64,000 nt of DNA. Source: Yinghuangia soli. GTDB taxonomy: Bacteria > Actinomycetota > Actinomycetes > Streptomycetales > Streptomycetaceae. This document shows positions 1 to 64,000 of this stretch, piece by piece. Location of the stretch: assembly GCF_021502675.1 (NCBI RefSeq), contig NZ_JAKFHA010000003.1, positions 1 to 64,000 of the forward strand, read 5' to 3'. Made by a program: the position numbers and the translations under genes. The notes under the pieces are model-generated. The model searched no databases. It saw only the letters and a program-made list of their open reading frames with translations, and was not told the DNA's origin. Positions within the stretch are counted from its first letter, which is position 1. Every line of letters starts with the position of its first letter.

Positions 1-954
1 GTCCGCTTCGCGGAGCGCGCGGCGATGCTGGACCACATCACCGAGGGCCGCTTCGAGTGGGGCACCGGCCGCGGCGCGGGCAGCCACGAGGTCGCCTCGT
101 TCAACATCATGGACACCAACTCGACCAAGGCCGAGTGGGATGAGGTCGCGCCCGAGATCGTGCGCATGTGGGAGCAGTACGACTACTCCTTCCACGGCGA
201 GCACTTCACCGTGCCGACCCCGCACAACATCCTCCCGAAGCCGTACGGGCACTCGCACCCGCCGATCTGGATGGCGTGCGGCAACCCCGGCTCCTTCGCC
301 AAGGCCGGCTCCCTCGGTATCGGCGCGATCGCGTTCAACTTCGAGCCGATCTACAACCTGAAGGGCCGCATCGACGCCTACAAGGAAGCCGCCGCCAACC
401 CCACCGAGATCCTGGGCGACTACCAGAACAACAACGTCATGATGACCAACGGCGTCATCTGCCTCAGCGACCGCAAGCGCGCCCGCGAGATCGCGCTCAA
501 GGGGCAGGCGGCGTACCTGGTCACGCTGGTGAACCTGTACCACGACACCATGCCGAAGTCGACGGACGGCATCACCTGGCCGACCCCGCCGATGGACCTG
601 TCCTCGCTCGGCGGCGACGAGCTGCTCGACCAGCTCATCGCGGGCGGCTACCTGCTGTGCGGCACCCCGGAAGAGGTGTGCGAGCAGGTCGCCGCGTACC
701 AGGAGGTCGGCTGCGACCAGCTGGTGTTCGGCATCAGCGCGAACCTGACGCATGACGAGTACCAGGAGCAGATCGAGCTGTTCGGCGAGCACGTGATCCC
801 CGAGTTCGACAAGAACCCGGAGCACTCCACCGCCATCTACCGCCGCAACGCGGGCGGCCCGAAGTACCCGCCGTTCAACGGCCCGGTGAACCCGGACCTG
901 GTGCACACCGTCCTCCCCGCCAACGCCATCATCGGCGTCGACGGCAAGAAGTGA
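1..954 (+). CDS. LLM-class flavin-dependent oxidoreductase, 5' end outside window
   Basis: The reading frame is open from base 1 (VRFAERAAMLDHITEGRF) and ends with TGA at 952-954, so the N-terminus lies upstream. The visible 317 residues match the bacterial luciferase-like monooxygenase fold. They include the early strand segment with GRFEWGTGRGAGSHEV, a middle block IWMACGNPGSFAKAG, and a late CGTPEEVCEQVAAYQEVGCDQLVFGI block typical of the C-terminal flavin-barrel half. Such enzymes use FMNH2 or F420H2 to oxidise or reduce small organic substrates. The substrate cannot be read from sequence. No operon partner is visible downstream, because a strong hairpin follows and the next gene is convergent. 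Confidence 0.85.
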   Translation, partial: VRFAERAAMLDHITEGRFEWGTGRGAGSHEVASFNIMDTNSTKAEWDEVAPEIVRMWEQYDYSFHGEHFTVPTPHNILPKPYGHSHPPIWMACGNPGSFAKAGSLGIGAIAFNFEPIYNLKGRIDAYKEAAANPTEILGDYQNNNVMMTNGVICLSDRKRAREIALKGQAAYLVTLVNLYHDTMPKSTDGITWPTPPMDLSSLGGDELLDQLIAGGYLLCGTPEEVCEQVAAYQEVGCDQLVFGISANLTHDEYQEQIELFGEHVIPEFDKNPEHSTAIYRRNAGGPKYPPFNGPVNPDLVHTVLPANAIIGVDGKK

Positions 955-959
955 CGTCG

Positions 960-994
960 CGCAGGGGGCGAGGCGCCATGCCTCGCCCCCTGCG
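960..994. terminator. GC-rich hairpin terminator between convergent genes
   Basis: A 15-bp perfect stem (left arm 960-974, right arm 980-994) with a 5-base loop lies just after the stop of the oxidoreductase and before the stop of the convergent CDF gene. There is no T-run on either side, which is common for actinobacterial terminators. It probably serves both genes. Confidence 0.75.
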
Positions 995-1018
995 GCGCGC
1001 AGTCGGGTCCGGGCCAGC

Positions 1019-2209
1019 CTATTCGGCCGGGGCCGCGGCCGCGGCCGCCTGGCCCGGGACCGGCATCGTGGTCCGGTCGGCGCGGTGCACGGCGCCGTGC
1101 GGGTCGGCGCAGTGGGACGGGTCGCCCGAGGCGGTCCCGTCCGGTCCCGGTCCCGCGGCGATCTCCCAGACTCCGGGCTGCGCGTGGTCGACCTGGAGGG
1201 TGGTGTGCTCGATCTGCCAGCGCTCGCGCAGGATGCGCTCCATCCGGTCGCGGACCGCGTGGCAGTCGTGGCCCGCGTCGACCAGGACGTGGGCGGACAG
1301 GGCCGGGAAGCCCGAGGTGATCGTCCAGATGTGCAGGTCGTGGACTTCGGAGACGCCGTCCTGCAGGGCGAGTTCGCCGCCGACGCGGTCCGGGTCGAGG
1401 CCTGCGGGTGCGGCCTCGAGGAGGATCCGCCAGGACTCGCGGACCAGCATGAGGCCGGCCTTGAGCATGAGGGCGGCGACGACGAGCGAGGCGATCGCGT
1501 CGGCGCGGGCGAATCCGGTGGTCAGCACGATCACGCCGGAGATCGTGGTGATGATGAAGGCCCACATGTCGTTGAGGATGTGCTGGTAGGCGCCCTCGAC
1601 GTTGAGGCTGGACCGGTTGGCCCGGCTGATCAGCCAGGCCGCGGCGACGTTGACGGCGATGCCGGTGACCGCGGTGACGACCACGAGGCCGCCCTTGACG
1701 TCCGGCGGGTCGATGAGGCGGTGGATGGCCTCGTAGGTGAACCACACCACGAGCAGCAGGAACGTGATGCCGTTTATCTGCGCGGAGATGATCTCGGCGC
1801 GTTTGAGGCCGTACGTCCAGCGGCCGCGTGCGGGGCGGGCCGCGAGGCGCATGGCGACCAGGGCCAGCACGATCGAGACCGCGTCGGTGAGCATGTGCCC
1901 GGCGTCGGTGATGAGGGCCAGCGAGCGGGCCATGACGCCGATGACGACCTCGACGGCCATGTAGCCCGCGATGAGGACGAGTGCGGCGGTCAGGTAGCGC
2001 CGGTCGGCGTCCGCGGTGACTCCGTGCGAGTGCCCGGCATGTCCGCCGCCGTGACCGTGACCGTGACTGTGACTGTGACCGGGACTGTGGCTGTGACCGT
2101 GGCCGTGCTTGCGGTCGTCGTGGTCATGGTCGCCGTGGTCGTGTCCGTGGCCGTCCGCGGGCCCGTGCGGGGCTGCGGCGCCGGGCGGCGGGGTGGGCGC
2201 GGTCGTCAT
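1019..2209 (-). CDS. CDF family cation efflux transporter (zinc-type)
   Basis: A 396-residue inner-membrane cation diffusion facilitator that exports divalent metal, probably Zn(II), in exchange for protons. The N-terminus is a long His/Asp/Gly-rich tail (about residues 15-65, HGHSHSPGHSHSHGHG type). Six membrane segments follow. The metal site pairs are visible as DAGHMLTD in TM2 and HILND in TM5, the HxxxD pattern of zinc-preferring CDFs. A cytoplasmic C-terminal domain starts near HDLHIWTITSG. The start is ATG at 2209, which overlaps the stop of the upstream ArsR gene as ATGA; longer starts would run through that regulator. The His-rich tail is encoded by short near-repeats around 2040-2130. 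Co-transcription with the SmtB-like gene implies metal-inducible expression. Confidence 0.92.
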   Translation of the reverse strand: MTTAPTPPPGAAAPHGPADGHGHDHGDHDHDDRKHGHGHSHSPGHSHSHGHGHGGGHAGHSHGVTADADRRYLTAALVLIAGYMAVEVVIGVMARSLALITDAGHMLTDAVSIVLALVAMRLAARPARGRWTYGLKRAEIISAQINGITFLLLVVWFTYEAIHRLIDPPDVKGGLVVVTAVTGIAVNVAAAWLISRANRSSLNVEGAYQHILNDMWAFIITTISGVIVLTTGFARADAIASLVVAALMLKAGLMLVRESWRILLEAAPAGLDPDRVGGELALQDGVSEVHDLHIWTITSGFPALSAHVLVDAGHDCHAVRDRMERILRERWQIEHTTLQVDHAQPGVWEIAAGPGPDGTASGDPSHCADPHGAVHRADRTTMPVPGQAAAAAAPAE

Positions 2210-2646
2210 CGCGGGGTACCTCCGGGCGCCGCGGCGGTCGTGCTCGGTGCCGCGGGCAGGGTCGTGGGTTCCGGTTCGGCGTGTTCGAGGTGGGCGAGGG
2301 TGACGTCCAGGAGCAGGCGTACGTGGGCGTCCGCGAGGCGGTAGTAGGCCATCCGTCCCGAGCGCCGGGATATGACAACCCGGTGCGCGCGCAGCAGCCG
2401 CAACTGGTGCGAGACCGCGGATTCGCCCTGCCCGCAGGCCGCGGCGAGGTCGCACACGCACATCTCGCCCTCGAGCAGCGCGACGAGGAGCTTGAGGCGC
2501 CCGGGGTCGCCGAGCAGCGCGAAGACGGCGGCCGCGTCGGCGACGCGCCCTTCCTCCGGGAGAGCACCGCGCACCGCGGCCACCCGCTCGGCATCGACGA
2601 TGCGGACGCCGCAGGAGCTGTCCGATTCGACGGGCACGGCGCTCAT
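2206..2646 (-). CDS. ArsR/SmtB family zinc-sensing repressor
   Basis: A 146-residue winged-helix repressor. The HTH lies near GQGESAVSHQLRLLRAHRVV and the wing near RRSGRMAYYRLAD. The last helix carries DAHVRLLLDVTLAHLEH, which fits the alpha-5 zinc-site pattern D-x-H-x10-H-x2-H/E of SmtB, CzrA and NmtR. A second Cys pair (MCVCDL) resembles the alpha-3N site of CadC/SmtB-type sensors. By family knowledge, metal binding releases DNA and derepresses efflux. It is the first gene of a two-gene unit with the CDF exporter (ATGA overlap). An SmtB-like operator lies about 27 bp upstream of the ATG. Family assignment is firm; zinc specificity is inferred from the alpha-5 ligands and the neighbour. Confidence 0.92.
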   Translation of the reverse strand: MSAVPVESDSSCGVRIVDAERVAAVRGALPEEGRVADAAAVFALLGDPGRLKLLVALLEGEMCVCDLAAACGQGESAVSHQLRLLRAHRVVISRRSGRMAYYRLADAHVRLLLDVTLAHLEHAEPEPTTLPAAPSTTAAAPGGTPR

Positions 2647-2672
2647 CGCACAGCCCCGTTCAAAAGCTCATC

Positions 2673-2686
2673 TGAACAGGTCTTCA
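2673..2686. promoter_or_regulatory. SmtB-like operator, 6-2-6 core
   Basis: TGAACAGGTCTTCA is a near-perfect match to the 6-2-6 core of the SmtB/ArsR 12-2-12 operator (TGAACA-N2-TATTCA type). It lies 27-40 bp upstream of the repressor ATG at 2646, where it would overlap the promoter. A second inverted repeat (GTTCA-N10-TGAAC, 2658-2677) overlaps it. Confidence 0.7.
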
Positions 2687-2929
2687 TACGACGGACCATA
2701 CGGGCAGGGGGTATCCCCGCACAAGAGATCCCCCACATCCCACCCCGGCGCGTCGCCCACATCACCCCGCGGCGCGCACGGACCCGCAGTCCGCCGGGCG
2801 GCCGCCGCACCCGACGCCGGAACCGACACCGGAACCGACACCGAACCGCAGCACGCAACCACGCGCCCGGTGCGCACGTCCCCAAGACCGTCCTGTGATC
2901 GTCCTGCCCCGGAGCAGCCAGGAGGCCCG

Positions 2930-3505
2930 ATGCGGTTCGCCGCTCCGCCCGCGTTCGAACTGCGCGATCAGTGGCACCTGCGGCACACGAAGATCGCGGC
3001 CGTGACGGCAATGTTCACTCTGTGCACCCTCGCGAGCTCCGTCCTCGGAACCTGGGGCGACACGGCCATGTTCGCCGCGGCAGCGGCAGCCTGCTGGGTG
3101 TGGCTGTGGTTCGAGCGGCCGCGGGCGACCGCCCTGCTCCTCGACGCCCGCGGCGTCACGCTCGCCCCGCACAGTGCAGCGCCTCGTACCGTGCCGTGGA
3201 GCGACGTCGAGGCGTTCGTCTGCATTCCCGACAGCGGCGGCATGCACCGGGTCGGGGTCGTCGCGTCGCAGCCGTGGCGGGAGGCGCACCCGCCGCCCGT
3301 CGTCCACCTGCCGGGCAGCTTCGGCGGGCGCTTCGTCGCACGCATCGACCGGCGCGCGGGCGGGCCGGTCGCCGGCACCTCGGCGCTCTGCTACGCCCGC
3401 CCGGGCCGCATCCGCGAACTAAGCGCCGCGGTCGCCGCCTTCGCACCCCGTCTCGGCTTCACGCACGCGGCGCACGGCTTCTGCCGGCCCCGGGCCACAC
3501 GCTGA
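2930..3505 (+). CDS. small membrane protein with PH-like domain, unknown function
   Basis: A 191-residue protein with ATG at 2930 behind a GGAGG at 2921-2925. Two membrane helices are seen near residues 25-65 (TAMFTLCTLASSVLGTW and AMFAAAAAACWVWLW). A soluble tail follows, with alternating strands (ALLLDARGVTLAPHSAAPRT, VPWSDVEAFVCIP). This layout, two helices then a PH-like beta sandwich with a WSDVEAF strand, is common in small actinobacterial membrane proteins of unknown role. It is divergent from the zinc regulator but about 280 bp from it, so a shared operator is unlikely. No function is assigned. Confidence 0.7.
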   Translation: MRFAAPPAFELRDQWHLRHTKIAAVTAMFTLCTLASSVLGTWGDTAMFAAAAAACWVWLWFERPRATALLLDARGVTLAPHSAAPRTVPWSDVEAFVCIPDSGGMHRVGVVASQPWREAHPPPVVHLPGSFGGRFVARIDRRAGGPVAGTSALCYARPGRIRELSAAVAAFAPRLGFTHAAHGFCRPRATR

Positions 3506-3538
3506 CCGCCCCCGTCCCGTACGCGCGCCCGGCCTCGG

Positions 3539-4273
3539 TCAGGAGGCTGCGGCCAGGGCGCTCGGGGTCTTGCAGCCCACGATGGCCGGCGCCTCCTGGA
3601 CGAGGAGGTCGTCGGTGAGCGCCTCGACCATGAACAACGCGTAGTCCACCCGCCGGGTCCGGTCGCTCGCCAGGATCGGGTCGCCGACGTGCCGGCTCCA
3701 CACCGGCAGGCCCTGGCTCTCGCCCTCCTCAAGCGTGCTGCCGCGGACGACCGTCCAACGGGTGTCGCTGGCGAACACGCGGCGGCAGGCCTCGACCTGG
3801 TCGTCGATCTCGGCGGCGCGCACGAGCTTGGCGGCCCAGGTGACGACCTTCAGGGTGGTGGTGAACAGCCGCGAGTACTTGTCCTTGCCGTCGCGGGTGA
3901 TGTGCCAGCCGCACGAGAAGATCAGGCGGGCTCCGGGCCTCGCGTGGTCGAGCACGGCCTGCGCGGTGCCGGACGAGTACTGCCGCACGCCCCACGGGAC
4001 GAGCACGGTCAGCACGCCGTCGCAGCCGTCCACCGCGCGCCGGATGACCTCCGGGTCGTCGGTCTGCCCCGGGACGATCGTGATGCGGTCGGCCAGGGCG
4101 GCCAGTTTGGGGACGCTGCGCTCGCGGCACACGCCGACGACTTCGTAGCCGCGGTCGAGGGCGTGCCGGACCATGTACTGCCCGAGCTTGCCGGACGCCC
4201 CGACGATGCAGACTTTCCCGATGCGTTCCGTGCCTGCCGTGCCTGCCGTGCGTTCCGTAGGTTCCGTGCCCAT
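3539..4273 (-). CDS. NmrA/SDR-type NAD(P)-binding protein
   Basis: A 244-residue atypical short-chain dehydrogenase or NmrA-like protein. The Rossmann motif is VCIVGASGKLGQYM (residues 21-34), followed by VVGVCRERSVPKL at the end of strand 2. The family either reduces or epimerises small substrates or senses the nucleotide pool. No clear YxxxK pair is visible, which argues for an NmrA-like sensor or atypical reductase. The first 18 residues are a Thr/Glu/Gly repeat (TERTAGTAGTER) encoded by short direct repeats. The gene is divergent from a TetR regulator. Two tandem palindromes in the intergenic space sit directly on its promoter, so it is the likely regulated target. Confidence 0.8.
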   Translation of the reverse strand: MGTEPTERTAGTAGTERIGKVCIVGASGKLGQYMVRHALDRGYEVVGVCRERSVPKLAALADRITIVPGQTDDPEVIRRAVDGCDGVLTVLVPWGVRQYSSGTAQAVLDHARPGARLIFSCGWHITRDGKDKYSRLFTTTLKVVTWAAKLVRAAEIDDQVEACRRVFASDTRWTVVRGSTLEEGESQGLPVWSRHVGDPILASDRTRRVDYALFMVEALTDDLLVQEAPAIVGCKTPSALAAAS

Positions 4274-4295
4274 GGCGCAACCCTTCGCCGCAATG

Positions 4296-4338
4296 CGTAC
4301 CTTACGCTGTAAGGTACGTTAGCCTTATGCCGTAAGGC
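4296..4338. promoter_or_regulatory. two tandem TetR operators, consensus CCTTA-N5-TAAGG
   Basis: The first site is a perfect 9-5-9 palindrome (arms 4296-4304 and 4310-4318). The second is 6-5-6 (arms 4322-4327 and 4333-4338). Both share the core CCTTA-N5-TAAGG, and their centres are 23 bp apart. They lie between the divergent NmrA-like (start 4273) and TetR (start 4412) genes, as expected for autoregulation plus control of the neighbour. Confidence 0.8.
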
Positions 4339-4411
4339 AATCAACCGGGGCGGCGCACCGCAGGGCCCGCGAGGCCCGCACGGCCCCGGTGCGCACGTGG
4401 AGGAGACGCGG

Positions 4412-5116
4412 ATGGCCGAGGGCGGCAAAGGCCGGCGGAAGGCGGCGGCGGCACGCACCCCGCTCAGCCGCGAGCGCGTCATCCGGACCGCGATCGCGGT
4501 CGCGGACGAGAAGGGCTCCGCCGCACTGAGCATGCGCGCGATCGCCGAGCCGCTCGGCGTCGAGGCGATGTCGCTGTACCACCACGTGGGCGGCCGGGAG
4601 GAGATCCTCGACGGCATGGTCGACGCGGTGTTCGAGGAGATCGAACTGCCCCCGCAGGACACCGACTGGAAGACCGCGCTGCGCCGCCGCACGGAGTCGG
4701 CGCGGGCCGCACTGCGCCGCCACCCGTGGGCCATCGGGCTGATGGACTCGCGCAAGCGGCCCGGCCCCGCGACGCTGCGCCACCACGACGCGGTGCTGGG
4801 CACGTTGCGCGCGAGCGGGTTCTCCGTGCCGATGGCCGCGCACGCCTTCTCGCTGCTGGACAGCTACCTGTACGGCTTCGTGCTGCAGGAGCTCAGCCTG
4901 CCGTTCGACGGCTCGGCGGAGTTGGAGGAGGTCGCGGACGGCATCCTGCGCGAGATGCCCGCGGACGCGTACCCGCACCTCACCGAACTCGCGGTCGAGC
5001 ACGCCCTCAAGCCGGGCTACGACTACGGCGACGAGTTCGCGTTCGGGCTCGCCCTCATCCTGGACGCGCTGCACCCGGACGAGCAGGTCACGCTGGACGA
5101 GACTGCCAGGGCCTGA
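4412..5116 (+). CDS. TetR/AcrR family transcriptional regulator
   Basis: A 234-residue repressor. The N-terminal HTH spans about residues 18-62 ([18 protein letters not shown], then [20 protein letters not shown]), with a tetracycline-repressor-type C-terminal ligand domain. The ATG at 4412 is chosen over the GTG at 4397 because the strong GGAGGAG at 4398-4405 ends 6 bp before it. The ligand is unknown. The divergent oxidoreductase and the paired palindromes between the two genes make a local autoregulated switch likely. Confidence 0.9.
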
Positions 5117-5143
5117 CTCCCCCGGTTCCGGTGCTGCGGCGCG

Positions 5144-5887
5144 TCAGGCGCCGGGCGGCGTACCGCCGTACGGAGGGTCCGCGGGCGGACTCCCGGGCGG
5201 CAGCTGGGTGAACGGCGGCGGCGCGGGCGGCATGCCCTGCTGCGGGACGCCGTACCCGGGCCCGCCGGACGACCACCCGGGCCCCGGCCCCGGGACCGGC
5301 CCCGGGCCGTAGGTCACCGAAGGCATCGGCTCCGGTGCCGGTGCCTGGAACAGGTTCCGCACGCCGCCCCCGGCCGCGACGAAGGCGCAGACGATCGCGA
5401 CGAACCACCCGGCCAGCAGCCCGTACCCGGCGCCGGTGGTGAGCGCCTCCAAGGTCCCGGCCAGTGTGCGCTGTTCGCCGCGCGGGTCGACGCCCGCGGT
5501 GACCGCTCCGGCGCCGGAGAACATGTAGCTGGTGACGCTGCACAGCGCACCGCCGAGCATCATCGCGTACCAGCCGGAGATGAACGGGTTGAACCCGCCG
5601 CGCCGCGACGCCGAGGCGAGCACCAGCGCGACCGTCGCCAGCAGGACCAGGACCCCGGCCAGGTAGCCCGCTACGGCGGTGCCCTCCAGGTACGCGAACG
5701 TGCCGCTCTTGTCGACCACCCAGTGCGGGGTGTTGAGCCAGGACAGGATGTGCCACGAGGAATCCTCGTCCACGGCACTCTTCTTGAGCAGGTCCTCCCA
5801 CAGCCACTGGTTGCCGAAGGCGGCAACGAGGAGGAATGCGGCGACCGATCCTGCCGCGACGACACGCCCTGAACTCCGCGCTTCCAT
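5144..5887 (-). CDS. four-helix membrane protein with proline-rich tail
   Basis: A 247-residue integral membrane protein. Hydrophobic segments occur near residues 10-28, 70-92, 105-125 and 150-175, with a large loop (WEDLLKKSAVDEDSSWHIL) after the first. The last 70 residues are Pro/Gly-rich (PGPGPGWSSGGPGYGVPQQG), probably cytoplasmic and disordered. It is convergent with the TetR gene, 27 bp away, and ends in its own unit. No known family is recognised. Confidence 0.7.
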   Translation of the reverse strand: MEARSSGRVVAAGSVAAFLLVAAFGNQWLWEDLLKKSAVDEDSSWHILSWLNTPHWVVDKSGTFAYLEGTAVAGYLAGVLVLLATVALVLASASRRGGFNPFISGWYAMMLGGALCSVTSYMFSGAGAVTAGVDPRGEQRTLAGTLEALTTGAGYGLLAGWFVAIVCAFVAAGGGVRNLFQAPAPEPMPSVTYGPGPVPGPGPGWSSGGPGYGVPQQGMPPAPPPFTQLPPGSPPADPPYGGTPPGA

Positions 5888-5981
5888 CCCGCGGATGCTA
5901 GTGCCGCTCGCCCCTCCTCACGACACCGCCCCGGCACCGCCCCCGGACCGCCCCGCAGTGCCCCGGCACTCCTTCGCGGGC

Positions 5982-6776
5982 TCAGGGCACGATCGAGTCG
6001 ACGTAGCCCCCGTCGACCCGCACCGCCGCCCCCGTGGTGGCCGACGCGTACGGCGAGCTCAGGTACACGGCCATGTGCGCGATCTCCTCCGGCTCGATGA
6101 GCCGCTGCAGCAGCGACTGCGGCCGGTGGACGCGCATGAACTCGCGCTGCGCCTGGTCCCACGGCAGTTCAGGGTCCACGAGTTCGCGGACGAAGTCCTC
6201 GACGCCGGGGGTGTGCGTGGGCCCGGCGATGACCGCGTTGACCGTCACCCCCGTTCCGGCGGCGGTCTTCGCGAAGCCGCGCGACACCGCGAGCAGCGCC
6301 GTCTTGGACATGCCGTAGTGGATCATCTCGGCCGGGATGGCGATCGCCGAGTCGCTGGCGATGAATTGCACCCGGCCCCAGCCGCGCCCGGTCATCCCGG
6401 GCAGGTACGCGCGCGTGAGCCGCACCGCGGCGAGCACGTTGACCTCGAAGTACTCGCGCCACTCCGCGTCGGTGATCTCCATCGGCGGCCGCGCGCCGAA
6501 GATGCCGAGGCTGTTGACGAGGATGTCGACGTCCGGGAGTTCGCGGACCAGCGCGGCGGCGCCGTCCTCCGAGGCGACGTCCGCGGGCGCGGCGACCAGC
6601 GACGCGTCCGGCACCTGGGCGCAGATGTGCGCGAGCGCCGCGGCCACGCTGTCGCCGGTGCGGCCGTTGACCGCGACACGCGCCCCCGCGCGGGCGAGCC
6701 CGGTCGCGATGGCCAGTCCGATGCCGCGGCTGCAGCCGGTCACCAGCGCCGTCTTGCCGCTCAGGTCCACGTCCAC
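5982..6776 (-). CDS. SDR family oxidoreductase
   Basis: A 264-residue classical short-chain dehydrogenase/reductase. The cofactor loop is TGCSRGIG (residues 13-20). RTGD after strand 2 suggests NADP preference. The catalytic YGMSK is near residue 155, preceded by a Ser in FIASDSA. The usual NNAG is replaced by NSLG. The start is GTG at 6776, with GGGGAG upstream. It lies downstream of gnd on the same strand, but 108 bp of repeat-rich spacer separates them, so co-transcription is uncertain. Substrate unknown. Confidence 0.85.
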   Translation of the reverse strand: MDVDLSGKTALVTGCSRGIGLAIATGLARAGARVAVNGRTGDSVAAALAHICAQVPDASLVAAPADVASEDGAAALVRELPDVDILVNSLGIFGARPPMEITDAEWREYFEVNVLAAVRLTRAYLPGMTGRGWGRVQFIASDSAIAIPAEMIHYGMSKTALLAVSRGFAKTAAGTGVTVNAVIAGPTHTPGVEDFVRELVDPELPWDQAQREFMRVHRPQSLLQRLIEPEEIAHMAVYLSSPYASATTGAAVRVDGGYVDSIVP

Positions 6777-6814
6777 GGGCGTCTCGCTCCCCAGCGCGCG
6801 CGGCGCGCGTCGAT

Positions 6815-6884
6815 TCAGGTCGGTTCGGGTCGGTGCAGGTCCGTACGCAGTCCGTACGGGTCAGCCGGTACGGGTCGGCACGGG
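6815..6884. repeat. short GTACGGGTC-type degenerate repeats
   Basis: The spacer between the SDR start and the gnd stop consists of variants of GGTCGGT, GTACGGGTC and GGCACGGGTC repeated about six times. No promoter can be picked out with confidence. Confidence 0.5.
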
Positions 6885-7919
6885 TCAGTGGGGCTTCTCG
6901 TCGTGGCCGCCGAACTCCTTGCGCATGGCGGACAGCGCCTTGTTGGCGTACTCGTCGAGGTTGCGCGAGGAGAAGCGCGCGTACAGCGCTGCGGTGAGCA
7001 CCGGGGCGGGCACGCCCTCGTCGATGGCCGCGATCGACGTCCAGCGGCCTTCGCCGGAGTCGGAGACGCGGCCCGCGAACTGCTCCAGGCCGGGCGATTC
7101 GGCGAGCGCGGCGGCGGTGAGGTCGAGCAGCCAGGAGCCGATGACGCTGCCGCGGCGCCAGACTTCGGCGACCGCGGCGGTGTCGATGTCGTACTGGTAG
7201 TACTCGGGGTGGTCCATCGGGGCCGTCTCGGCGTCGGCCTCGGCGACGTGCTTCCCGGCGTCCGCGTTGTGCAGGATGTTGAGGCCCTCGGCGAGCGACG
7301 CCATCATGCCGTACTCGATGCCGTTGTGGACCATCTTGACGAAGTGCCCGGCGCCGTTGGGGCCGCAGTGCAGGTAGCCCTGCTCGGCCGCGGTCGGCGC
7401 GCCGCTGCGCCCCGGGGTGCGGGGCACGTCGCCGATGCCGGGGGCGATGGTCGCGAAGATCGGCCCGAGCCGGTCGACGACCTCGGTATCGCCCCCGATC
7501 ATGAGGCAGTAGCCGCGCTCCAGGCCCCACACGCCGCCGCTGGTGCCGCAGTCGACCAGGTGCACACCCCGCTCGGCGAGCGCCGCGGCGCGGGTGATGT
7601 CGTCACGGTAGTACGAGTTGCCGCCGTCGATGACCGCGTCGCCGGACTCCAGTTCGGCGCCCAGCGCCTCGATGGTCTTGCCGGTGATGTCGCCGGCCGG
7701 GACCATCACCCAGGCCGCCCGCGGCGGGGTGAGCTTGGCGGCCAGGTCGGCGAGCGAACTCGCACCGACCGCCCCCTCCTTCTCCAACGCCGTCACCGCT
7801 GCCGGATCGACGTCGTAGACCACGCACGTGTGGCCGTCCCGCATGAGGCGGCGGGCGATGTTGGCGCCCATCCGGCCGAGCCCGACCACGCCGAGCTGCA
7901 TCGGGTCACTTGTCGGCAT
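6885..7919 (-). CDS. gnd: 6-phosphogluconate dehydrogenase, short NAD-type
   Basis: A 344-residue enzyme that oxidatively decarboxylates 6-phosphogluconate to ribulose 5-phosphate. It is the short form (about 300-345 residues) rather than the 470-residue Gnd. The Rossmann start is [17 protein letters not shown]. The second strand ends VVYDVDP, and an Asp there favours NAD over NADP. The substrate motif [11 protein letters not shown] and the catalytic segment [20 protein letters not shown] (Lys and His-Asn) are intact. ATG at 7919 has AAGGAG nine bases upstream and overlaps the zwf stop by 14 bp, so it is translated with zwf. Confidence 0.93.
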
Positions 7920-9324
7920 GGTCGGTGCTCCTTGCGGATGAGTCGGTGAGCGCGGGTAGCCAGGGCGGCTGCCAGTCGGTGAGGCTGCCGGCCCCGGTCG
8001 GGCCCCAGGAGCCCGGCTTGTACGGCAGCGGCGCGGGCGGGCGCTCCACCAGCGGCTGGATCACCCGCCAGGTCTCCTCCACCACGTCCTGGCGGGTGAA
8101 CAGCGAGCGGTCGCCGGTCAGGGCGTCGTGCAGGAGCCGCTCGTACGGCGTCGGCGGACGGCCGAGCTCGGTGGTGAAGCACAGGTCCAGGTGGACGTCC
8201 CGGGACGTGTTCCCGGTCGCGTCCTTCGACCGCATGCGCAGGCGCAGCCCCGGGTCGGGGTCGATGCGCAGCACGAGGACGTTCGGAGACGGGTGCTCCG
8301 GTTCGTCGAGGAACGCCAGCCGCGGCGGGCTCTTGAAGACCACCCGGACCTCGGTGTCCCGGGTGGCCAGGGCCTTGCCCGCGCGGACGTAGAACGGGAC
8401 GCCGCTCCACCGCCAGTTGTCGACTTTCAGGCACAGCTCGACGTAGGTCTCGGTGGTCGAACCGGCCCGGACGCCGGGCACGTCGAGGTAGCCCTCGTAC
8501 TGCCCGCGGATGCAGCGGTCCGGGTCGACGGCCGGCATCGACTTGAAGACGTCGGCGCGCCGGTCCCACAGCGCGTCCGCGCCGGGCGCCGCCGGCGCCT
8601 CCATGGCGACCAGGGCCAGCACCTGCATGAGGTGGTTCTGGACGACGTCGCGCAGCGCCCCGACGGGATCGTAGAACCCGCCGCGGTCCTCGACGCCGAA
8701 GTCCTCGGCCATGGTGATCTGCACGGCCTCGACGTGGTCGCGGTTCCAGACCGGTTCCAGCAGCGCGTTGGCGAACCGCAGGAACTGCAGGTCCAGCACC
8801 GGCTGCTTGCCGAGGAAGTGGTCGATGCGCAGGATCTGGTCCTCGCGGACGACCTTGTGCAGCCGCGCGTTGAGGTCCCGGGCGGACGCCAAGTCGTGGC
8901 CGAAGGGCTTCTCCAGCATCACGGTGGCGTTCTCGGTGAGCCCGGCCGCGGCGAGCTGCTCCACGACCGGGGCGAACAGCGAGGGCGGGATCTCCAGGTA
9001 GAACAGCGGGTGCCCGGCGCTTTTCAGGCGTCCGGCCAGCGCGCGGTACGTCGCCGGGTCCGTGAAGTCGCCCTGCTGGTACGACAGACGCCGGGCCAGC
9101 CGCTCCAGCGGCCCGGGTTCGGTCGGCTCGGCAGCGGCCGCCAGCGCGGCCCGCATCGCGGCGGCCAGCTGCTCGTCCGACCAGTCGTCCAATGCCACCC
9201 CGATGACGGGGCAGTCCAGTTGCCCGGCGGCTTCCAGCCGGTACAGCGACCGGAAGGTCATCTTGCGGGCCAGGTCTCCGGAGATCCCGAAGACCACCAG
9301 GGCGTCGGCGGTCGCCGCTCCCAT
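7906..9324 (-). CDS. zwf: glucose-6-phosphate dehydrogenase
   Basis: A 472-residue enzyme making 6-phosphogluconolactone, the entry to the oxidative pentose-phosphate pathway. The nucleotide motif is [13 protein letters not shown] near residue 10, and the active-site signature RIDHFLGK is intact with its catalytic His. The ATG at 9324 gives the usual family start just before the Rossmann fold; the open frame upstream has no homologous look. It sits between a small membrane protein gene (8-bp gap) and gnd (14-bp overlap). The lactonase and transketolase genes of a full pathway operon are missing, so this is probably an accessory NAD(P)H-generating pair. Confidence 0.95.
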
Positions 9325-9332
9325 GCGGGGTT

Positions 9333-9599
9333 TCAGCGGTTCGCGGGCGCGGTGAGGCCGGGTTCGCCGCCGGAGAAGCTGGCACCGGCCCAGATGGCCA
9401 GGCCGGCCACCACGACAAGGAGCAGGACGGCGGCCAGCGCCAGCACCACGCCGCGGGTGGACACGCCGCTCTCCTTGCCGTGTGCAGCGCGCGAGCGTTC
9501 CGACGCCCGGTCGACCGCCGGGTCCACTTCGCGCCGGGTCGATTCCCAGCCGTGTACGAGGTCCATGCCGCTCTGCATGCCGGCAGTCGCGTGCGCCAT
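9333..9599 (-). CDS. small single-helix membrane protein upstream of zwf
   Basis: An 88-residue protein starting at ATG 9599. It has a charged N-terminal half ([20 protein letters not shown]) and one helix near residues 48-72 ([20 protein letters not shown]), then a short outside tail. It ends 8 bp before zwf and is likely the first gene of the zwf-gnd operon. No named family is recognised; a membrane tether or stress-related small protein is possible. Confidence 0.65.
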
Positions 9600-9772
9600 G
9601 ATCGCGTCCTCTCGCCTGCGGCTCGACCGCCGCATCGGGATTTCCGCCGCACCCGGGGGCGCAGCGGCGTCCCTCCCAGCTGACCCCGTCCCCGGCACGG
9701 CCGCAACCGGTGGACGCGGCCGGGGTGCGGCCGGGGTGCGGCCGGGGGTGCGGCGGTCGGGCGGTTCGGCGT

Positions 9773-9850
9773 GCACAGCGGGACGGGGGGGGGGCCCCCC
9801 GGCCGCGGCCGGGGGGGGGGGGGGGGCGCGGGGGGGCGGGTTCGGCGGCC
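9773..9850. repeat. extreme poly-G/GC tract in 395-bp gene-free stretch
   Basis: The 9600-9994 gap holds no convincing gene. Inside it are runs of 10 G, then CCCCCC, then 16 G, then 7 G, within a nearly pure G/C segment. It could form G-quadruplexes on the plus strand, or could be a sequencing or assembly artefact. The flanks are ordinary GC-rich spacer. Confidence 0.8.
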
Positions 9851-9994
9851 ACCGGGGGCGGGGCGCCCCCCCACGGGCGACGGGGCGGTTGGGGGGACGC
9901 CCGTCAGATGCCGGCCGAGCCGTGCGCTGCGGTGCCCGTTAGATGCCCATGCCGTAGTACTGCCCCAGACAGGTGACGCTGTCGGCTGCGTTGC

Positions 9995-10564
9995 TCAGTC
10001 TCGTCCGGCCCCGGCCCCGGTCTTCGCGGCGGGGGCGGACCACACGCCGAACCACTGCTCGGCGCCCCACTCCTCGTACCGCCGCACCTCGGCGAATCCG
10101 AGCTTCGCCGCGAGCCGCATCGAACGCTCATTCGCCGTCTGCGTGGTCAGCACCACCGGCGCGCCGGGCAGCGCCTGCGCACACCAGTCGAGGACCGCCG
10201 CGCACGCCTCCGCCGTGTACCCGTGCCCCCACGCCTGCGGCAACAGCATGTAGCCGAGCTCGACCTCCGGGCCTTCGTGCCGCGCGCGAACCGGACGCCC
10301 GGGACCGCGCTCGTCGACCGTCACCATCCCGATCATCGCCCCGCCCAGATCCACCACGAACAGCCCAGGCCGCCCGACCGGCACCGCCGGCACCGACCGC
10401 TCGAACTCCTCCCGCTCCCGCGGCCCCCCGATGTACGTCCCCACCTCGGCCGAGGTGAACAACTCCACCACCGCCGCCCGATCCCCAGCCGCCGGCTCCC
10501 GCAGCACAAGCCGCCCGGTCCGCATCACCCCAGGCGGCCAATCGACAGACCCCAAAGCCCTCAT
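9995..10564 (-). CDS. GNAT family N-acetyltransferase (RimJ/RimL type)
   Basis: A 189-residue acetyltransferase of the Acetyltransf_3 type. It begins with MRTGRLVLREPAAGD after a short leader, has a central ELGYMLLPQAWGHGYTAEA (acetyl-CoA binding loop Q/R-x-x-G-x-G/A in WGHGYT), and ends with NERSMRLAAKLGFAEVRR. Acceptor unknown. ATG at 10564 is used, with ATG 10525 as a shorter alternative. The gene is divergent from the SMI1/KNR4 gene by about 100 bp. Confidence 0.85.
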   Translation of the reverse strand: MRALGSVDWPPGVMRTGRLVLREPAAGDRAAVVELFTSAEVGTYIGGPREREEFERSVPAVPVGRPGLFVVDLGGAMIGMVTVDERGPGRPVRARHEGPEVELGYMLLPQAWGHGYTAEACAAVLDWCAQALPGAPVVLTTQTANERSMRLAAKLGFAEVRRYEEWGAEQWFGVWSAPAAKTGAGAGRD

Positions 10565-10665
10565 CCACCCACCCAAGCAGCCGCCCTAGTGGCGATCAAA
10601 CAGCTGCCCGCCGACCTGCCGCCCGGTCCCGCCGGTAGGCTGCCCGGGACGAAAGAAGAAGTGCC

Positions 10666-11358
10666 GTGGACGCCCGCATACCCCGGATCCGCCGCAAACT
10701 GGCCGCCATCCCCTTTCAGCCGCACCGCAGCCGTTCCTTCGGAGAAGAACGGCACCGGTTCCGTCTGAGCGCCCCGTCGAGCGCTGCACGGCTGAGCGCC
10801 TTCGAAGCCGAATACGACCTGCTTCTGCCGGACGCCTACCGGCAGTTCCTGCTGCACCTCGGAAGTGCGGGTGCAGGGTCGTTCTACGGCCTCGTCGACC
10901 CCATTGCTCGTACTTCCGCCCCGATCTACACCATGGATCCCCCCGGCAAGGAACGGGGTTTCGGCCTCGTCCCCGCAGCAGGCACCGATCGCGACAGGTT
11001 CCTGCACATCGCCGAGATGGGCTGCACTGATTTGGCCCTCATCGCACTTGAAGGGCCCATCGCCGGCCGCGTAGTGATCGGCAACGCCTCCGGCTGGTGG
11101 GGACCCAACGTCTCGTCGGCCGCCGACTTCCTGGCCTGGTACGAACGCTGGCTCGACCACATGGCCGCCGGTAAGGACGACAGAGGCCTGGAGCTCACCT
11201 CGCCTGCTCTCAGGGCGCACCCGGGCCGGACCGTATGGGCCCCCTCCTGTGAAACAGGAACGGATCGCCTTGGCCCGTCAGGGGCGCGGGGTTCGCGTCG
11301 GCGCATCCTGACGGCGAAGGTGCGCCTAGAAGTGCCACACCTCAGCGGTGTTCGATGA
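10666..11358 (+). CDS. SMI1/KNR4 (SUKH) family protein
   Basis: A 230-residue protein starting with GTG at 10666. The SUKH core is visible as LSAFEAEYDLLLPDAYRQFL, LLHLGSAGAGSFYGLVD, GCTDLALIALEGPIAGRV and a C-terminal AADFLAWYERWLDHM. SUKH proteins often act as immunity proteins against contact-dependent toxins, but no toxin gene is adjacent, so here the role is open. The last 55 residues are low-complexity and overlap the convergent APH gene by 17 bp. Confidence 0.8.
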   Translation: MDARIPRIRRKLAAIPFQPHRSRSFGEERHRFRLSAPSSAARLSAFEAEYDLLLPDAYRQFLLHLGSAGAGSFYGLVDPIARTSAPIYTMDPPGKERGFGLVPAAGTDRDRFLHIAEMGCTDLALIALEGPIAGRVVIGNASGWWGPNVSSAADFLAWYERWLDHMAAGKDDRGLELTSPALRAHPGRTVWAPSCETGTDRLGPSGARGSRRRILTAKVRLEVPHLSGVR

Positions 11359-12334
11359 GCACCTCGGCGATGGCGACCTGGGCCGGTTCCAGGGCGTGGC
11401 GGCCGTCCTCGATGTCCCACAGGGCGTTCTGGAGCACGCGGCCGAGGGTCCAGCCGGTGGCGCGGCGGCGGTCCAGGGTCAGGGCCTCGGTCAGGGTGTC
11501 GAAGCGGCGCAGGACCACACCAGGCACGTCGCCGCCCGCGGTGACCTCGTCCCAGCGGTTGTCCATCGCGGGCAGGAGTTCGAACCCCGGGTCGCCCGCG
11601 AGGGGTTCCGGGTCGATCGCGAGCCACGGCTCGCGGTCGCCCGCGAGGACGTTGTCGTAGTGCAGGTCCCAGTGGAGCAGGCGGTCGTCGGCTGCGTCGA
11701 GGTCGGGGATCAGTTCGCGTACGGCCGCTGCGCAGATGTGCACGAGGCGGCGTTCGTCCGGGTCCTTCAGTTGGTCGACCGCGTCCGGGACGGCGTCCAC
11801 CATCGCGGCTGCGATGTCGGCCAGCCGCCGCAGGCCGGCCGGGGCGGGGACGGCGACCAGGCGTGCCATCACGTCGGCGAGGGCGCGCATCGCCGCGTCG
11901 TCGTCCGCGACGGACGACAGCGGGCGGGCGGCGTCCAGGCGTTCGAGCAGCATGCAGCCGCTGTCCGGGTCGTGGTCCAGGAGGCGCACCGCGCCGTGCC
12001 CGCCCCAGGTCCGCAGCCCGAGGGCCGCACCCGCGTTGTCCTCGGTGACCTGGCGCAGCTGCAGGACCGCAGGGGTCCCGTCGGCGCGGGTGACCGGGAC
12101 GACGAGCGAGGCCATGCCGTAGGCCGGTTCGCCGCCGTCCGGGCGCAACTCCCAGCGCCCGATGAGGTCGTCGGCCAGCCGGGGCAGTTCGTCGAGCCAG
12201 GCCTGCCGGGCAGGATCACCGGTGCCGTAGGCGGCCACGAAGCCGGGCGGGACGCGGACATCGCCGCGTCCGGGGGCACCTTCTGCCGCCGGAGCACCCG
12301 TACTCGTACGAAGGTTGGCGTTGCTGCTGCTCAT
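11342..12334 (-). CDS. APH(6)-like aminoglycoside/hydroxyurea phosphotransferase
   Basis: A 330-residue kinase-fold protein of the streptomycin 6-phosphotransferase/hydroxyurea phosphotransferase family. The catalytic loop HWDLHYDNVLAG holds the H-x-D-x4-N residues, and the metal-binding IDPEPLAGDPGFE follows. The N-terminal lobe has LVVPVTRADGTPAVLQLRQ. By family it would phosphorylate a hydroxyl on an aminoglycoside or related compound; actual resistance is not shown. Residues 1-25 are low-complexity. No antibiotic biosynthesis genes lie nearby, so an intrinsic resistance or orphan role is more likely. Confidence 0.87.
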   Translation of the reverse strand: MSSSNANLRTSTGAPAAEGAPGRGDVRVPPGFVAAYGTGDPARQAWLDELPRLADDLIGRWELRPDGGEPAYGMASLVVPVTRADGTPAVLQLRQVTEDNAGAALGLRTWGGHGAVRLLDHDPDSGCMLLERLDAARPLSSVADDDAAMRALADVMARLVAVPAPAGLRRLADIAAAMVDAVPDAVDQLKDPDERRLVHICAAAVRELIPDLDAADDRLLHWDLHYDNVLAGDREPWLAIDPEPLAGDPGFELLPAMDNRWDEVTAGGDVPGVVLRRFDTLTEALTLDRRRATGWTLGRVLQNALWDIEDGRHALEPAQVAIAEVLIEHR

Positions 12335-12424
12335 CGGGAGGCGGCTCCTTGCAGGGGGTTCGCTGCCACCCTACGTCGGCCACGGCTCCGCCTCGCCGAT
12401 CATTTTCCGGCGCGGCATCGCCGC

Positions 12425-13804
12425 TCAGTCCGGCTCGTCCAGCCAGAACCGGCGCCCGCCGCGGTCGACGGTCAGCCCGAACCGGGTGACTTCGGGGCGC
12501 CCGTACGCGGTCCACCACCGGTACGCGGACTCCACTTCGTCCCACAGCCGGCGCGGCCCCGCTTGGGTGATCGGGTAGCGGTCGCGCCCGGGCAGCGAAT
12601 CGGCACTGGCCCACGAAGTCCCGTCGGACAGCCACAGCGTGCACTCGTCCGCCTCGTCGCCGCTCCCCCACCCGACCGCGAACCGGCAACCGGGCACCCG
12701 CAGTCCGACCGCGAACAGCTCGTGCACGTCGGCGAACACCAGCCGCGGGTCGAGCGCGGTCGTCGCGTCGTCCCCATGCTCTCCGGTGGCCCACGCGCGC
12801 GGGCGCTGCGCCTCCAGCCACATGAACGCCGCGGTGTCCACCACCCGCCCGACCGCCCGCCGCCCGTCGGATTCCAGCCGCAGCAGGGTGCCCGGCGTCA
12901 TGCCGTTGCCCCACGGCGTGACGATGACACCGCGGGTCTGGGCCACCCAGGCGTACGGCAGGTGCTCGACGGTGCAGGTGGCCAGGAGCGCGGTGTAGGG
13001 CGCGGCGTCGGGGTGCCCGTCAGCGCCGTCGCCGACCAGCAGCGTCGGAGTGAACCCGGCCTTGCCCAAAGCGTGTTCGGCATCCGCAGCAGTGGACGGG
13101 TCGACCTCGATGCTGGTGACCCGGTCGGCCCCGAGGCGGTACGCCAGCAGCGCGGCGGTCCACCCGGTGCCGGTCCCGACCTCCAGTACGCGCCCGCCGG
13201 CGTCCAGGTCGAGGTGCCGCAGCATCGTCGCGACCATGTACGGCATAGAGGACGACGAAACGGGCAGCCCGTCCGACCCCCAGCGCGTCACCAACGGGAT
13301 GTCGCGGGCAACAGCCGCTTCCCAGGCGTCCGGGTCGGCATCGCGGTCGAGCAGCACCCCGCCCGCCCACACGCGCGCAGGCACGAACGCCCGCCGCGGC
13401 ACAGCCCGGAAGGCCGCTTCCCAACCGTCCCCGATCACCCCGCGGTCGACAAGCCCGTCGACCAGCGCGTCCGCGCGCCCCTCGGCATCGGCGCCCGCGC
13501 CTGGGCTGCCAGGAGCATCGCCCGGCCGCGCACTCGGCGCCCTTTCAGCCCGTACGCTGCCCCGCACATCCCCCGTCCGGCCCACGGCGTCCCCCACAAC
13601 CCCGCCGCCCGGCGCACCGGACTCACCGGCCGACCAGACGTTTGACCGCCTCTCCGTGCGCACGACACCACGTAGGCCCCCCGAAGCGCACTTCTCCCCA
13701 TACGACTTACCCGACGTCGCGCCGGACGTCCCACCCGACGCCGAGACCGGCGCCCCGCGGACCGCCCGGCGCTCGGTCGCCCCTGTCGCGTCCTCGTCGT
13801 TCAC
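12425..13804 (-). CDS. PCMT-like methyltransferase with C-terminal extension, coupled to a small peptide
   Basis: A 459-residue protein. Residues 1-108 are Gly/Ser/Arg-rich. Then comes a protein-L-isoaspartate methyltransferase-type core: DGWEAAFRAVPRRAFVP, the SAM motif VLEVGTGTGWTAALLA, SIEVDPSTAA, and an isoaspartyl-type SSSMPYMVA segment. The last 150 residues resemble the extra domain of PCMT homologues that act in RiPP pathways (ATP-grasp or FxLD lanthipeptide systems). GTG 13804 overlaps the stop of a 33-codon ORF as GTGA, which supports this long start. No ATP-grasp or lanthionine gene is nearby, so either the pathway is split or the enzyme acts alone. Confidence 0.8.
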   Translation of the reverse strand: MNDEDATGATERRAVRGAPVSASGGTSGATSGKSYGEKCASGGLRGVVRTERRSNVWSAGESGAPGGGVVGDAVGRTGDVRGSVRAERAPSARPGDAPGSPGAGADAEGRADALVDGLVDRGVIGDGWEAAFRAVPRRAFVPARVWAGGVLLDRDADPDAWEAAVARDIPLVTRWGSDGLPVSSSSMPYMVATMLRHLDLDAGGRVLEVGTGTGWTAALLAYRLGADRVTSIEVDPSTAADAEHALGKAGFTPTLLVGDGADGHPDAAPYTALLATCTVEHLPYAWVAQTRGVIVTPWGNGMTPGTLLRLESDGRRAVGRVVDTAAFMWLEAQRPRAWATGEHGDDATTALDPRLVFADVHELFAVGLRVPGCRFAVGWGSGDEADECTLWLSDGTSWASADSLPGRDRYPITQAGPRRLWDEVESAYRWWTAYGRPEVTRFGLTVDRGGRRFWLDEPD

Positions 13805-13902
13805 TGCTGCGGCGGATTCTGCGGCGGTCGGGGGTTCTGCGGCGGCTGCTCGCGGTGCCCGTCGTGCGGCGCGGTGTCCGGCCTACCCGAGTGCTTGCCC
13901 AT
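13801..13902 (-). CDS. 33-residue Pro/Gln-rich peptide ahead of methyltransferase
   Basis: ATG at 13902 has a strong GGAGGAG at 13911-13917, and the ORF ends TGA at 13801-13803. It reads MGKHSGRPDTAPHDGHREQ, then a proline-rich tail PPQNPRPPQNPPQQ containing a PPQNP repeat. The stop overlaps the methyltransferase start (GTGA). It could be a methyltransferase substrate, a RiPP precursor remnant, or only a translational coupler. It lacks an obvious leader/core division and has Asp at residue 9 and 14 as possible methyl-ester targets. Confidence 0.6.
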   Translation of the reverse strand: MGKHSGRPDTAPHDGHREQPPQNPRPPQNPPQQ

Positions 13903-14173
13903 CCCGCTCACTCCTCCCGTGTGCGGCAAGTCCGTTGACGGACCGTACTCTTCACGATACCGGGAGTACCCACCCCAACCAACGACTTGCCGCGATCCGC
14001 CACCCCTGCCGCGCCTTATCGACCAGGGGCAGGCACCCCTCCCGGACGAACTCCGCCCTGCTGGAACACTCTTCCCTCAGCGCCGACACCGGTCCTGGCG
14101 GCGACAACCCGGTTGCACCGGCCCGCGGCCCACACGATCCTGGGCGCCCTTGACGACCGCGAGGGAGTTCAGC

Positions 14174-14551
14174 ATGGGCCTCATCTTGTTTCCGGGCGAC
14201 GACGACCTCAGCAGCCCTGACGTGGAGTGGTCGTACAGCGGCTTCGCGGCCTTCCGGAGGCAACTGGCGGCGGCGGAGGGGTTCGAGCTCGCCGAGATGT
14301 GGGGCTTCGGCGGCGACCGCCCGTGGAGCGAGGTCACCACGCCGCTCGCCGTGTTCCTTGATCGCCCCGACGACCACGGCGGCGAAATGACACCCGTCGA
14401 ATGCGCCGCGCTGCTGCCGCGTCTGGAGGCGATCTCCGGGCAGTGGCAGCACGACCCCGAGGTCCCACGGGAACACGTCCGCGGCATCCGGCAGCTGGCC
14501 GTCGTCATGCACCTCTGCGTGGCCAAGGACGTCGAACTGCTCTTCCTCTGA
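14174..14551 (+). CDS. hypothetical protein, 125 residues
   Basis: ATG at 14174 follows GAGGGAG at 14161-14167. The protein is acidic and soluble, starts MGLILFPGDDDLSSPDVEWSY, and has central FAAFRRQLAAAEGF and a C-terminal helix GIRQLAVVMHLCVAKDVELL. No membrane segment or known motif is seen. It looks like one of the small conserved actinobacterial proteins of unknown function. It is isolated, with about 270 bp free upstream. Confidence 0.65.
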   Translation: MGLILFPGDDDLSSPDVEWSYSGFAAFRRQLAAAEGFELAEMWGFGGDRPWSEVTTPLAVFLDRPDDHGGEMTPVECAALLPRLEAISGQWQHDPEVPREHVRGIRQLAVVMHLCVAKDVELLFL

Positions 14552-14750
14552 TGCCCGGGAGGCCAGGATCCGTGCGTTGCGCCGTTTCGTCACGGCGTGC
14601 GGCGACACCACGCCCGCTGCCAAGGACGCCCTCGCCGCCCGCATCCGATCCGCGCCCCGACTCGCCGGTATCGATCATCGGGTCGGGTATGACCGAGGTT
14701 GTTCCCCGCGCCCTGTGCGCACCGCTGCACTGCCCGGCAGCCGCACCACG

Positions 14751-14789
14751 GCACACGCACGGCGTACGCACCGCACACGCACGGCGTAC
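14751..14789. repeat. 17-bp direct repeat in 300-bp intergenic stretch
   Basis: GCACACGCACGGCGTAC occurs at 14751-14767 and again at 14773-14789, followed by two GGCGTACCGAGA copies. The stretch 14552-14852 holds no gene and nothing else clear. Confidence 0.7.
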
Positions 14790-14852
14790 CGAGAACAGGC
14801 GTACCGAGACCCCGGCACCTACCGGCTACCGCACGCACCAGGGGGCACGCAC

Positions 14853-15887
14853 ATGTCCGTCCTGTCCACGCGTCTGACCGAACGCTACGACTGCCGCTAC
14901 CCGTTCGCCTGCGCCGGGATGGCGTTCGCGGGCGAGGATCCGCGGCTGGCCATCGCCGTCACCAACGCCGGCGGCATCGGTGCGCTGGGGGTCGGCGTCC
15001 TGCCGGCCGACACCCTGCGCGCGTCGATCCGGGCCATCCGGGAGCAGGTGGGCGACCGTCCGTTCAACGTCAACCTCATCACCTTCTTCGGCAACGACGA
15101 CCAGGTCGCGGTGTGCGCCGAGGAGCGGGTGCCGATCACGTCGTTCCATTGGGGCCATCCGCCCGCGCATCAGCTGAAGGCCCTCGCCGACGCGGGGGTC
15201 TCGGTGTGGGAGCAGGTGGGCTCGGCGGCCGCCGCCGAGGCCGCGGCCGCCGACGGCGTGGACGTCGTCATCGCGCAGGGCCAGGAGGCCGGCGGGCACA
15301 ACTACGGCGAACTGCCCACGCTGGTCAACGTACCGACCATCGTCGACGCGGTCGGCGACCGGGCGATCGTCCTGGCCGCGGGCGGCATCACCGACGGACG
15401 CCAGGCCGCGGCCGCACTGTGCCTGGGGGCGGACGGTGTGTGGGTCGGCACCCGGATGGTGGCGTCCGCCGAGGCCAACGTGCACCCCGAGCACCACCGC
15501 CGCCTGGTCGAGGCCACCGGCACCGAGACCGTCCTCTCGTCGATCTACAACCCGGAGTGGCCCGAGTTCAACCCGATGCGCCTGCACCGGACCCGGCTCG
15601 TCGACGAGTGGAACGACCGCCTCCCCGAGGTCGTCGCGCAGCGCGACAGTGCGGAGGAGATCGGCAGTACGCCGTTCCTGGGCTTCGACACCCCGCTGCG
15701 CCGCTTCGACGTCATGCTCCCGGTCCCAGGCACGGTCGCCGACGCCGAGCAACTGCCGTGGCTGATGGGCCAAGGCGTCGGCCTGATCCGCGACATCAAG
15801 CCCGCCGCCGAGATCGTGGACGGCATGATGCGGCAGGCCGAGGAGGTCCTCACCCGCTTCACCCGCTCCACCCGCTTCCCCAGCTGA
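14853..15887 (+). CDS. nitronate monooxygenase / FMN-dependent enoyl reductase-like
   Basis: A 344-residue TIM-barrel flavoprotein of the 2-nitropropane dioxygenase family. The N-terminus has RYDCRYPFACAGMAFAG and NAGGIGALGVG. The substrate region is AQGQEAGGHNYG, and the phosphate-binding loop is AAGGITDGRQAAAAL followed by GADGVWVGTRM. The family oxidises alkyl nitronates, and some members reduce enoyl thioesters. ATG 14853 is preceded by a G-run and starts at the usual family position. It is monocistronic, with a convergent gene 24 bp downstream. Confidence 0.88.
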   Translation: MSVLSTRLTERYDCRYPFACAGMAFAGEDPRLAIAVTNAGGIGALGVGVLPADTLRASIRAIREQVGDRPFNVNLITFFGNDDQVAVCAEERVPITSFHWGHPPAHQLKALADAGVSVWEQVGSAAAAEAAAADGVDVVIAQGQEAGGHNYGELPTLVNVPTIVDAVGDRAIVLAAGGITDGRQAAAALCLGADGVWVGTRMVASAEANVHPEHHRRLVEATGTETVLSSIYNPEWPEFNPMRLHRTRLVDEWNDRLPEVVAQRDSAEEIGSTPFLGFDTPLRRFDVMLPVPGTVADAEQLPWLMGQGVGLIRDIKPAAEIVDGMMRQAEEVLTRFTRSTRFPS

Positions 15888-15911
15888 GGACGCAGGGCAG
15901 CACGGCCGCCC

Positions 15912-16289
15912 TCACCAGATGCGTACGCCGCCGCCCAGTTCCTGCGCGCGGACCGCGGCGTCCTCGATGTTCTTCAGCCGGTACGCGATGCCTTCCGTGT
16001 GCGCCGCATGGCTGTGCAGCGGGTCGTCGCCGGCCGCGATCAGCTCGATGTTGTCCCGGATCAGCGCGCATTCGGCGCGGAAGTCGGCCACCTGGTCCGG
16101 GGCGACGTCCAGGTCGCTGTCCGCCAGGACCGGAAAGTACGTGGCCCCCAGCGCGCGCACCGCCTCCGAACCCCAGACGGTCGTACGCCACCGCTCGAAG
16201 CCGGCCAGGTCCGAACATCCGTCCGGTACGGGCAGCACGTCGATCCGCCCGTCCTCGCCGATCATGAAGACGTCCACTGACAGCGTCAT
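15912..16289 (-). CDS. hypothetical protein, 125 residues
   Basis: ATG at 16289 (MTLSVDVFMIGEDGRIDVL). The protein is soluble and acidic, with DLAGFERWRTTVWGSEAVRAL in the middle and a C-terminal helix GIAYRLKNIEDAAVRAQEL. It lies 19 bp after the ComB-like gene on the same strand and is probably its operon partner. No family recognised. Confidence 0.65.
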   Translation of the reverse strand: MTLSVDVFMIGEDGRIDVLPVPDGCSDLAGFERWRTTVWGSEAVRALGATYFPVLADSDLDVAPDQVADFRAECALIRDNIELIAAGDDPLHSHAAHTEGIAYRLKNIEDAAVRAQELGGGVRIW

Positions 16290-16308
16290 ACGCCACCCCC
16301 GAATCGGT

Positions 16309-17007
16309 TCAGGCCAGTTCCGGCACCACCTGCGGACGCAGGACCATGAGCGTCCCCTCCATCTTCGCAACCATCGCGAAAGCGAACCGGTCGAGCTCAA
16401 GACACAACGCGACGTCGTCCGGATGCGCGCCTTCCCGTACCCCGTTCGCGAGTTCGCCCGCAGCATCGGAATCGGCGGCGCGACGCAGGAACTCCGCGGC
16501 GTCTGCGTCCGGTTCCGCCACCCGCCGGGCGATGTACTGGGCGCAGGACAGGTCTTCCTCGGCTTTCCCGTCTTCGCCGGTGACCACGAAGGTCACGCTG
16601 CCACCCGCCGCGCGCTCCCGCAGCAGCCGCGTCGTCGCCTCCGCGACCACGAAGCTTGCGCACAGCACGAGTTCTGCGTCCTTGACCGCGAGTGCACCGA
16701 CCGTACCGGCGGTGGTCTTCTGCACGACGGTCCGCCCGGCGAGGTCGACAGTCTGCAGCAGGGCCGGGGAGTTGACGGCGTCGAACCCGGGCGCGGGCGG
16801 CCCGTCCTTGAGCGCCACCCAGCCGGGATTGGCGGCCTTGAGAGCCAGGCACTCGTCGAGCGACGCCGCGAGCACGACCTTCTCCGCGCCTCGCGCAAAG
16901 GCCCAGGCGGCAACGGTGTACGCGCGCATCACGTCGATCACCACCGCCACGGGCGGAGTGTCGACCACATCGTCGATGGCGAGGAAACGGGTATCCATGC
17001 CGCCCAT
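16309..17007 (-). CDS. ComB-like 2-phosphosulfolactate phosphatase family protein
   Basis: A 232-residue protein with the ComB signatures: [20 protein letters not shown] near the start, [28 protein letters not shown], and a late CAQYIARRV. ComB hydrolyses 2-phosphosulfolactate in coenzyme M synthesis. In actinobacteria, homologues are common without a CoM pathway, and their substrate is unclear. Start choice is uncertain: ATG 17007, ATG 16998 and GTG 17022 are all in frame. A small hypothetical gene follows in the same unit. Confidence 0.8.
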
Positions 17008-17186
17008 GTTCACCCACACCACCCGCCGCTCCCCACAGCTTTTCGCGGCCGCAGGCGCCCTTGGCGGCCTGAGCTTGTTCTTTGCCCCAGGTCCCGATCA
17101 TCGCTTCGGCCGACGCGGGCATCACCCGCAAGCCTGCGCGCAGGCCCACAGACCGCCTCCCGACAAGCCGTGCCGGGACGAGACAA

Positions 17187-17411
17187 TCAGTCTTCGGGGT
17201 ACGTGCGCGTGCCGTCCGCGTACTGCAGGTAGACGCGGCCGTGTTCGTCGATGCCGGCGGTCGGGAGCCCAGCAGCCTCGGCACGCGCCGCAGCCTCGCG
17301 AACTGCCGCTTCCATCAGTGCGTGGGCGCGCTCCCGCCCGATCCTGTCAATGAGCGACATCCCAGGCGGGTGTTCGTCCGCACTGCCTGTGCCGCTCGGC
17401 TCGGTCACCAT
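17187..17411 (-). CDS. small hypothetical protein, 74 residues
   Basis: ATG 17411 starts MVTEPSGTGSADEHPPGMSL. A single amphipathic helix IGRERAHALMEAAVREAAARAEAAG is followed by a beta tail, VYLQYADGTRTYPED. The protein is soluble and without recognised family. Codon use fits the neighbours. Confidence 0.55.
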   Translation of the reverse strand: MVTEPSGTGSADEHPPGMSLIDRIGRERAHALMEAAVREAAARAEAAGLPTAGIDEHGRVYLQYADGTRTYPED

Positions 17412-17498
17412 GCAACGCACGATAGACCGCACGAGCCCTGAGGCCACCTGGCAAGCTGACCGCTCGTCCCCGACGTCCGCCCCTGCTCGCCCGACGTC

Positions 17499-17960
17499 TC
17501 AGAGGGCAATGGGACGGTACGCCAAAGCCGCGTCGAGGAGCTCTTCCGGGCCAGCGTCCCGCAGTTCCTCCGGCAGCCGCCCGAACACCAGGTCGAGCAC
17601 GCGCGGGTTCGGCACGTTGGTCTGCAGGATCAGCGCGTAGTAGTCCGATTCCGGATCGCCGTCCATGATGCGCCGGAGGATCTCGACGAGCTCGTCTCGC
17701 GTGATGTCGGGGACCCGGGGCCGCGCCGGACGAGCCGCGCACAATGCGAGTTCCTCCACGCTGCACGCGCCCCAGTATTCGTGCAGGTCCAGCTCGGTGA
17801 ACGCATGACCGGTCTCCGCGTTGAACGCGGCGAGCGCTGCCTCCACCTCCTCGTCCGTCCCCTCTCGGATCACGGCCTCGATGCGCTCGATTTCGGCGCA
17901 TAGCCACGCCAGGCGCTCGGCGGGCACGGCCGGGGGACGGAGTTCCGCACGGAGTTCCAT
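17499..17960 (-). CDS. hypothetical protein, 153 residues
   Basis: ATG 17960, 7 bp after the stop of the upstream gene, so translated from one message. It is helical and acidic: LAWLCAEIERIEAVIREG, VEAALAAFNAETGHAF, then DITRDELVEILRRIMDGDPES and LDLVFGRLPEEL. The layout resembles small Streptomyces proteins found near SUKH-type immunity genes, but no motif fixes a role. Confidence 0.65.
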   Translation of the reverse strand: MELRAELRPPAVPAERLAWLCAEIERIEAVIREGTDEEVEAALAAFNAETGHAFTELDLHEYWGACSVEELALCAARPARPRVPDITRDELVEILRRIMDGDPESDYYALILQTNVPNPRVLDLVFGRLPEELRDAGPEELLDAALAYRPIAL

Positions 17961-17967
17961 GCCCCGG

Positions 17968-18459
17968 CTACCCCTGTCCCGCATTTTCGGAGCCCGTCGC
18001 TGCACGCGTCCCCGGCTCGGCCCCGGGGCCCGGCCCCGCACCCGTCACCGCGACCAACTGGATCGGCAGTTCCTTGTCGTACTGCCCCACCCCGACGCCG
18101 AGCCACCGGTCGCCAATCGTCCAGACATGCAACCGCACCACGAAGTTGCTCAGGTCGTCAAAAGGCTCGGGGACGTCCTCCCCCTCCATGCCGCGTTCGA
18201 AGTACGGCGCCAACGCGACGACGCGGTGCGCCCCGTGGCGCCCGTCCAGTACGCCGGCCAGGCGCCGCGCCTTGTCCTCGTACTGGTCCCAGACAACCTC
18301 GATCTGGTCGCGCTCGGAGTCCTCCCAGAAGTCGCGGCTGACCTCCAGGTCGACCATGTGCCAGCCCGGACCGCCGCTCGCTTCCCCCGCCCGGTACGGA
18401 CGCTCCGCGAACGGCCGAAGGAGCAGGGTTTCGACCACACCCACGTGCCGACTATCCAT
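17968..18459 (-). CDS. hypothetical protein, 163 residues
   Basis: ATG 18459 (MDSRHVGVVETLLLRPF). Beta-rich and soluble, with WDQYEDKARRLAGVLDGR and a C-terminal RLHVWTIGDRWLGVGVGQYDKEL. The tail (residues 140-163) is a Gly/Pro linker. First gene of a two-gene unit with the 153-residue protein. The promoter region 18460-18716 contains short GGGACAC-type repeats near 18515-18560 and otherwise nothing clear. Confidence 0.65.
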   Translation of the reverse strand: MDSRHVGVVETLLLRPFAERPYRAGEASGGPGWHMVDLEVSRDFWEDSERDQIEVVWDQYEDKARRLAGVLDGRHGAHRVVALAPYFERGMEGEDVPEPFDDLSNFVVRLHVWTIGDRWLGVGVGQYDKELPIQLVAVTGAGPGPGAEPGTRAATGSENAGQG

Positions 18460-18716
18460 ACGCCGCACGCTAACGCCCCCGGACGACACCACCGAGGGAC
18501 GTCCGCCAAGACACAGGGGCACCGGGACACGGGGAGACCGGGACGCCGGGACACCACGACCGCTCCCGAGCCACACGAGGGGATTCCCCGTCGACGCCGC
18601 CCGCGCCCGGGGAGCAGCCTGGCCGCACGCCATCGCAGGCGCGCCGACACCGGCACCGGCGAAACAGCCGGCGTCATGCGTCGCTCCATGTCCCCTCACG
18701 AAAGGGCCCTTCCTTC

Positions 18717-19496
18717 ATGCGTTTCCGCGCCCGCTTCGCTACCGCTGCCGTCATACCCGCCCTCCTCGCAGCCACGGCCGCGTGCGGCGGATCGGAAGAC
18801 GGACAGGACGGGAAGGACCGCGGCGCGCAGGCGCCAGGCTCCATCAGCACCGCCGGCGCCCCTTCCGGCACCGGCCCCGGCAACGGCTCCCCCGCAGGCG
18901 GCAACAGCGGGATCGCCGACAGCACCAGGAACCACAAGATCGTCGTCCCCGACGCGATCGAGCCGTACACCAAGTCGAGCACCGGCAGTACGCCCGGCCA
19001 GAAGGAAGCCGAAGGCCTCGGCGTCGCCAACGCCCAGACCGTGTCCGGTGTGTACAACGCCCCTGGCACCGACCCCGCCAAGGTGGGCGGCACGCGGCTG
19101 ACCTTCGACGGCTTCTACGGCGAGATCGCCGACCCGGCCAAAGCGCTCGACGGCTACCTGGCCGGCATAGCCAACAAGGGCCTCAAGGGCGACGCCAAGA
19201 CCCCAGGGGTCGAGGTCCAGCCCGTCGGCACGGCCAAGACCGTCAAGCCCGCCGGGTTCGACGGCGCGCTGATGAAGTGCCAGGACATGAAGGTCGTCCG
19301 TACACCCGGCGCCGAGATGCCGAAGGATGTCGCCGAGTTCCAGTTCCCGGTCTGCGCGTGGGCCGACTATTCGACCCTCGGCGGCGCGCGTGTCGTCGGC
19401 CTGGCCCAGATGAGGACCGGCGGCGACGGCGTTTCGCAGGATGAGGTCGCCGCCCTGACCGCCAAGCTCTACAAGGCGGCCCGCCAGAAGGCCTGA
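18717..19496 (+). CDS. secreted lipoprotein, unknown function
   Basis: A 259-residue protein with a type II signal peptide: Arg-rich start, hydrophobic VIPALLAATAA and lipobox Cys at residue 23. Residues 24-70 are a Gly/Ser/Pro linker. The mature domain (about 75-259) has FDGFYGEIADPAKALDGYLAG and two Cys (KCQDM, VCAWADY) that may form a disulphide. It would sit on the outer face of the membrane. GAAAGGG about 10 bp before ATG 18717 serves as the ribosome site. It is convergent with the kinase gene downstream. Confidence 0.8.
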   Translation: MRFRARFATAAVIPALLAATAACGGSEDGQDGKDRGAQAPGSISTAGAPSGTGPGNGSPAGGNSGIADSTRNHKIVVPDAIEPYTKSSTGSTPGQKEAEGLGVANAQTVSGVYNAPGTDPAKVGGTRLTFDGFYGEIADPAKALDGYLAGIANKGLKGDAKTPGVEVQPVGTAKTVKPAGFDGALMKCQDMKVVRTPGAEMPKDVAEFQFPVCAWADYSTLGGARVVGLAQMRTGGDGVSQDEVAALTAKLYKAARQKA

Positions 19497-19628
19497 CGCC
19501 TCTCCGCTGCGCATCCCCGCTGTTACGCGTCGCCTATTCGGCGTTCCCTATTCCGCGTCTCCCTGTTACGCGTTCCCCAAGGCGCCACGCCCGGCGCCCC
19601 CGGAACGCGTCGCCACCGGCGCCGGCCC

Positions 19629-21791
19629 CTACGCCGGCCCCGCGCCGGTGGCGGCATCCAGCGCGTAGATCTTCCTGTCGCGGCTGCCCACGTACACCAT
19701 GCCGTCCGCCACCGCCGGTGACGAGCCGACCAGGTGGCCGGTGGTGTACGCCCACTTCTTGGCACCGGTCGCCGCATCAAGCGCGTACACGTTCATGTCC
19801 CGGCTGCCGATGTACACCACGCCGCCCGCAACTTCCGGCGACGAGTAGGCCCCCGCGGCCGGGAAGCGGCTTTCCGCGGTCCTGAACGTCCACTTCTTGA
19901 CGCCGGTCGCCGCGTCGACCGCGTACACGGTGTCGTCGCGGCTGCCGAAGTACACCAGCCCGCCCGCGACCGCAGGCGACGAGTTGACCTTGTCGCCCGT
20001 CGCGAAGGCCCACTTCTTGGCGCCCGTCGCGGCGTCGAGCGCGTACACGTTGCTGTCGTCGGAGCCGACGTACACGACGCCGTCGGCCACCACCGGCGAC
20101 GAGGAGACCTCGGCCCCGGTACGGAAGGTCCACTTCGTCGCACCGGTCGCGGCGTTCAACGCGTAGACGTTCTTGTCCCAGCTGCCGATGTAGACGACTC
20201 CCCCGGCCACGGCCGGCGCCGAGCCGAGGTTGTTCCCGATCGGCTGGACCCACTTCTTGGTGCCGGTGGCGGCGTCAAGAGCGTGCAGGCCGTTGTCCCA
20301 GCCGGCGACGTACACGACGCGGTCCGCAACCGCGGGCGAGGAGCCGACCTCGGCGCCGACGGCGTAGGCCCACCGCCGGGCGCCTGTCGCGGCGTCCAGC
20401 GCATAGACGTTCCCGTCGCCGCTGCCGACGTACACGATGCCGTCGGCGGCCACGGGCGCGGTCGTGACCTTGCCACTTGTAGGGAAGGTCCACCTCGCCA
20501 GACCAGTGGCGACGTCGATCGCGTATACGTACTTGTCGTCGCTGCCGATGTACACCACGCGGTTCACGACCACCGGCGACGACGACACCTCGTCCGAGGT
20601 CGAAAATGCCCAAGGCTTCTTCACGGTGGCGCGGCCGACACCCGACTGGGACGGCAGGGTCTGGCTGCCGTCGCCTGACTGCCCCTTCCGCTCGTCGGGC
20701 GAGTCGACCAGCTCCAGGACCGCGCTGATGCCTCCGGCCGCGACGGCAGCGGCCGCAAGCCACAACGCGCGGCGTCGGACCGCGGACTTGCTGCCCGGAT
20801 CGCGCGGCGACCGCGGTGCGGCAGGCCGCCCGGCCCCGGCATCCGGTCCGGCAACCCGATCGGCATTCCGCTCGGCGTCCGGCCCGGCATCCCGTCCCGC
20901 GGCTCGGGACCGAGCCGACGCGGCCGGCACTGTCTGCGACACCGAAACCGGCGGAAGCGCCGAGGCCGCCGAACCTTCCAAAGGCAGCCCGACAGCCGCA
21001 CGCAAACGCCGGCATACCTCGTCCGCAGACGCCGGCCGATCCCGCGGCTCCTTCTCCAGCAGCGCAAGGACAAGCTCGTCGAGCTCCGCCGGAACTCCGC
21101 CGCGGAGTTCACCAGGCCGCTTGGGCGTCGCCCGCAGATGCGCGTTGATCATCGCAACCGGACCGGAGGCCTGGAACGGCACCTGCCCGGTGAGGAGTTC
21201 GTGGACGACGCAGCCCAGCGAGTAGAGGTCGGAGCGCGCGTCCCCGGGCTGCTCGTCGAGCCTCTCGGGCGGCATGTAGGCCAGCGTTCCCATCACGTTG
21301 CTCGATGGGGCGCTCGCCGCGACGAACCGGGCGATCCCGAAGTCCAGGATCTTGATCCGGCCCTCGTCGGTGAGCATCAGGTTGGCCGGCTTGAGGTCCC
21401 GGTGGACGATCCCGGCACCGTGCGCCCGCGCCAGCGCCTCGGCGGCCTGCGCCGCCCATTCACCAGCCGTCCGGACCGGCGGGGGGCCGGTAGCCGCCAG
21501 GACCGCGGCCAGGTCGCGGCCCTCGAGGTACTCCATGACGAGGAAGAGTGTGCCGTCCGCTTCGTCCTCGCCCAGGTCATGGACCGTGACGACGCCCGGG
21601 TGGTGCAGCGCCCCGGCCGTACGCGCCTCGCGGAAGAACAGGGCGGCTCCGGAGGCATCGCTTCGGGCGTGCGGGAGCAGCTTGACCGCGACCCGCCGCT
21701 CGATCAGCCGGTCGCGCGCCTCCCAGACCTCGCCCATCCCGCCACGCCCGACGAACCGCACCAGCTCGTACCGCCCGGCCAACACCCGCAC
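19629..21791 (-). CDS. Ser/Thr protein kinase with eight-repeat PQQ-like propeller
   Basis: A 720-residue Hanks kinase. The kinase domain spans about residues 1-265: Gly loop GRGGMGEVWEARD, Lys in RVAVKLLP, catalytic HRDLKPANLM, DFG, and APE variant PPE. A Pro/Ala-rich linker and one helix (ALWLAAAAVAAGGISAVL) follow. The extracellular part has eight repeats ending VYVGS..NVYALDAATG, a PQQ/WD-type beta-propeller that could bind a ligand or wall component. The repeats are about 38 residues and highly alike at DNA level (direct repeats about 114 bp). Start GTG 21791 matches the VRVLAGRYEL start of the second kinase here. Confidence 0.9.
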   Translation of the reverse strand: MRVLAGRYELVRFVGRGGMGEVWEARDRLIERRVAVKLLPHARSDASGAALFFREARTAGALHHPGVVTVHDLGEDEADGTLFLVMEYLEGRDLAAVLAATGPPPVRTAGEWAAQAAEALARAHGAGIVHRDLKPANLMLTDEGRIKILDFGIARFVAASAPSSNVMGTLAYMPPERLDEQPGDARSDLYSLGCVVHELLTGQVPFQASGPVAMINAHLRATPKRPGELRGGVPAELDELVLALLEKEPRDRPASADEVCRRLRAAVGLPLEGSAASALPPVSVSQTVPAASARSRAAGRDAGPDAERNADRVAGPDAGAGRPAAPRSPRDPGSKSAVRRRALWLAAAAVAAGGISAVLELVDSPDERKGQSGDGSQTLPSQSGVGRATVKKPWAFSTSDEVSSSPVVVNRVVYIGSDDKYVYAIDVATGLARWTFPTSGKVTTAPVAADGIVYVGSGDGNVYALDAATGARRWAYAVGAEVGSSPAVADRVVYVAGWDNGLHALDAATGTKKWVQPIGNNLGSAPAVAGGVVYIGSWDKNVYALNAATGATKWTFRTGAEVSSSPVVADGVVYVGSDDSNVYALDAATGAKKWAFATGDKVNSSPAVAGGLVYFGSRDDTVYAVDAATGVKKWTFRTAESRFPAAGAYSSPEVAGGVVYIGSRDMNVYALDAATGAKKWAYTTGHLVGSSPAVADGMVYVGSRDRKIYALDAATGAGPA

Positions 21792-22232
21792 ACGCAACCC
21801 CCGTTCGACGGACTGCCCGCTTCTCGTGCGCCGAGAGCCGCTGCCACGGCACTTCCGGTCCGTGGTCACCTCGGCATCGCCGCGCCCGGACGATTCCGCT
21901 CGGCATGCTACGACGCCGCCTATCGGGGTGCGGCACTCCGTCAGCTGTTCCCAAGCTGCGACGACCGGAGGACCACACGAGCACAAGGATCCGGTCCTCC
22001 GGACGAGGAGCCCGTAAGCCGCTACGCGCGTGTGCCGATGCCGCGCACTCTTGCCGGGTATGCAAAGGACAGTCGCGCCCGTACTGCCGCCACGGCAGCT
22101 TCACGCCCCAAGCGACACGACGTGCTCGTCCTCCAGTGCCCGGAGAGCGAGGCGTTGCGGCCGCACCTCGACGACGAGCCCCTGGTGCGGCAGCACGAGG
22201 CGTGAGGGCGATTCCACAGCCGACCGGGGACT
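21792..22232. other. 440-bp stretch with no supported gene
   Basis: Lies upstream of the kinase. The plus strand has open frames without start signals or codon bias. Several Cys codons (CADAAHSCRVCKGQ) occur in one frame but no full zinc-binding domain can be built. The kinase promoter should lie here; no clear -10/-35 pair was seen. Confidence 0.5.
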
Positions 22233-22901
22233 CTATGTACTGCCGACCGCCCGTATGCGGGCTATCTGAGCGTTCACCAGGTCGTCCGCGGGCATCGGCC
22301 GGGTCTGGCCCAGGGGGTCGAAGTGCAGGAACGCCAGGAGGAAGTCGCCGACACGCACAAGCATGTGCCCGAGCGCGGATCGAGACTCGGGCCTGCCGGG
22401 AATGCCGAGGCGGATACCGGCGCTGAAGTCCCCGGCTGAAGGGACCTCGACCCGCTCCGGCTCGTACCACGAGGGAACGCCCACGACGTCATCGTCATCG
22501 GATCCCGCAGGTGCGAGCATGTGGAGCGGCCCTGCGGCGGCGAACGGACTCAAGGCCATCGTCACCCTCGCATACGCGCGGCAGTGCTCCAGGACCCGCA
22601 GGCCTTCGTCGATCACCTTCTGGGCTTCGCCATCGGGAAAGCTGCCGATGACCACGGTCGTATAGGCGATGTCGCCGCCCCCTGACCAGGCAGCCGCGAC
22701 GTAACCCAGGCATCGGGGGTGGCCCGCGCCACCGGACAGCAACTGCCCAAGCGGCCGGCAGTGTTGCTCGTACGCCTGGGAGAGCGCCACGGGTGGCGCG
22801 TCCGTCGGGCCCTTGAGGCGGGCCGGAAGGTCGCCGCCTTCCAGAACGAGTGCCCGTAGTTGCTCGACGGTCCATGCAGGGCGCGGGGGAGGCGAAGTCA
22901 T
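22233..22901 (-). CDS. hypothetical protein, 222 residues
   Basis: ATG 22901 (MTSPPPRPAWTVEQLRALVL); a GTG at 22925 is an alternative. The protein has no signal peptide. It contains an N-terminal helix, a central IAYTTVVIGSFPDGEAQKVIDEGLR stretch and a beta-rich second half ending GDFLLAFLHFDPLG. This layout resembles the PknH-sensor-like/lipoprotein domains of mycobacteria and Streptomyces but lacks export signals. Function unknown. Confidence 0.6.
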   Translation of the reverse strand: MTSPPPRPAWTVEQLRALVLEGGDLPARLKGPTDAPPVALSQAYEQHCRPLGQLLSGGAGHPRCLGYVAAAWSGGGDIAYTTVVIGSFPDGEAQKVIDEGLRVLEHCRAYARVTMALSPFAAAGPLHMLAPAGSDDDDVVGVPSWYEPERVEVPSAGDFSAGIRLGIPGRPESRSALGHMLVRVGDFLLAFLHFDPLGQTRPMPADDLVNAQIARIRAVGST

Positions 22902-23032
22902 GTCGCTGTCGGTCTCCAAGGACACGATGAGTGTGGCGGGCCACGGTACCCACCATGGGTGACAGTGCCGGTCGCCGGAGACCTGCGCTCAGCGCTCGAT
23001 CCGATCGCCCTCCGGCTTCTGTGCCTGGCGCA

Positions 23033-23059
23033 ACGACGCCACCGACGCCACCGACGCCA
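23033..23059. repeat. CACCGACGC triplicated in intergenic stretch
   Basis: Three tandem 9-bp units (ACCGACGCC) lie within 22902-23223, the 320-bp gap before the acetyltransferase. Nothing else is recognised in the gap. Confidence 0.6.
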
Positions 23060-23223
23060 GGACGGCCGCACGACCCAAGCGCCCGCCCCGTCCGGTCCCC
23101 GCCCGACGCCGCCACCGCCCGTGCCAGTACGTGCGCACTCACCAACCCCTGCGCACCGCCAGCGCCCGACAACCATCCGTCCCAGCGGCGCCCGACCGCA
23201 CACCCATCCGCTAGGTTGGCGCC

Positions 23224-23775
23224 ATGCCCGACCTGCGCACCGAACGCCTCCTCCTCCGTTCCTGGCGCGAGGCCGACCGTGCGCCCTGGGCGGCGATGAA
23301 TGCCGACCCCGAGGTCCGCGAGCACCTCGGCGAACCGCTGACCACCGCGCAGAGCGACGCGTCGATCGACCGCTTCCAGGAAGCGCTCGACTCCCGCGGC
23401 TGGGGCTGGTGGGCCGTCGAGGTGGCCGCCACCGGCGAGTTCGCGGGCTTCGCCGGGCTGGATCCGGTCGAGGACGGCCTGCCCTTCACCGGCATCGAGG
23501 CCGGCTGGCGGCTGGCCCGCGGCGCATGGGGCCACGGCTACGCCACCGAGGCCGCCCACGCGGTCCTCGCGTACGGGTTCGACACCCTCGGCCTCCCCGA
23601 GATCCTCGCCCTCACCACCGCCATGAACACGCGCTCCCAGGCGGTCATGCGACGCCTTGGCATGACGTACGACCCGGCCGACGACTTCGACGACCCGTCC
23701 GTCCCGCCGGGCCCGCTCCGCGCAAGCGTCGTCTACCGACTGCCGCGCGCTGCGTACCGCCTCGACACCCGCTGA
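23224..23775 (+). CDS. GNAT family N-acetyltransferase
   Basis: A 183-residue RimJ-type enzyme. It starts MPDLRTERLLLRSWREAD. The acetyl-CoA site is ARGAWGHGYATEAAHAVL, and a C-terminal MNTRSQAVMRRLGMTYDP completes the fold. Closest in shape to ribosomal-protein or small-molecule acetyltransferases of unknown acceptor. It stands alone. Confidence 0.87.
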   Translation: MPDLRTERLLLRSWREADRAPWAAMNADPEVREHLGEPLTTAQSDASIDRFQEALDSRGWGWWAVEVAATGEFAGFAGLDPVEDGLPFTGIEAGWRLARGAWGHGYATEAAHAVLAYGFDTLGLPEILALTTAMNTRSQAVMRRLGMTYDPADDFDDPSVPPGPLRASVVYRLPRAAYRLDTR

Positions 23776-23841
23776 CCACCGCCCTGCCCCGCGCCCTCGC
23801 GTCGCTCCACTCCGCCCCGCCCCGCCCCGCCCCGCGAAGCA

Positions 23842-24663
23842 TCAGCCGTGCGCGCACGTCAGCACAACGTCGCCGGCACTCGCCCGATGCGCCACCACCC
23901 CAGGCCGCCCCTCCGGTTCCAGAAGCGTCCCCTCCCACGCCGCCCGAGCCATCCCCCGCAGCCCGCCGCCGCCCGCACATACCTCTCCGTCACCGCACAC
24001 ATGTACCGCAGGCCACCCCCGGACGATCGCCGGCCGGATGTCGGCCCGCAAGCTGTCGCCGACCAGCATGCAGACCGACCGCTCGTCCCCAAGAGCTTCG
24101 ACGAGTGGCGCGAAGAACCCGTCCCCCGGCTTGGCCACGCCCACCTCGCCGGATACGAACACCCGGGCGAAGCAGTCCTCCAGGCCGCTCAGCCGCAGCT
24201 TGAGCCGCTGCAAGCGCGATGCGCCGTTCGTGGCGACACAAAGCTCGTGCCCGTACGCCAACCGCTCCAAGGCGGCCCCTACGCCAGGGAACGGCCGTAC
24301 GAGTTCCCGGCGATGCCGTACGAACAAGCGAGCCGCGTCCTCACCATCCGCCGACCCTGCCGTCGCCTCCGCCCACACCGACGCACGAAACCCCATCCCC
24401 CAGGCGATCGCCCCCTCAGGAACCGCACTCCCTCCAAGTCCGCCCACAGGCCCTCCCATGAACTGACCCCCAACTCCCGCAGCAGCTCGTCGTACGGCCT
24501 GGCCCGCCACCGCACCCGCGCAACGTCGAACACCCGCTGCACGGCCGCTGGAGTCGCCTGCACCCACCGCCGCCAACGTTCGCCCCACGGCCACCCGCGC
24601 CGCCGCCCGTTCCGGCACCAGGGTGTCGTCCAAATCCAGCACCACCACGAACCGACCACTCAT
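23842..24663 (-). pseudogene. HAD family hydrolase with two compensating frameshifts
   Basis: From ATG 24663 the protein begins as a normal HAD phosphatase (VVVLDLDDTLVPE, motif I) and ends with motif II CVATNGAS, Lys in GEVGVAKP and motif IV VGDSLRAD. Between about 24575 and 24411 the annotated frame is glycine-rich nonsense. The +1 frame there reads VFDVARVRWRARPYDELL and LGVSSWEGLWADLEG, the expected C2-cap-like helices. So one base appears gained near 24560-24575 and one lost in the G-run near 24411-24420. The product is either a decayed protein with a scrambled 50-residue cap or a normal gene with two sequencing errors. Confidence 0.75.
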
Positions 24664-24789
24664 CAAGCCCCCTCGCCGGCGACCCGCGCCATCATCCCGC
24701 CGGGAACCTGCCGACAGTCCGCACCTCATGCCTCCCGGACCGAACGCAAGTCCGCATCGCCCAGATGGAATCGGGTGCAGATCCTCTGC

Positions 24790-24954
24790 AGGGACGGGTT
24801 GAGCTGGGAAATCACTGGCCGGGTGGCTGTCCTCCGCCTCCGCGCCAGCACCGCCACCCGAGACCTCGACCCGTACTGGCGCCGGCACACCCGGCGCGAA
24901 CACGAACGCGTCCACCCTGTTCCGGACCGGCAGGACTACACACTCACCGCGTGA
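24790..24954 (+). pseudogene. C-terminal remnant of an ISKra4-like transposase
   Basis: The plus-strand frame reads DGLSWEITGRVAVLRLRA, then DPYWRRHTRREHERVHP and a final YTLTA stop. This matches the characteristic C-terminus of ISKra4-family transposases (W-x-I/L-x-G-x-x-A-V-L-x-L-R-A, then YW-x-x-H-x-x-x-E-H-x-R). Nothing upstream in the frame resembles the rest of the enzyme, and no terminal repeats were found. It is a relic marking past insertion in the decayed region. Confidence 0.6.
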
Positions 24955-24975
24955 TCCGGAGAAGCAGGCGCCGCG

Positions 24976-25494
24976 TCAGCACCCCGTCCGCAGGAACCGA
25001 AGGGCGGCTGCCACGTTCGACGACAGGTCGATCGCCGAGTCCAGCACCAGCCGGGCATCGGAATCAGACCATGCAGCGAACACTTCCCGGCGCTCTTCGA
25101 CGTCTTCCCAGGTCGGCTCGCAGAAGCCCTCGATCCCTCTGGACCGCGACTCCAGTCGCTGCCGATGCACCGCCGGGTCCGAGCACTCCACCTCGATGAA
25201 CACCAGCGGCACCCCATAGCGGTCAGCCAGGGACCGCCAATGCTCCCGCGCCTCTTCCACGGCGTTGACGGCATCGACAACGACCGTTTGCCCCAGACCG
25301 AGAGCTTCGGCTGCCACCGCCTCGGCCACGAAATAAGCAGCGAGACCGGTTGGCTGGCCACGATCCACACCCGCACGCCACATCGCCGCCTCGATCGGGT
25401 CCACGGACACGACCGGCACCATCAACTCCCGCCCCAGCGCCTTGGCAACCGTGCTCTTACCTGCCCCGGGGAGCCCCGCCATCGCGATCAACAT
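24976..25494 (-). CDS. AAA-type P-loop kinase-like ATPase
   Basis: A 172-residue small NTPase/kinase. It starts at ATG 25494, just before the Walker A motif GLPGAGKST. A VVVDAVN strand, IEVECSDPAVHRQRLESR (LID-like Arg region) and a C-terminal VLDSAIDLSSNVAAAL follow. The family includes shikimate-kinase-like and chloramphenicol-phosphotransferase-like enzymes that phosphorylate small molecules. Substrate unknown. AAGGG lies about 6 bp before the start. Confidence 0.83.
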   Translation of the reverse strand: MLIAMAGLPGAGKSTVAKALGRELMVPVVSVDPIEAAMWRAGVDRGQPTGLAAYFVAEAVAAEALGLGQTVVVDAVNAVEEAREHWRSLADRYGVPLVFIEVECSDPAVHRQRLESRSRGIEGFCEPTWEDVEERREVFAAWSDSDARLVLDSAIDLSSNVAAALRFLRTGC

Positions 25495-25955
25495 CACGAC
25501 ACCCTTGCACCCACCCGGCAACCAGCGCCAACACCAGTACCCCCGAAGGGGCGGGAACACCACCCCATCACGCCGCACCCACCAAACCGGTCGCGCAAGC
25601 CAGTGATCAGCACCGTCACTTCAACGGGCTACACCCGATGGAATTCGTCCTGCACCCCACGTCCCAGGGCTGGAGCAGATCGCTCACAACCCCACGCCGT
25701 CATGGATGGTCCCCCCTTTGTGCTGTTGTCGGCCCGGCGCGGTCGGTGGGCGACAGGCCGGATCGCGCCGGGTGTTCGGTGGTATTCGCGCCCCCGGGTG
25801 CGCGCCTGGCGGGCACCGTGCTCGAATGAGCGTACGGAGCACTCCTCGTGCCGGATGTCCACGCACGGCACGGGCGACGGACATGGCAGGCCTCGCACGT
25901 CCCGCCTCAGCCCGCGCACGGTTCCGAGGGAGATCGCGTGTCCGAGGGAGACCGC
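25495..25955. other. 460-bp stretch, no convincing gene
   Basis: A possible 63-codon plus-strand ORF from ATG 25638 shows no family resemblance and poor start context. The last 35 bases hold a tandem 18-bp duplication (GAGGGAGATCGCGTG-type, 25926-25958) that gives the next gene two equal GAGGGAG-GTG start signals. Confidence 0.5.
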
Positions 25956-26471
25956 GTGCACGACCCCATCGACCCGGCTTTCCCCTACGGGGGCATGTTC
26001 CTGCTGCTGGAGCCGTTCATGCGCACGAGCGCTACGCGGATCCCTCCAGCCATGGGCCCCAGCGCCTGGGAACTTGCGCAACGGTTCGCCGGCCTGCATC
26101 AGACGATGACGATCTATTTCGGACAAGACGGCATCGCCTACGACCACCCGCTGGCAGCCCACCCGGATGCCGAGGACGCCGACCTGGTCGCTGCGATGGT
26201 CGCGGACCACCACCGGCAGCTGATGTGCTCATGGCGATTCCCGCAGTTGGTCGCCCAATGCGCCGAAGCCCTCGCCGTGTTCACCGACGACGACTCCCTG
26301 GCACGGTTCTTCGCCGGCGAACTGCACACGGCCTACTGCGCGTCGTGGACCGAATGGATCACCTTGCTCCGCGACAGCCTGACCGACCACCTGCGCCACG
26401 AACACGGCCCGGTGGGCTGGACCGGCGGCCGCGCGCAACGACAGGCCACTCGGACGAACCACGGAACCTGA
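25956..26471 (+). CDS. hypothetical protein, 171 residues
   Basis: GTG 25956 with GAGGGAG directly upstream; an equal GTG 18 bp earlier (25938) exists because the start region is duplicated. The protein is soluble: FPYGGMFLLLEPFMRTSA, MTIYFGQDGIAYDHPLAAHP, then several helices (LVAAMVADHHRQLMC, LVAQCAEALAVFTDDDSL). The conserved-looking His/Trp pattern gives no family match from memory. Confidence 0.55.
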   Translation: MHDPIDPAFPYGGMFLLLEPFMRTSATRIPPAMGPSAWELAQRFAGLHQTMTIYFGQDGIAYDHPLAAHPDAEDADLVAAMVADHHRQLMCSWRFPQLVAQCAEALAVFTDDDSLARFFAGELHTAYCASWTEWITLLRDSLTDHLRHEHGPVGWTGGRAQRQATRTNHGT

Positions 26472-26512
26472 GTCAGAGCCCCGCACGACGATGCGGATTC
26501 CCGCACTGGCCT

Positions 26513-27055
26513 TCAGGTACGCGGTTCCGCCTGGCGGGCTCGGTAGGCGGCGACCGCGTTGCGGTTGGCGCATGTGGTGCTGCAGTAGCGGCGCGAGCGG
26601 TTGCGGGTGAGGTCGAGTACGACGCCCTCGCAGGTGGCGTCGGTGCAGACCGTCAAGCGCGACATCTCGTCGGCGCGTACGAGGTCGATGACCGCCATCG
26701 CGGTCTCGACGGCGACGCGGACGGCGAGCGGGGCCTCCGACGGGACGGCGTGCAGGTGCCAGTCCAGGTCGTCGTGCCGGACGAGCTGGGGCAGGGCGCG
26801 GGCGTCGAGGAGCATCTCGTTGACGAGCGCCGCCGCGGTGTCGCGGTCCGCGGTCAGGAGTTCGCGCAACGCGGGCCGGAGCGCACGCAGTTCGTCGAGT
26901 TCAGCCACGTCCCCGTCGCGGCGGCCGGTGTAGCCGTGTTCGACGTACCAGGCGTCGACGTCCTGGACGGTGGTGAACGTGTCAGGCGCCTCGGCGCTGT
27001 TGGCGAGGGCCACGGCGGCACGCAGCGAAATCTCGACGTCATGTGCAAAAAGCAT
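26513..27055 (-). CDS. CGNR zinc-finger (ABATE) regulatory protein
   Basis: A 180-residue protein. The first 125 residues form the ABATE stress-ligand-type helical domain (LRALRPALRELLTADRDTAAA). The C-terminus is the CGNR zinc finger: CTDATCEGVVLDLTRN, RRYCSTTCANRNAVAAYRAR, with four Cys as zinc ligands. CGNR proteins are putative stress-responsive regulators. It is divergent from an EamA transporter with only 39 bp between the starts, so they share control. Translation appears leaderless: a TAATAT -10 box ends 6 bp before the ATG. Confidence 0.88.
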   Translation of the reverse strand: MLFAHDVEISLRAAVALANSAEAPDTFTTVQDVDAWYVEHGYTGRRDGDVAELDELRALRPALRELLTADRDTAAALVNEMLLDARALPQLVRHDDLDWHLHAVPSEAPLAVRVAVETAMAVIDLVRADEMSRLTVCTDATCEGVVLDLTRNRSRRYCSTTCANRNAVAAYRARQAEPRT

Positions 27056-27056
27056 T

Positions 27057-27086
27057 TTGACATATTACACCGGGCCTCAGTAGCGT
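27057..27086 (+). promoter_or_regulatory. promoter for EamA transporter, near-leaderless
   Basis: TTGACA (27057-27062), an 18-bp spacer and TAGCGT (27081-27086). Transcription would begin about 27092, within 3 bases of ATG 27095, and no Shine-Dalgarno sequence is present. Confidence 0.55.
27062..27067 (-). promoter_or_regulatory. -10 box for leaderless CGNR gene
   Basis: TAATAT on the minus strand ends 6 bp before ATG 27055, the spacing of actinobacterial leaderless genes. It overlaps the -35 box of the divergent EamA promoter, so the two promoters exclude each other. Confidence 0.55.
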
Positions 27087-27094
27087 CATGTTCT

Positions 27095-28165
27095 ATGACG
27101 CATCTTGCCGATGACATAGCGCGGACTCCCGTCGCATCAGGCGCTTCGCTGCCCCCGAACGCACCTGCGGCACCCGCGACGACGCCGACCGCGTCCGGAG
27201 CACCCGGTGCACTGGATGCACCCGGCGCGCCCGCTGCGCCCGGCACCGTCGGCGCCGCCAAGACCCGCGGAGGCCAGCAGTGGGGCCTGGTCCTCGCCGT
27301 CGTCGCCGCGACGGCGTTCGGGATGTCGGGGTCGCTGGCCCGCGGTCTGCTGGACAACGGCTGGAGCCCGGGGGCGATCGTCCTCGCCCGCACTGGCGTC
27401 GGTGCACTCGCGATGGCACCGTTCGCGATCGCCGCGCTCCGCGGCCGGTGGCGGCAACTACGCACCCAGGCCCGCACCGTGCTGGTGTACGGCCTACTGG
27501 GCGTCGCCGGTGCGCAGTTCTGCTACTTCTCCGCGGTCGCGCACATGGACGTCGCCCCAGCTCTGCTCATCGAGTACACCGCTCCCGCAGCAGTCATCGT
27601 CTGGCTCTGGGTACGCCACGGCCGCACGCCCAGCCCGCTCACCCTCGCCGGCGCCGGACTCGCCGCACTCGGCCTCGTGTTCGCCCTCGATCTGCTGTCC
27701 GGCGCCGACCTGGCCTGGGCCGGCGTGGCCTGGGCGTTCGCGGCGATGATCGGTGCCACCGCGTACTTCCTCGTCGCCGCCGACACCGGCAACGGCCTGC
27801 CGCCGATCGCCCTCGCCGGCTCCGGCCTCGCGGTCGGCACGATTGCGCTGGGCACTCTCGCCGCCGTCGGCCTGCTCCCGATGCACACCTCCACCCAGCA
27901 GGCGGAGTACGCGATCGGGACGGTGCCGTGGTGGGTGCCGATCCTCGTCCTCGGCCTGGTGACCGCCGCCCTCGCCTACGCGGCAGGCACAGTGGCGAGC
28001 CGCATGCTCGGCTCCCGGGTCGCGTCGTTCGCCGGCCTGTTGGAGGTCGTCGCCAGCGTGGGCTTCGCCTGGCTGCTGATCGACCAGGTCCCGAACGCGT
28101 TCCAGACGATCGGCGGCCTGCTGATCATCGGCGGGATCGTCCTGGCCAAACTCGACGAGCGCTAG
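27095..28165 (+). CDS. EamA/DMT family transporter
   Basis: A 356-residue drug/metabolite transporter. Residues 1-55 are an Ala/Pro/Thr-rich cytoplasmic tail. Ten membrane helices follow as two EamA repeats (GLVLAVVAATAFGMSGSLAR ... and WAFAAMIGATAYFLVAADT ...). The second ends with FAGLLEVVASVGFAWLLIDQ and GGLLIIGGIVLA, typical of RhtA/YdcZ-like exporters of amino acids or metabolites. The substrate is unknown. It is controlled with the divergent CGNR protein. Confidence 0.88.
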   Translation: MTHLADDIARTPVASGASLPPNAPAAPATTPTASGAPGALDAPGAPAAPGTVGAAKTRGGQQWGLVLAVVAATAFGMSGSLARGLLDNGWSPGAIVLARTGVGALAMAPFAIAALRGRWRQLRTQARTVLVYGLLGVAGAQFCYFSAVAHMDVAPALLIEYTAPAAVIVWLWVRHGRTPSPLTLAGAGLAALGLVFALDLLSGADLAWAGVAWAFAAMIGATAYFLVAADTGNGLPPIALAGSGLAVGTIALGTLAAVGLLPMHTSTQQAEYAIGTVPWWVPILVLGLVTAALAYAAGTVASRMLGSRVASFAGLLEVVASVGFAWLLIDQVPNAFQTIGGLLIIGGIVLAKLDER

Positions 28166-28224
28166 ACGACGCCTCGCCTCCGGGCGCGCATGGCCCCGCA
28201 CCGCGCGCGTCCCCAAGCCGGTCG

Positions 28225-28871
28225 TCAGGCGTCCGCGATACGAATGGGCTGCCTGGCACACTCCAAAGGCTGCAGCATGCCCCGGGGTTCGAGCTCGCTG
28301 ACTATCACGTACACGGTGCCGGGCCGGCGGTCTGCGGTCTTGACGCTCAACCGGACATCGCGGAACGTCCCGTCCGCCCCCACCGAGACGTCCTTCAGGC
28401 CTCCCGACTCGGCGAGCGGGCACAGTGCCCGGTCGAACAGGCTGATGCGGACGCGGATACCCGGGGTGAACCCTGCGCCGGAGATGGTCAGCACGGCCGC
28501 GTTCGGCGGGACCAGTTCATCCGGGTGACGACGATGCTCCGCGGGAGAGCCGAGGGTCGCGCGGAGGGCGTGGACCGGGACTTGGTCGTAGGCGGGCCGG
28601 ACGCCGAGGCGGTCGTCGGCACCGGAGCCTGCGTACGGGTCGGCGCCGGTGCCGGCTGCTCGGTGGGTCCGGGGGCCGACGAACTGGTAGTCGCTATTGT
28701 CGGCACCGACGAGCCTGCCTCGGCACCCCGCACCACGCCGCTGTCGCCCGACGAGCATGCACGCGCAAAAGTGAGCACGGCGACCAATGCGGCGACGATT
28801 CCGGCGACCGCAGAGACGACGGCCAGTCTTTGATGCACAGCAGGCTCCCGCTCCGGAGGCGCAGATGGCAC
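28225..28871 (-). pseudogene. membrane-anchored Ig/IPT-like protein broken by a frameshift
   Basis: Frame one (GTG 28871) gives a cytoplasmic start, one helix (VVSAVAGIVAALVAVLTFA) and a Ser/Thr/Pro linker, then runs off in SIVVTRMNWSRRTRPC to a stop at 28488. Frame two, ending at 28225, carries the matching outer domain: PDELVPPNAAVLTISGAGF, RVRISLFDRALCPL, and ECARQPIRIADA with a Cys pair. Joining SIVVT to PDELVPP would need one extra C in the CCC run near 28526-28532. So the gene has probably lost one base, or the base was missed in sequencing. Confidence 0.65.
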
Positions 28872-29070
28872 ATCCGGAGATGATTGTCCAACTCCCTTTT
28901 CTTGATCGGTAGTTGCCGAACCATGACGGCCGGGGACACCGGTCGCTGAGGGATCGCGGTCCGCCCTCTCGCCCTCGTAGGACGCGACTTGTTGGGCACG
29001 CCGACTCTTAAGACGTTCTCGCGGGCCGCGCCGGCGTCCTGCCCGGCCGCCGGCCCCGAATCCAGGGCGG

Positions 29071-29780
29071 TCACTCGGTCGGACGCAGTCGGAAACTCAA
29101 CTGGCCACCCAGCTCGCGGAAACCGAGCGCGGCCGCCACTCTCCTGGACGACTCGGGTCGAGCCCGCCATTGGGGCAGCAGGTCGGCATCCAGCGCGTGG
29201 GCCACCGCCGCGGAGGCCACCTGCCTCGCCAGACCACGCCCGCGGCACCGCGCAGCGGTCAGCACGCACATGTGCGCGGTGTCCGCCGACCAGGTCTGGT
29301 ACCCGGCCGCAGCCACGACCTCCGGACCGTCGCACACCGCGAACACGGGCGAGTCGATCTCGTCGATGCCGCTCTCGTCCGCGTCTGCCCGTCCCACCGA
29401 ATCCGCCAGCGCGCGAAGATCCTCGTGGGCCGGCGAGAGCAGAGTCACCGCCGCGCTCCCCGGCATCGGGCGAAAGTCCTGCCTCGACACGTATCCCAAG
29501 ACAGCCGGGCCAAGCACCTCGGCCACCGGCAGGATCGCCTGGAGCGCGTCCACCCTGACCACCGATTCCACTGGAACCGAAGCCAGCGCCCGGCGCAAGA
29601 AGCGCGCATGGTCCGCGTCCGGAACCGTGACGATCGCGGCGTCACCCAACCGGACGACCCCGGACACAGCTGCGAATCGCTCGAAACCACGATCATGACA
29701 CCGCCACCGACCGGAAACGCGACCGGCGCAGCCGCCATCCGCTCCCACAGACCGCGGGCACGGGAACAGGCCGACAACAT
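29071..29780 (-). pseudogene. GNAT family acetyltransferase with a -1 frameshift
   Basis: The N-terminus is in one frame from ATG 29780: RARGLWERMAAAPVAF and VMIVVSSDSQLCPG. The body continues in another: VVRLGDAAIVTVPDADHARF, then the GNAT core VLTAARCRGRGLARQVASAA and PQWRARPESSRRVAAALGF. Adding one G to the CCGGGG run near 29655-29662 would restore a single 237-residue protein. The acetyl-CoA loop RCRGRGLA is intact, so the loss is recent or is a read error. Confidence 0.7.
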
Positions 29781-29793
29781 GTCACCGGTCACG

Positions 29794-29821
29794 CCCTGAT
29801 CCTGCCACTCAAGGATCAGGG
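29794..29821. promoter_or_regulatory. 10-bp inverted repeat upstream of the broken acetyltransferase
   Basis: CCCTGATCCT (29794-29803) and its reverse complement (29812-29821) flank an 8-base loop, directly before the start region of the minus-strand gene. It may be an operator or a 5' hairpin. The 29822-29996 flank shows nothing further. Confidence 0.5.
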
Positions 29822-29996
29822 GACGTAAGGAACTTCAGCCTCCTCACCACTCTCAGCCACCAAGCCCCCGGTACGCCCGTCCCCTCGAAAGCGCCGCAGC
29901 GTGCCAAGCGCAAGCGTCTCCTCCTGGCACAGGGGCCGACATGTCCGCCGGTCCTGCCATGATCACCGCCCAAGGCCAACCGATGCAGGAGAAGAC

Positions 29997-30434
29997 ATGG
30001 GCACTTGAGGCACCGGCCCATTCGACAACGACACGGCCGCGGACTTTTCCCTCTTGCTCGACGAAAGCCGCTCAGAGGAGCGCGAGGCCATCGTCCGGGG
30101 CGTCCTCACCCGCGTCATCAGGGCCCATGACTACCTCATCGAGGCAGAACAGGCCGTCGCCGCTGCCGCGCTCATCGCCGCACAATGCCCAGGCGGACAG
30201 CCCGTCGACCCGATCTGCGGCCCCGACGAACCGATGCCCGCATTCGCTGTCGAGCTTCGAGAGCTCGCCGCCGAAGCCCTCGAAGGCATCGCCGACGACG
30301 AAACCGGCCCTGCCTCGAACTGGGTCACCGAAGCCGACGCACGAACATGGCTCCGAGGACTCCGGAACCTCGGCAACGTGCTGGTCCCACCGCCGCCATC
30401 GATGGACGTCCCGCTCTTCGACCTACCGACCTGA
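29997..30434 (+). pseudogene. DUF4259 protein with stop at codon 4
   Basis: ATG 29997 has AGGAG at 29988-29992. The frame reads MGT, TGA, GTGPFDNDTAADF, and stays open to 30434. DUF4259 proteins begin MGTWGxGxFxNDxAxDF, so TGG has become TGA (30006-30008). The rest is well kept: EEREAIVRGVLTRVI, AVAAAALIAAQCPGGQPVDP, TWLRGLRNLGNVL. A weak TTG restart at 30054 would lose the conserved N-terminus. TGA is the ordinary stop for many genes here, so recoding is unlikely. Confidence 0.75.
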
Positions 30435-30556
30435 CGCCCGGCGAGGCACCACAGAGCCGGGTCGGAGCCGATGCTCACGGGCAACGTCACCCACGGCACG
30501 GGTGGACACAGTCGAAAGCCCCCGACCCGCCCGCTGGGCAGCCGCGCTCCGACACG

Positions 30557-30632
30557 AAAAACGCCGCGGCGGGCAGGCCGGAGCGCCCGGTGCAGGCAGT
30601 TGCCCGCACCCGCTCCGACCCGCCCGCCGCGG
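30557..30632 (-). terminator. strong intrinsic terminator of the cyclophilin gene
   Basis: On the minus strand, arms CCGCGGCGGGC (30632-30622) and GCCCGCCGCGG (near 30574-30564) flank an inner stem CGGAGCG/CGCTCCG and GGTGC/GCACC. They are followed by CG and a run of five T (30561-30557). This is a textbook rho-independent terminator about 30 bp past the stop. Confidence 0.85.
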
Positions 30633-30660
30633 GATCACAATGCGGGATTCAGGGTGCGGG

Positions 30661-31155
30661 TCAGGCGACGACGCCGGAGCCGGCGACGACGATCTTGCCC
30701 TTGGTGGCGCCGGACTGCGAGCCGAGGCCCTCGATCTGGGTGACCAGTTCCTGGCCCTGGACGACCTCGCCGAAGACGACGTGCTTTCCGTCGAGCCACG
30801 GGGTGACGACCGTGGTGATGAAGAACTGCGAGCCGTTGGTGTTGCGGCCGGCGTTCGCCATCGACAGCAGGAACGGGCGGTCGTGCTTCAGCTCGAAGTT
30901 CTCGTCCGCGAACTTCTCGCCGTAGATGCTCTTGCCGCCGGTGCCGTTGCCGCGGGTGAAGTCGCCGCCCTGGAGCATGAACGCCGGGATGACGCGGTGG
31001 AAGGGCGAGCCCTCGTACCCGAAGCCGTGCTGGCCGGTGGCCAGCTCGCGGAAGTTCTGCGCCGTCTTGGGGACGACGTCGTCGTACAGCTTGAAGACGA
31101 TCCGGCCCGCCGGGGCGTCGTCGATGGTGATGTCGAAATAAACGTTGCTGGACAT
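30661..31155 (-). CDS. ppi: cyclophilin-type peptidyl-prolyl cis-trans isomerase
   Basis: A 164-residue cytoplasmic cyclophilin that speeds prolyl isomerisation during folding. The catalytic core is intact: [15 protein letters not shown] (active Arg), then GSQFFITT and [12 protein letters not shown]. The Trp position of cyclosporin-sensitive forms is represented in [12 protein letters not shown]. Length equals the compact bacterial form. Start ATG 31155 is the family start ([19 protein letters not shown]). Confidence 0.95.
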
Positions 31156-31387
31156 GAGGAGAATCCTGTCACGCCCGGCGACCGAACCGGGCGAGGACCC
31201 TCCATCGAGCCGTTTCCGAGCCGACGAGCGCCGCGAGCCAACGGGACCTGGGGCCCCTCGGGGACGCCGGGCCGATCAGGAGCACCAGGCCGAACGAGGC
31301 ACCGTACCGGCCAACGCACCAGGCCGGCCGAGGGACCGGCCCGGCAGGCTCCAGCCCCTGTCAGCGCAGCTCGCTAGCGTCCCCGGC

Positions 31388-32605
31388 ATGTCACCAGCCC
31401 GACCGTCCCGCCCGATCGCCGCCGGCGACGTCGTCGCGGTCTACTCCGAAGCCCTCGGCGAGTGGACCGCCGCGCAGATCACCGGCGTCGACGCCACCGA
31501 GAAGCGCGCGGCCGTGGTCGAGCTGGACTGGTCGGGTCCCCGGCCTTCCACCGCGGCCGATCTAGGCGACGTGCAGCCGCTCCGGCTCACTCACCACAGC
31601 TGGAACGGCAACCTCTCGTACAGCAACCTCAGCTGGGACCTGCCACGGAGCTACACCGTCATCGGTTCACTGCCCGTGCTCGTGCCCGAGCCCTCGCCGG
31701 CCTACTCCTCCTGGCGGTGCGGCGATCAGCTCGCGATGCAGCGGTACTGGGACGCGGGCAACCGCGAGTCCTGGACCGCCCCGTACGCGCTGACCTGTTC
31801 GGCCGACGAACTGGCCGCACGGGTGCCGGATCCCGGCATCCGGCACCTCGACGTCCACGGCGTCACCGAGCTCGACTGCGCACGCCTGGTGGCCGACTAC
31901 CCGGACCTGACACGCCTGGAGCTGTCCGGCACCTTCGGGACCCTCACCTCGGCCGCGGCGCTGAACGAGCTGCCGAAACTGCAGCGGCTGTGGATCCGGG
32001 AGCTGTTCGGCATGGCGGCGTCCGACTGCGCCCTGCCGCGGAACCTGCCCGAGCTGGAGGACCTGTTCCTCTACAACATCCCGGCCGAGTACGCCGTCGC
32101 GATGCGCAAGGCGTGGCGCCCGGAGATCCCGCACGGGGTATGCGTCGACGTTCGCGGCTCCCGAAAGCCCGAATGGGTAGCGGAGAACGCAGGCAATCCG
32201 CTGCGCCACTGGGACGGCTCCGAGCACATCCCGCGCACGGCGTACCGCAAGGCCGTCGCGCAGTACAAGGCCACCCGCAAGGCCTTCCTCGCCGAGGTCA
32301 CCGGGGGCGCCGGGGCCGGCGAGGTCGCCGGAGTCACCGCCGTCAGCAACCCCGCCGAGGTCACCAAGGCCGTCGAAGTCGCCACCGGCGAGGACTTCAG
32401 CGCCATCACGCAGATCGGACGCGACTACGCCGCCGCCTTCAACGCGATGACCCGCCGCACGTCCTTCATCGAGACCGTCGAACGCGACGAACTCTTCGAC
32501 GCCCTCGACACCCTCGTGAACGAAGCGCAGACCCTCACCGGCAAGGACCTGGCGGCAGCCCGCGCAGCGCTCATCGACGGCGCGGACGAGGTCCGCGACT
32601 GGTGA
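31388..32605 (+). CDS. leucine-rich hypothetical protein, 405 residues
   Basis: ATG 31388 (MSPARPSRPIAAGDVVAVY). Residues 10-65 form a beta-rich Tudor/SH3-like start (AVYSEALGEWTAAQITGVD). The middle has irregular leucine-rich turns (DLTRLELSGTFGTLTSAAAL, LPKLQRLWIRELFGM, LPELEDLFLYNIPAEY). The C-terminal 130 residues are helical (TRRTSFIETVERDELFDALD). It looks like a soluble scaffold of the kind seen near STM4015 proteins. No function is assigned. Confidence 0.7.
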   Translation: MSPARPSRPIAAGDVVAVYSEALGEWTAAQITGVDATEKRAAVVELDWSGPRPSTAADLGDVQPLRLTHHSWNGNLSYSNLSWDLPRSYTVIGSLPVLVPEPSPAYSSWRCGDQLAMQRYWDAGNRESWTAPYALTCSADELAARVPDPGIRHLDVHGVTELDCARLVADYPDLTRLELSGTFGTLTSAAALNELPKLQRLWIRELFGMAASDCALPRNLPELEDLFLYNIPAEYAVAMRKAWRPEIPHGVCVDVRGSRKPEWVAENAGNPLRHWDGSEHIPRTAYRKAVAQYKATRKAFLAEVTGGAGAGEVAGVTAVSNPAEVTKAVEVATGEDFSAITQIGRDYAAAFNAMTRRTSFIETVERDELFDALDTLVNEAQTLTGKDLAAARAALIDGADEVRDW

Positions 32606-32720
32606 CCTTCCGGCTGCCCCCGCAAGTCGGCGTGGTGCAGCAGATCCGTCCGACGCCGACGAGACGGTCCGGCAAGCGCATCAGGGCCGCATCCGCGACG
32701 TGGCGACGTCATGGCAAGGC

Positions 32721-33530
32721 TCACACCTCCGGACGCCGAGCCCGCACGATCGCCGCGCTCAGTCCCGGCCCGGCCTCGTGCGTCGGCGTGACGCTGATCC
32801 CGTCCAGCCCGGCTTCCGCCAGCATCACCCGGTACTCGTCGGCGGTCACGGCAGTGACCCCGCAGCCGGTGGGGTCCACGTCCTGGGTGCGCGTCGCCAC
32901 GGCGTCCGCCACGAGGTCGCTCACTCCGAGGCGTCCGCCGGGGCGCAGGACGCGGGCGATCTCGCGGAACACGGCCGGCTTGTCGGTCGACAGCGTGATC
33001 ACGCAGTTCGAGATCACGACATCGACGGACGCATCGGGCAGCGGGATGTCCTCGATGCGGCCCTTGAGGAAGGCGGCATTGGCCACCCCGGCCTCAGCCG
33101 CATGACGACGAGCCAAGTCCAGCATCTCGTCGGTCATATCCAGACCGATCGCGCGCCCCGCGGGACCCACTCGACGCGCCGAGAGCAGCACGTCGATACC
33201 ACCGCCGGAGCCCAGATCGAGGACCGTCTCTCCCTCGCGCAGGTCCACCACCGCGAGCGGGTTCCCGCAGCCCAGACTGGCTTCCGCGACACCAGCCGGG
33301 AGTACTGCGAGCGACGCTGCGGCGTCGGTCCCGTCGTAGAGCCCGGCCCCGAACACCGTTGTCTCGCACGGGTCCACGAGCGTCTGCCCGGCAGCGGCAC
33401 GGGTCGCGGCTGCGGCGTAGCGGTCCCGTACGCGAACCACAGCGTCAGCCGCAGCGCTGGTGGCGGCGGGGCCCGTCGCGGTGGGACTCGTTGCAGCGGG
33501 ACTCGTTGCGGCAATGCTCTCGTCGGTCAT
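32721..33530 (-). CDS. arsM: arsenite S-adenosylmethyltransferase
   Basis: A 269-residue SAM-dependent enzyme that methylates As(III). The SAM motif is [20 protein letters not shown], with GLDMTDEML after strand 2. Arsenic-family marks are [24 protein letters not shown] with its Cys, and [16 protein letters not shown] third Cys is in [16 protein letters not shown], and one more in [15 protein letters not shown], so the As(III)-binding thiols seem present. The first 28 residues are an Ala/Thr repeat. Its ATG shares one base with the ArsR stop (TGATG), making a two-gene operon. Confidence 0.92.
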
Positions 33531-33922
33531 CACGACTCCTCGCAGGGGACGGCCGCCGGGTCGGGAGCCGGATGGCCCATGACCGCGTCGGCGGCGCTCG
33601 GGAAGCAGGACAGGCAGTTCTCGTTCACGCGGTAGTACGTCGACGTGCCGCGCTTCTCGGCCAGCACGAACCGCACTTCGGCGAGCAGCTTGAGGTGGTG
33701 CGACACCGTCGACTGGCCGACCTCGGAGCGTTCGACGATCTCGCCGACGCTCATGGGGCGGCGTTCGACCGCGAGCAGGTTCACGAGCCGGACGCGCGTC
33801 GGGTCGGCCAGGGCCTTGAACCACGAGGCGTACGTCGCGGCCGTGTCCGCGTCGAGCGTCTTCGCCGGCCCGTTCGGCCCGACTTCCGGTTGCGACTGCG
33901 CGCGGGCAGCGTCAGCATTCAT
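33530..33922 (-). CDS. arsR: ArsR family regulator of arsM
   Basis: A 130-residue winged-helix repressor. The core is YASWFKALADPTRVRLVNLL, with recognition helix VGQSTVSHHLKLL and a wing ending RGTSTYYRVNENCLSCFPSAAD. The C-terminal ENCLSCF Cys pair is typical of actinobacterial ArsR proteins that pair with ArsM and is the probable As(III) site. ATG 33922 is preferred to an in-frame TTG at 33928. It overlaps arsM by one base, and its start lies inside a large inverted repeat. Confidence 0.9.
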   Translation of the reverse strand: MNADAARAQSQPEVGPNGPAKTLDADTAATYASWFKALADPTRVRLVNLLAVERRPMSVGEIVERSEVGQSTVSHHLKLLAEVRFVLAEKRGTSTYYRVNENCLSCFPSAADAVMGHPAPDPAAVPCEES

Positions 33923-33947
33923 CGTCAATCGACGATAGTCGATGAAT
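33917..33947. promoter_or_regulatory. ArsR operator spanning its own start codon
   Basis: ATTCATCG (33917-33924) and CGATGAAT (33940-33947) are perfect inverted arms separated by 15 bp; an inner ATCGACGAT adds symmetry. The left arm covers ATG 33922, so binding would block the arsR-arsM promoter and early elongation. Confidence 0.65.
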
Positions 33948-33983
33948 ATGTCGGACGGAAGGCCTTCGCCCCGCTCTCGGTCT

Positions 33984-34080
33984 TCAGCCCCCGACTTCAG
34001 CCCTCGCCCCTCAGCCCTCGGACTTCACCCTTCGGGTTTCACCCCTCGGACGTCAGCCCTCGGACGTCAGCCCTCGAACC
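33984..34080. repeat. 14-bp tandem repeat array between arsR and arsC
   Basis: About six degenerate copies of CAGCCCTCGGACGT fill the spacer; the last two are near-exact (34053-34080). The array ends at the arsC stop. No hairpin of useful length was seen. Confidence 0.75.
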
Positions 34081-34506
34081 TCAGTTCTCCGCCCCGCCGC
34101 CCAGCAGTTCCCCCAGCAGCACCCGGACCCGCCGCTCGATCTCGTCCCGGATCGGCCGTACCGCCTCGATCCCCTGCCCGGCCGGGTCGTCGAGGGCCCA
34201 GTCGAGGTACCGCTTCCCGGGGAAGATCGGACACGCGTCCCCGCAGCCCATCGTGATGACCACGTCCGACGCCTGGACCGCATCGGCCGTCAGCACCTTC
34301 GGCGCCTGGCCGGCGATGTCGATGCCGGCCTCCTCCATCGCCTGGACGGCTACCGGGTTGACCCGGTCCCCGGGGACCGAGCCCGCTGACCGTACGTCCA
34401 CGCGTCCTGCGCCGAGATGCCGCAGGAACCCGGCGGCCATCTGGGAGCGGCCCGCGTTGTGGACGCAGACGAACAGCACGGACGGCTTGGCAGTCGCGTC
34501 GTTCAT
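34081..34506 (-). CDS. arsC: thiol-dependent arsenate reductase, low-MW phosphatase fold
   Basis: A 141-residue enzyme reducing arsenate to arsenite. The P-loop VCVHNAGRSQMAAGF holds the C-x5-R-S nucleophile. GSVPGDRVNPVAVQAMEEAGI and ITMGCGDACPIFPGKRYLDW follow, with an Asp-Pro acid in DWALDDPAGQ. Actinobacterial members use mycothiol or thioredoxin. ATG 34506 lies 37 bp after the aquaporin stop, in the same operon. Confidence 0.93.
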   Translation of the reverse strand: MNDATAKPSVLFVCVHNAGRSQMAAGFLRHLGAGRVDVRSAGSVPGDRVNPVAVQAMEEAGIDIAGQAPKVLTADAVQASDVVITMGCGDACPIFPGKRYLDWALDDPAGQGIEAVRPIRDEIERRVRVLLGELLGGGAEN

Positions 34507-34543
34507 GAAGTCAGGGATTCCTTCCGCAAAAGACTCAGTGGGT

Positions 34544-35353
34544 TCAGGACGGCGAGCTGTCGCCGCGAGGCCCGAACACGAGGGCGACCACAACCAGACC
34601 GACGACCCCGCCGATCAGCTGCATCGCCACAAACCCGGGCACGGACGCCGGTTCGATGCCCGCGAAGGTGTCGCTGAACGCCCGTCCGACCGTGACCGCC
34701 GGGTTGGCGAACGAGGTCGACGACGTGAACCAGTACGCGGCCCCGATGTACGACGCCACCGCGACAGGCGCGTACGCCAGCCGTCCCGCACGCGCGAGTC
34801 CAAAGATCACCAGCACCAGCCCGGCCGTGGCGACGACCTCGCCGACCAGCAGATGCCCAGCCGAACGGTCGTGCGTCGACCACGTGACCAGTGCCCGCCC
34901 GAACATCGCGTCCGCCAGCACCGCGCCGCCGATCGCGCCCGCGACCTGGGCCGGGACGTACGCAGCGACCTCACGCGCCGTCACCCCGGGCCCTCCGCGC
35001 CGGGCAGTCCACCACTCTGCGAGCGTGACCACCGGGTTGAAGTGCGCGCCGGAGACCGGACCGAGCACCAGGATCAGCACGCCGAGGCCGAAGACCGTGG
35101 CCAGCGAGTTCGCGAGCAGTTGCACACCGACGTCGTCCGAGAGCTCGGTCGCCTGGATTCCAGAACCGACGACCACCGCGACGAGGACTCCCGTCCCGAG
35201 GAACTCCGCCGCAGCCCGCCGCGCGAGGGGCACTCGCGGCGGCGTGGCCCCGGGTGCCGGCTGCACGTCGACTGCACCGACCGGACCGGACGGACCGACC
35301 GGACCGGCGGGACCCGACGAGCCAACCGCACCCGCCGCAGGCCTTCCCGTCAC
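34544..35353 (-). CDS. MIP/aquaporin-family channel of the arsenic operon
   Basis: A 269-residue channel with six helices and the two half-helix motifs, here HFNPVVT (first, NPV) and FANPAVTVGR (second, NPA). In several ars operons an aquaporin (AqpS type) replaces the ArsB pump. Arsenite made by ArsC then leaves the cell down its gradient. The first 45 residues are a Gly/Pro/Val cytoplasmic tail (GPAGPVGPSGPVG). GTG 35353 overlaps the upstream ArsR stop as GTGA. No ArsB or Acr3 gene is present in the window. Confidence 0.9.
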   Translation of the reverse strand: MTGRPAAGAVGSSGPAGPVGPSGPVGAVDVQPAPGATPPRVPLARRAAAEFLGTGVLVAVVVGSGIQATELSDDVGVQLLANSLATVFGLGVLILVLGPVSGAHFNPVVTLAEWWTARRGGPGVTAREVAAYVPAQVAGAIGGAVLADAMFGRALVTWSTHDRSAGHLLVGEVVATAGLVLVIFGLARAGRLAYAPVAVASYIGAAYWFTSSTSFANPAVTVGRAFSDTFAGIEPASVPGFVAMQLIGGVVGLVVVALVFGPRGDSSPS

Positions 35354-35718
35354 GAGGACAGATCCAGCACACCCGCGAGCGCAGCGACCACCGGCGGAGC
35401 GACCTTGTAGTACACCCAAGTGCCACGGCGCTCGGACGTCACCAGCCCCGCGTCCCGCAGCTTCTTCAGGTGGTGGGACACGGTCGGCTGCGAGACGCCG
35501 ACGTCCTGGATGTCGCACACGCACGCCTCGCCGCCCTCGTGCGAGGCGATCAGCGAGAACAGCCGCAGGCGCACCGGGTCGCCGAGCGCCTTGAACATCA
35601 CCGCGATCCGCTCGGAGTCCTCGACCCCCAGGGGCTCGCGCGACAGCGGCGCGCAGCACGGGACCGCCCCATCCCCGGCGTCCGCCTCCAGGATCGGAAG
35701 CACCTTCAAATTCGACAT
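35350..35718 (-). CDS. arsR: ArsR family repressor with vicinal-Cys As(III) site
   Basis: A 122-residue repressor that leads the aquaporin-arsC operon. The N-terminus carries a vicinal pair in AVPCCAPLSRE, and helix 3 has EACVCDIQDVG. This is the arrangement of the actinobacterial CgArsR type, where two N-terminal Cys and a helix-3 Cys of the partner subunit bind As(III). The HTH is VSQPTVSHHLKKL. It is divergent from the ORF55-arsI unit, with palindromes on both sides of the gap. Confidence 0.92.
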   Translation of the reverse strand: MSNLKVLPILEADAGDGAVPCCAPLSREPLGVEDSERIAVMFKALGDPVRLRLFSLIASHEGGEACVCDIQDVGVSQPTVSHHLKKLRDAGLVTSERRGTWVYYKVAPPVVAALAGVLDLSS

Positions 35719-35721
35719 GCA

Positions 35722-35780
35722 TCAATATTGACAGCCGTCTATGTCGGTGGCAAGGTCTTCCATATCGACAGACGTCAATA
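35722..35780. promoter_or_regulatory. divergent ArsR operator region
   Basis: A perfect palindrome TCAATATTGA (35722-35731) touches the arsR start. TATTGAC-x-GCCGTC on the left is mirrored by GACAGACGTCAATA (35767-35780) on the right, an imperfect inverted pair about 35 bp apart. One repressor could control both the arsR-aquaporin-arsC and ORF55-arsI units. Confidence 0.55.
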
Positions 35781-35828
35781 CAGCGGCGTCGCGATCACCG
35801 AACGCACAAGAACTCAGGGGTGGACACC

Positions 35829-35996
35829 ATGAACAGCGCCGTCAGCCGCATCCGCGAGACCCTCGCCGCCCGCCGCGCCGCCCGCCTGGGAGCGGTCACC
35901 TTCGACGAGGCCGCCGGCCAGGTCTGCGACAACCGCTGCCGGGCGACCGCCCAGCGCGACCGCAACCAGACCGCTGGCATCTACGGCGCGTTCTAG
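35829..35996 (+). CDS. 55-residue Arg-rich protein upstream of arsI
   Basis: ATG 35829 to TAG 35994-35996. The protein is basic and helical: VSRIRETLAARRAARLGAV, then TFDEAAGQVCDNRCRATAQ with a C-x3-C pair. It lies 72 bp before arsI and is probably co-transcribed. The Cys pair, the size and the setting suggest a small metalloid-related or regulatory protein, but no function is known to me. Confidence 0.7.
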   Translation: MNSAVSRIRETLAARRAARLGAVTFDEAAGQVCDNRCRATAQRDRNQTAGIYGAF

Positions 35997-36068
35997 TCCG
36001 CCCCGCGCACCGACCGTACGACCGACCCGACCTGACCCGACCCACACCGACCACCGGAGGTACTCGCC

Positions 36069-36569
36069 ATGTCCCGCGTCCAACTCGCCCTGCGCGTCGC
36101 CGACCTCGACGCCTCGATCGCGTTCTACAGCAAGCTGTTCGGCACCGAGCCGGCCAAGCTCCGCGACGGGTACGCGAACTTCGCCATCGCCGAGCCCCCG
36201 CTCAAGCTCGTCCTCATCCAGGGCAAGGACGGCGAGCCGACGGTCATGGACCACCTCGGCGTCGAGGTCGAGTCGACCGACCAGGTCACCGCCGCGACCA
36301 CCCGCCTCGCCGAGGCCGGCCTGGCCACCCTGGAGGAGAACGACACGTCGTGTTGCTACGCCGTCCAGGACAAGGTCTGGGTGCACGGCCCCGGCCAGGA
36401 GCCCTGGGAGGTCTACGTCGTCAAGGCCGACGCCGACAACCTGGCCAAGGACGAAGGCTCGGCCTGCTGCCTGCCCGCCACCGACAGCGGCGTCCCGGTC
36501 CCTGCGACGGCCGGCAAGCTGATCGGCCTCGACCTCGCGCCCGCAAAGTCGGGCGGCTGCTGCGGCTGA
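36069..36569 (+). CDS. arsI: ArsI/CadI family C-As lyase (VOC fold)
   Basis: A 166-residue glyoxalase/bleomycin-resistance-fold dioxygenase. ArsI enzymes use Fe(II) and O2 to split methyl from methylarsenite. The first strand SRVQLALRVADLDASIAFY starts the VOC fold. Metal ligands are expected at His in MDHLGVEVES and Glu in EPWEVYVVKAD. The vicinal Cys pair DTSCCYAVQDK binds the trivalent arsenical. A Cys-rich end (SACCLP, SGGCCG) is typical. CadI (cadmium-induced) is the older name for close homologues. GGAGG lies before the ATG. Confidence 0.92.
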   Translation: MSRVQLALRVADLDASIAFYSKLFGTEPAKLRDGYANFAIAEPPLKLVLIQGKDGEPTVMDHLGVEVESTDQVTAATTRLAEAGLATLEENDTSCCYAVQDKVWVHGPGQEPWEVYVVKADADNLAKDEGSACCLPATDSGVPVPATAGKLIGLDLAPAKSGGCCG

Positions 36570-36601
36570 CGCACACCCTCGGCCGCATGGCGATCAGAAG
36601 A

Positions 36602-38320
36602 TCAGAAGCTGCACTCCGCGATGCGGCCGTCGACCATCCCGACGGCGATACGGCCAGGCCCGACGACGGCCAGGGAGAGCGGATCGGCGAGGTACCCGTC
36701 GATCCGCAGGCCGCCGCGGGCGCGTACGCTGCCGTCCCGCGCGTCGAGGGCCACGATCTCCCCCGAGTCGAACGCGACGTAGACCGTGCCGCCCTCGGCA
36801 TCGATATCCATCGCCGCCGGCGCAGCGTCCGCACAGAACACCCACGCGGGTTCACCGTCCGGCAGCGCACGCCGTACGACGAACGCACTGTCCACCGACC
36901 GCCCCTGCGCCTCGAACACGGTCCCCGCGTGGACGAGCCCGCCGCCGCGCTCGTCCTCGACGTACACGGCCGGTCCGCCCGACAGAGACCCGTCCCGAGC
37001 GTCGTCCCACTCCAGCGCAAAGAGGCGTCGTACGGTCGCCGCTGCCCCTTCGACCGCCGGCGGGTCGACCGCGACGACCCGCTTGCGGAGCGTCCCCTGC
37101 TCGCCTTCGCCCTGCAGGAACAGCAGTTCGGGCGCCCGGCGCACCGGGAAGTGGTGCGCGAAGAGGCTGTACTCGCCCACCTGCACACGAGCTGCCACCC
37201 GGGACGCCGCGCCGCTCCGACCTTCCCGGTCCGGCGCGACCAGCACCGTCTCCGTCGGTTCGTCGACCCACACCCGGCAGTCCCGCAGCGCCAGCCAGCC
37301 GTCGGTCCGCATGGTCGCGACGTACGGGAAGCCAGGGTCGAGCGTCTCCAGCACCGCACCGTCGCGTACCGCGATCCGGTCGGCCGGGTACGGGAGGTCC
37401 TCCCAGCCGCTGAATCCCCAGACCTTGCGGGTCGTGAGGTTGACCCAGACCGACTCCCCGTCCGGCGCGAGCAGCAGTTCGCGGCCGCCGTCACCGCCGG
37501 GCACCGTCCACCGAAGCGTGCCGTCCGGGTCCCAGCACTCCACATTGGTGCCATGGCGCGTGGCCAGCAGCGCACCGTCGGGCAGCGCCTCGACCGCCCA
37601 CACCGCGCCGCGCACCGGCCCCGCCGCGTCGATCTCGGCGCGCAGACGAGTCAGTTCGCCTGCGCTTGAGGCGGGCGGATCAAGCGGCACGAATTCCGGT
37701 GGGCCGTACGGAAGGTCCGCCACAGGCACCTCGCCGTCGCCGACCTGCGTCCAGTCGTCGCGTTCCAGCACCTCGCGCAGGTCGGTGAAGTCGGGGTCGG
37801 CGGCGGATTCCTCGTCGTCCGTCGCCAGGCGCACCTCGAGGGAGCGGGCGTCGAGCCAGCGCAGCCCGGGGACGCTGCGCGCACCGTCGAACATCGCGGC
37901 CACCGCGCCGGATTCGAGGTCCAGGATCAGCAGCTCACCCTCGTGGTACCAGCCGCCCGTGCCGATAGCGAGCAGCGGCAGGACGGGGTGGACGGCCATC
38001 GCCTGGACCGCCCAGCGCGTACGCACCCGGTGATGGCAGCGGCCGTCCGGCCCGTACACGCCGATCCGGTACCCGCTCCGGTTGCCCGGCGCGTCCCGCC
38101 CCGGCCACTGCAGGCCCGAACCCCCTCCGGCGACCGCGACCAGCCCGGAGCGGTCGTCGCGCACCGCGAGAGAGGGCCCTCCGATCTCCACGTACGGCCG
38201 GCTGGCCAGCACCCGGCGTACGGTGAGCGATGCGGTCCCGTCGGACGCAGCCGAGGACGTCGGCGCCCCCGAGGAATCGAAGGACGTGGGGGCTGCCGAG
38301 GAATCGGACGGCTTCGGCAT
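36602..38320 (-). CDS. beta-propeller-like hypothetical protein, 572 residues
   Basis: ATG 38320 (MPKPSDSSAAPTSFDSSGAP), then low-complexity to residue 30. The rest is built of repeating beta blades with W/D-rich turns: IGVYGPDGRCHHRVRTRWAV, LLLAPDGESVWVNLTTRKVWGF, VYVAFDSGEIVALDARDGSVR. It is probably cytoplasmic, as no signal peptide or helix is seen. WD40/PQQ-like proteins of this size in actinobacteria have unknown roles. It ends 33 bp from arsI, convergent. Confidence 0.72.
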   Translation of the reverse strand: MPKPSDSSAAPTSFDSSGAPTSSAASDGTASLTVRRVLASRPYVEIGGPSLAVRDDRSGLVAVAGGGSGLQWPGRDAPGNRSGYRIGVYGPDGRCHHRVRTRWAVQAMAVHPVLPLLAIGTGGWYHEGELLILDLESGAVAAMFDGARSVPGLRWLDARSLEVRLATDDEESAADPDFTDLREVLERDDWTQVGDGEVPVADLPYGPPEFVPLDPPASSAGELTRLRAEIDAAGPVRGAVWAVEALPDGALLATRHGTNVECWDPDGTLRWTVPGGDGGRELLLAPDGESVWVNLTTRKVWGFSGWEDLPYPADRIAVRDGAVLETLDPGFPYVATMRTDGWLALRDCRVWVDEPTETVLVAPDREGRSGAASRVAARVQVGEYSLFAHHFPVRRAPELLFLQGEGEQGTLRKRVVAVDPPAVEGAAATVRRLFALEWDDARDGSLSGGPAVYVEDERGGGLVHAGTVFEAQGRSVDSAFVVRRALPDGEPAWVFCADAAPAAMDIDAEGGTVYVAFDSGEIVALDARDGSVRARGGLRIDGYLADPLSLAVVGPGRIAVGMVDGRIAECSF

Positions 38321-38581
38321 GGACAGCGGCTCCTGGAGCAGGCGGACGTACGCCTCAACCCTGCCAGACACCCATCCGCGGGCCGCGGGACGGTCCTGGG
38401 CACCCGCTGGCCCGCTTGCATCTCCCCTGCGCACGGGCCGGGCCGTCGACGCCGGCGGCCCGATACCCGACCCTCGACACCTGACACCCGACGCCGCGCA
38501 CGACTCGCCGCAAGGCTCAGTACCTGCGTCCGAGGTACATGCGTCCGAGCCCGACCCGGGCGCGGGTAATGGGTACCCCGG

Positions 38582-39565
38582 TCACTCGGACACCTCGACG
38601 TATCGCCACACCTCGTCTTCGTCCCCTTCGTCCTCCTCCTCGACGTCCTCCAGGCCGAGGACGATGCCGGGCAGTGCTTCCGCCAGCCGGTCGCACATCC
38701 GCTCGGTCATGTAGTGGTGGCTCACGACGAGCTGTTCGAGGTGGGTGAGCGGCTGCCCGGCGAGCAGGGCCTCGGCGCCCTCGTCGCCGAGTGTGCCCAT
38801 GGACAGGTCGAGCGTCCGCAGGCGGGAGACGATCGGGGCCGCGGCGACGGCGGCGGCTATCTCGTCCTGGATCTCGCTGTTCATCAGGCCGAGCGTGGTG
38901 AGCGCCGGCAGGCCGCGCCCGTCGAGGATGCCCCCCAGGTCGTCGATGGTGGCGTCGCCGCCGTACTCCTCGACGCCGAGCCACATTTCGAGCGATTCCA
39001 GAGCCGGGAACACCGACGCACCGACAGCGCGCACGACGTCGTCCGGGAGCCCTCCGCTCTGGAACTCCAACCTCCGCAGCGCCGCGTGCTCGACGGGCTC
39101 GAGGACGAGCATCGAGCCGCCCTTGATGATCAGGGTCTCCAGTCGGGGGAATACCCGCAGCAGCGGCGTGACGTTGCTCTGCTGGATCCAGGAGATCTCG
39201 TTCTCCTCGCTCCAGATGTCGCCGAAGAACAGGTGACGCAGCGCGGGCAACCGCTCGGCGTGGGCGACCAGTTCGTCCACGACGACCTTCGAACTCTCGC
39301 TGCTCTCCCCCCAGCAGCCGATGATCAGTGCGCTCACCTGCGTCGTGTCGACCGTCGCGACGAAGCGGGCGAAGTGCTCAGGGAAGGTCTCGGCTGCCCG
39401 GTACGGCGGGATCCGCAGCGACCACGCGGCCTTGTCCGCGGCCGGCAGCGGCTGCGGACCGGGGGCGCGAGCATTGTCGAGCCAGGTGGCGTTCGGGTTC
39501 GCGATGTCGTTCAGGCGAGCGACAGGCAGGCCGCCGAATGTGTTCGCGTTCCCGTTCGTTGCCAT
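38582..39565 (-). CDS. STM4015 family leucine-rich-repeat protein (copy 1)
   Basis: A 327-residue LRR protein starting at ATG 39565 with AAGGAG upstream. It has FVATVDTTQVSALIIGCWGES near the start, LPALRHLFFGDI, ISWIQQSNVTPLLRVFPRLE, then repeats LTTLGLMNSEIQDEIAAAV and LRTLDLSMGTLGDEGAEALL. It ends in an acidic tail and WRYVEVSE. STM4015 was named from a Salmonella cluster; the function is unknown and may be protein binding. A second copy lies at 51.8-52.9 kb with the same end (RYVEVSE). No other STM401x genes are adjacent. Confidence 0.85.
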   Translation of the reverse strand: MATNGNANTFGGLPVARLNDIANPNATWLDNARAPGPQPLPAADKAAWSLRIPPYRAAETFPEHFARFVATVDTTQVSALIIGCWGESSESSKVVVDELVAHAERLPALRHLFFGDIWSEENEISWIQQSNVTPLLRVFPRLETLIIKGGSMLVLEPVEHAALRRLEFQSGGLPDDVVRAVGASVFPALESLEMWLGVEEYGGDATIDDLGGILDGRGLPALTTLGLMNSEIQDEIAAAVAAAPIVSRLRTLDLSMGTLGDEGAEALLAGQPLTHLEQLVVSHHYMTERMCDRLAEALPGIVLGLEDVEEEDEGDEDEVWRYVEVSE

Positions 39566-39864
39566 GGCGGAGCGGCTCCTTCGAGGGTGTGTGGCCCGGG
39601 GGTGTGGGGACTTGCCTACCAGAGCGGTGCGACGCCCGATCGCGGAGGCGCCCGAGAGCGCCCCGATCCTTCCGCGCCTGGCGACTCCGGTGGCGGCAAT
39701 TGCCTCGAAGTCGCGGTTGCTCCCCGAAGCGTGCGAGTCCGCGATTCCAAACTCGCGGCGAGCCCGGAACTCTGCATACCGGCCGCAGCCTGGTCGGCGC
39801 TCGTCGCCCGCACCGCGTAACATCCGCTCCTGACGGGGCGTCAGTTCGCGGAAGGGCGGTTCAC

Positions 39865-40335
39865 GTGGGCGTTCAGCTGTCCGAGGACGAGGCGTGGGAC
39901 GTCCTCGCCTCCTCCCACACCGGCATCCTCACCTCCCTCCGCAGCGACGGCTTCCCCGTAGCCCTCCCCGTCTGGTTCGTCGTCGAAGACCGGGCAGTGT
40001 ACGTCTCCGGCTCAGCGTCCACCCATAAGTTCACCCGGGTACGCCGCGACGACCGCGTCTCGTTCCTCGTCGAGTCCGGGCTGAAGTGGGCCGAGCTCCA
40101 AGCCGTCCACTTCACCGCGCACGCCGAACACGTCACCGAACCCGACTGGGCCCGCATCGACGCCCTGTTCGAGGCCAAGTACGCCGGCTTCCGCACACCC
40201 CGCGCCGAGATGCCCGAAGCGACGCAGCGCGCGTACAACGCAGCCCGCGCGCTCCTTCGCCTCCGCCCCGACGGCGGCTTCCTCTCTTGGGACAACAGCC
40301 GCCTCGGTACCGCCACCACGCCCCGGACGCGGTGA
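39865..40335 (+). CDS. PPOX/FMN-binding split-barrel (or F420-dependent) oxidoreductase
   Basis: A 156-residue split barrel starting with GTG 39865 behind GAAGGG. The family start is LSEDEAWDVLASSHTGILTSL, then GFPVALPVWFVVEDRAVYV and KFTRVRRDDRVSFLVESG. A conserved AEHVTEPDWARIDALFEAKY follows. PPOX-type proteins reduce or oxidise diverse substrates with FMN or F420; which one is not clear. The next gene (enoyl-CoA hydratase) begins 4 bp later, so the two form an operon. Confidence 0.85.
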   Translation: MGVQLSEDEAWDVLASSHTGILTSLRSDGFPVALPVWFVVEDRAVYVSGSASTHKFTRVRRDDRVSFLVESGLKWAELQAVHFTAHAEHVTEPDWARIDALFEAKYAGFRTPRAEMPEATQRAYNAARALLRLRPDGGFLSWDNSRLGTATTPRTR

Positions 40336-40339
40336 CCGC

Positions 40340-41104
40340 ATGTCCCTCGCGCCCGCCCCCACCCCCGACGACCACGTCCGCGAACACCTCCGCACCGACA
40401 TCCGCGACGGCGTCCTCACTCTCACCATCAACCGTCCCGACGCCAAGAACGCCCTGACGCTCGCCATGCGGCAGCACCTCGAGGCCCTCTGCGCAGGCAT
40501 CGACGCAGACGACACCGTCTCCGCCGTCGTCCTCCGCGCGACCGGCAGCGTCTTCTGCGCGGGTGCCGACATCAAGGAGATCGCCGCGTACGGCCCTGGC
40601 CTGCCCGCCACCAATCCGGGCGCTGCCCTGCGGTCCGTCCGGAAGCCGGTCATCTGCGCGGTCGGCGGGGCCTGCGTCACCGGCGGGCTCGAACTCGCCC
40701 TGAGCTGCGACTGGATCGTCGCGTCCGAACAGGCGTTCTTCGCCGACACACATGCCCGCCTCGGCGTATTGCCGCGATGGGGTCTGTCCGCGCTGCTGCC
40801 GCGCACGGTCGGCGTGCGGTTCGCGAAGGAGATGTCCGCGACCGGACGACGCGTCAACGCCGACGAGGCCCTACGGGTCGGCCTGGTCAACGCGGTCGTC
40901 CCGCACAGCGACCTCGACGCCTACGTCCTCGCCCAGGCCACCGCCGCGGCGGCCGTCCCGTGCGCCGCGCTCGCCGCGACCTTCGCCCTGTACGACGAAG
41001 GCGACGGTGACACGCTCACTGAAGCCCTCGCCCGCGAACACACCCGCGCCGCGGCCTGGTCGCCGTCCGGCGGCCCCTTCTCCCCCGGGCGCACAGCGGG
41101 ATAG
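40340..41104 (+). CDS. enoyl-CoA hydratase/isomerase family protein
   Basis: A 254-residue crotonase-fold enzyme acting on acyl-CoA. LTINRPDAKNALTLAM begins the fold. The oxyanion-hole segments are FCAGADIKE and GACVTGGLELALSCD, and HARLGVLPRWGLSALLPR carries the active-site region. One catalytic Glu seems to be replaced, as in isomerase/decarboxylase-like members. It is the second gene of the PPOX operon, which suggests a joint role in reduction and hydration of an acyl-CoA. Confidence 0.88.
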   Translation: MSLAPAPTPDDHVREHLRTDIRDGVLTLTINRPDAKNALTLAMRQHLEALCAGIDADDTVSAVVLRATGSVFCAGADIKEIAAYGPGLPATNPGAALRSVRKPVICAVGGACVTGGLELALSCDWIVASEQAFFADTHARLGVLPRWGLSALLPRTVGVRFAKEMSATGRRVNADEALRVGLVNAVVPHSDLDAYVLAQATAAAAVPCAALAATFALYDEGDGDTLTEALAREHTRAAAWSPSGGPFSPGRTAG

Positions 41105-41110
41105 CCACCA

Positions 41111-41575
41111 CTACTTCCTCCGCCACCAACGCCGGCGATTCGCGCCGGTCATCAACGCCTGGACTTCATCCGAGCGTTGCTGGAGGTCCGCGGGCCACTC
41201 CTCCATCGCGATCGAGGCGAGCACGCCTTCCAGCAGGACGCTGTAGTGCTGCGCGGCGTACCGGCTGATCACGGGCGCGTACCGCCGCCAGTGGGTCTCC
41301 ACCACAGCCTCGGCAATCCGGAATCCGCCCTCGAACGGCTCGAACGTGGCCTCGTAGATGCCGTATCCAGTCCACGTGCGATGCAAGAAGACCCGGTCAC
41401 CCTCGGCAAAGGCGCACCAATGCCCCTCCATCGACTCGGCCATATGCCCCCGCTGGATGCGGTGCCATTGCTCGGCAGTCCAGACCCGCGTCGGCAGCAG
41501 CCGCAAACGGCGAGGCCGGCGAATCGGCGAGAGCCCGAAGAACGCATCACGGGAAGCCACTTCGTCGGACGACAT
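41111..41575 (-). CDS. hypothetical protein, 154 residues
   Basis: ATG 41575 (MSSDEVASRDAFFGLSPI). After a basic turn (RRPRRLRLLPTRVWTAEQWHR) comes a beta-rich core with aromatic pattern HWCAFAEGDRVFLHRTWTGY and IYEATFEPFEGGFRIAEAVVE. A helix and a Trp/Arg-rich end (RRRWWRRK) close it. Homologues of this HWxxFxEGDRVFLHRxWTG shape are common in Streptomyces and unassigned; an immunity or ligand-binding role is possible. Confidence 0.7.
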   Translation of the reverse strand: MSSDEVASRDAFFGLSPIRRPRRLRLLPTRVWTAEQWHRIQRGHMAESMEGHWCAFAEGDRVFLHRTWTGYGIYEATFEPFEGGFRIAEAVVETHWRRYAPVISRYAAQHYSVLLEGVLASIAMEEWPADLQQRSDEVQALMTGANRRRWWRRK

Positions 41576-41722
41576 GCCGAGAGGGTACGCGTCCGCAAGA
41601 CCGTCGAAACCTGAACCCGCGGCACCCGCAGGGCACCCCACCGCCCGTACGCACAACCCGCGTCGTGTCATCGCGATGCGTGGGGAGGCCGAGCGCCGAC
41701 GCGGCTCTGGTTGGCTGGGGTG

Positions 41723-42976
41723 GTGAATCCGCTCGCGTTGCTACTGGACCAGGCTCCCGCGTCGATCACCGACGCCGTCCTGCGTCGCATCGACCCGCGG
41801 CTGCGCGCAGAGATATTCGCGCCGCCGTCGTTCGCGGAGCCGTCGCGGGTGGGCCGCGCAGCGGGTGCGTACCTCGTGGCGCACGGCTCGGTACGAGAGC
41901 GCGCGAAGCTGGCGGCCAATCGCGGTGCGCCGCCGGAAACACTCATGGACTTGGCATCCGATCCGGAACCGGACGTCGCCGCAGGGATATTCGGGAATGC
42001 GTCCTCGCCGCGCGAGGCGCGCTTGCGGGTCATGCCCCAGGTGGTCGCTGCAACGCCGCTGCGGGACCTGCTGTACAGCGAGCCCGACCACCGGCAGATC
42101 CCTCGCCGGGACGCACTGCTCGAACGCATCTGCGTCCTGGTCGAATCCGACGACCCACGCGTGGTGACAAGAGCGTTCGAACGCCTGGCCGAGCACGGCG
42201 CGATCCGGCCGTGGCTGTCCGGGGTGGCGCTGCGGGGGTGCCTGAGCTTCCTGCGTACGGCGGGCCCGGCAGCCGTGACCGCCGCGCTGCCGCAAGTCCT
42301 GCCGCACGTAACGGAACAACCCTCACCAGCGGTGGCCGAAGCCCTGGCCCGACCGACCGATCCCGAACTCTTGGCCAGCGCCCTGGCCGAGTTCTCCGGT
42401 ATGCCCGCGCTGCTGACGCGCCTGCGCGACGCGCGGAACCTCCCCGACGCCGCAGCGATGCTGCTCGCACCGCGCGCTCCGCTGGACTGGGACCTGATCG
42501 ACCGCGAGCACCGGAAGCAGCCCTTCCCCGACCCCGTACGCATGGCGTTGACCAGGCAATTGGGCTGCCCGGCGAACCTGCGGACGTACTACCCGGTGCC
42601 GGTCCCGCAAGACGTCCGGATCACCCACTGGGTCGATGCACCGCCGGAAACCGAGACCGCGGCGGTGCTGCTCTCCACACCGTTCAACGCCCACGGAGCG
42701 AACAAGCACATCCGCCGCGCACACACCAACGGCTGGATCTCCGCGGCCGCCATCCTCACCCACGGCGCCCCCGCACGGAACGCCATGCGAATCCTGAACC
42801 ACCACGACGCGGCCCGTCACGCCGACGCCTGCACGGCACTTCGCGCACTCACCGCCCCCACCCTCGGCCGCAACACCGAAGCCTGGGCCGTCGCCCTGGC
42901 CCTCCTACCGGACTTCACCGGCCCGCTGCCCCACCTGCTTAAGGCCGCACAGGCCATCACCATGCCACGCACGTGA
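41723..42976 (+). CDS. HEAT-like alpha-solenoid hypothetical protein
   Basis: A 417-residue protein from GTG 41723 (an adjacent GTG 41720 and TTG 41711 are alternatives). It is almost all helical pairs: RERAKLAANRGAPPETLMDL, SDDPRVVTRAFERLAEHGAI, SPAVAEALARPTDPELLASAL, like the leucine-rich variant/HEAT repeats that bind proteins. There is no enzyme motif and no export signal. Confidence 0.7.
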   Translation: MNPLALLLDQAPASITDAVLRRIDPRLRAEIFAPPSFAEPSRVGRAAGAYLVAHGSVRERAKLAANRGAPPETLMDLASDPEPDVAAGIFGNASSPREARLRVMPQVVAATPLRDLLYSEPDHRQIPRRDALLERICVLVESDDPRVVTRAFERLAEHGAIRPWLSGVALRGCLSFLRTAGPAAVTAALPQVLPHVTEQPSPAVAEALARPTDPELLASALAEFSGMPALLTRLRDARNLPDAAAMLLAPRAPLDWDLIDREHRKQPFPDPVRMALTRQLGCPANLRTYYPVPVPQDVRITHWVDAPPETETAAVLLSTPFNAHGANKHIRRAHTNGWISAAAILTHGAPARNAMRILNHHDAARHADACTALRALTAPTLGRNTEAWAVALALLPDFTGPLPHLLKAAQAITMPRT

Positions 42977-43041
42977 GCAGTGGACCGCTGTCAGGAATCC
43001 CAAGGTTGACGGCGTAGATGGTGCGAACCGGCCCGACTCTT

Positions 43042-43065
43042 CCGACCGGTGCCGGCACCGGTCGG
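43042..43065. repeat. perfect 24-bp palindrome
   Basis: CCGACCGGTGCC followed at once by its reverse complement. It lies in the 280-bp gap after the solenoid gene and before a small secreted protein. It could form a cruciform, act as a terminator core, or bind a dimeric regulator. The rest of 42977-43255 shows nothing else. Confidence 0.7.
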
Positions 43066-43255
43066 GCGGCGTGCGCAAGCGTTCGCGGGTGATCCGGCGT
43101 GGGATGAGCTCTACCGTTCCGGTGAGGCGCCGCCTCGCTGCGCCATCACCGGGGGACCTGGTGTCGGCGGCGTACGCGGATACGTTCCACTCGTACGCGG
43201 ACGGCAGGACTCCTTTGCGGCCGTGTCCTGCGGTGCCCGGCATCGTTGCCCGGGC

Positions 43256-43438
43256 ATGACGAACACCTTCCGGGCCACTGTCGGCCTCGCCTTGGCCGCC
43301 GCTGCGCTGCTCGCCGCACCTGTCGCCGCGCACGCCGAGGTGACCACCGACCGCACGGCCTCGACCGCAACCAAGGGGCAGTACTTCCCGGAGGTATGGC
43401 TGTTCGAGCTCGACGCGGTCGACGTCCCCGCGAAGTAG
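43256..43438 (+). CDS. small secreted protein, 60 residues
   Basis: ATG 43256. A classic signal peptide (MTNTFRATVGLALAAAALLAAPVAAHA, cleavage after AHA) leaves a mature peptide of about 33 residues: EVTTDRTASTATKGQYFPEV, then WLFELDAVDVPAK. No Cys. It is an exported peptide of unknown role. Confidence 0.6.
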   Translation: MTNTFRATVGLALAAAALLAAPVAAHAEVTTDRTASTATKGQYFPEVWLFELDAVDVPAK

Positions 43439-43748
43439 CCCGGCGCGGCCCTCACCCCTCGCCGAGTTCTCAGGTCAGCCGCCTCGGGCGGTCGGCGTTC
43501 GTCGAGCTCATGTGCATGATCAGATAAGAGTTCGCGTACAGCGTGGGTGGTTCACCAGGAATGACCGGACGTCGGGCACCCCTATTGCCACACGGCGTCA
43601 AGGGCGTTCACGAAAACGCGGAACACCGATAGCGTCGCCGACTTTGACGCGCATCCGGCCGATGGCCATGGACCAGTCGATACCCCAGACAGAGCAAACC
43701 CCAGCCAGCGAGACCTCCGGCGATCACGGACGGTACAACCGGGCTCGA
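43439..43748. other. 310-bp stretch without a gene
   Basis: Between the small secreted protein and the convergent acetyltransferase. No supported ORF, repeat or hairpin was seen. Confidence 0.5.
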
Positions 43749-44411
43749 TCAGCCGTCGAGCTCCGCGGCGGCTTGCTCCAGGTCGGCGATCGTCCCCGCC
43801 ATGATGGTCCGTACGTGCCGGGTGATGTGCTCCACCGGCCAGTCCCACCACGCCGCGGCCAGCAGGCGGGCGACGTCTGCGGCGTCGTAGCGGGTACGAA
43901 TGAGCCGGGCCGGGTTGCCGCCGACGATGCCGTAGTCGGGGACATCCGCAGTCACCACGGCGCCGGCGGCGACGATCGCGCCGTGGCCGATGCGTACGCC
44001 GGGCACGACGGTGGCGCCGTGACCGAACCACACGTCGTTGCCGACGACGGTGTCACCGCGCCCGGGCAGGCCGGTGATCAGGTCGAAGTGGTCCGCCCAG
44101 GAGCCGCCCATCGTCGGGAACGGGAAGGTGGACGGGCCGTCCATGCGGTGGTTGGCGCCGTTCATGATGAAGCGGGTGCCCGTCGCGAGGGCGCAGTACT
44201 TGCCGATGACCAGTCGCTCGGGGCCGTAGTGGTACAGGACGTTGCGCGTCTCGAACGCGGTCGGGTCGTCCGGGTCGTCGTAGTACGAGAAGTCGCCCAC
44301 GTCGATCAGCGGGGAGGTGACCAGCGGCTTGAGCAGTACCACGCGGGGGTGCTCGGGCATCGGGTGGAGGACGGTGGGATCGGCGGGCGTCAGGGGCATC
44401 CGGGCGGCCAT
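43749..44411 (-). CDS. CatB-related O-acetyltransferase (xenobiotic acyltransferase)
   Basis: A 220-residue left-handed beta-helix enzyme. The hexapeptide region is [37 protein letters not shown], and the catalytic His is in [21 protein letters not shown] and the [11 protein letters not shown] end match the CatB/Vat branch, which acetylates chloramphenicol, streptogramins or polysaccharides. ATG 44411 is used; ATG 44399 is possible. It is divergent from a TetR gene, with a palindrome over its promoter. Confidence 0.87.
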
Positions 44412-44431
44412 TCCTCTCGAGCGAACTATTA

Positions 44432-44443
44432 CGACAGTTGTCG
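44432..44443. promoter_or_regulatory. TetR operator, CGACA-GT-TGTCG
   Basis: A 5-2-5 inverted repeat flanked by TTA on the left and TTAA on the right lies between the divergent acetyltransferase (start 44411) and TetR gene (start 44498). It is the likely binding site for the TetR protein. Confidence 0.6.
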
Positions 44444-44497
44444 CGTTAAGATGCTGGCATGAACCCGTCCCCTTGATCAACTGGATACGGACTGCCG

Positions 44498-45187
44498 ATG
44501 GCCCCACCTGAGGACGAGACGAGCACGACCGACACCCCGGTCACACCGGACGCGTCGGACACGCCAAACCCGCACGGCACCAAGCCGGACCGCCGCCCCG
44601 GCGGCCGCACCGCGCGCACCCGGGCCCAAGTGCTCGACGCGGTACGTGCGGAACTCGCCGAGAACGGCCACGCCGGGCTCACCATGGAGGCCGTCGCGAC
44701 CCGGTCCGGCGTACACCGCGCCACGGTCTATCGGCGCTGGCGCGACGTCGGCGGCCTGCTCGCCGATCTCATCGCCGCCGCGGGCGAGATCGACTGGCAG
44801 CCGCCGGACACGGGCTCCCTGCGCGGGGACCTGACGGCTCTCAACCAGGAGATCCAGGACTCCCTGGTCGTGCAGCCGTCGTTCGCCGTCGCCCTGATGG
44901 CCGCGTCGTTCCACTCCGAACAAGCCGCGCAAGCCCAGACGCAACTGTGGGCGGACCGGTACGCCCAATGCGTGATCCTCGTCGAACGCGCAACCGAGCG
45001 AGGCGAACTCCCGGCTCGGCATACCGACGCACACAGCCTCTTGATCGCCGCCACGGCACCGATCTACCACCAGCTGGTGCTTCTTCGCGCCGCGCCCGAT
45101 CCACAACTCCCGCAGCGCGCCGCGGAGGCCGCCGTGCTGGCCGCCGAAGCAGGCGCCTTCTCCGCCGACACTGGCGAGGGGCGGTGA
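44498..45187 (+). CDS. TetR/AcrR family transcriptional regulator
   Basis: A 229-residue regulator. Residues 1-36 are a Thr/Pro/Asp-rich leader. The HTH is [20 protein letters not shown], then [19 protein letters not shown]. The C-terminal ligand domain is alpha-helical ([22 protein letters not shown]). Probably controls the divergent CatB-type acetyltransferase and itself. The stop overlaps a 47-codon ORF (TGATG). Confidence 0.9.
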
Positions 45188-45330
45188 TGCGCGAAAGGCA
45201 CCGGCCGCCGACCGATCCCCGTACGAACTGCCCCTGCGCCGAGCGTCCTTCAGAGCGCCCCCTGGCAGACGTCATCTCCTGGCTCCCCGCGATGGACCCC
45301 GATGTCGCGCTCGGCCCGTCCCCGGCCTGA
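45187..45330 (+). CDS. possible 47-residue protein coupled to TetR
   Basis: ATG 45187 shares its A with the TetR stop. It reads [20 protein letters not shown] then PSERPLADVISWLPAMDPDV, with a C-x-C pair. Only the coupling and the coding look support it; no homologue is recognised. Confidence 0.35.
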   Translation: MRERHRPPTDPRTNCPCAERPSERPLADVISWLPAMDPDVALGPSPA

Positions 45331-45411
45331 ACCGCGGCCTGTACGGTGTGCTCGCATGCCGAGATCGCGTCGGCTGCGGTCGGTGGTCGGAACAGCTGGG
45401 GGCACTGGAAG

Positions 45412-47010
45412 ATGCGTGTTCTGGCAGGGCGGTACGAGCTCCAGGAGGTCGTCGGCCGCGGCGGCATGGGCGAAGTCTGGAAGGGCGTCGACCGCGAGTT
45501 GGGCCGTACCGTGGCGGTGAAGGTGCTGCCCGTCGAGCTCACCCGGCAGGACGAGTTCCGGCAGCGCTTCCGCCGCGAGGCCCGCACGACCGCGGCCCTG
45601 TCCCATCACGGCGTGGCCACGCTGCACGACGTGGGCGAGGACGTCGACGGCGCCGACACCGTCCCATTCCTCGTGATGGAGTACATCGACGGCCGGACGC
45701 TCGCCGAGACCCTGCACGCCGGCCCGCTGCCCGTCGCCCGCGCGGTCTCCATCGCGCGCGACGTCGCCGACACGTTGGTGCACAGCCACGGGCTGGGACT
45801 TATCCACCGCGACATCAAGCCGTCCAACATCATGGTCACCACTGCCGGTACGGTGAAAGTCCTCGACTTCGGCATCGCCAAGGCCCTCGCCGCGACCACG
45901 ACCCGGCTGACCGCGACCGGCCTGATGGTCGGCACCCCGGCGTACCTGTCACCGGAGCAGATCGACGGGGACGACGTCGACGCGCGCACCGACATCTACT
46001 CGCTCGGCTGTCTGCTGTACGAACTGCTCACCGGCCGACCGCCCTTCACCGGCGACTCGCCGTTCGCGGTGATGAACCAGCACCTCACCAAGACCCCTCC
46101 CCCGCCGTCGGCACGGCGAGCGGACGTCCCCGACCAAGTCGATGCCCTGACGCTCTTCGCGCTCGCCAAGTCACCCGATCAGCGGTACCCCGACGCCGCG
46201 GCCTTCCGCTCCGCGCTCGAATCGGCGCAGCAGGCACTGACCACCCGGATCCCGGCCCCGCCGGACGTCCACGCCCAGCCCACAGCGGTCACGGGACGCC
46301 CGCCACGTGAGCAGCTGGGTGCCGCAGCAGCGCCACCGCCGCTGCCCTCCCCTTCCGTCTCCCCCAACCCCGGCCCTGGCCCTAGCTCTGGCTCTGGCTC
46401 TGGCCTCGTAGCTCCCCCGACCCCCGATCCGTACGCCGAGGCTACGCCCCTCCCCGGTCCTCGACGGGGCGCAGTCGGTACCGAACCAGCCGGCGCCCCG
46501 CCACCCGGCTCCCGCTGGGCAGTTCGTTTCCGCGCCACGGAAGCCGGTGCCGTCGCTGTCGTCGGCTGGGTCACGTTGGTGATCTCCACGGTCTGCGTCG
46601 CGTTGCTGCAGCGCCCCTTCCCGGCGTTCGTGGTCCTCGCCGGGCTGGCCACATTGCTCCTGTCCCTGATCGCCTTGTTCTGGTCGGCCCGGTTGAGTGC
46701 GTCGATGAGTTGGGCGCTGGTGGTGGCGCTCAACTACGCCGCCACAGGCGCTCCGACCTGGGTACACGCACTGCCGTTCGTCTGCCTTCTCCCCTTCGCC
46801 GTCTCAGGATTCGTCCGACGGCGCTGGGAGCCCGCGCTCACCCCGGCGCTGCTGTGGCTCGCGTACGGCGCAGCCTGGTGGGCCCAGACGGACGTCGACC
46901 AGTTCACCCGCGAGGTCGTGTTCACCTGCTCGGTTCCTGTGGTCGTCGTCATCGCCGCACTCCGCGGCCTCGCCGACCGAATCACCGGTAAGCACCCGGC
47001 ATCGGACTGA
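45412..47010 (+). CDS. membrane Ser/Thr protein kinase
   Basis: A 532-residue Hanks kinase. The kinase domain (1-265) has the Gly loop GRGGMGEVWKGVDRE, the Lys of TVAVKVLP, the catalytic HRDIKPSNIMV, DFGIAKALA and the SPE variant. A Pro/Gly/Ser linker (PNPGPGPSSGSGSGL) follows. Then comes a region of five or six helices (VVGWVTLVISTVCVALL, FVVLAGLATLLLSLIALFW and others) instead of the usual single helix plus sensor. So it may sense membrane state. ATG 45412 opens MRVLAGRYEL, like the first kinase here. The PASTA gene follows 182 bp later. Confidence 0.92.
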   Translation: MRVLAGRYELQEVVGRGGMGEVWKGVDRELGRTVAVKVLPVELTRQDEFRQRFRREARTTAALSHHGVATLHDVGEDVDGADTVPFLVMEYIDGRTLAETLHAGPLPVARAVSIARDVADTLVHSHGLGLIHRDIKPSNIMVTTAGTVKVLDFGIAKALAATTTRLTATGLMVGTPAYLSPEQIDGDDVDARTDIYSLGCLLYELLTGRPPFTGDSPFAVMNQHLTKTPPPPSARRADVPDQVDALTLFALAKSPDQRYPDAAAFRSALESAQQALTTRIPAPPDVHAQPTAVTGRPPREQLGAAAAPPPLPSPSVSPNPGPGPSSGSGSGLVAPPTPDPYAEATPLPGPRRGAVGTEPAGAPPPGSRWAVRFRATEAGAVAVVGWVTLVISTVCVALLQRPFPAFVVLAGLATLLLSLIALFWSARLSASMSWALVVALNYAATGAPTWVHALPFVCLLPFAVSGFVRRRWEPALTPALLWLAYGAAWWAQTDVDQFTREVVFTCSVPVVVVIAALRGLADRITGKHPASD

Positions 47011-47192
47011 ATGCCCGTACCGACGAAGACCGCGTCCCGCAACGTCATCTCCCATCATCGACCCGTCCACGCATCCGACATCCGACTGATTGACGCGCGT
47101 TGACTCGTCGTTGAGTTCGTCTTCCTACGCTGGCCATCCCGGCTGCCGCTGCGGCGCCTGGGGCCACACAGGGGAATCGCGGGGGCGACGTC

Positions 47193-48536
47193 ATGGCACA
47201 GGTCTGCCGGTTGTGCGGAACACCCGAAAGCGTCGGCAGCGTCTACTGCGCGGGAGCGCGCTGTGGTGCGGATCTGCGGGGGCTTGCGGTTGCGGGGTAC
47301 GCGGGCGCCGTGCAGGCCTGGTGCGATCCGGTACGCGTCCAGGTGTCGCCGGGCGAGCAGGTCCGCTTTCGGGTGATGCTGCGGAACGCCGGGCCGCGTC
47401 CGAGCCTCTTCACTATCGAGGCCTTGGACGACCCCGACCGGCGCCTCGCGCTCGAAACCGTGCCCGGTGTGCTGGCCCCGAACCAGTCCGCGGCGGTCCA
47501 GGTCCGCTACACGGTGCCAGGTGGGGACTCGCTCACGGACGCCCTGTTCCAGGCAGGCGGCCGGGCCGGCATTCCGGGCGCGGACCAAGCCGGGGACATC
47601 GCCGGAGCCCTGCCGTCCGCGCCGCTCCTGGTGCCGATCCGGGTGGTCTCGTCCGCCGACCGGCGGATCGCGGCGGGGACGACCTTTGCCGTCGACGTAC
47701 GCGGCGGGCACGAACGTCCGGAGCTGCGCGACCGCAACGCGGCCCATCACCAAGGCGGCTACTCCGGTGGCGGTACGAGCTCAGGCGCAAGCGCAGGCGC
47801 GGCCGGGAAAATCGCCGCCGTAATGCTGCTCGTGGTCGGCATCGTGGCGGCCGCGTGGTTCGGGGTGGCGAGTGCAGGCAGCGGCGGCGGAGGTGCAGGC
47901 GGCGGTGATCAGGGCCTGGCCGGTACGCCCGGCGCCTCCGACTCGGCAAGCCCCGGCGCAGGCACGTCGCCCGGCACCGCGTCCCCCCTCCGGACCGGCC
48001 CTTCCGGCGCGAGCCAACTCCCAGGCGGCAACGTCACGAAGCCGGGCTCGCCCACCATCTCGGGCGGCGGGACGACCACCCGGCCCGGCGGACCGGCGAC
48101 CTCCCCCGCCGCCGGGGTGACCACCACCGCGGCGCCGGTGGCCAAGGTGGCGGTCCCCGCCCTGGACCGCAAGACCCTCACCGACGGGCAATCCGCCCTC
48201 ACCACCGCGCAGTTGAAGGCCACGATCGTGACGGTCACCAACGTCGGCGCGGCAAAGGACGTCATCGTCGGCAGCTCGCCGGGAGCAGGTACGCAGGTCG
48301 ACCGCGGCTCGGCGGTCGTCATCCGGGTCTCCGACGGCCGGATCAAGGTGCCCGACGTGGTCGGCATGCAGTCCGGCCCGGCACTCACCGAACTGACCAA
48401 CGCGGGCTTCACCTTGGTCCGCAAGTGCAACATGGTCGGGACGACCGGCGAGGTCATGTCCACCGGCTACCCCGCAGGCACCGACCTCGCGTACGGCACG
48501 ACCATGGCCGTCACGTACGACGGTCCGTGCACGTAG
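47193..48536 (+). CDS. membrane-anchored double-PASTA protein with zinc ribbon
   Basis: A 447-residue protein. It starts with a Cys cluster (CRLCGT and YCAGARCGADL), a probable zinc ribbon, then an Ig-like domain (RVQVSPGEQVRFRVMLRNAG). One helix (IAAVMLLVVGIVAAAWFGVA) and a Gly/Ser/Thr linker follow. The last 130 residues hold two PASTA units: ALDRKTLTDGQSALTTAQLK and KVPDVVGMQSGPALTELTNAG, ending YPAGTDLAYGTTMAVTYDG. PASTA domains bind peptidoglycan fragments and are normally fused to kinases such as PknB. Here they sit in a separate protein beside a kinase that lacks them. Confidence 0.88.
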   Translation: MAQVCRLCGTPESVGSVYCAGARCGADLRGLAVAGYAGAVQAWCDPVRVQVSPGEQVRFRVMLRNAGPRPSLFTIEALDDPDRRLALETVPGVLAPNQSAAVQVRYTVPGGDSLTDALFQAGGRAGIPGADQAGDIAGALPSAPLLVPIRVVSSADRRIAAGTTFAVDVRGGHERPELRDRNAAHHQGGYSGGGTSSGASAGAAGKIAAVMLLVVGIVAAAWFGVASAGSGGGGAGGGDQGLAGTPGASDSASPGAGTSPGTASPLRTGPSGASQLPGGNVTKPGSPTISGGGTTTRPGGPATSPAAGVTTTAAPVAKVAVPALDRKTLTDGQSALTTAQLKATIVTVTNVGAAKDVIVGSSPGAGTQVDRGSAVVIRVSDGRIKVPDVVGMQSGPALTELTNAGFTLVRKCNMVGTTGEVMSTGYPAGTDLAYGTTMAVTYDGPCT

Positions 48537-48599
48537 GCGACGGCCCCTCTGCCCCCGCGTTCGTCAGGCGGAACGTCCGCCGACCACTTCGCCGCAAAG

Positions 48600-48932
48600 A
48601 GTTCCTTCGAGGAACCCTTCGTGCAATGGTCTGCCTGGCCAGGCGAGCCAAGAGTCCGTCCGTCCACCGCGGGTGGTCAATGGCGAGTGCAGGCAGAACC
48701 TCCGCAGTCGTGCATGCGGCGATCACGCGGGGTGTTTCAGCGTGTTCCAGAAGGGGCGGACACCAAGTGGGGCAGGACGTGCGGATGAACCTCAGCTCCG
48801 GATCTCCGGCTGCACTGCCGGCGGCACCCATCCAGTGGTGCCGAATCTTCAGTAGCTCCGCGATCCACTCACGCCGTCCGCGAAGAAGCACTGATCCGTC
48901 TTGAGGAGTTCGTCCAAGAGGTCTCAGGACAT
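48600..48932 (-). pseudogene. possible remnant of a hypothetical gene
   Basis: A minus-strand frame ending upstream of 48600 reads EWIAELLKIRHHWMGAAGSA, then ELRFIRTSCPTWCPPLLEHA and DHPRWTDGLLARLARQTIA, which looks protein-like. Upstream the coding look continues in another frame as ATG TCC TGA followed by DLLDELLKTDQCFFADGV. So a stop at codon 3 and a frameshift near 48875 may have killed it. The gap 48537-49042 holds nothing else. Confidence 0.35.
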
Positions 48933-49042
48933 GGTGGGCTCGGATCCCAGTGCGCGCGCCAGGTCTTCTCTCCCCGATCCGGCTGTCAGCGGCGTGCGTA
49001 GTTGGACGCAGGGTGTGAGGCGGGCAGCAGAGGGTTCTGTCA

Positions 49043-49945
49043 TCAACGCGTCCTTGTGATCAGATCGTTGACGGCCTGGATCACGGCGTCCGCCCGCTCC
49101 TCGTGCAGCCACCCGTGCCCGGCGTCGTCGAGGACCCGCTGCTCGCCGCGCGGGGACTCGGCGGCTACCTCGGCGTGCAGGGCGCGCTTGCCCTCGTTGA
49201 TCTCGCGGAGCAGGTCGGCGGGCCACAGGTGGGCCTGGGTGACGTCGTGTCCCATTGCTGTGAGCACGATCAGCGGTACGTCGGGGGTTGCCGGGGCGTG
49301 CCGGAATTCGGCAGCGACCTTGTCGTAGAGGTTCTGGTTCTCGCGCAAGCCGGCCCGCCAAGTGGCGAGGTGGCGCTCGGCCAACGGCGCGCGTACCGGC
49401 TCCGGCCAGGCGGCGAAGTGCTGGAGCATCTGGGTGCGGGACTGTTCGAGCTGTTCCGGCGTGGGCTCGGTGGCCTCCTGGCTCTGCATCTGGTCCAGCA
49501 TCTCGTCGAGCTTGTCCCGTACCTGCCGGCGAGCGCGGGTCGCCATGTCCTCGTGGAACGGGTCGAGGAGGAGCAGGCCGGCTACCTCGTCGGGGAATCG
49601 CCGGGCGTAGTGGCGCGCGTAGGCCCCGCCCAGGGAGTGGCCGATCAACAGGTAGGGGCCTGGAATGCCGGCCGTGCGGAGCAGCTCGCGCAGTTCGTCG
49701 GTGACTTCGGCTGCAGTGCGGGGTAGCTCGGTGGGGTGGCTCCAGCCATTGCCCCCGCGGTCGTAGAGGACGCTCGCGGTCAGCGCGGCGACGCGGTTGT
49801 GGGTGTTCAGGTAGTCCAAGCTCATCATCCCCGCCCCCGCCAGGAATACCGCGGTCGGCCCGCCGCTGCCGGAGCGGTGCATCATCAGGCGGCGACCGCC
49901 GGCGATGTCGTGCAGACGTCCCAGGGGAGGTGGCGTGCGCGTCAT
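49043..49945 (-). CDS. alpha/beta hydrolase
   Basis: A 300-residue hydrolase. The nucleophile elbow is LLIGHSLGGAYARHYA. An oxyanion strand VFLAGAGMMS and a catalytic DAGHGWLHEERAD (His) are visible; the acid is probably in the PLIVLTAMGHDVTQ region. The ATG at 49945 has AGGAG 9 bp upstream. Substrates of this group are esters, epoxides or lactones. It is divergent from an HTH regulator whose palindrome covers its promoter. Confidence 0.87.
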   Translation of the reverse strand: MTRTPPPLGRLHDIAGGRRLMMHRSGSGGPTAVFLAGAGMMSLDYLNTHNRVAALTASVLYDRGGNGWSHPTELPRTAAEVTDELRELLRTAGIPGPYLLIGHSLGGAYARHYARRFPDEVAGLLLLDPFHEDMATRARRQVRDKLDEMLDQMQSQEATEPTPEQLEQSRTQMLQHFAAWPEPVRAPLAERHLATWRAGLRENQNLYDKVAAEFRHAPATPDVPLIVLTAMGHDVTQAHLWPADLLREINEGKRALHAEVAAESPRGEQRVLDDAGHGWLHEERADAVIQAVNDLITRTR

Positions 49946-49998
49946 GGGCAACAACTCCTATGCGATGCCGGTGCGATGGGTCTGCACCCTCGCATTTA

Positions 49999-50014
49999 TT
50001 CTCAACTTTGAGAA
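49999..50014. promoter_or_regulatory. perfect 7-2-7 operator TTCTCAA-CT-TTGAGAA
   Basis: A complete palindrome apart from the two central bases, centred between the divergent hydrolase (start 49945) and HTH regulator (start 50042). It is AT-rich against a GC-rich background, so a real operator is likely. Confidence 0.75.
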
Positions 50015-50041
50015 CGATATCACTCGTGAGATCGTAGGTGC

Positions 50042-50593
50042 ATGGACACGGTTGACCTGCTCCTGCACCCCGTACGACTGCGCATCGTGCACACCATGTC
50101 CGGCGGCCGGACGCTGACCACCTCGCAGTTGTGCGCGCTGCTTCCTGACATCTCGAAGGCCACCCTCTACCGCCATGTGAGCCTGCTGGCCGACGGCGGC
50201 TTGCTCGAGGTCGCGGGCGAGCAGCGGGTGCGCGGCGCCGTCGAGCGCCGCTACCGGCTGCGGCGTGAGCGGGCGGTGATCGACGCCGAGACCGCTGCTT
50301 CGCTTCCACCCGAGGGCCACCGACGGGTGTTCGCCGTGGCGATGGCGACCCTGCTGGCCGAGTTCAACGCCTACCTCGACCGGCCCGGTGCTGCCCCCGC
50401 CGCCGACCTGGTGGGCTACCGCCAGCACGCGATGTGGGTCAGCCGGGACGAACTGGCCGCAATGATCGACGAGATGCGCGACGTGTTGATGCGTCGGATC
50501 GCCAACGAGCCCTCGGCCGAGCGCACCCGCTATCTGATCAGCCCGATTCTGTTCCCCGCCGAGGAATCATCCGCAGCCGGCGGCGAGAATTAG
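50042..50593 (+). CDS. winged-helix transcriptional regulator
   Basis: A 183-residue regulator. The HTH is LLLHPVRLRIVHTMSGGRTL, then TSQLCALLPDISKATLYRHV, with a wing VRGAVERRYRLRRE. The C-terminal half is helical (RVFAVAMATLLAEFNAYLDR, ELAAMIDEMRDVLMRRIAN), as in YdfF-like or ArsR-type regulators without metal ligands. It likely controls itself and the divergent hydrolase. Confidence 0.85.
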   Translation: MDTVDLLLHPVRLRIVHTMSGGRTLTTSQLCALLPDISKATLYRHVSLLADGGLLEVAGEQRVRGAVERRYRLRRERAVIDAETAASLPPEGHRRVFAVAMATLLAEFNAYLDRPGAAPAADLVGYRQHAMWVSRDELAAMIDEMRDVLMRRIANEPSAERTRYLISPILFPAEESSAAGGEN

Positions 50594-50608
50594 GGCCTGC
50601 TTCTTCGG

Positions 50609-50790
50609 TCACGAGCGGAGCCAGATGAGGAGTGCGGCTGCGGTGACGGTGCCGAGGAAGGCGTATCCGCGCTTGTCACACCGGGTAGCGACGGCTCGGA
50701 ACTGCTTGAGCTTGTTGATCGCCCGCTCACACCGTTGCTGTACGCCTTGTCAGCACCGACCTGTCCGGCAGCCGCCTCGTCCTGCCCGCG
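50609..50790 (-). mobile_element. IS5-type transposase remnant with internal deletion
   Basis: The minus-strand frame ends ERAINKLKQFRAVATRCDKR then GTVTAAALLIWLRS and a stop at 50611-50609, the C-terminus of IS5-family DDE transposases (catalytic Glu is the E of ERAINKLKQ). In another frame just upstream, GADKAYSNG matches the DKAYS block about 50 residues earlier in the same family. So the two ends were joined by a deletion. No terminal repeats were found. Confidence 0.75.
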
Positions 50791-50836
50791 CCGATCCGGG
50801 GCACGCGCCCAGTACGCACAGAACACGGACCCCGCT

Positions 50837-51610
50837 CTAGGAGAACGCCTGCTTCGTCGGCAGGACGACGATCGTCTGCAGGTTGACCTGCGGCGGCAGC
50901 GTCGCCGCGAAAGCTATGGTCTCGGCGACGTCCTCGGGCTGCAGTGCCAGCTCGCCGTTGGCGTCGATCCAGCCGCGGATGCCCTCATGCGTGACGTGCG
51001 TCTTCAGTTCCGTGTCGACCAGGCCCGGTTCGATCACGGCGACGCGTACGCCGTGCTGGCCGAGTTCGTCGCGCAAGGTGGCGGACATCTTGCTGACGAA
51101 CGCCTTGGAGCCGTCGTACACGGCGCTGAGCGTGAGGTTGATGTCGGCGCCGACCGAGGAGATGTTGACCAGGTCGGCGCTGCGGCCCGCCTCGGCCGCG
51201 GCGATGAGCTGCGGGGTGAAGGCGCCGATGACGTTCATCTGGCCGGTCACGTTGACCGCGATCTCCTGGGCCCAGGCATCGGCGGCCCCGTCGGCGATCG
51301 GGCCGGGGAGGTACGTGCCGGCCGCGTTGACGACCAAGTCGGCGCTGCCGAGTTCGGTGGCCACGCGGTCGGCCGCCGCCTGGACGGACGCGCGGTCGGC
51401 AATGTCCGCGGTGACGGCGACGGCCTCGCCGCCCGCCTTGCGGATCTCGGCGACGAGGTCGTCGAGCCGGTCCGCGCGGCGGGCGAGCAGGGCGACGCGG
51501 GCGCCGAGTTCGGCCAGCCGGCGGGCGGTCGCCGCGCCGATGCCGGCCGAGGCTCCGGTGACGACGGCGACGCGGTCGGCGAGCGGGGCGCCTTGGAGGA
51601 CTGAAGACAT
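50837..51610 (-). CDS. SDR family oxidoreductase
   Basis: A 257-residue classical SDR. Cofactor loop TGASAGIG (residues 19-26), LARRADRL after strand 2 (NADP-type Arg), VVNAAGTYLPG (NAAG), Ser in NISSVGAD and YDGSK catalytic pair. A C-terminal FAATLPPQVNLQTIVVLPTKQ segment is typical of the clavulanate-dehydrogenase-like group. It stands alone, after the IS remnant. Confidence 0.88.
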   Translation of the reverse strand: MSSVLQGAPLADRVAVVTGASAGIGAATARRLAELGARVALLARRADRLDDLVAEIRKAGGEAVAVTADIADRASVQAAADRVATELGSADLVVNAAGTYLPGPIADGAADAWAQEIAVNVTGQMNVIGAFTPQLIAAAEAGRSADLVNISSVGADINLTLSAVYDGSKAFVSKMSATLRDELGQHGVRVAVIEPGLVDTELKTHVTHEGIRGWIDANGELALQPEDVAETIAFAATLPPQVNLQTIVVLPTKQAFS

Positions 51611-51794
51611 GGTGGAAGCCCATTCGTTCGTGGAACTGCTGGTGGTTCTGGACGAGGCCGGCCGACCTGTCCTGATCGAACTGGGCGTTCCCCGGTTTCA
51701 TTCCGCCCGGGCGATGCGGATTCGACGGCTCTCGGCGGACGCGCTGACCTGGCAATACGCCTGCAACATCGCCGACATGACGCGCCGCGCAGGC

Positions 51795-52877
51795 CTACTC
51801 CGAGACCTCGACGTACCGCCCGTCGCCCGCACCGTCGGCGATCAGCCACTCGTACAGGTCCATCGCGTCGGACAGGTCGATGTCGACGCCTGCCGAGGCG
51901 ATTTGCGCGTCGAGGCGGGTGCGCATCGCGTCGCTGATGAAGTGGTGGCGCAGCGAAAGCTTGCGCAGGTGGGTGAGCGGCTGTCCGGCCAGAAGGGCCT
52001 CCGCGCCCGCGTCGCCCAGGCTGCCCATCGACAAGTCGAGGGATTCGAGCTGGGCGACGACGGGGGCACCCGCGACAGCTGCGGCGACCTCGTCCTGCAT
52101 CTCGCTGTTCATCAGCCCGAGGTGGCGCAGCCGCGGCAGGTTGCGGGCGGCGAGCAGGTCGGTCAGGTCGTCCACGGTCGTCTCTCCGCCGTAGAACGAG
52201 ACGCCCAGCCACAGGTCGAGATGTTCCAGCGCCGGGAAGTCGCAAGCGGCGACGACTGCGGGTACGTGCGCGGGCAGGCCTCCGGTCTCCAGCGTCAGGC
52301 GGCGCAGCCGCGCATGCCGCACGGGCCGCAGTACGCCGGTACCGTCGCCGCCGACCTGCGCCCCGCCCCGCGGCCGCACCGGCTGCCCGAACCGGTACGT
52401 CAGTTCCTCAAGCTGCGGAAACGCCTCCAGTACCGGAGTGACGTCGCCGCGCGGGATCCACGAGATCTCGTGTTCCTCACTGGCGATCGCGCCCACGAAC
52501 AGGCTGCGCAGCGCCGGGAACCGGTCGGCGTGCGCGCACAGCACGCGGATGGCGTGGTCGGGCGGTTCCTCGCTCAGCAGTCCGGTCGCCCAGTAGCCGA
52601 GCAGGAGAACACGTACGCGGGTGGTGTCGACCGCTTCCACGAACCCGGCGAACAGATCGGCGAATGGCAGGTCGCGGGCGTACGTGACAGACAGGGCCCA
52701 CGCGACCTCGGCAGCGTCCGGAGCCGCGGCGCCGACTTCCGCCCACGTGCTTTGCTGCCCGCCGCCGAGTTCCCAGATGTTGCGTTCCTGCGGCGTCATG
52801 CGCGCCGGGTCGTGCGGGCGGGCCAGCCAATGGACAGGGAGTCCGGCCCACGTGTCGCCGTACTGCCAGATAGCCAT
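51795..52877 (-). CDS. STM4015 family leucine-rich-repeat protein (copy 2)
   Basis: A 360-residue paralogue of the gene at 38.6-39.6 kb. Shared marks are VEAVDTTRVRVLLLGYWATG, FPALRSLFVGAIASEEHEIS, LRHLGLMNSEMQDEVAAAVAG, ESLDLSMGSLGDAGAEALLAG and the identical end RYVEVSE. The C-terminal tail lacks the Glu/Asp run of copy 1 and has YEWLIADGAGDG. ATG 52877 is chosen for its G-rich ribosome site; ATG 52898 is an option. Function unknown. Confidence 0.83.
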   Translation of the reverse strand: MAIWQYGDTWAGLPVHWLARPHDPARMTPQERNIWELGGGQQSTWAEVGAAAPDAAEVAWALSVTYARDLPFADLFAGFVEAVDTTRVRVLLLGYWATGLLSEEPPDHAIRVLCAHADRFPALRSLFVGAIASEEHEISWIPRGDVTPVLEAFPQLEELTYRFGQPVRPRGGAQVGGDGTGVLRPVRHARLRRLTLETGGLPAHVPAVVAACDFPALEHLDLWLGVSFYGGETTVDDLTDLLAARNLPRLRHLGLMNSEMQDEVAAAVAGAPVVAQLESLDLSMGSLGDAGAEALLAGQPLTHLRKLSLRHHFISDAMRTRLDAQIASAGVDIDLSDAMDLYEWLIADGAGDGRYVEVSE

Positions 52878-53044
52878 CGCCGCCCCCGCATCGCTCATCT
52901 CGCGTCGCCGAACCGTAAGGGCACCGTAGCGGCGCGGGCCGACACGACACGTGACAGCAGTGCGCCCCGGGGGGCCTGTCCCGGGGCGCACTGCTGTCTG
53001 ACGCGCTGGACGAAATGACCTACTTCGACCGCTCGTTCAGCGGA

Positions 53045-53860
53045 TCACGCGAGGCCGTTGAACACCGGCAGGTAGCCCTTCGACTGGCCGCTGGCGTTCG
53101 GGTGGTACGACTCTTCGATGGGCCAGGTGGTGCTGTGCAGCCACGCCGAGCCGGAGCAGATCTCGTGGCCGGTGAAGATCGGGCGGACGTCGCCGAAGGT
53201 GAAGCCGGCGTCGGCGGCGCGCTTGGCGATCACGGTGTCGAGGGTGTCGGCGGCACCGTTGAGGGCCTTGCGCTTGGTGTCGCCGATGCCGAACAGGCAG
53301 CCGCCGCCGATCTTGTAGAGCCGCGAGTAGCCCAGCACGACCACGTGGGCGGACGGGGCGCGGGCGCGGATGGCGGCGTACACCTGGTCGAGCAGCCCGG
53401 GCAGCTGGTTCTCGGCGAAGGTGCGGGCCTGGGCGACGGCGTTGAGGCAGGTGCTCTCGGACTGCAGGACGCAGGTGGTCATGATGCCCGCGAAGCCCGC
53501 GTCGTTGCCGCCGATCGTGATAGACACGAGCTCGGTGCTCGAATTGACCGCGCTGATCTGGTTGTTGAGCACATCACCGGTCTTGGCGCCGGAGCAGGCC
53601 ACGAACGCGAACGAGGACGGGGCGTTCGCCGCGGCCCACAGGGCCGGGTACGACTTGCTGCTGCGCTTGCAGTTTCCGCTGGCGCTGTCGTAGCTGCCGG
53701 CTCCCAGCCCGGCGGAGTAGGAGTCGCCGAGGGCCACGTACCGGCCGGTGGCGGCGTGTGCGCTCGGGGCGACGAACAGGACGCCGAGCGCGGCGAGAAG
53801 GAATGCGAGGACGGCGGACCATAAGGCTGGCACTGCACGTGCGGCACGTACTGCGCGCAT
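53045..53860 (-). CDS. secreted SGNH/GDSL hydrolase
   Basis: A 271-residue exported esterase or lipase. The signal peptide is residues 1-36 (VLAFLLAALGVLFVAPSAHA). Block I is RYVALGDSYSAGLGAG (Ser), block III ITIGGNDAGFAGI (Asn), and block V ESYHPNASGQSKGYLP (His). Six Cys in three likely disulphides (SGNCKRSSKSY, FVACSGA, TTCVLQSESTCLN, GGCLFG, HEICSGS) match the Streptomyces lipase SGNH group. It acts outside the cell on acyl esters. Confidence 0.92.
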   Translation of the reverse strand: MRAVRAARAVPALWSAVLAFLLAALGVLFVAPSAHAATGRYVALGDSYSAGLGAGSYDSASGNCKRSSKSYPALWAAANAPSSFAFVACSGAKTGDVLNNQISAVNSSTELVSITIGGNDAGFAGIMTTCVLQSESTCLNAVAQARTFAENQLPGLLDQVYAAIRARAPSAHVVVLGYSRLYKIGGGCLFGIGDTKRKALNGAADTLDTVIAKRAADAGFTFGDVRPIFTGHEICSGSAWLHSTTWPIEESYHPNASGQSKGYLPVFNGLA

Positions 53861-54077
53861 GTCGACCTCCGCGATTGGTGACGGACGTCACATATTTAGC
53901 AGCGGGCCGAGATCCATTGAAGGAGCCGAATGGCTTTAGTTACCGGCGGGTTCGCAGAAGTGCACTTTCGGCCGCAGTTGTGTGCACGTGCACATCTCGG
54001 GACCGGGTCGGCGACGCGGCGTGGCCGGAGGCAGGCGGGGTCCTGAAGGTCCGTCAGGGACCGTGCAGGCCTTGCAA

Positions 54078-54123
54078 TGGAGCGATGTTCCAGATATTCA
54101 TTCCGCCATGGAGCAATATTCCA
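54078..54123. promoter_or_regulatory. tandem RpiR operators TGGA-N7-TCCA
   Basis: TGGAGCGATGTTCCA (54078-54092) and TGGAGCAATATTCCA (54109-54123) are the same 15-bp site, 31 bp apart centre to centre (three helical turns). The second overlaps ATG 54108. They fit a dimeric or tetrameric RpiR autorepressor. Confidence 0.75.
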
Positions 54124-54995
54124 AGCCTTCGGCCGAGGCCGGCTTCGACCACGACTCGCCGCCGGTCCTCGAACTGGCCCGCAGCCACGCGTCCGCGCTG
54201 TCGCGGGCCGAGCAGCGGGTCGCGGACGCGGTGGCCGCGGCGCCCGCCGAGGTGGTGCGCATGTCGGTCGGCGATCTCGCGCGGGTGTCGGACACCTCGA
54301 TCGGGACCGTCACGCGGTTCTGCCAGCGGCTCGGACTGCGCGGGTTCCAGGACCTCAAGCTCGCGCTCGCCCGGGAGTCGGCACCGGTCCACCGGCGCCT
54401 CGCCGAGGACGTCGAGCCCGGCGACAGCCCGGCCCAGGTCGCCGCGAAGGTGCTGGCGTCCTCGGCGCGGGCCCTCGACGACGCCGTGCGGCTGGTCGAC
54501 GGCGACGCGGTCGCGCAGGTCGTGGACGCGCTGCTCGGGTCCCGGCGGATCGTGTTCGCCGCGGTGGGCACGTCAGCGCCGCTGGCCGCCGATGCCGCGT
54601 ACCGCATGGCGACGATGGGGCTGGACGCAGTCTTCGCCGCCGACCCGCACGTGCAGCACGTGACCGCGCGCACGCTGCGGGCGGGCGACCTGTGCTTCGC
54701 CATCAGCCACACCGGCGCGACGCGCGAGACCGTCGCCGTCCTGCGCACCGCCCGCGCGACCGGGGCCGGCACCATCGCCCTGACCAGCTTCGCCGGTTCG
54801 CCTGCCGCGGCCGCCGCGGATCTGGTCCTGGTCGCCGGAAGCCGCGAGACGGCCTACCGCGTGGAGGCGATGAGCAGCCGGCTGGTCCACCTCGCGCTGC
54901 TCGACGCCGTCCATGTCTCGCTCGCGCTGCGCCACCCGCCGGCCCGGGACGCCCTCGCGGCAGCCGAGGAACTCCTCGCGGAACACCGGTACTGA
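54108..54995 (+). CDS. MurR/RpiR family transcriptional regulator
   Basis: A 295-residue regulator. The N-terminal HTH_6 spans residues 25-95: ALSRAEQRVADAVAAAPAEV, GDLARVSDTSIGTVTRFCQR, GLRGFQDLKLALARE. The C-terminal SIS domain (about 125-270) carries the sugar-phosphate site (GTSAPLAADAAYRMA, ISHTGATRETVAVL). By family it senses a sugar or polyol phosphate. It leads a three-gene operon with phosphatase-type enzymes (2-bp gap to the HAD gene). Confidence 0.93.
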   Translation: MEQYSKPSAEAGFDHDSPPVLELARSHASALSRAEQRVADAVAAAPAEVVRMSVGDLARVSDTSIGTVTRFCQRLGLRGFQDLKLALARESAPVHRRLAEDVEPGDSPAQVAAKVLASSARALDDAVRLVDGDAVAQVVDALLGSRRIVFAAVGTSAPLAADAAYRMATMGLDAVFAADPHVQHVTARTLRAGDLCFAISHTGATRETVAVLRTARATGAGTIALTSFAGSPAAAAADLVLVAGSRETAYRVEAMSSRLVHLALLDAVHVSLALRHPPARDALAAAEELLAEHRY

Positions 54996-54997
54996 TC

Positions 54998-55825
54998 ATG
55001 AACCCGAACCCCCGCCCCGTCCCGCACGATCCCGAAGGCGCAGCCGAACGAAGCCGCGCCCCGGGCCGGGCCACGCCGGACCAGGCCGCCCTCGACCAGG
55101 CCGCCCCGGACCAAGCCGCCCTCGACCAGGCCACTCTGCGCCCGACCGCCTCATGTCCGGCTGCCCCGAACCGGGCCGATCTCGGCAGCACCCTCGTGCT
55201 GTTCGACTGGAACGGCACCATCGCCGACGACGTCGAGCGTGCCGTGCGCGCCACCAACGCGGTCCTGACCGCCCGCGGCCTGCCGGAGCTCACCGCCGAG
55301 GCGTTCCGGGCCCGCTGGAAGCTGCCGATGCGCGCCTTCCTGACCGGCCTGGACGTCGCCGACCCCGCAGCCGGCGAGCAGCACTGGAACCGCGCGATGG
55401 CGTCCGAACCCGCCCCGGTACGCGGCAACGCCGCCGCGACCCTGGACACTCTGCGCTCCCGCGGCGCACTCCTGGGCGTCATCTCCGCAGCCGGCAGCGA
55501 CGCAGTCGGCGCCGACCTGCGGCGCACGGGACTGGCCGACCGCTTCGACATCGTCCTTGCCGGATGCGCGGCCAAGACCGCCGCGCTGAGCGGGCACCGG
55601 CACCTGCGCGACCGCGCCGTCTACGTCGGCGACACCGAGTACGACATCCACTGCGCCCGCGCCGCCCGCTACCACGCCGTCGGCATCACCGGCGGCTACC
55701 GCGAACCGGGTGACCTGCGCAGCTCCCGCCCCGATGCCCTGATCGACCGTCTCGACGAACTCGTCCCGCTCCTGGCGGTCTTGCCCCGCGGCTTGGCCGC
55801 CGCACCGGAAGGAACACGAGCATGA
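54998..55825 (+). CDS. HAD family phosphatase, phosphonatase/PGP-like
   Basis: A 275-residue hydrolase. Residues 1-55 are low-complexity, with DQAALDQAAPDQAALDQA tandem repeats. The HAD core starts LVLFDWNGTIADDVERAV: motif I is D-W-N-G-T, with Trp-Asn in place of the usual x-D. A Ser of motif II is in LLGVISAAGSDA. The Lys is in CAAKTAAL, and motif IV is VYVGDTEYDIHCARAA. The second Asp being Asn is unusual and may change the acid/base step. It lies between the RpiR regulator and a metallophosphoesterase that overlaps it by ATGA. Confidence 0.85.
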   Translation: MNPNPRPVPHDPEGAAERSRAPGRATPDQAALDQAAPDQAALDQATLRPTASCPAAPNRADLGSTLVLFDWNGTIADDVERAVRATNAVLTARGLPELTAEAFRARWKLPMRAFLTGLDVADPAAGEQHWNRAMASEPAPVRGNAAATLDTLRSRGALLGVISAAGSDAVGADLRRTGLADRFDIVLAGCAAKTAALSGHRHLRDRAVYVGDTEYDIHCARAARYHAVGITGGYREPGDLRSSRPDALIDRLDELVPLLAVLPRGLAAAPEGTRA

Positions 55826-56817
55826 ACCCGCACCTCGCTCTCGGCGACCCGGCCGACGGCGGCGTTACCGATGCCGGCGGCCACGACGGCCACGACAGCC
55901 ACGACAGCCACGACAGCCACGACGGCGCAAACGTCCGCGGCCCGTGGACGCACCTGCGCATCGCCGACGACCCGGACCGCTTCTCCTTCGCGCTCATCTC
56001 CGACCGCACCGGCATAGCCCGGCCCGGCGTCTTCGAACGCGGCATCGCGGCACTGAACCTGCTGCGGCCGGCCTTCGCCATCCAACTCGGCGACCTCATC
56101 GAGGGCTACGCCGACGACGACGAGGTCGCCGCCGGATGGGACGAGGTCGACCGCATCCTCGCCCCGCTCGACGCACCGCTGTTCCTCGTGCCCGGCAACC
56201 ACGACGTCTTCGACGCCGCGAGCCGCGACCGCTGGCTGTCCCGCCACGGCCGGCTGCACCACCATTTCCGCTACAAGGACGTCCTGTTCCTCGTCCTCGA
56301 CTGCCAGGACCCGCCGCCCGAACTGTCGCCGCGAGCCCGCGAAGCCCTCGCGAACCTGCCCGGGTACGCGGCGCGCGACCCCGAGGCCGTCCGCCGCATG
56401 GTCGAGACCTCGATCGACTGGGAGGGCACCCAGACGATGGCTGCCCTCTCCGAGGAGCAGATCGCCTGGGCGGAAGGCGTGATCGCCGAGAATGCCGATG
56501 TGCGGTGGACGTTCGTGCTCATGCACATGCCGTTGTGGCAGGGCGAGGGGCATCCGGCCGTGCACCGGATCCGCACGGCGCTGGGCGGCCGCCCGCACAC
56601 GATGTTCGCCGGACACGTGCACAACTACAAAGCCGTGGACATCGACGGCAACACCCACATCCGCCTCGGCCCCACCGGCGGCCTGTGGGTCAAACCGCAC
56701 GACGACACCGGCAACTTCGACCACATCACATGGATCACGATGGAAGCCGACGGCCCGCACATCGCCAACGTGACCCTCGAGGGACTCCGCGACGCGCAGG
56801 GCCGGCCCCTGGCCTGA
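55822..56817 (+). CDS. calcineurin-like metallophosphoesterase
   Basis: A 331-residue phosphoesterase. Its start overlaps the HAD stop (ATGA). Residues 15-37 are a GHDGHDSHDSHDSHDG repeat (9-bp DNA repeats at 55880-55925) that could bind metal. The core is FSFALISDRTG (motif I, D-x-R in place of D-x-H), IQLGDLIEGY, VPGNHDVFD (GNHD), LMHMPLWQGEGH and FAGHVHNYK (GHxH). It is probably a cytoplasmic phosphodiesterase or phosphatase on a nucleotide or sugar phosphate. It ends before a 13-bp hairpin. Confidence 0.88.
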   Translation: MNPHLALGDPADGGVTDAGGHDGHDSHDSHDSHDGANVRGPWTHLRIADDPDRFSFALISDRTGIARPGVFERGIAALNLLRPAFAIQLGDLIEGYADDDEVAAGWDEVDRILAPLDAPLFLVPGNHDVFDAASRDRWLSRHGRLHHHFRYKDVLFLVLDCQDPPPELSPRAREALANLPGYAARDPEAVRRMVETSIDWEGTQTMAALSEEQIAWAEGVIAENADVRWTFVLMHMPLWQGEGHPAVHRIRTALGGRPHTMFAGHVHNYKAVDIDGNTHIRLGPTGGLWVKPHDDTGNFDHITWITMEADGPHIANVTLEGLRDAQGRPLA

Positions 56818-56941
56818 CCGCCTGCCGCTCCCCCGCCGGCCTGTTGCCGCGCCTGGGTACGTGGCGCCTTGCCGCACGTGCCCGGCAGCAGGCCGGTGGG
56901 CGCGGTCCCGGTCCGCTCATACCGTGCCCCTCCGGGATCCG

Positions 56942-56973
56942 CCGGGCGCTCCCGGGTCCGCGGGAGCGCCCGG
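56942..56973. terminator. 13-bp stem hairpin after the phosphoesterase operon
   Basis: Arms 56942-56954 and 56961-56973 (CCGGGCGCTCCCG and its complement) with a 6-base loop. It ends the RpiR-HAD-metallophosphoesterase unit and may also serve the convergent small gene. Confidence 0.7.
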
Positions 56974-57015
56974 GGCCCATCCGGGGCCCAGAGCCGCCGA
57001 AGCCGTCGAAGCCGC

Positions 57016-57255
57016 CTAGAAGATCCCGTCCTGGACGAACCCGCTGTCCGCGTCCGGGTTTTCGACCGCCCCCGGCAGCGTCTCCTGGTACGCGGCGGCC
57101 CCCGCCGCCGGGACGCGCGCCATGCTGCCGCGGCACAGCACCAGCGACCGCGGCGCGACCTTGTGGTCGTGCACGCTGACCATGCCGAGCGCTGTCGTGG
57201 GGACGCCGGCACACACTCGCCCGCACACCGGGCACTGGACACGTGGATGGCTCAC
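57016..57255 (-). CDS. small zinc-ribbon protein, 79 residues
   Basis: GTG 57255 ([17 protein letters not shown]). A CPVCGR pair near the start and a Cys at LVLCRGS make a likely three- or four-ligand ribbon. The tail is Ala/Pro/Asp-rich ([18 protein letters not shown]). It is divergent from ligA by 158 bp. Similar small proteins occur in Streptomyces without known roles. Confidence 0.6.
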
Positions 57256-57413
57256 GGGCCCAAGTCGACCACATTGCACCGACGCTGCGCCGTCTGCCGT
57301 ATCGCCGCCGCCGTCGGCGCCGCAGCGACCCTGTCCCGACGGCACGACCGCAGCGCACGAATGCCACCGCCCGGGTGTTCACGTTTGTCGGTGGCGCGCG
57401 CCAGGATGCGGGC

Positions 57414-59504
57414 ATGGAAACCGCATCCGCCGATGTCCCGGCCGACCGCGCTGCGTACCTCGCCGCCGTCGAACAGGTCCGCGCCGCCGCTGCCGCCTAC
57501 TACGGCGACGGGACCTCCGCGCTGGACGACGACACCTTCGACCGGCTCATGCGCGGTCTCGCCGCGTACGAGGACGCCCACCCCGGCGACGCCGTCGCCG
57601 ACTCGCCGACCGGGCTGGTCGCGGCAGGTGCGGCGGGCGGCGGGGACGTCACCCACTCGGTGCCCATGCTGAGCCTGGACAACGTGTTCGACCAGGACGG
57701 ACTCGAACGCTGGGGTGCGGGCCTCGCCCGGCGGCTGGGCCGCGAGCCGCAGGGCTACCACGTCGGCCCGAAGATCGACGGCCTCGCGGTGGCCGCGTAC
57801 TACACCGGCGGCAAGCTCACCCGGCTGGTCACGCGCGGGAACGGCATCACCGGCGAGGACGTCTCGCACGCCATCGGGACGGTCGACGGCCTGCCCGAGT
57901 CGCTGCGCGAGCCGCTGAGCATCGAGGTGCGCGGCGAGATCGTGCTCACCAACGAGCAGTTCGAGGAAGCCAACCGCATCCGGGCCGAGTACGGCGAGCC
58001 GGTATTCTCCAACCCGCGCAACGCCGCGGCGGGCACGCTGCGCGCCACCGGCCGGGCGTACACGATCCCGCTGTCCTGCTACGCCTACACGCTGCTGCCC
58101 GGCCCCGACGCGCCGGACGACGACGCGAACAGCCGCGACCTGGCCGGGCGTACGCACTCGTCGCTCATGGACCGCCTCGGCTCGCTCGGCGTGCGCACGG
58201 TCGCGGACACGCCGGTGGGCGCCCGCACGGTCGCCGACCTGGCCGCGGCACGCGACTACATCGCGGAGGTCGCCGCCGGGCGCGAGGCGCTGCCGCTGGG
58301 CATCGACGGGATCGTCGTCAAGGCCGACCACCCGGAGGACCAGGCGGCCGCCGGGGCCGGGTCGCGGGCGCCGCGCTGGGCGGTCGCGTACAAGTTCCCG
58401 GCCGTGGAGAAGACCACCCGCATCGTGGCCGTCACCTGGGCCACCGGGCGTACCGGGTTCCTGGCGCCGCGGGCGCAGTTGGAGCCGGTGGACATCGCAG
58501 GCGTGACGGTCGCGTTCGCGACGCTGCACAGCCCCGGCATGATCACGAAGCTTGACCTGCACATCGGCGACACGGTCACGGTCCGACGCGCGGGCGACGT
58601 GATCCCGTACGTCGTCGGCCCGGTGACCGCGCTGCGCACCGGCGCCGAGACGCCGATCGCGCTGCCGGAGCAATGCCCGGGCTGCGGCGGCGAGATCGAC
58701 AGCAGCCAGGAGCGCTGGCGGTGCGTGCGCGGTCGGGCGTGCGACCTCACTCGTTCGGTGGAGTACGCGGTGGGCCGCGACCAGCTCGACATCGAGGGCC
58801 TCGGCCCGAAGATCGTCGTACGCCTGGTCGCGGACGGCGCGGTCGCCGACGTCGCGGACCTGTTCACCCTGACGCGCGAGCAGTTGGTCGCCGCCACCGG
58901 GAGCGAGAAGAACGCCGACAAGATCCTGGTGCACATCGAGGCGGCGAAGGAGCGCCCGCTGAACCGGGTGTTCTGCGCGCTGGGCGTGCGCGGCACGGGG
59001 CGGAGCATGTCGCGGCGGATCGCGCGGCACTTCGGCACGATGGCCGCGATCCAGGCGGCGGACATCGTCGCACTTCAGGAGGTCGAGGGCGTCGGCCCGG
59101 AGAAGGCCGCCATGCTGCTGGCCGAACTGGCCGAGCTGGCCCCGGTCATCGTGAAGCTCGCCGCGGCCGGAGTGGACCGTCCCGAGCCGCAGCCGGTCAC
59201 CACAGCCCCGGTCGGTGCGGACGCGGACGCCGGGGAGGACGCGGCCGAGGCTCTCCCGCTGGCGGGTATGACGGTCGTCGCGACCGGCAGCATGACCGGC
59301 CCGCTGGCCGAGCTGTCCCGCAACGGGGTGAACGAGCTGATCGAACGCGCGGGCGGACGGGCCGGCTCCAGCGTGTCCAAGTCCACGAGCCTGCTGGTCG
59401 CCGGGGCGGGCGCGGGGTCGAAGAAGACCAAGGCCGAGTCGCTCGGCGTGCGGGTGGTCGAGCCGGAGGAGTTCGCGGAGATGGTCGCCGCGTACCTGGC
59501 ATGA
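57414..59504 (+). CDS. ligA: NAD-dependent DNA ligase, divergent (second-copy type)
   Basis: A 696-residue ligase joining nicked DNA with NAD. The Ia domain is short ([20 protein letters not shown]). The adenylation Lys is in [11 protein letters not shown] (KxDG). [43 protein letters not shown] and [16 protein letters not shown] follow. The zinc finger is [20 protein letters not shown] with C-x5-C at its end. HhH repeats and a BRCT domain ([16 protein letters not shown]) close it. The family start and wide changes suggest the accessory actinobacterial LigA rather than the essential one, but a single copy cannot be excluded. Confidence 0.9.
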
Positions 59505-59668
59505 CCGCGTCCGGAGGCACGGGCGCGGCCGGCTCGCAGTGGGCGGACATCGTCGACCGGCACCTGCGCGGTCTGCTCGCCGCGGAGGGCAGCGGTCCGG
59601 CCGACGGTCCCGGGGGCTCGTCGGTCTTCGAGGTCACCATGCCGGACGAAGCGCCCTGGGTGCGCTGA
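59501..59668 (+). CDS. 55-residue protein coupled to ligA
   Basis: ATG 59501 overlaps the ligA stop as ATGA. It has a short helix [20 protein letters not shown] and a Gly/Pro tail ending [16 protein letters not shown]. No family is recognised; the coupling suggests a ligase accessory or a chance small gene. Confidence 0.5.
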
Positions 59669-59675
59669 TCAGGGG

Positions 59676-59747
59676 GCCGGAGGCCCGCACGCCCGAAGCC
59701 CTTGCCGTCGGCCAGGCGCCCGACCAAGGGGGCTTCGGGCCTCCGGC
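59676..59747. terminator. nested long hairpin after ligA unit
   Basis: Outer arms GCCGGAGGCCCG (59676-59687) and CGGGCCTCCGGC (59736-59747) are perfect. Inner CCCGAAGCCCTTG (about 59692-59704) can pair with CAAGGGGGCTTCGGG (59725-59739), so two stems compete. It is a strong terminator for the ligA unit. The AT-rich 59748-59830 region that follows may hold the promoter for the next gene. Confidence 0.7.
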
Positions 59748-59908
59748 ATGCCTATATCACGCCATACGTCAAATTATGACTAAAGGGACATATCTGTTCT
59801 TCTTGATATCGAGACTTCAAGCTCTGTAGATCCCCGTGCAGAGGGTGCGGATCCGGTTGCTTGGGTCGCTTCATCCGATTCCGAGGGCGGGCTGAGGAGG
59901 ACGCACCG

Positions 59909-62524
59909 ATGACGCACGCAGCTGCGGCAGGGGCCGACCCCACGGCAGGAGCAGGCGCCGGGGCAGAGGAAGAGCTCGGGTCCGCCACCCGATCCGAGGC
60001 CGATGCGGCCGCGACGGCTGCCGAGACTGCGGCCGTAGCCCAGGCCGAGGCCCTGACCGCAGCCGCCGCCGTCGCTCCCGGCAGCGTCCCCGAGACCTCC
60101 GAAACCTCCGAGACCTCCGGGGCCCCCGAGACCTCCAAAACCTCCGATTCGACCGGCGCGACACCCACGACTGGCATGGCCGGTACGGCCACCGCCCCCA
60201 CCCCGCGGCGCATCGCGGACTTCCGGCGTGTCCCGAGGACGGTCTACCTCCTCCTTGCCGTGGTCTCCTCGGTCTACGTCATCAGTCCCGTGCTGCGCTC
60301 CGCCGCGCTGCCGTCGATCCGCGCCGACCTCGACCTCTCCGCGGGCGACGTGGCCGCCACCGAGGTCATCGTCGCGACCGTCGGCGTCCTGGCCCTGTAC
60401 GTGGCGGGCCGCGCCGGCGACACCCTGGGCCGGGCCCGCATCATGCGATGGTCGCTCGCGCTGCTGGCCACCGGATACGTCGGACTGGCCGTGTCGCAGG
60501 CGCCCGGCTGGTATTTCGCGTCCCGGGTCCTCGCCAGCGCAGCCGCGGCCGCGGTGTTCATCACGTGCCTGGCCTCGGTGTCCGCTCTCAATCTGCCCGG
60601 CCGGATGAGCCGCGTCGTCGCGGGCTGGCTCGCGCTGGTCTCGACGCTGTACTTCCTGGCCGTACACCTGGCCCGGCCCGTCCTGTCCGCGCTCGGCTGG
60701 CGTACGACGGCGCTGCTCGTCGCGGCCATGGCCGCGGCCGCGATCCTCGCCACGAGCCGCATGACGCCCGAGCCGACCTCGTCCCGCGACGGACGGTGGC
60801 TGGACTCGGCGCTCGCCGTGTGCGCGACCGCCGCCGCGGCGATGGCCGCCGGACTGTACCTCGTCCCCCTCCGCGGCTGGGCCGACCCCTGGGTGCTCAG
60901 CCTGTTGGCTGCCGCTGTCGCCACTGCCGTCTTCGGCACCGTACGCGCCCACCCCGGAACGCCGTGGACCGGTCGGCCCTCGTCCGATGAGGCCCCCGCC
61001 CCGGCTGCGGCATCGGGCGGCCTGCCGCTTCGGGCGTCCGTCGCCGCCGGGGTGTCCGGCCTGGTGCTCGGGTTCGCGCAGTTCCTGATCCCCGCGGTGG
61101 TCACGCCGCTCACCATGCGCTCGGGCGCGTCCCTCGCCGGTTCGGCGCTGGCCGTGTCGGCGTTCAGCGTCGGCGGGGTCACCGCCTGCCTGCTGGTCCG
61201 GCGCCGGGCGGTCGCGCCGCGGACCGGCTGCTCGGTCGGCTTCATGCTGGCCGCGGTCGGCCTCGTCCTGCTGCATTCGATCCCGGGCGACGACTGGGGC
61301 GCGGTCGGCATGTGCGCCGCGGCCGCCGCGGTCGCCGGGTTCGGTCTCATGGTCGCGCTGGTGCCGCAGATGGCGGTATTCCTGGCCGCAGTTCCGCGGG
61401 CGCGCCTCGGCGCCGCCGCCGCACTGCACCCCACCTCGATCCTCCTCGGCGCGGCCACCGCGCAGGCGCTCGGCGCGGACGCCCTGATCTGGACGGGCAT
61501 CGCCGTCTCCGCTGTCGCCGCGGCCGTCGCGGGCCGGCCGGCCGTCGTCCTGACCGCGGCCACCGTCGCGGGCCTGCAGTACCTTCTCGTCCTCGGCATC
61601 GCCGGAACGCGCGACGCGGCACGGCCGGTCACCGCGATCGCCGTCCTGGGCACCGGGGTGCTCGCCGGAGCCGTGATGCTGAGCCGGCTCCAGCAGAGCG
61701 AACGCCTGGCCCGTACCGAGGAAAGCGTCGGGGCACTCCAGCAGGCCGTCCTGCACGGCATCCCGCGCGCGCTGGGCCGCCTGAACCTCGCGGGGCTCTA
61801 CCAGCCCGCGACCGACGGAACGGGCGTGGGCGGGGACTTCCTCGAAGCCGTGCACACCCCGTTCGGCACGCGCGTGCTCATCGGCGACGTCCGCGGCAAG
61901 GGCCTGCAGGCCGTGCAGACCGTCGCGGACCTGCTGGGCAGCTTCCGCAGCCAGGCGCACGACGTCGCCGACCTCGGCGAACTCGCGGTCCGGCTGGACC
62001 GGCAGATGGCCCGCGACGCCGCCGACCGCGGCGACGAGGAACTCTTCGCCACCGCGCTGCTCCTGCAGCACGCAGGGACCGGCGACCTCGTGCACGTCGT
62101 CAACTGCGGGCACCTGGCGCCGCTTGCGGTCTCCGAGGAGGGCGTCTGCGAAATCGCCGTACCGTCGCTGCTCCCGCTCGGCTTCGGCTCCCTCGGCCTG
62201 GCGTCCCCCGGCGACGGCCCCGGCGGACGGCGGCGTACCGGACGGCCGCGCCCGGTACCGGTCCCGCTCGCCGACGGCGCCACCCTCATCCTGCACACCG
62301 ACGGCCTCAACGAAGCACGCAACGCCTCGGGCGAGTTCTACCCGGTCGCCGAGCGCCTGGCCGCGGCCGCGACCACCAGCCCCGACGACTTGCTGCGGCA
62401 CCTCGAACGCGACGTCCGCGACTGGACCCACCACCTCGCCGACGACATCGCGGTCATCGCCCTGACCCGCCCGGGCTCCCCGGGAAGCGGCTTGGCCGCA
62501 GCGGGCGCGGCGGCGCGGTGCTAG
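59909..62524 (+). CDS. fusion of MFS-like membrane domain and SpoIIE/PP2C phosphatase
   Basis: An 871-residue protein. ATG 59909 has GAGGAGG upstream. Residues 1-105 are Ala/Glu/Thr-rich (ETSETSETSGAPETSKTSD). About 110-600 is a membrane region of some 14 helices with an MFS look (RSAALPSIRADLDLSAGDVA, VAGRAGDTLGRARIMRW). It has the DHA2-type helix count. The last 260 residues are a SpoIIE-type phosphatase with all acidic sites: GVGGDFLEAV, LIGDVRGKGLQAVQT, LHTDGLNEAR and HHLADDIAVIAL. So one polypeptide joins a transport-like sensor to Ser/Thr dephosphorylation of a cytoplasmic partner, perhaps an anti-sigma antagonist. Confidence 0.88.
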   Translation: MTHAAAAGADPTAGAGAGAEEELGSATRSEADAAATAAETAAVAQAEALTAAAAVAPGSVPETSETSETSGAPETSKTSDSTGATPTTGMAGTATAPTPRRIADFRRVPRTVYLLLAVVSSVYVISPVLRSAALPSIRADLDLSAGDVAATEVIVATVGVLALYVAGRAGDTLGRARIMRWSLALLATGYVGLAVSQAPGWYFASRVLASAAAAAVFITCLASVSALNLPGRMSRVVAGWLALVSTLYFLAVHLARPVLSALGWRTTALLVAAMAAAAILATSRMTPEPTSSRDGRWLDSALAVCATAAAAMAAGLYLVPLRGWADPWVLSLLAAAVATAVFGTVRAHPGTPWTGRPSSDEAPAPAAASGGLPLRASVAAGVSGLVLGFAQFLIPAVVTPLTMRSGASLAGSALAVSAFSVGGVTACLLVRRRAVAPRTGCSVGFMLAAVGLVLLHSIPGDDWGAVGMCAAAAAVAGFGLMVALVPQMAVFLAAVPRARLGAAAALHPTSILLGAATAQALGADALIWTGIAVSAVAAAVAGRPAVVLTAATVAGLQYLLVLGIAGTRDAARPVTAIAVLGTGVLAGAVMLSRLQQSERLARTEESVGALQQAVLHGIPRALGRLNLAGLYQPATDGTGVGGDFLEAVHTPFGTRVLIGDVRGKGLQAVQTVADLLGSFRSQAHDVADLGELAVRLDRQMARDAADRGDEELFATALLLQHAGTGDLVHVVNCGHLAPLAVSEEGVCEIAVPSLLPLGFGSLGLASPGDGPGGRRRTGRPRPVPVPLADGATLILHTDGLNEARNASGEFYPVAERLAAAATTSPDDLLRHLERDVRDWTHHLADDIAVIALTRPGSPGSGLAAAGAAARC

Positions 62525-62564
62525 ATTGCCGGAGGCCGTGCGACAGAACGAGGAGGTGGTACCC

Positions 62565-62618
62565 GTGAACGCAGTATCGACATGGGTGCTCCCCTCCGGG
62601 GTCACGGTCGGACGCTAG
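62565..62618 (+). CDS. possible 17-residue leader ORF
   Basis: GTG 62565 with GAGGAGG at 62550-62556 (8-bp spacing) gives MNAVSTWVLPSGVTVGR and TAG. An in-frame GTG at 62538 would make 26 residues. It lies 49 bp before the hydrolase ATG. Between them CGGGAG (62629-62634) and CTCCCG (62650-62655) can pair next to the hydrolase ribosome site. A leader/attenuator is possible but unproven. Confidence 0.4.
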   Translation: MNAVSTWVLPSGVTVGR

Positions 62619-62667
62619 CCAGGTCGTCCGGGAGCGCCGTACACGAGCCCTCCCGAAAGGCACGACC

Positions 62668-63459
62668 ATGGAATTCACTTCCGCACACCGCCTCGACGAC
62701 GGCGTCCTCGAACGCGAGTTCACCCTCGGCGAGATCCCCGGCACCCTGTGGACGCCGCAGACGCCCGGGTCCTCCCCCGCCCCGCTCATCCTGATGGCCC
62801 ACAACAACGGCCTTCCCAAGAGCGACGCCCGGCTCAAGGGCCGGGCCCGGTACTGCGCCGCGGCCGGCTACGCGGTGGCCTCCATCGACGCGGCCGGGTG
62901 CGGCGACCGCCCGCGCTCCGCCGCCGATGACCGGGCCCGCGCCGAGATGCGCCGGGCCGTGCAGGCCGGCGAGCCGGTCGACGACATCTTCGAGTCGGTC
63001 GTCGGCCCCCTGGTCGCCAAGGCCGCGCCCGACTGGCTGACCACCCTCGACGCCCTCCTCGCCCTCCCCGAACTCGGCGAACCCGGCGGACCGGGTGGAC
63101 CCGCCGAACTCGGCGTCCCGGTCGGCTACTCGGGGTGGACCGCACTGGGCATCCGGCTCGCCGCAACCGAACCCCGCATCAAGGCCGCGGGCCTTTTCGC
63201 GGGCGGCTTCGTGCCCCGCGCCCAGCGCGACGAGGCCCGGCAGGTCACCATCCCGCTGCTGCTCCTCCTGCAATGGGACGACGAGGGGAACCCTCGGGAC
63301 CGGGCGTTGGACCTGTTCGACGCCTTCGGCAGCGAGGAGAAGACCCTGCACGCCAACCTGGGCGGCCACACCGGCACCCCGTGGTTCGAGGCAGAAGACG
63401 GAACGCGCTTCTTCGACCGGCATTTGAAGCCCGCCGGGGCGGCTGATTCCACAATCTGA
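62668..63459 (+). CDS. dienelactone-hydrolase-like alpha/beta hydrolase
   Basis: A 263-residue hydrolase. It has PAPLILMAHNNGLPKSDARL at the first strands, a nucleophile elbow VGYSGWTALGI (G-Y-S-G-W), a likely Asp in LLLLQWDDEGNPRD, and His in NLGGHTGTPWFE. It is soluble and cytoplasmic. It may form an operon with the phosphatase fusion upstream (143-bp gap) or be read from its own start region with the tiny ORF. Confidence 0.85.
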   Translation: MEFTSAHRLDDGVLEREFTLGEIPGTLWTPQTPGSSPAPLILMAHNNGLPKSDARLKGRARYCAAAGYAVASIDAAGCGDRPRSAADDRARAEMRRAVQAGEPVDDIFESVVGPLVAKAAPDWLTTLDALLALPELGEPGGPGGPAELGVPVGYSGWTALGIRLAATEPRIKAAGLFAGGFVPRAQRDEARQVTIPLLLLLQWDDEGNPRDRALDLFDAFGSEEKTLHANLGGHTGTPWFEAEDGTRFFDRHLKPAGAADSTI

Positions 63460-63492
63460 GGCCAGACCCGGCACACTCCCCTGCGGGCGGCC

Positions 63493-63542
63493 GCCGCCGT
63501 CCGGCTTCCGGCTTACAACGTCATCGGACGCCGGACGGCGGC
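63493..63542. terminator. 13-bp perfect inverted repeat at convergent gene ends
   Basis: GCCGCCGTCCGGC (63493-63505) and its complement (63530-63542). The right arm includes the stop region of the minus-strand gene. It probably terminates both genes. Confidence 0.65.
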
Positions 63543-64000
63543 TTCTCGGCGGCGGTCGCGCGGAATCGGGCTGCGCCGTCCAGGTCCAGGTACTTGGTGC
63601 TCACCGGATCCGGCGGCGTGGCGGCCAGCAGCGTCGCGAGAGCGCTGCCCGGTTGCCCCTCGCTGGCGGCCAGGGCGCCGGTGATCGGGGGCTTGCCGCC
63701 CGCCTGTTCACCGTTCCCGATCCTGCCGTCGTCATAGGCGAGCATCAGAAACGCCACCCAGTCGTCCGCTGCGTTGCCGCGTTCGTGCGGCCGGTACATC
63801 GCGACGGTGTACGTGTGGCCCGGCTCCAAGCGCGGCGAGCCCGAGGAGACGAACGGCCTGCGCTTGTTGTCGTGCATCAGCCAACCGGACGCCGTGGAGG
63901 TGATCGAGGTCGGAGCGGTCATCCCGCTCCGGCTCCACAGGGTCTCGTCCACGCGCAATGTGACTTCGCGGAGGATCATGCCCTCGCCGCGCCGCAGTTC
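63521..64000 (-). CDS. hypothetical protein, 5' end outside window
   Basis: The frame runs from the window edge (ELRRGEGMILREVTLRVDET) to TGA near 63521, at least 159 residues. It is beta-rich: SITSTASGWLMHDNKRRPFV, HTYTVAMYRPHERGNAADDW, LMLAYDDGRIGNGEQAGG. It looks like part of a secreted or envelope protein of the actinobacterial beta-sandwich type. The ATG at 63979 is probably internal. Function unknown. Confidence 0.6.
   Translation of the reverse strand, partial: ELRRGEGMILREVTLRVDETLWSRSGMTAPTSITSTASGWLMHDNKRRPFVSSGSPRLEPGHTYTVAMYRPHERGNAADDWVAFLMLAYDDGRIGNGEQAGGKPPITGALAASEGQPGSALATLLAATPPDPVSTKYLDLDGAARFRATAAEKPPSGVR

Follow-up and report, generated by a model that had tools for sequence, protein, structure and literature searches.

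A DHA2-like MFS module joined to a SpoIIE-type phosphatase in Yinghuangia soli: a possible non-transporting receptor

Introduction

The window analysed here, a stretch of 64,000 nucleotides from the actinomycete Yinghuangia soli (family Streptomycetaceae; contig NZ_JAKFHA010000003.1, positions 1 to 64,000), encodes a protein in which a transporter-like membrane domain precedes a SpoIIE-type phosphatase, and it raises the question of what such a domain is doing in front of a signalling enzyme. To our knowledge, only a few bacterial receptors derived from transporters have been studied, the best known being CbrA, which feeds a histidine kinase. An earlier note on this DNA, made from the letters alone, had read the protein as a 14-helix module of DHA2 type fused to a phosphatase with all its acidic residues, placed where PAS, GAF or HAMP sensors are usual, and had proposed that it couples efflux or ligand binding to sigma-factor control.

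Architecture of the fusion gene

The open reading frame runs for 871 codons without an internal stop. Its features are listed below, with metal-ligand roles assigned by motif and by alignment with Rv1364c, SpoIIE itself standing outside that alignment.

59894..59900, + strand: Shine-Dalgarno-like GAGGAGG, 8 nt 5′ of the ATG (sequence)
59909..62524, + strand: MFS-SpoIIE fusion gene, 871 aa (ORF, Pfam, 25 homologues)
59909..60220, + strand: N-terminal low-complexity extension rich in Ala, Glu, Thr and Ser, residues 1-104 (mostly missing in the homologues L011 and L012)
60239..61537, + strand: DHA2-like MFS part, helices 1-14, residues 111-543, end approximate (Pfam MFS_1, PDB profile matches, hydropathy)
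60407..60439, + strand: MFS motif A, GRAGDTLGRAR, residues 167-177, in the loop between helices 2 and 3 (conservation in 26 sequences)
61538..61690, + strand: helices 15-16, residues 544-594, similar to the final helices of stand-alone membrane PP2Cs (hhalign, score mostly phosphatase)
61691..61768, + strand: linker from helix 16 to the phosphatase, residues 595-620, probably helical (conserved residues)
61835..61837, + strand: D643 of GGDF, putative metal ligand (26/26; aligned with GGDW of Rv1364c)
61865..62470, + strand: SpoIIE/PPM phosphatase domain, residues 653-854 (Pfam limits)
61886..61888, + strand: D660 of GDVRGKG, putative M2 metal ligand (26/26; probable equivalent of SpoIIE D628)
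62300..62302, + strand: D798 of HTDG, putative metal ligand (26/26; probable equivalent of SpoIIE D746)
62441..62446, + strand: D845-D846, putative metal ligand pair (26/26; probable equivalent of SpoIIE D795)

Both domains of the window protein clear their Pfam cut-offs, MFS_1 at residues 131-516 with 42.9 bits against 33.4 and SpoIIE (PF07228) at residues 653-854 with 115.8 bits against 25. The MFS (PF07690) and SpoIIE families are likewise both matched at E≤0.001 by all 26 aligned full-length sequences, a set made up of the window protein, its paralogue in the same genome, L011, L012 and 22 proteins from other sampled genomes, and containing many close relatives. A chance MFS match arising from composition was rejected, as Pfam at E≤1 found no family in any of five controls (residues 105-606, once reversed and four times shuffled in 14-residue blocks). 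The MFS-phosphatase fusion is real, as the earlier note had it, and the MFS similarity of its membrane part is borne out by the Pfam score and by profile matches to transporters in the PDB. The module sits in the sensor position, before an intact SpoIIE-type phosphatase, and, as in transceptors (transporter-based receptors), a transporter-type domain and a signalling enzyme share one chain.

Third-position GC is 0.77 over residues 1-88 (59909-60172), against 0.91-0.94 elsewhere in the gene, and these residues are of low complexity, with short repeats coding for ETS units. An AlphaFold model made from three sequences (window, L011, L012) had a mean pLDDT of 39.1, too low to be of use, and the fusion had no match in a defence-system library.

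The membrane part: a DHA2-like plan and the join to the anchor

By hydropathy, the membrane part of the window protein has 16 peaks, with one more inside its phosphatase; L011 and L012 each have 15 such membrane peaks, helices 14 and 15 giving a single peak there. Averaged over the 26 sequences, with helix limits drawn by hand, the number of Lys and Arg residues per loop broadly alternates for 16 helices with both ends inside (0.7-5.8 in inside loops, 0.1-1.8 in outside loops), the loop after helix 14 being a weak inside one. DHA2 MFS proteins have 14 helices, two of them extra ones in the middle. Helices 7-8 and collinearity with the solved structures 8pnl and 7d5p point to this plan, yet the peaks number 16 in the window protein against 15 in L011 and L012. 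From about helix 13 onward, the fusion family can also be aligned to the stand-alone membrane PP2Cs (E 3e-112 by hhalign, a score that is mostly phosphatase, the membrane similarity being weaker), and the alignment of helices 13-14 to the PP2C anchor blurs the 14-helix assignment. The best reading of these alignments is a membrane part probably composed of a DHA2-like MFS of about 14 helices and, from a PP2C anchor, the final two or so, with an approximate join; the count of 14 given earlier suits the MFS part, while the membrane part as a whole has about 16.

The assignment to the DHA2 type is likewise upheld in part. The family profile finds its best solved relatives in 8pnl (44.2 bits, profile positions 27-413), 7d5p (34.1 bits, 39-447) and EfpA 8x6x (31.0 bits, 36-401), all of which we take to be DHA2-type transporters, and the weaker matches that follow are other MFS families. 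In NCBIfam, the window protein has two matches to MFS drug-resistance families, both far below their cut-offs, and the sub-families matched among the 26 sequences are mixed (TIGR00880 in 9/26, TIGR00895 in three, TIGR00898 in three, Bcr/CflA in two and tcmA in one), with no DHA2-specific family model as the best match. Because of this mixture, the term ‘DHA2-like’ is taken from the PDB profile match and from the pair of additional helices in the middle; of the features expected of the type, the helix-1 acid is missing in 25/26 and the motif C glycines in all.

Loss of residues tied to transport

Within MFS motif A (residues 167-177), G167, R168 and D171 are kept in 25/26 sequences and G174 in all, with variable trailing Arg positions; R206 in helix 4 is kept in 24/26, and P127, R206, R265, P320, W324 and D326 are each found in 24-26 of the 26. 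DHA2 antiporters carry an acidic residue in helix 1 and, in helix 5, the glycine pair of motif C. In the fusions, the helix-1 position (column 130), occupied by Asp in 8pnl, is Asp in a single sequence and otherwise Gln (11), Arg (10, the window protein among them) or Asn (4). Columns 255-257 of helix 5 hold no Gly in any of the 26 sequences, so that the motif C pair, seen at columns 256-257 in EfpA and 255-256 in 7d5p, is missing; as an argument against transport this is weak, since 8pnl, a transporter by its title, is also without the pair. In hand-drawn helix cores, acidic residues occupy any one column in at most 10 of the 26 sequences, and those limited to some copies include 210 (8/26), 268 (8/26) and 557 (10/26).

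From these patterns, we infer that the MFS part has lost the conserved acidic residues for proton-coupled antiport and, with them, transport. The coupling to efflux suggested earlier is weakened because the helix-1 acid is kept in 1/26 and no acidic residue of the helix core is conserved. The MFS part is 34-44% identical to that of the window protein across the 26 sequences and the phosphatase 59-70%, a faster divergence that is as expected for a changing sensor over a fixed output. A tblastn search of 72,556 plasmid records with the window MFS part gave no match at E≤1e-3, and the MFS part of another copy (L038) gave one weak match in the same records, which puts the MFS part far from the pumps that they hold.

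Phosphatase domain and linker

D643, D660, D798, D845 and D846 are each present in 26/26 sequences, so the claim that all phosphatase acidic residues are in place stands; the catalytic acids are intact, and phosphatase activity is predicted. In SpoIIE, according to the excerpted text of PMC5468089, the metal site comprises D628, D746, D795 and the G629 carbonyl, and the protein combines 10 membrane segments with a helix switch. The linker (residues 595-620) has no HAMP, PAS or GAF match in Pfam and is among the well conserved parts of the protein, with R599, A609, L610, Q611, A613, V614 and L615 kept in at least 25 of the 26 sequences. An ECF S-component in the last helices was considered and rejected, as it scored below the cut-off and in 1/26 sequences. 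Excerpts on related phosphatases describe a helical linker that switches the phosphatase in RsbU and RssB (PMC12143880), and in RsbU-type proteins this linker pairs the phosphatase domains and repositions switch helices to complete the metal site (PMC12143880, PMC5468089).

All the sequences share the MFS part, last helices, linker and phosphatase. Many close phosphatase relatives in the family Streptomycetaceae match only from the last helices onward and bear a short membrane anchor, so that PAS, GAF and HAMP domains, named earlier as the usual partners, are not the sole kind.

Distribution and origin of the fusion

In named species, relatives were found in Streptomyces filamentosus (48% identity) and S. 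hydrogenans (56% for its best segment), at loci L011 and L012, and both proteins align across the whole membrane and phosphatase parts; an uncultured actinobacterium gave a weak match to residues 133-356. Of 41 genomes of the family searched first, three carried the fusion at full length. The count of such fusions that the earlier note called for now stands at no fewer than 24 full-length copies at E≤1e-110, in 15 of 394 genomes and 4 of 17 genera of the family, and may be too low, two candidates having been scored per genome. A class-wide sample gave, at E≤1e-80, one genome in 394, the window's own. The 24 sampled copies are without internal stops. The genome of the window also encodes a second, divergent MFS-SpoIIE paralogue (G000:C42:160-2364; L035, L050), which shares 45% of its aligned residues with the window protein. 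Among the 72,556 plasmid records, 49 match the fusion protein, in the matches listed only by its C-terminal part, and no place covers 80% of it.

A tree was built from the 26 fusion phosphatase domains and 18 stand-alone ones, the latter taken from 17 loci and not a census. The fusion domains form one side of a branch (support 100/99, found in 100% of 200 bootstrap trees) and adjoin three stand-alone membrane PP2Cs (L018-L020); as they make up a single clade, the join probably happened once. The pattern fits one fusion event, probably followed by duplication and patchy loss or transfer.

Neighbourhood and candidate partners

Of the 26 copies, 20 had their gene neighbourhoods retrieved and 19 were compared (all but L069), with seven genes on each side. 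No neighbour family recurs in more than 4/19 loci, and the most widely shared ones, a glyoxalase, an aminotransferase and a methyltransferase, occur in four loci of one clade. Pfam was run on ten neighbours, on two further ones beside L011 and L012 and on five window ORFs (54155-54992 left out), and among these no STAS, anti-sigma or sigma domain reached its cut-off; the partner anti-sigma antagonist sought by the earlier note was not among them. Across the genome there are 37 SpoIIE matches and, with 150 of 214 candidates scored, at least 15 STAS_2 matches, at least 12 of them over the cut-off and none within about 150 kb of the fusion gene on its contig. Sigma-factor control is so far a proposal; with such numbers of SpoIIE and STAS_2 matches, the genome does offer partners in trans.

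In the two named Streptomyces species, a short ORF that is nearly the same in both (L011:4262-4546 and L012:3592-3861) lies upstream of the fusion with one gene between. In S. filamentosus, where it encodes 94 aa, it reaches 18.7 bits for STAS_2 (cut-off 29.2); the S. hydrogenans copy has no STAS_2 score. As a possible STAS partner, the short upstream ORF is a lead only.

Other neighbours are recorded here as observations. The gene just downstream at 62668-63459, at first sight suggestive of an RsbQ hydrolase, was rejected as such, its only Pfam match being S15 below the cut-off, and the other fusions have no copy of it next to them. A LigA-like NAD-dependent DNA ligase (57411-59504) precedes the fusion in the window; at L059, the locus of the window protein's nearest relative in the tree, the ligase is again next to the fusion, on its opposite side. 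Beyond the window, about 3 kb downstream of the fusion gene, lies an ORF (L014:5615-7102; contig C23:65615-67102) that by eye looks like a Hanks-type Ser/Thr kinase.

Relation to known systems

Fusions of transporters to histidine kinases and of SSS transporters to PP2C phosphatases are already published; an MFS-SpoIIE version, which the earlier note allowed might be well described, was not found among the matches listed from open-licence PMC papers. Such a fusion may already be mentioned in the 2004 work of Zhang and Shi on Streptomyces PPM phosphatases and their recruited sensory domains. Stand-alone membrane PP2Cs (SpoIIE, PF07228), such as L018-L020, share the phosphatase and linker of the fusions and resemble them in the final helices, but have a short anchor (2-5 hydropathy peaks) and no MFS part. 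Conversely, 8pnl, 7d5p and EfpA 8x6x are collinear with fusion helices 1 to 12-14 and have no phosphatase, and they keep what the fusions have lost, a helix-1 Asp in 8pnl and the motif C glycines in EfpA and 7d5p.

Actinobacterial proteins, with Streptomyces among the hosts, are described as SSS transporters with GAF, PP2C_SIG and HATPase_c domains (PMC7918813); they likewise put a transporter domain and a SpoIIE-class phosphatase in one chain but have SSS instead of MFS and, unlike the fusion, carry GAF and ATPase domains. In the CbrA transceptor of Pseudomonas, a transporter module is also joined to a cytoplasmic signalling enzyme; there, the parts are an SLC5 transporter, STAC and PAS domains and a histidine kinase output (PMC13022988), where the fusion has MFS and phosphatase. 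5TMR-SpoIIE proteins, reported in the excerpt of PMC11109136, again combine a polytopic membrane receptor fold with SpoIIE, the fold being 5TMR (S-component) and not MFS. SpoIIE of Bacillus subtilis and RsbU share the PPM phosphatase and helical switch or linker, and SpoIIE has its 10 membrane segments, with no transporter-like part described for either in the excerpted text (PMC5468089, PMC12143880).

Proposed mechanism and alternatives

We regard it as somewhat probable that the protein is a transport-dead, DHA2-like MFS receptor controlling a SpoIIE-type phosphatase that acts on a STAS protein in trans. A degenerate DHA2-like transporter would have been placed before an ordinary membrane PP2C. 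Its MFS part, with fold and motif A kept, would bind a small, probably hydrophobic molecule, or sense the state of the membrane, and would not pump. Binding would shift the MFS bundle between conformations, helices 15-16 would relay the shift to the short linker, and the linker would move the phosphatase switch helices and complete the metal site. The active phosphatase might then dephosphorylate a STAS anti-anti-sigma protein encoded elsewhere, freeing a sigma factor. The steps that we infer are the loss of transport, the binding of a ligand, the route of coupling, the STAS target and the sigma factor. Against such a receptor, motif A conservation is also expected of a working transporter, the fast divergence of the MFS part could also reflect relaxed constraint without a ligand, acidic residues are present in the helix cores of some copies, and the neighbourhoods showed no conserved STAS or anti-sigma gene.

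The same evidence bears on three other readings. The protein might be a true transceptor, in which the MFS part still carries a compound out of or into the cell and the phosphatase is governed by the transport cycle. In favour of this, the MFS fold and motif A are conserved, the best solved relatives are transporters, of which 8pnl too is without the motif C pair, and CbrA is described, in the excerpt of PMC13022988, as both transporting and signalling; with the helix-1 acid lost in 25/26, no helix-core acid conserved and the plasmid tblastn nearly blank, we nevertheless consider this rather unlikely. Less probable still is an MFS part that serves as a membrane anchor, or as a platform for another protein, with the phosphatase regulated otherwise: low identity (34-44%) would suit it, and a short anchor is enough in the stand-alone relatives, but the retention of motif A, P127, R206, R265, P320, W324 and D326 in 24-26 of the 26 sequences goes beyond an anchor's need.

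A bifunctional protein with uncoupled parts, or a sequence artefact, is very improbable. Alanine-rich membrane parts may yield false family matches, but 25 further copies exist (many mutually close), the controls were negative and the phosphatases form one clade; the artefact reading is refuted because the copies recur. Our preferred account remains the transport-dead receptor. Its fuller form, in which an MFS drug pump became a non-transporting receptor in direct control of a protein phosphatase and gave rise to a one-chain switch from small molecule to sigma factor, with the MFS bundle replacing PAS, GAF or HAMP and acting via the last helix, is plausible but falls a little short of probable.

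Implications

If the receptor reading is true, the protein would be an MFS-based receptor feeding a Ser/Thr phosphatase, and it would offer a natural test of how a conformational change in an MFS bundle is read out by the helical switch of a PPM phosphatase. If used in this way by Streptomyces and its kin, it could allow them to sense their own or their neighbours' lipophilic metabolites and may switch a sigma factor in response.
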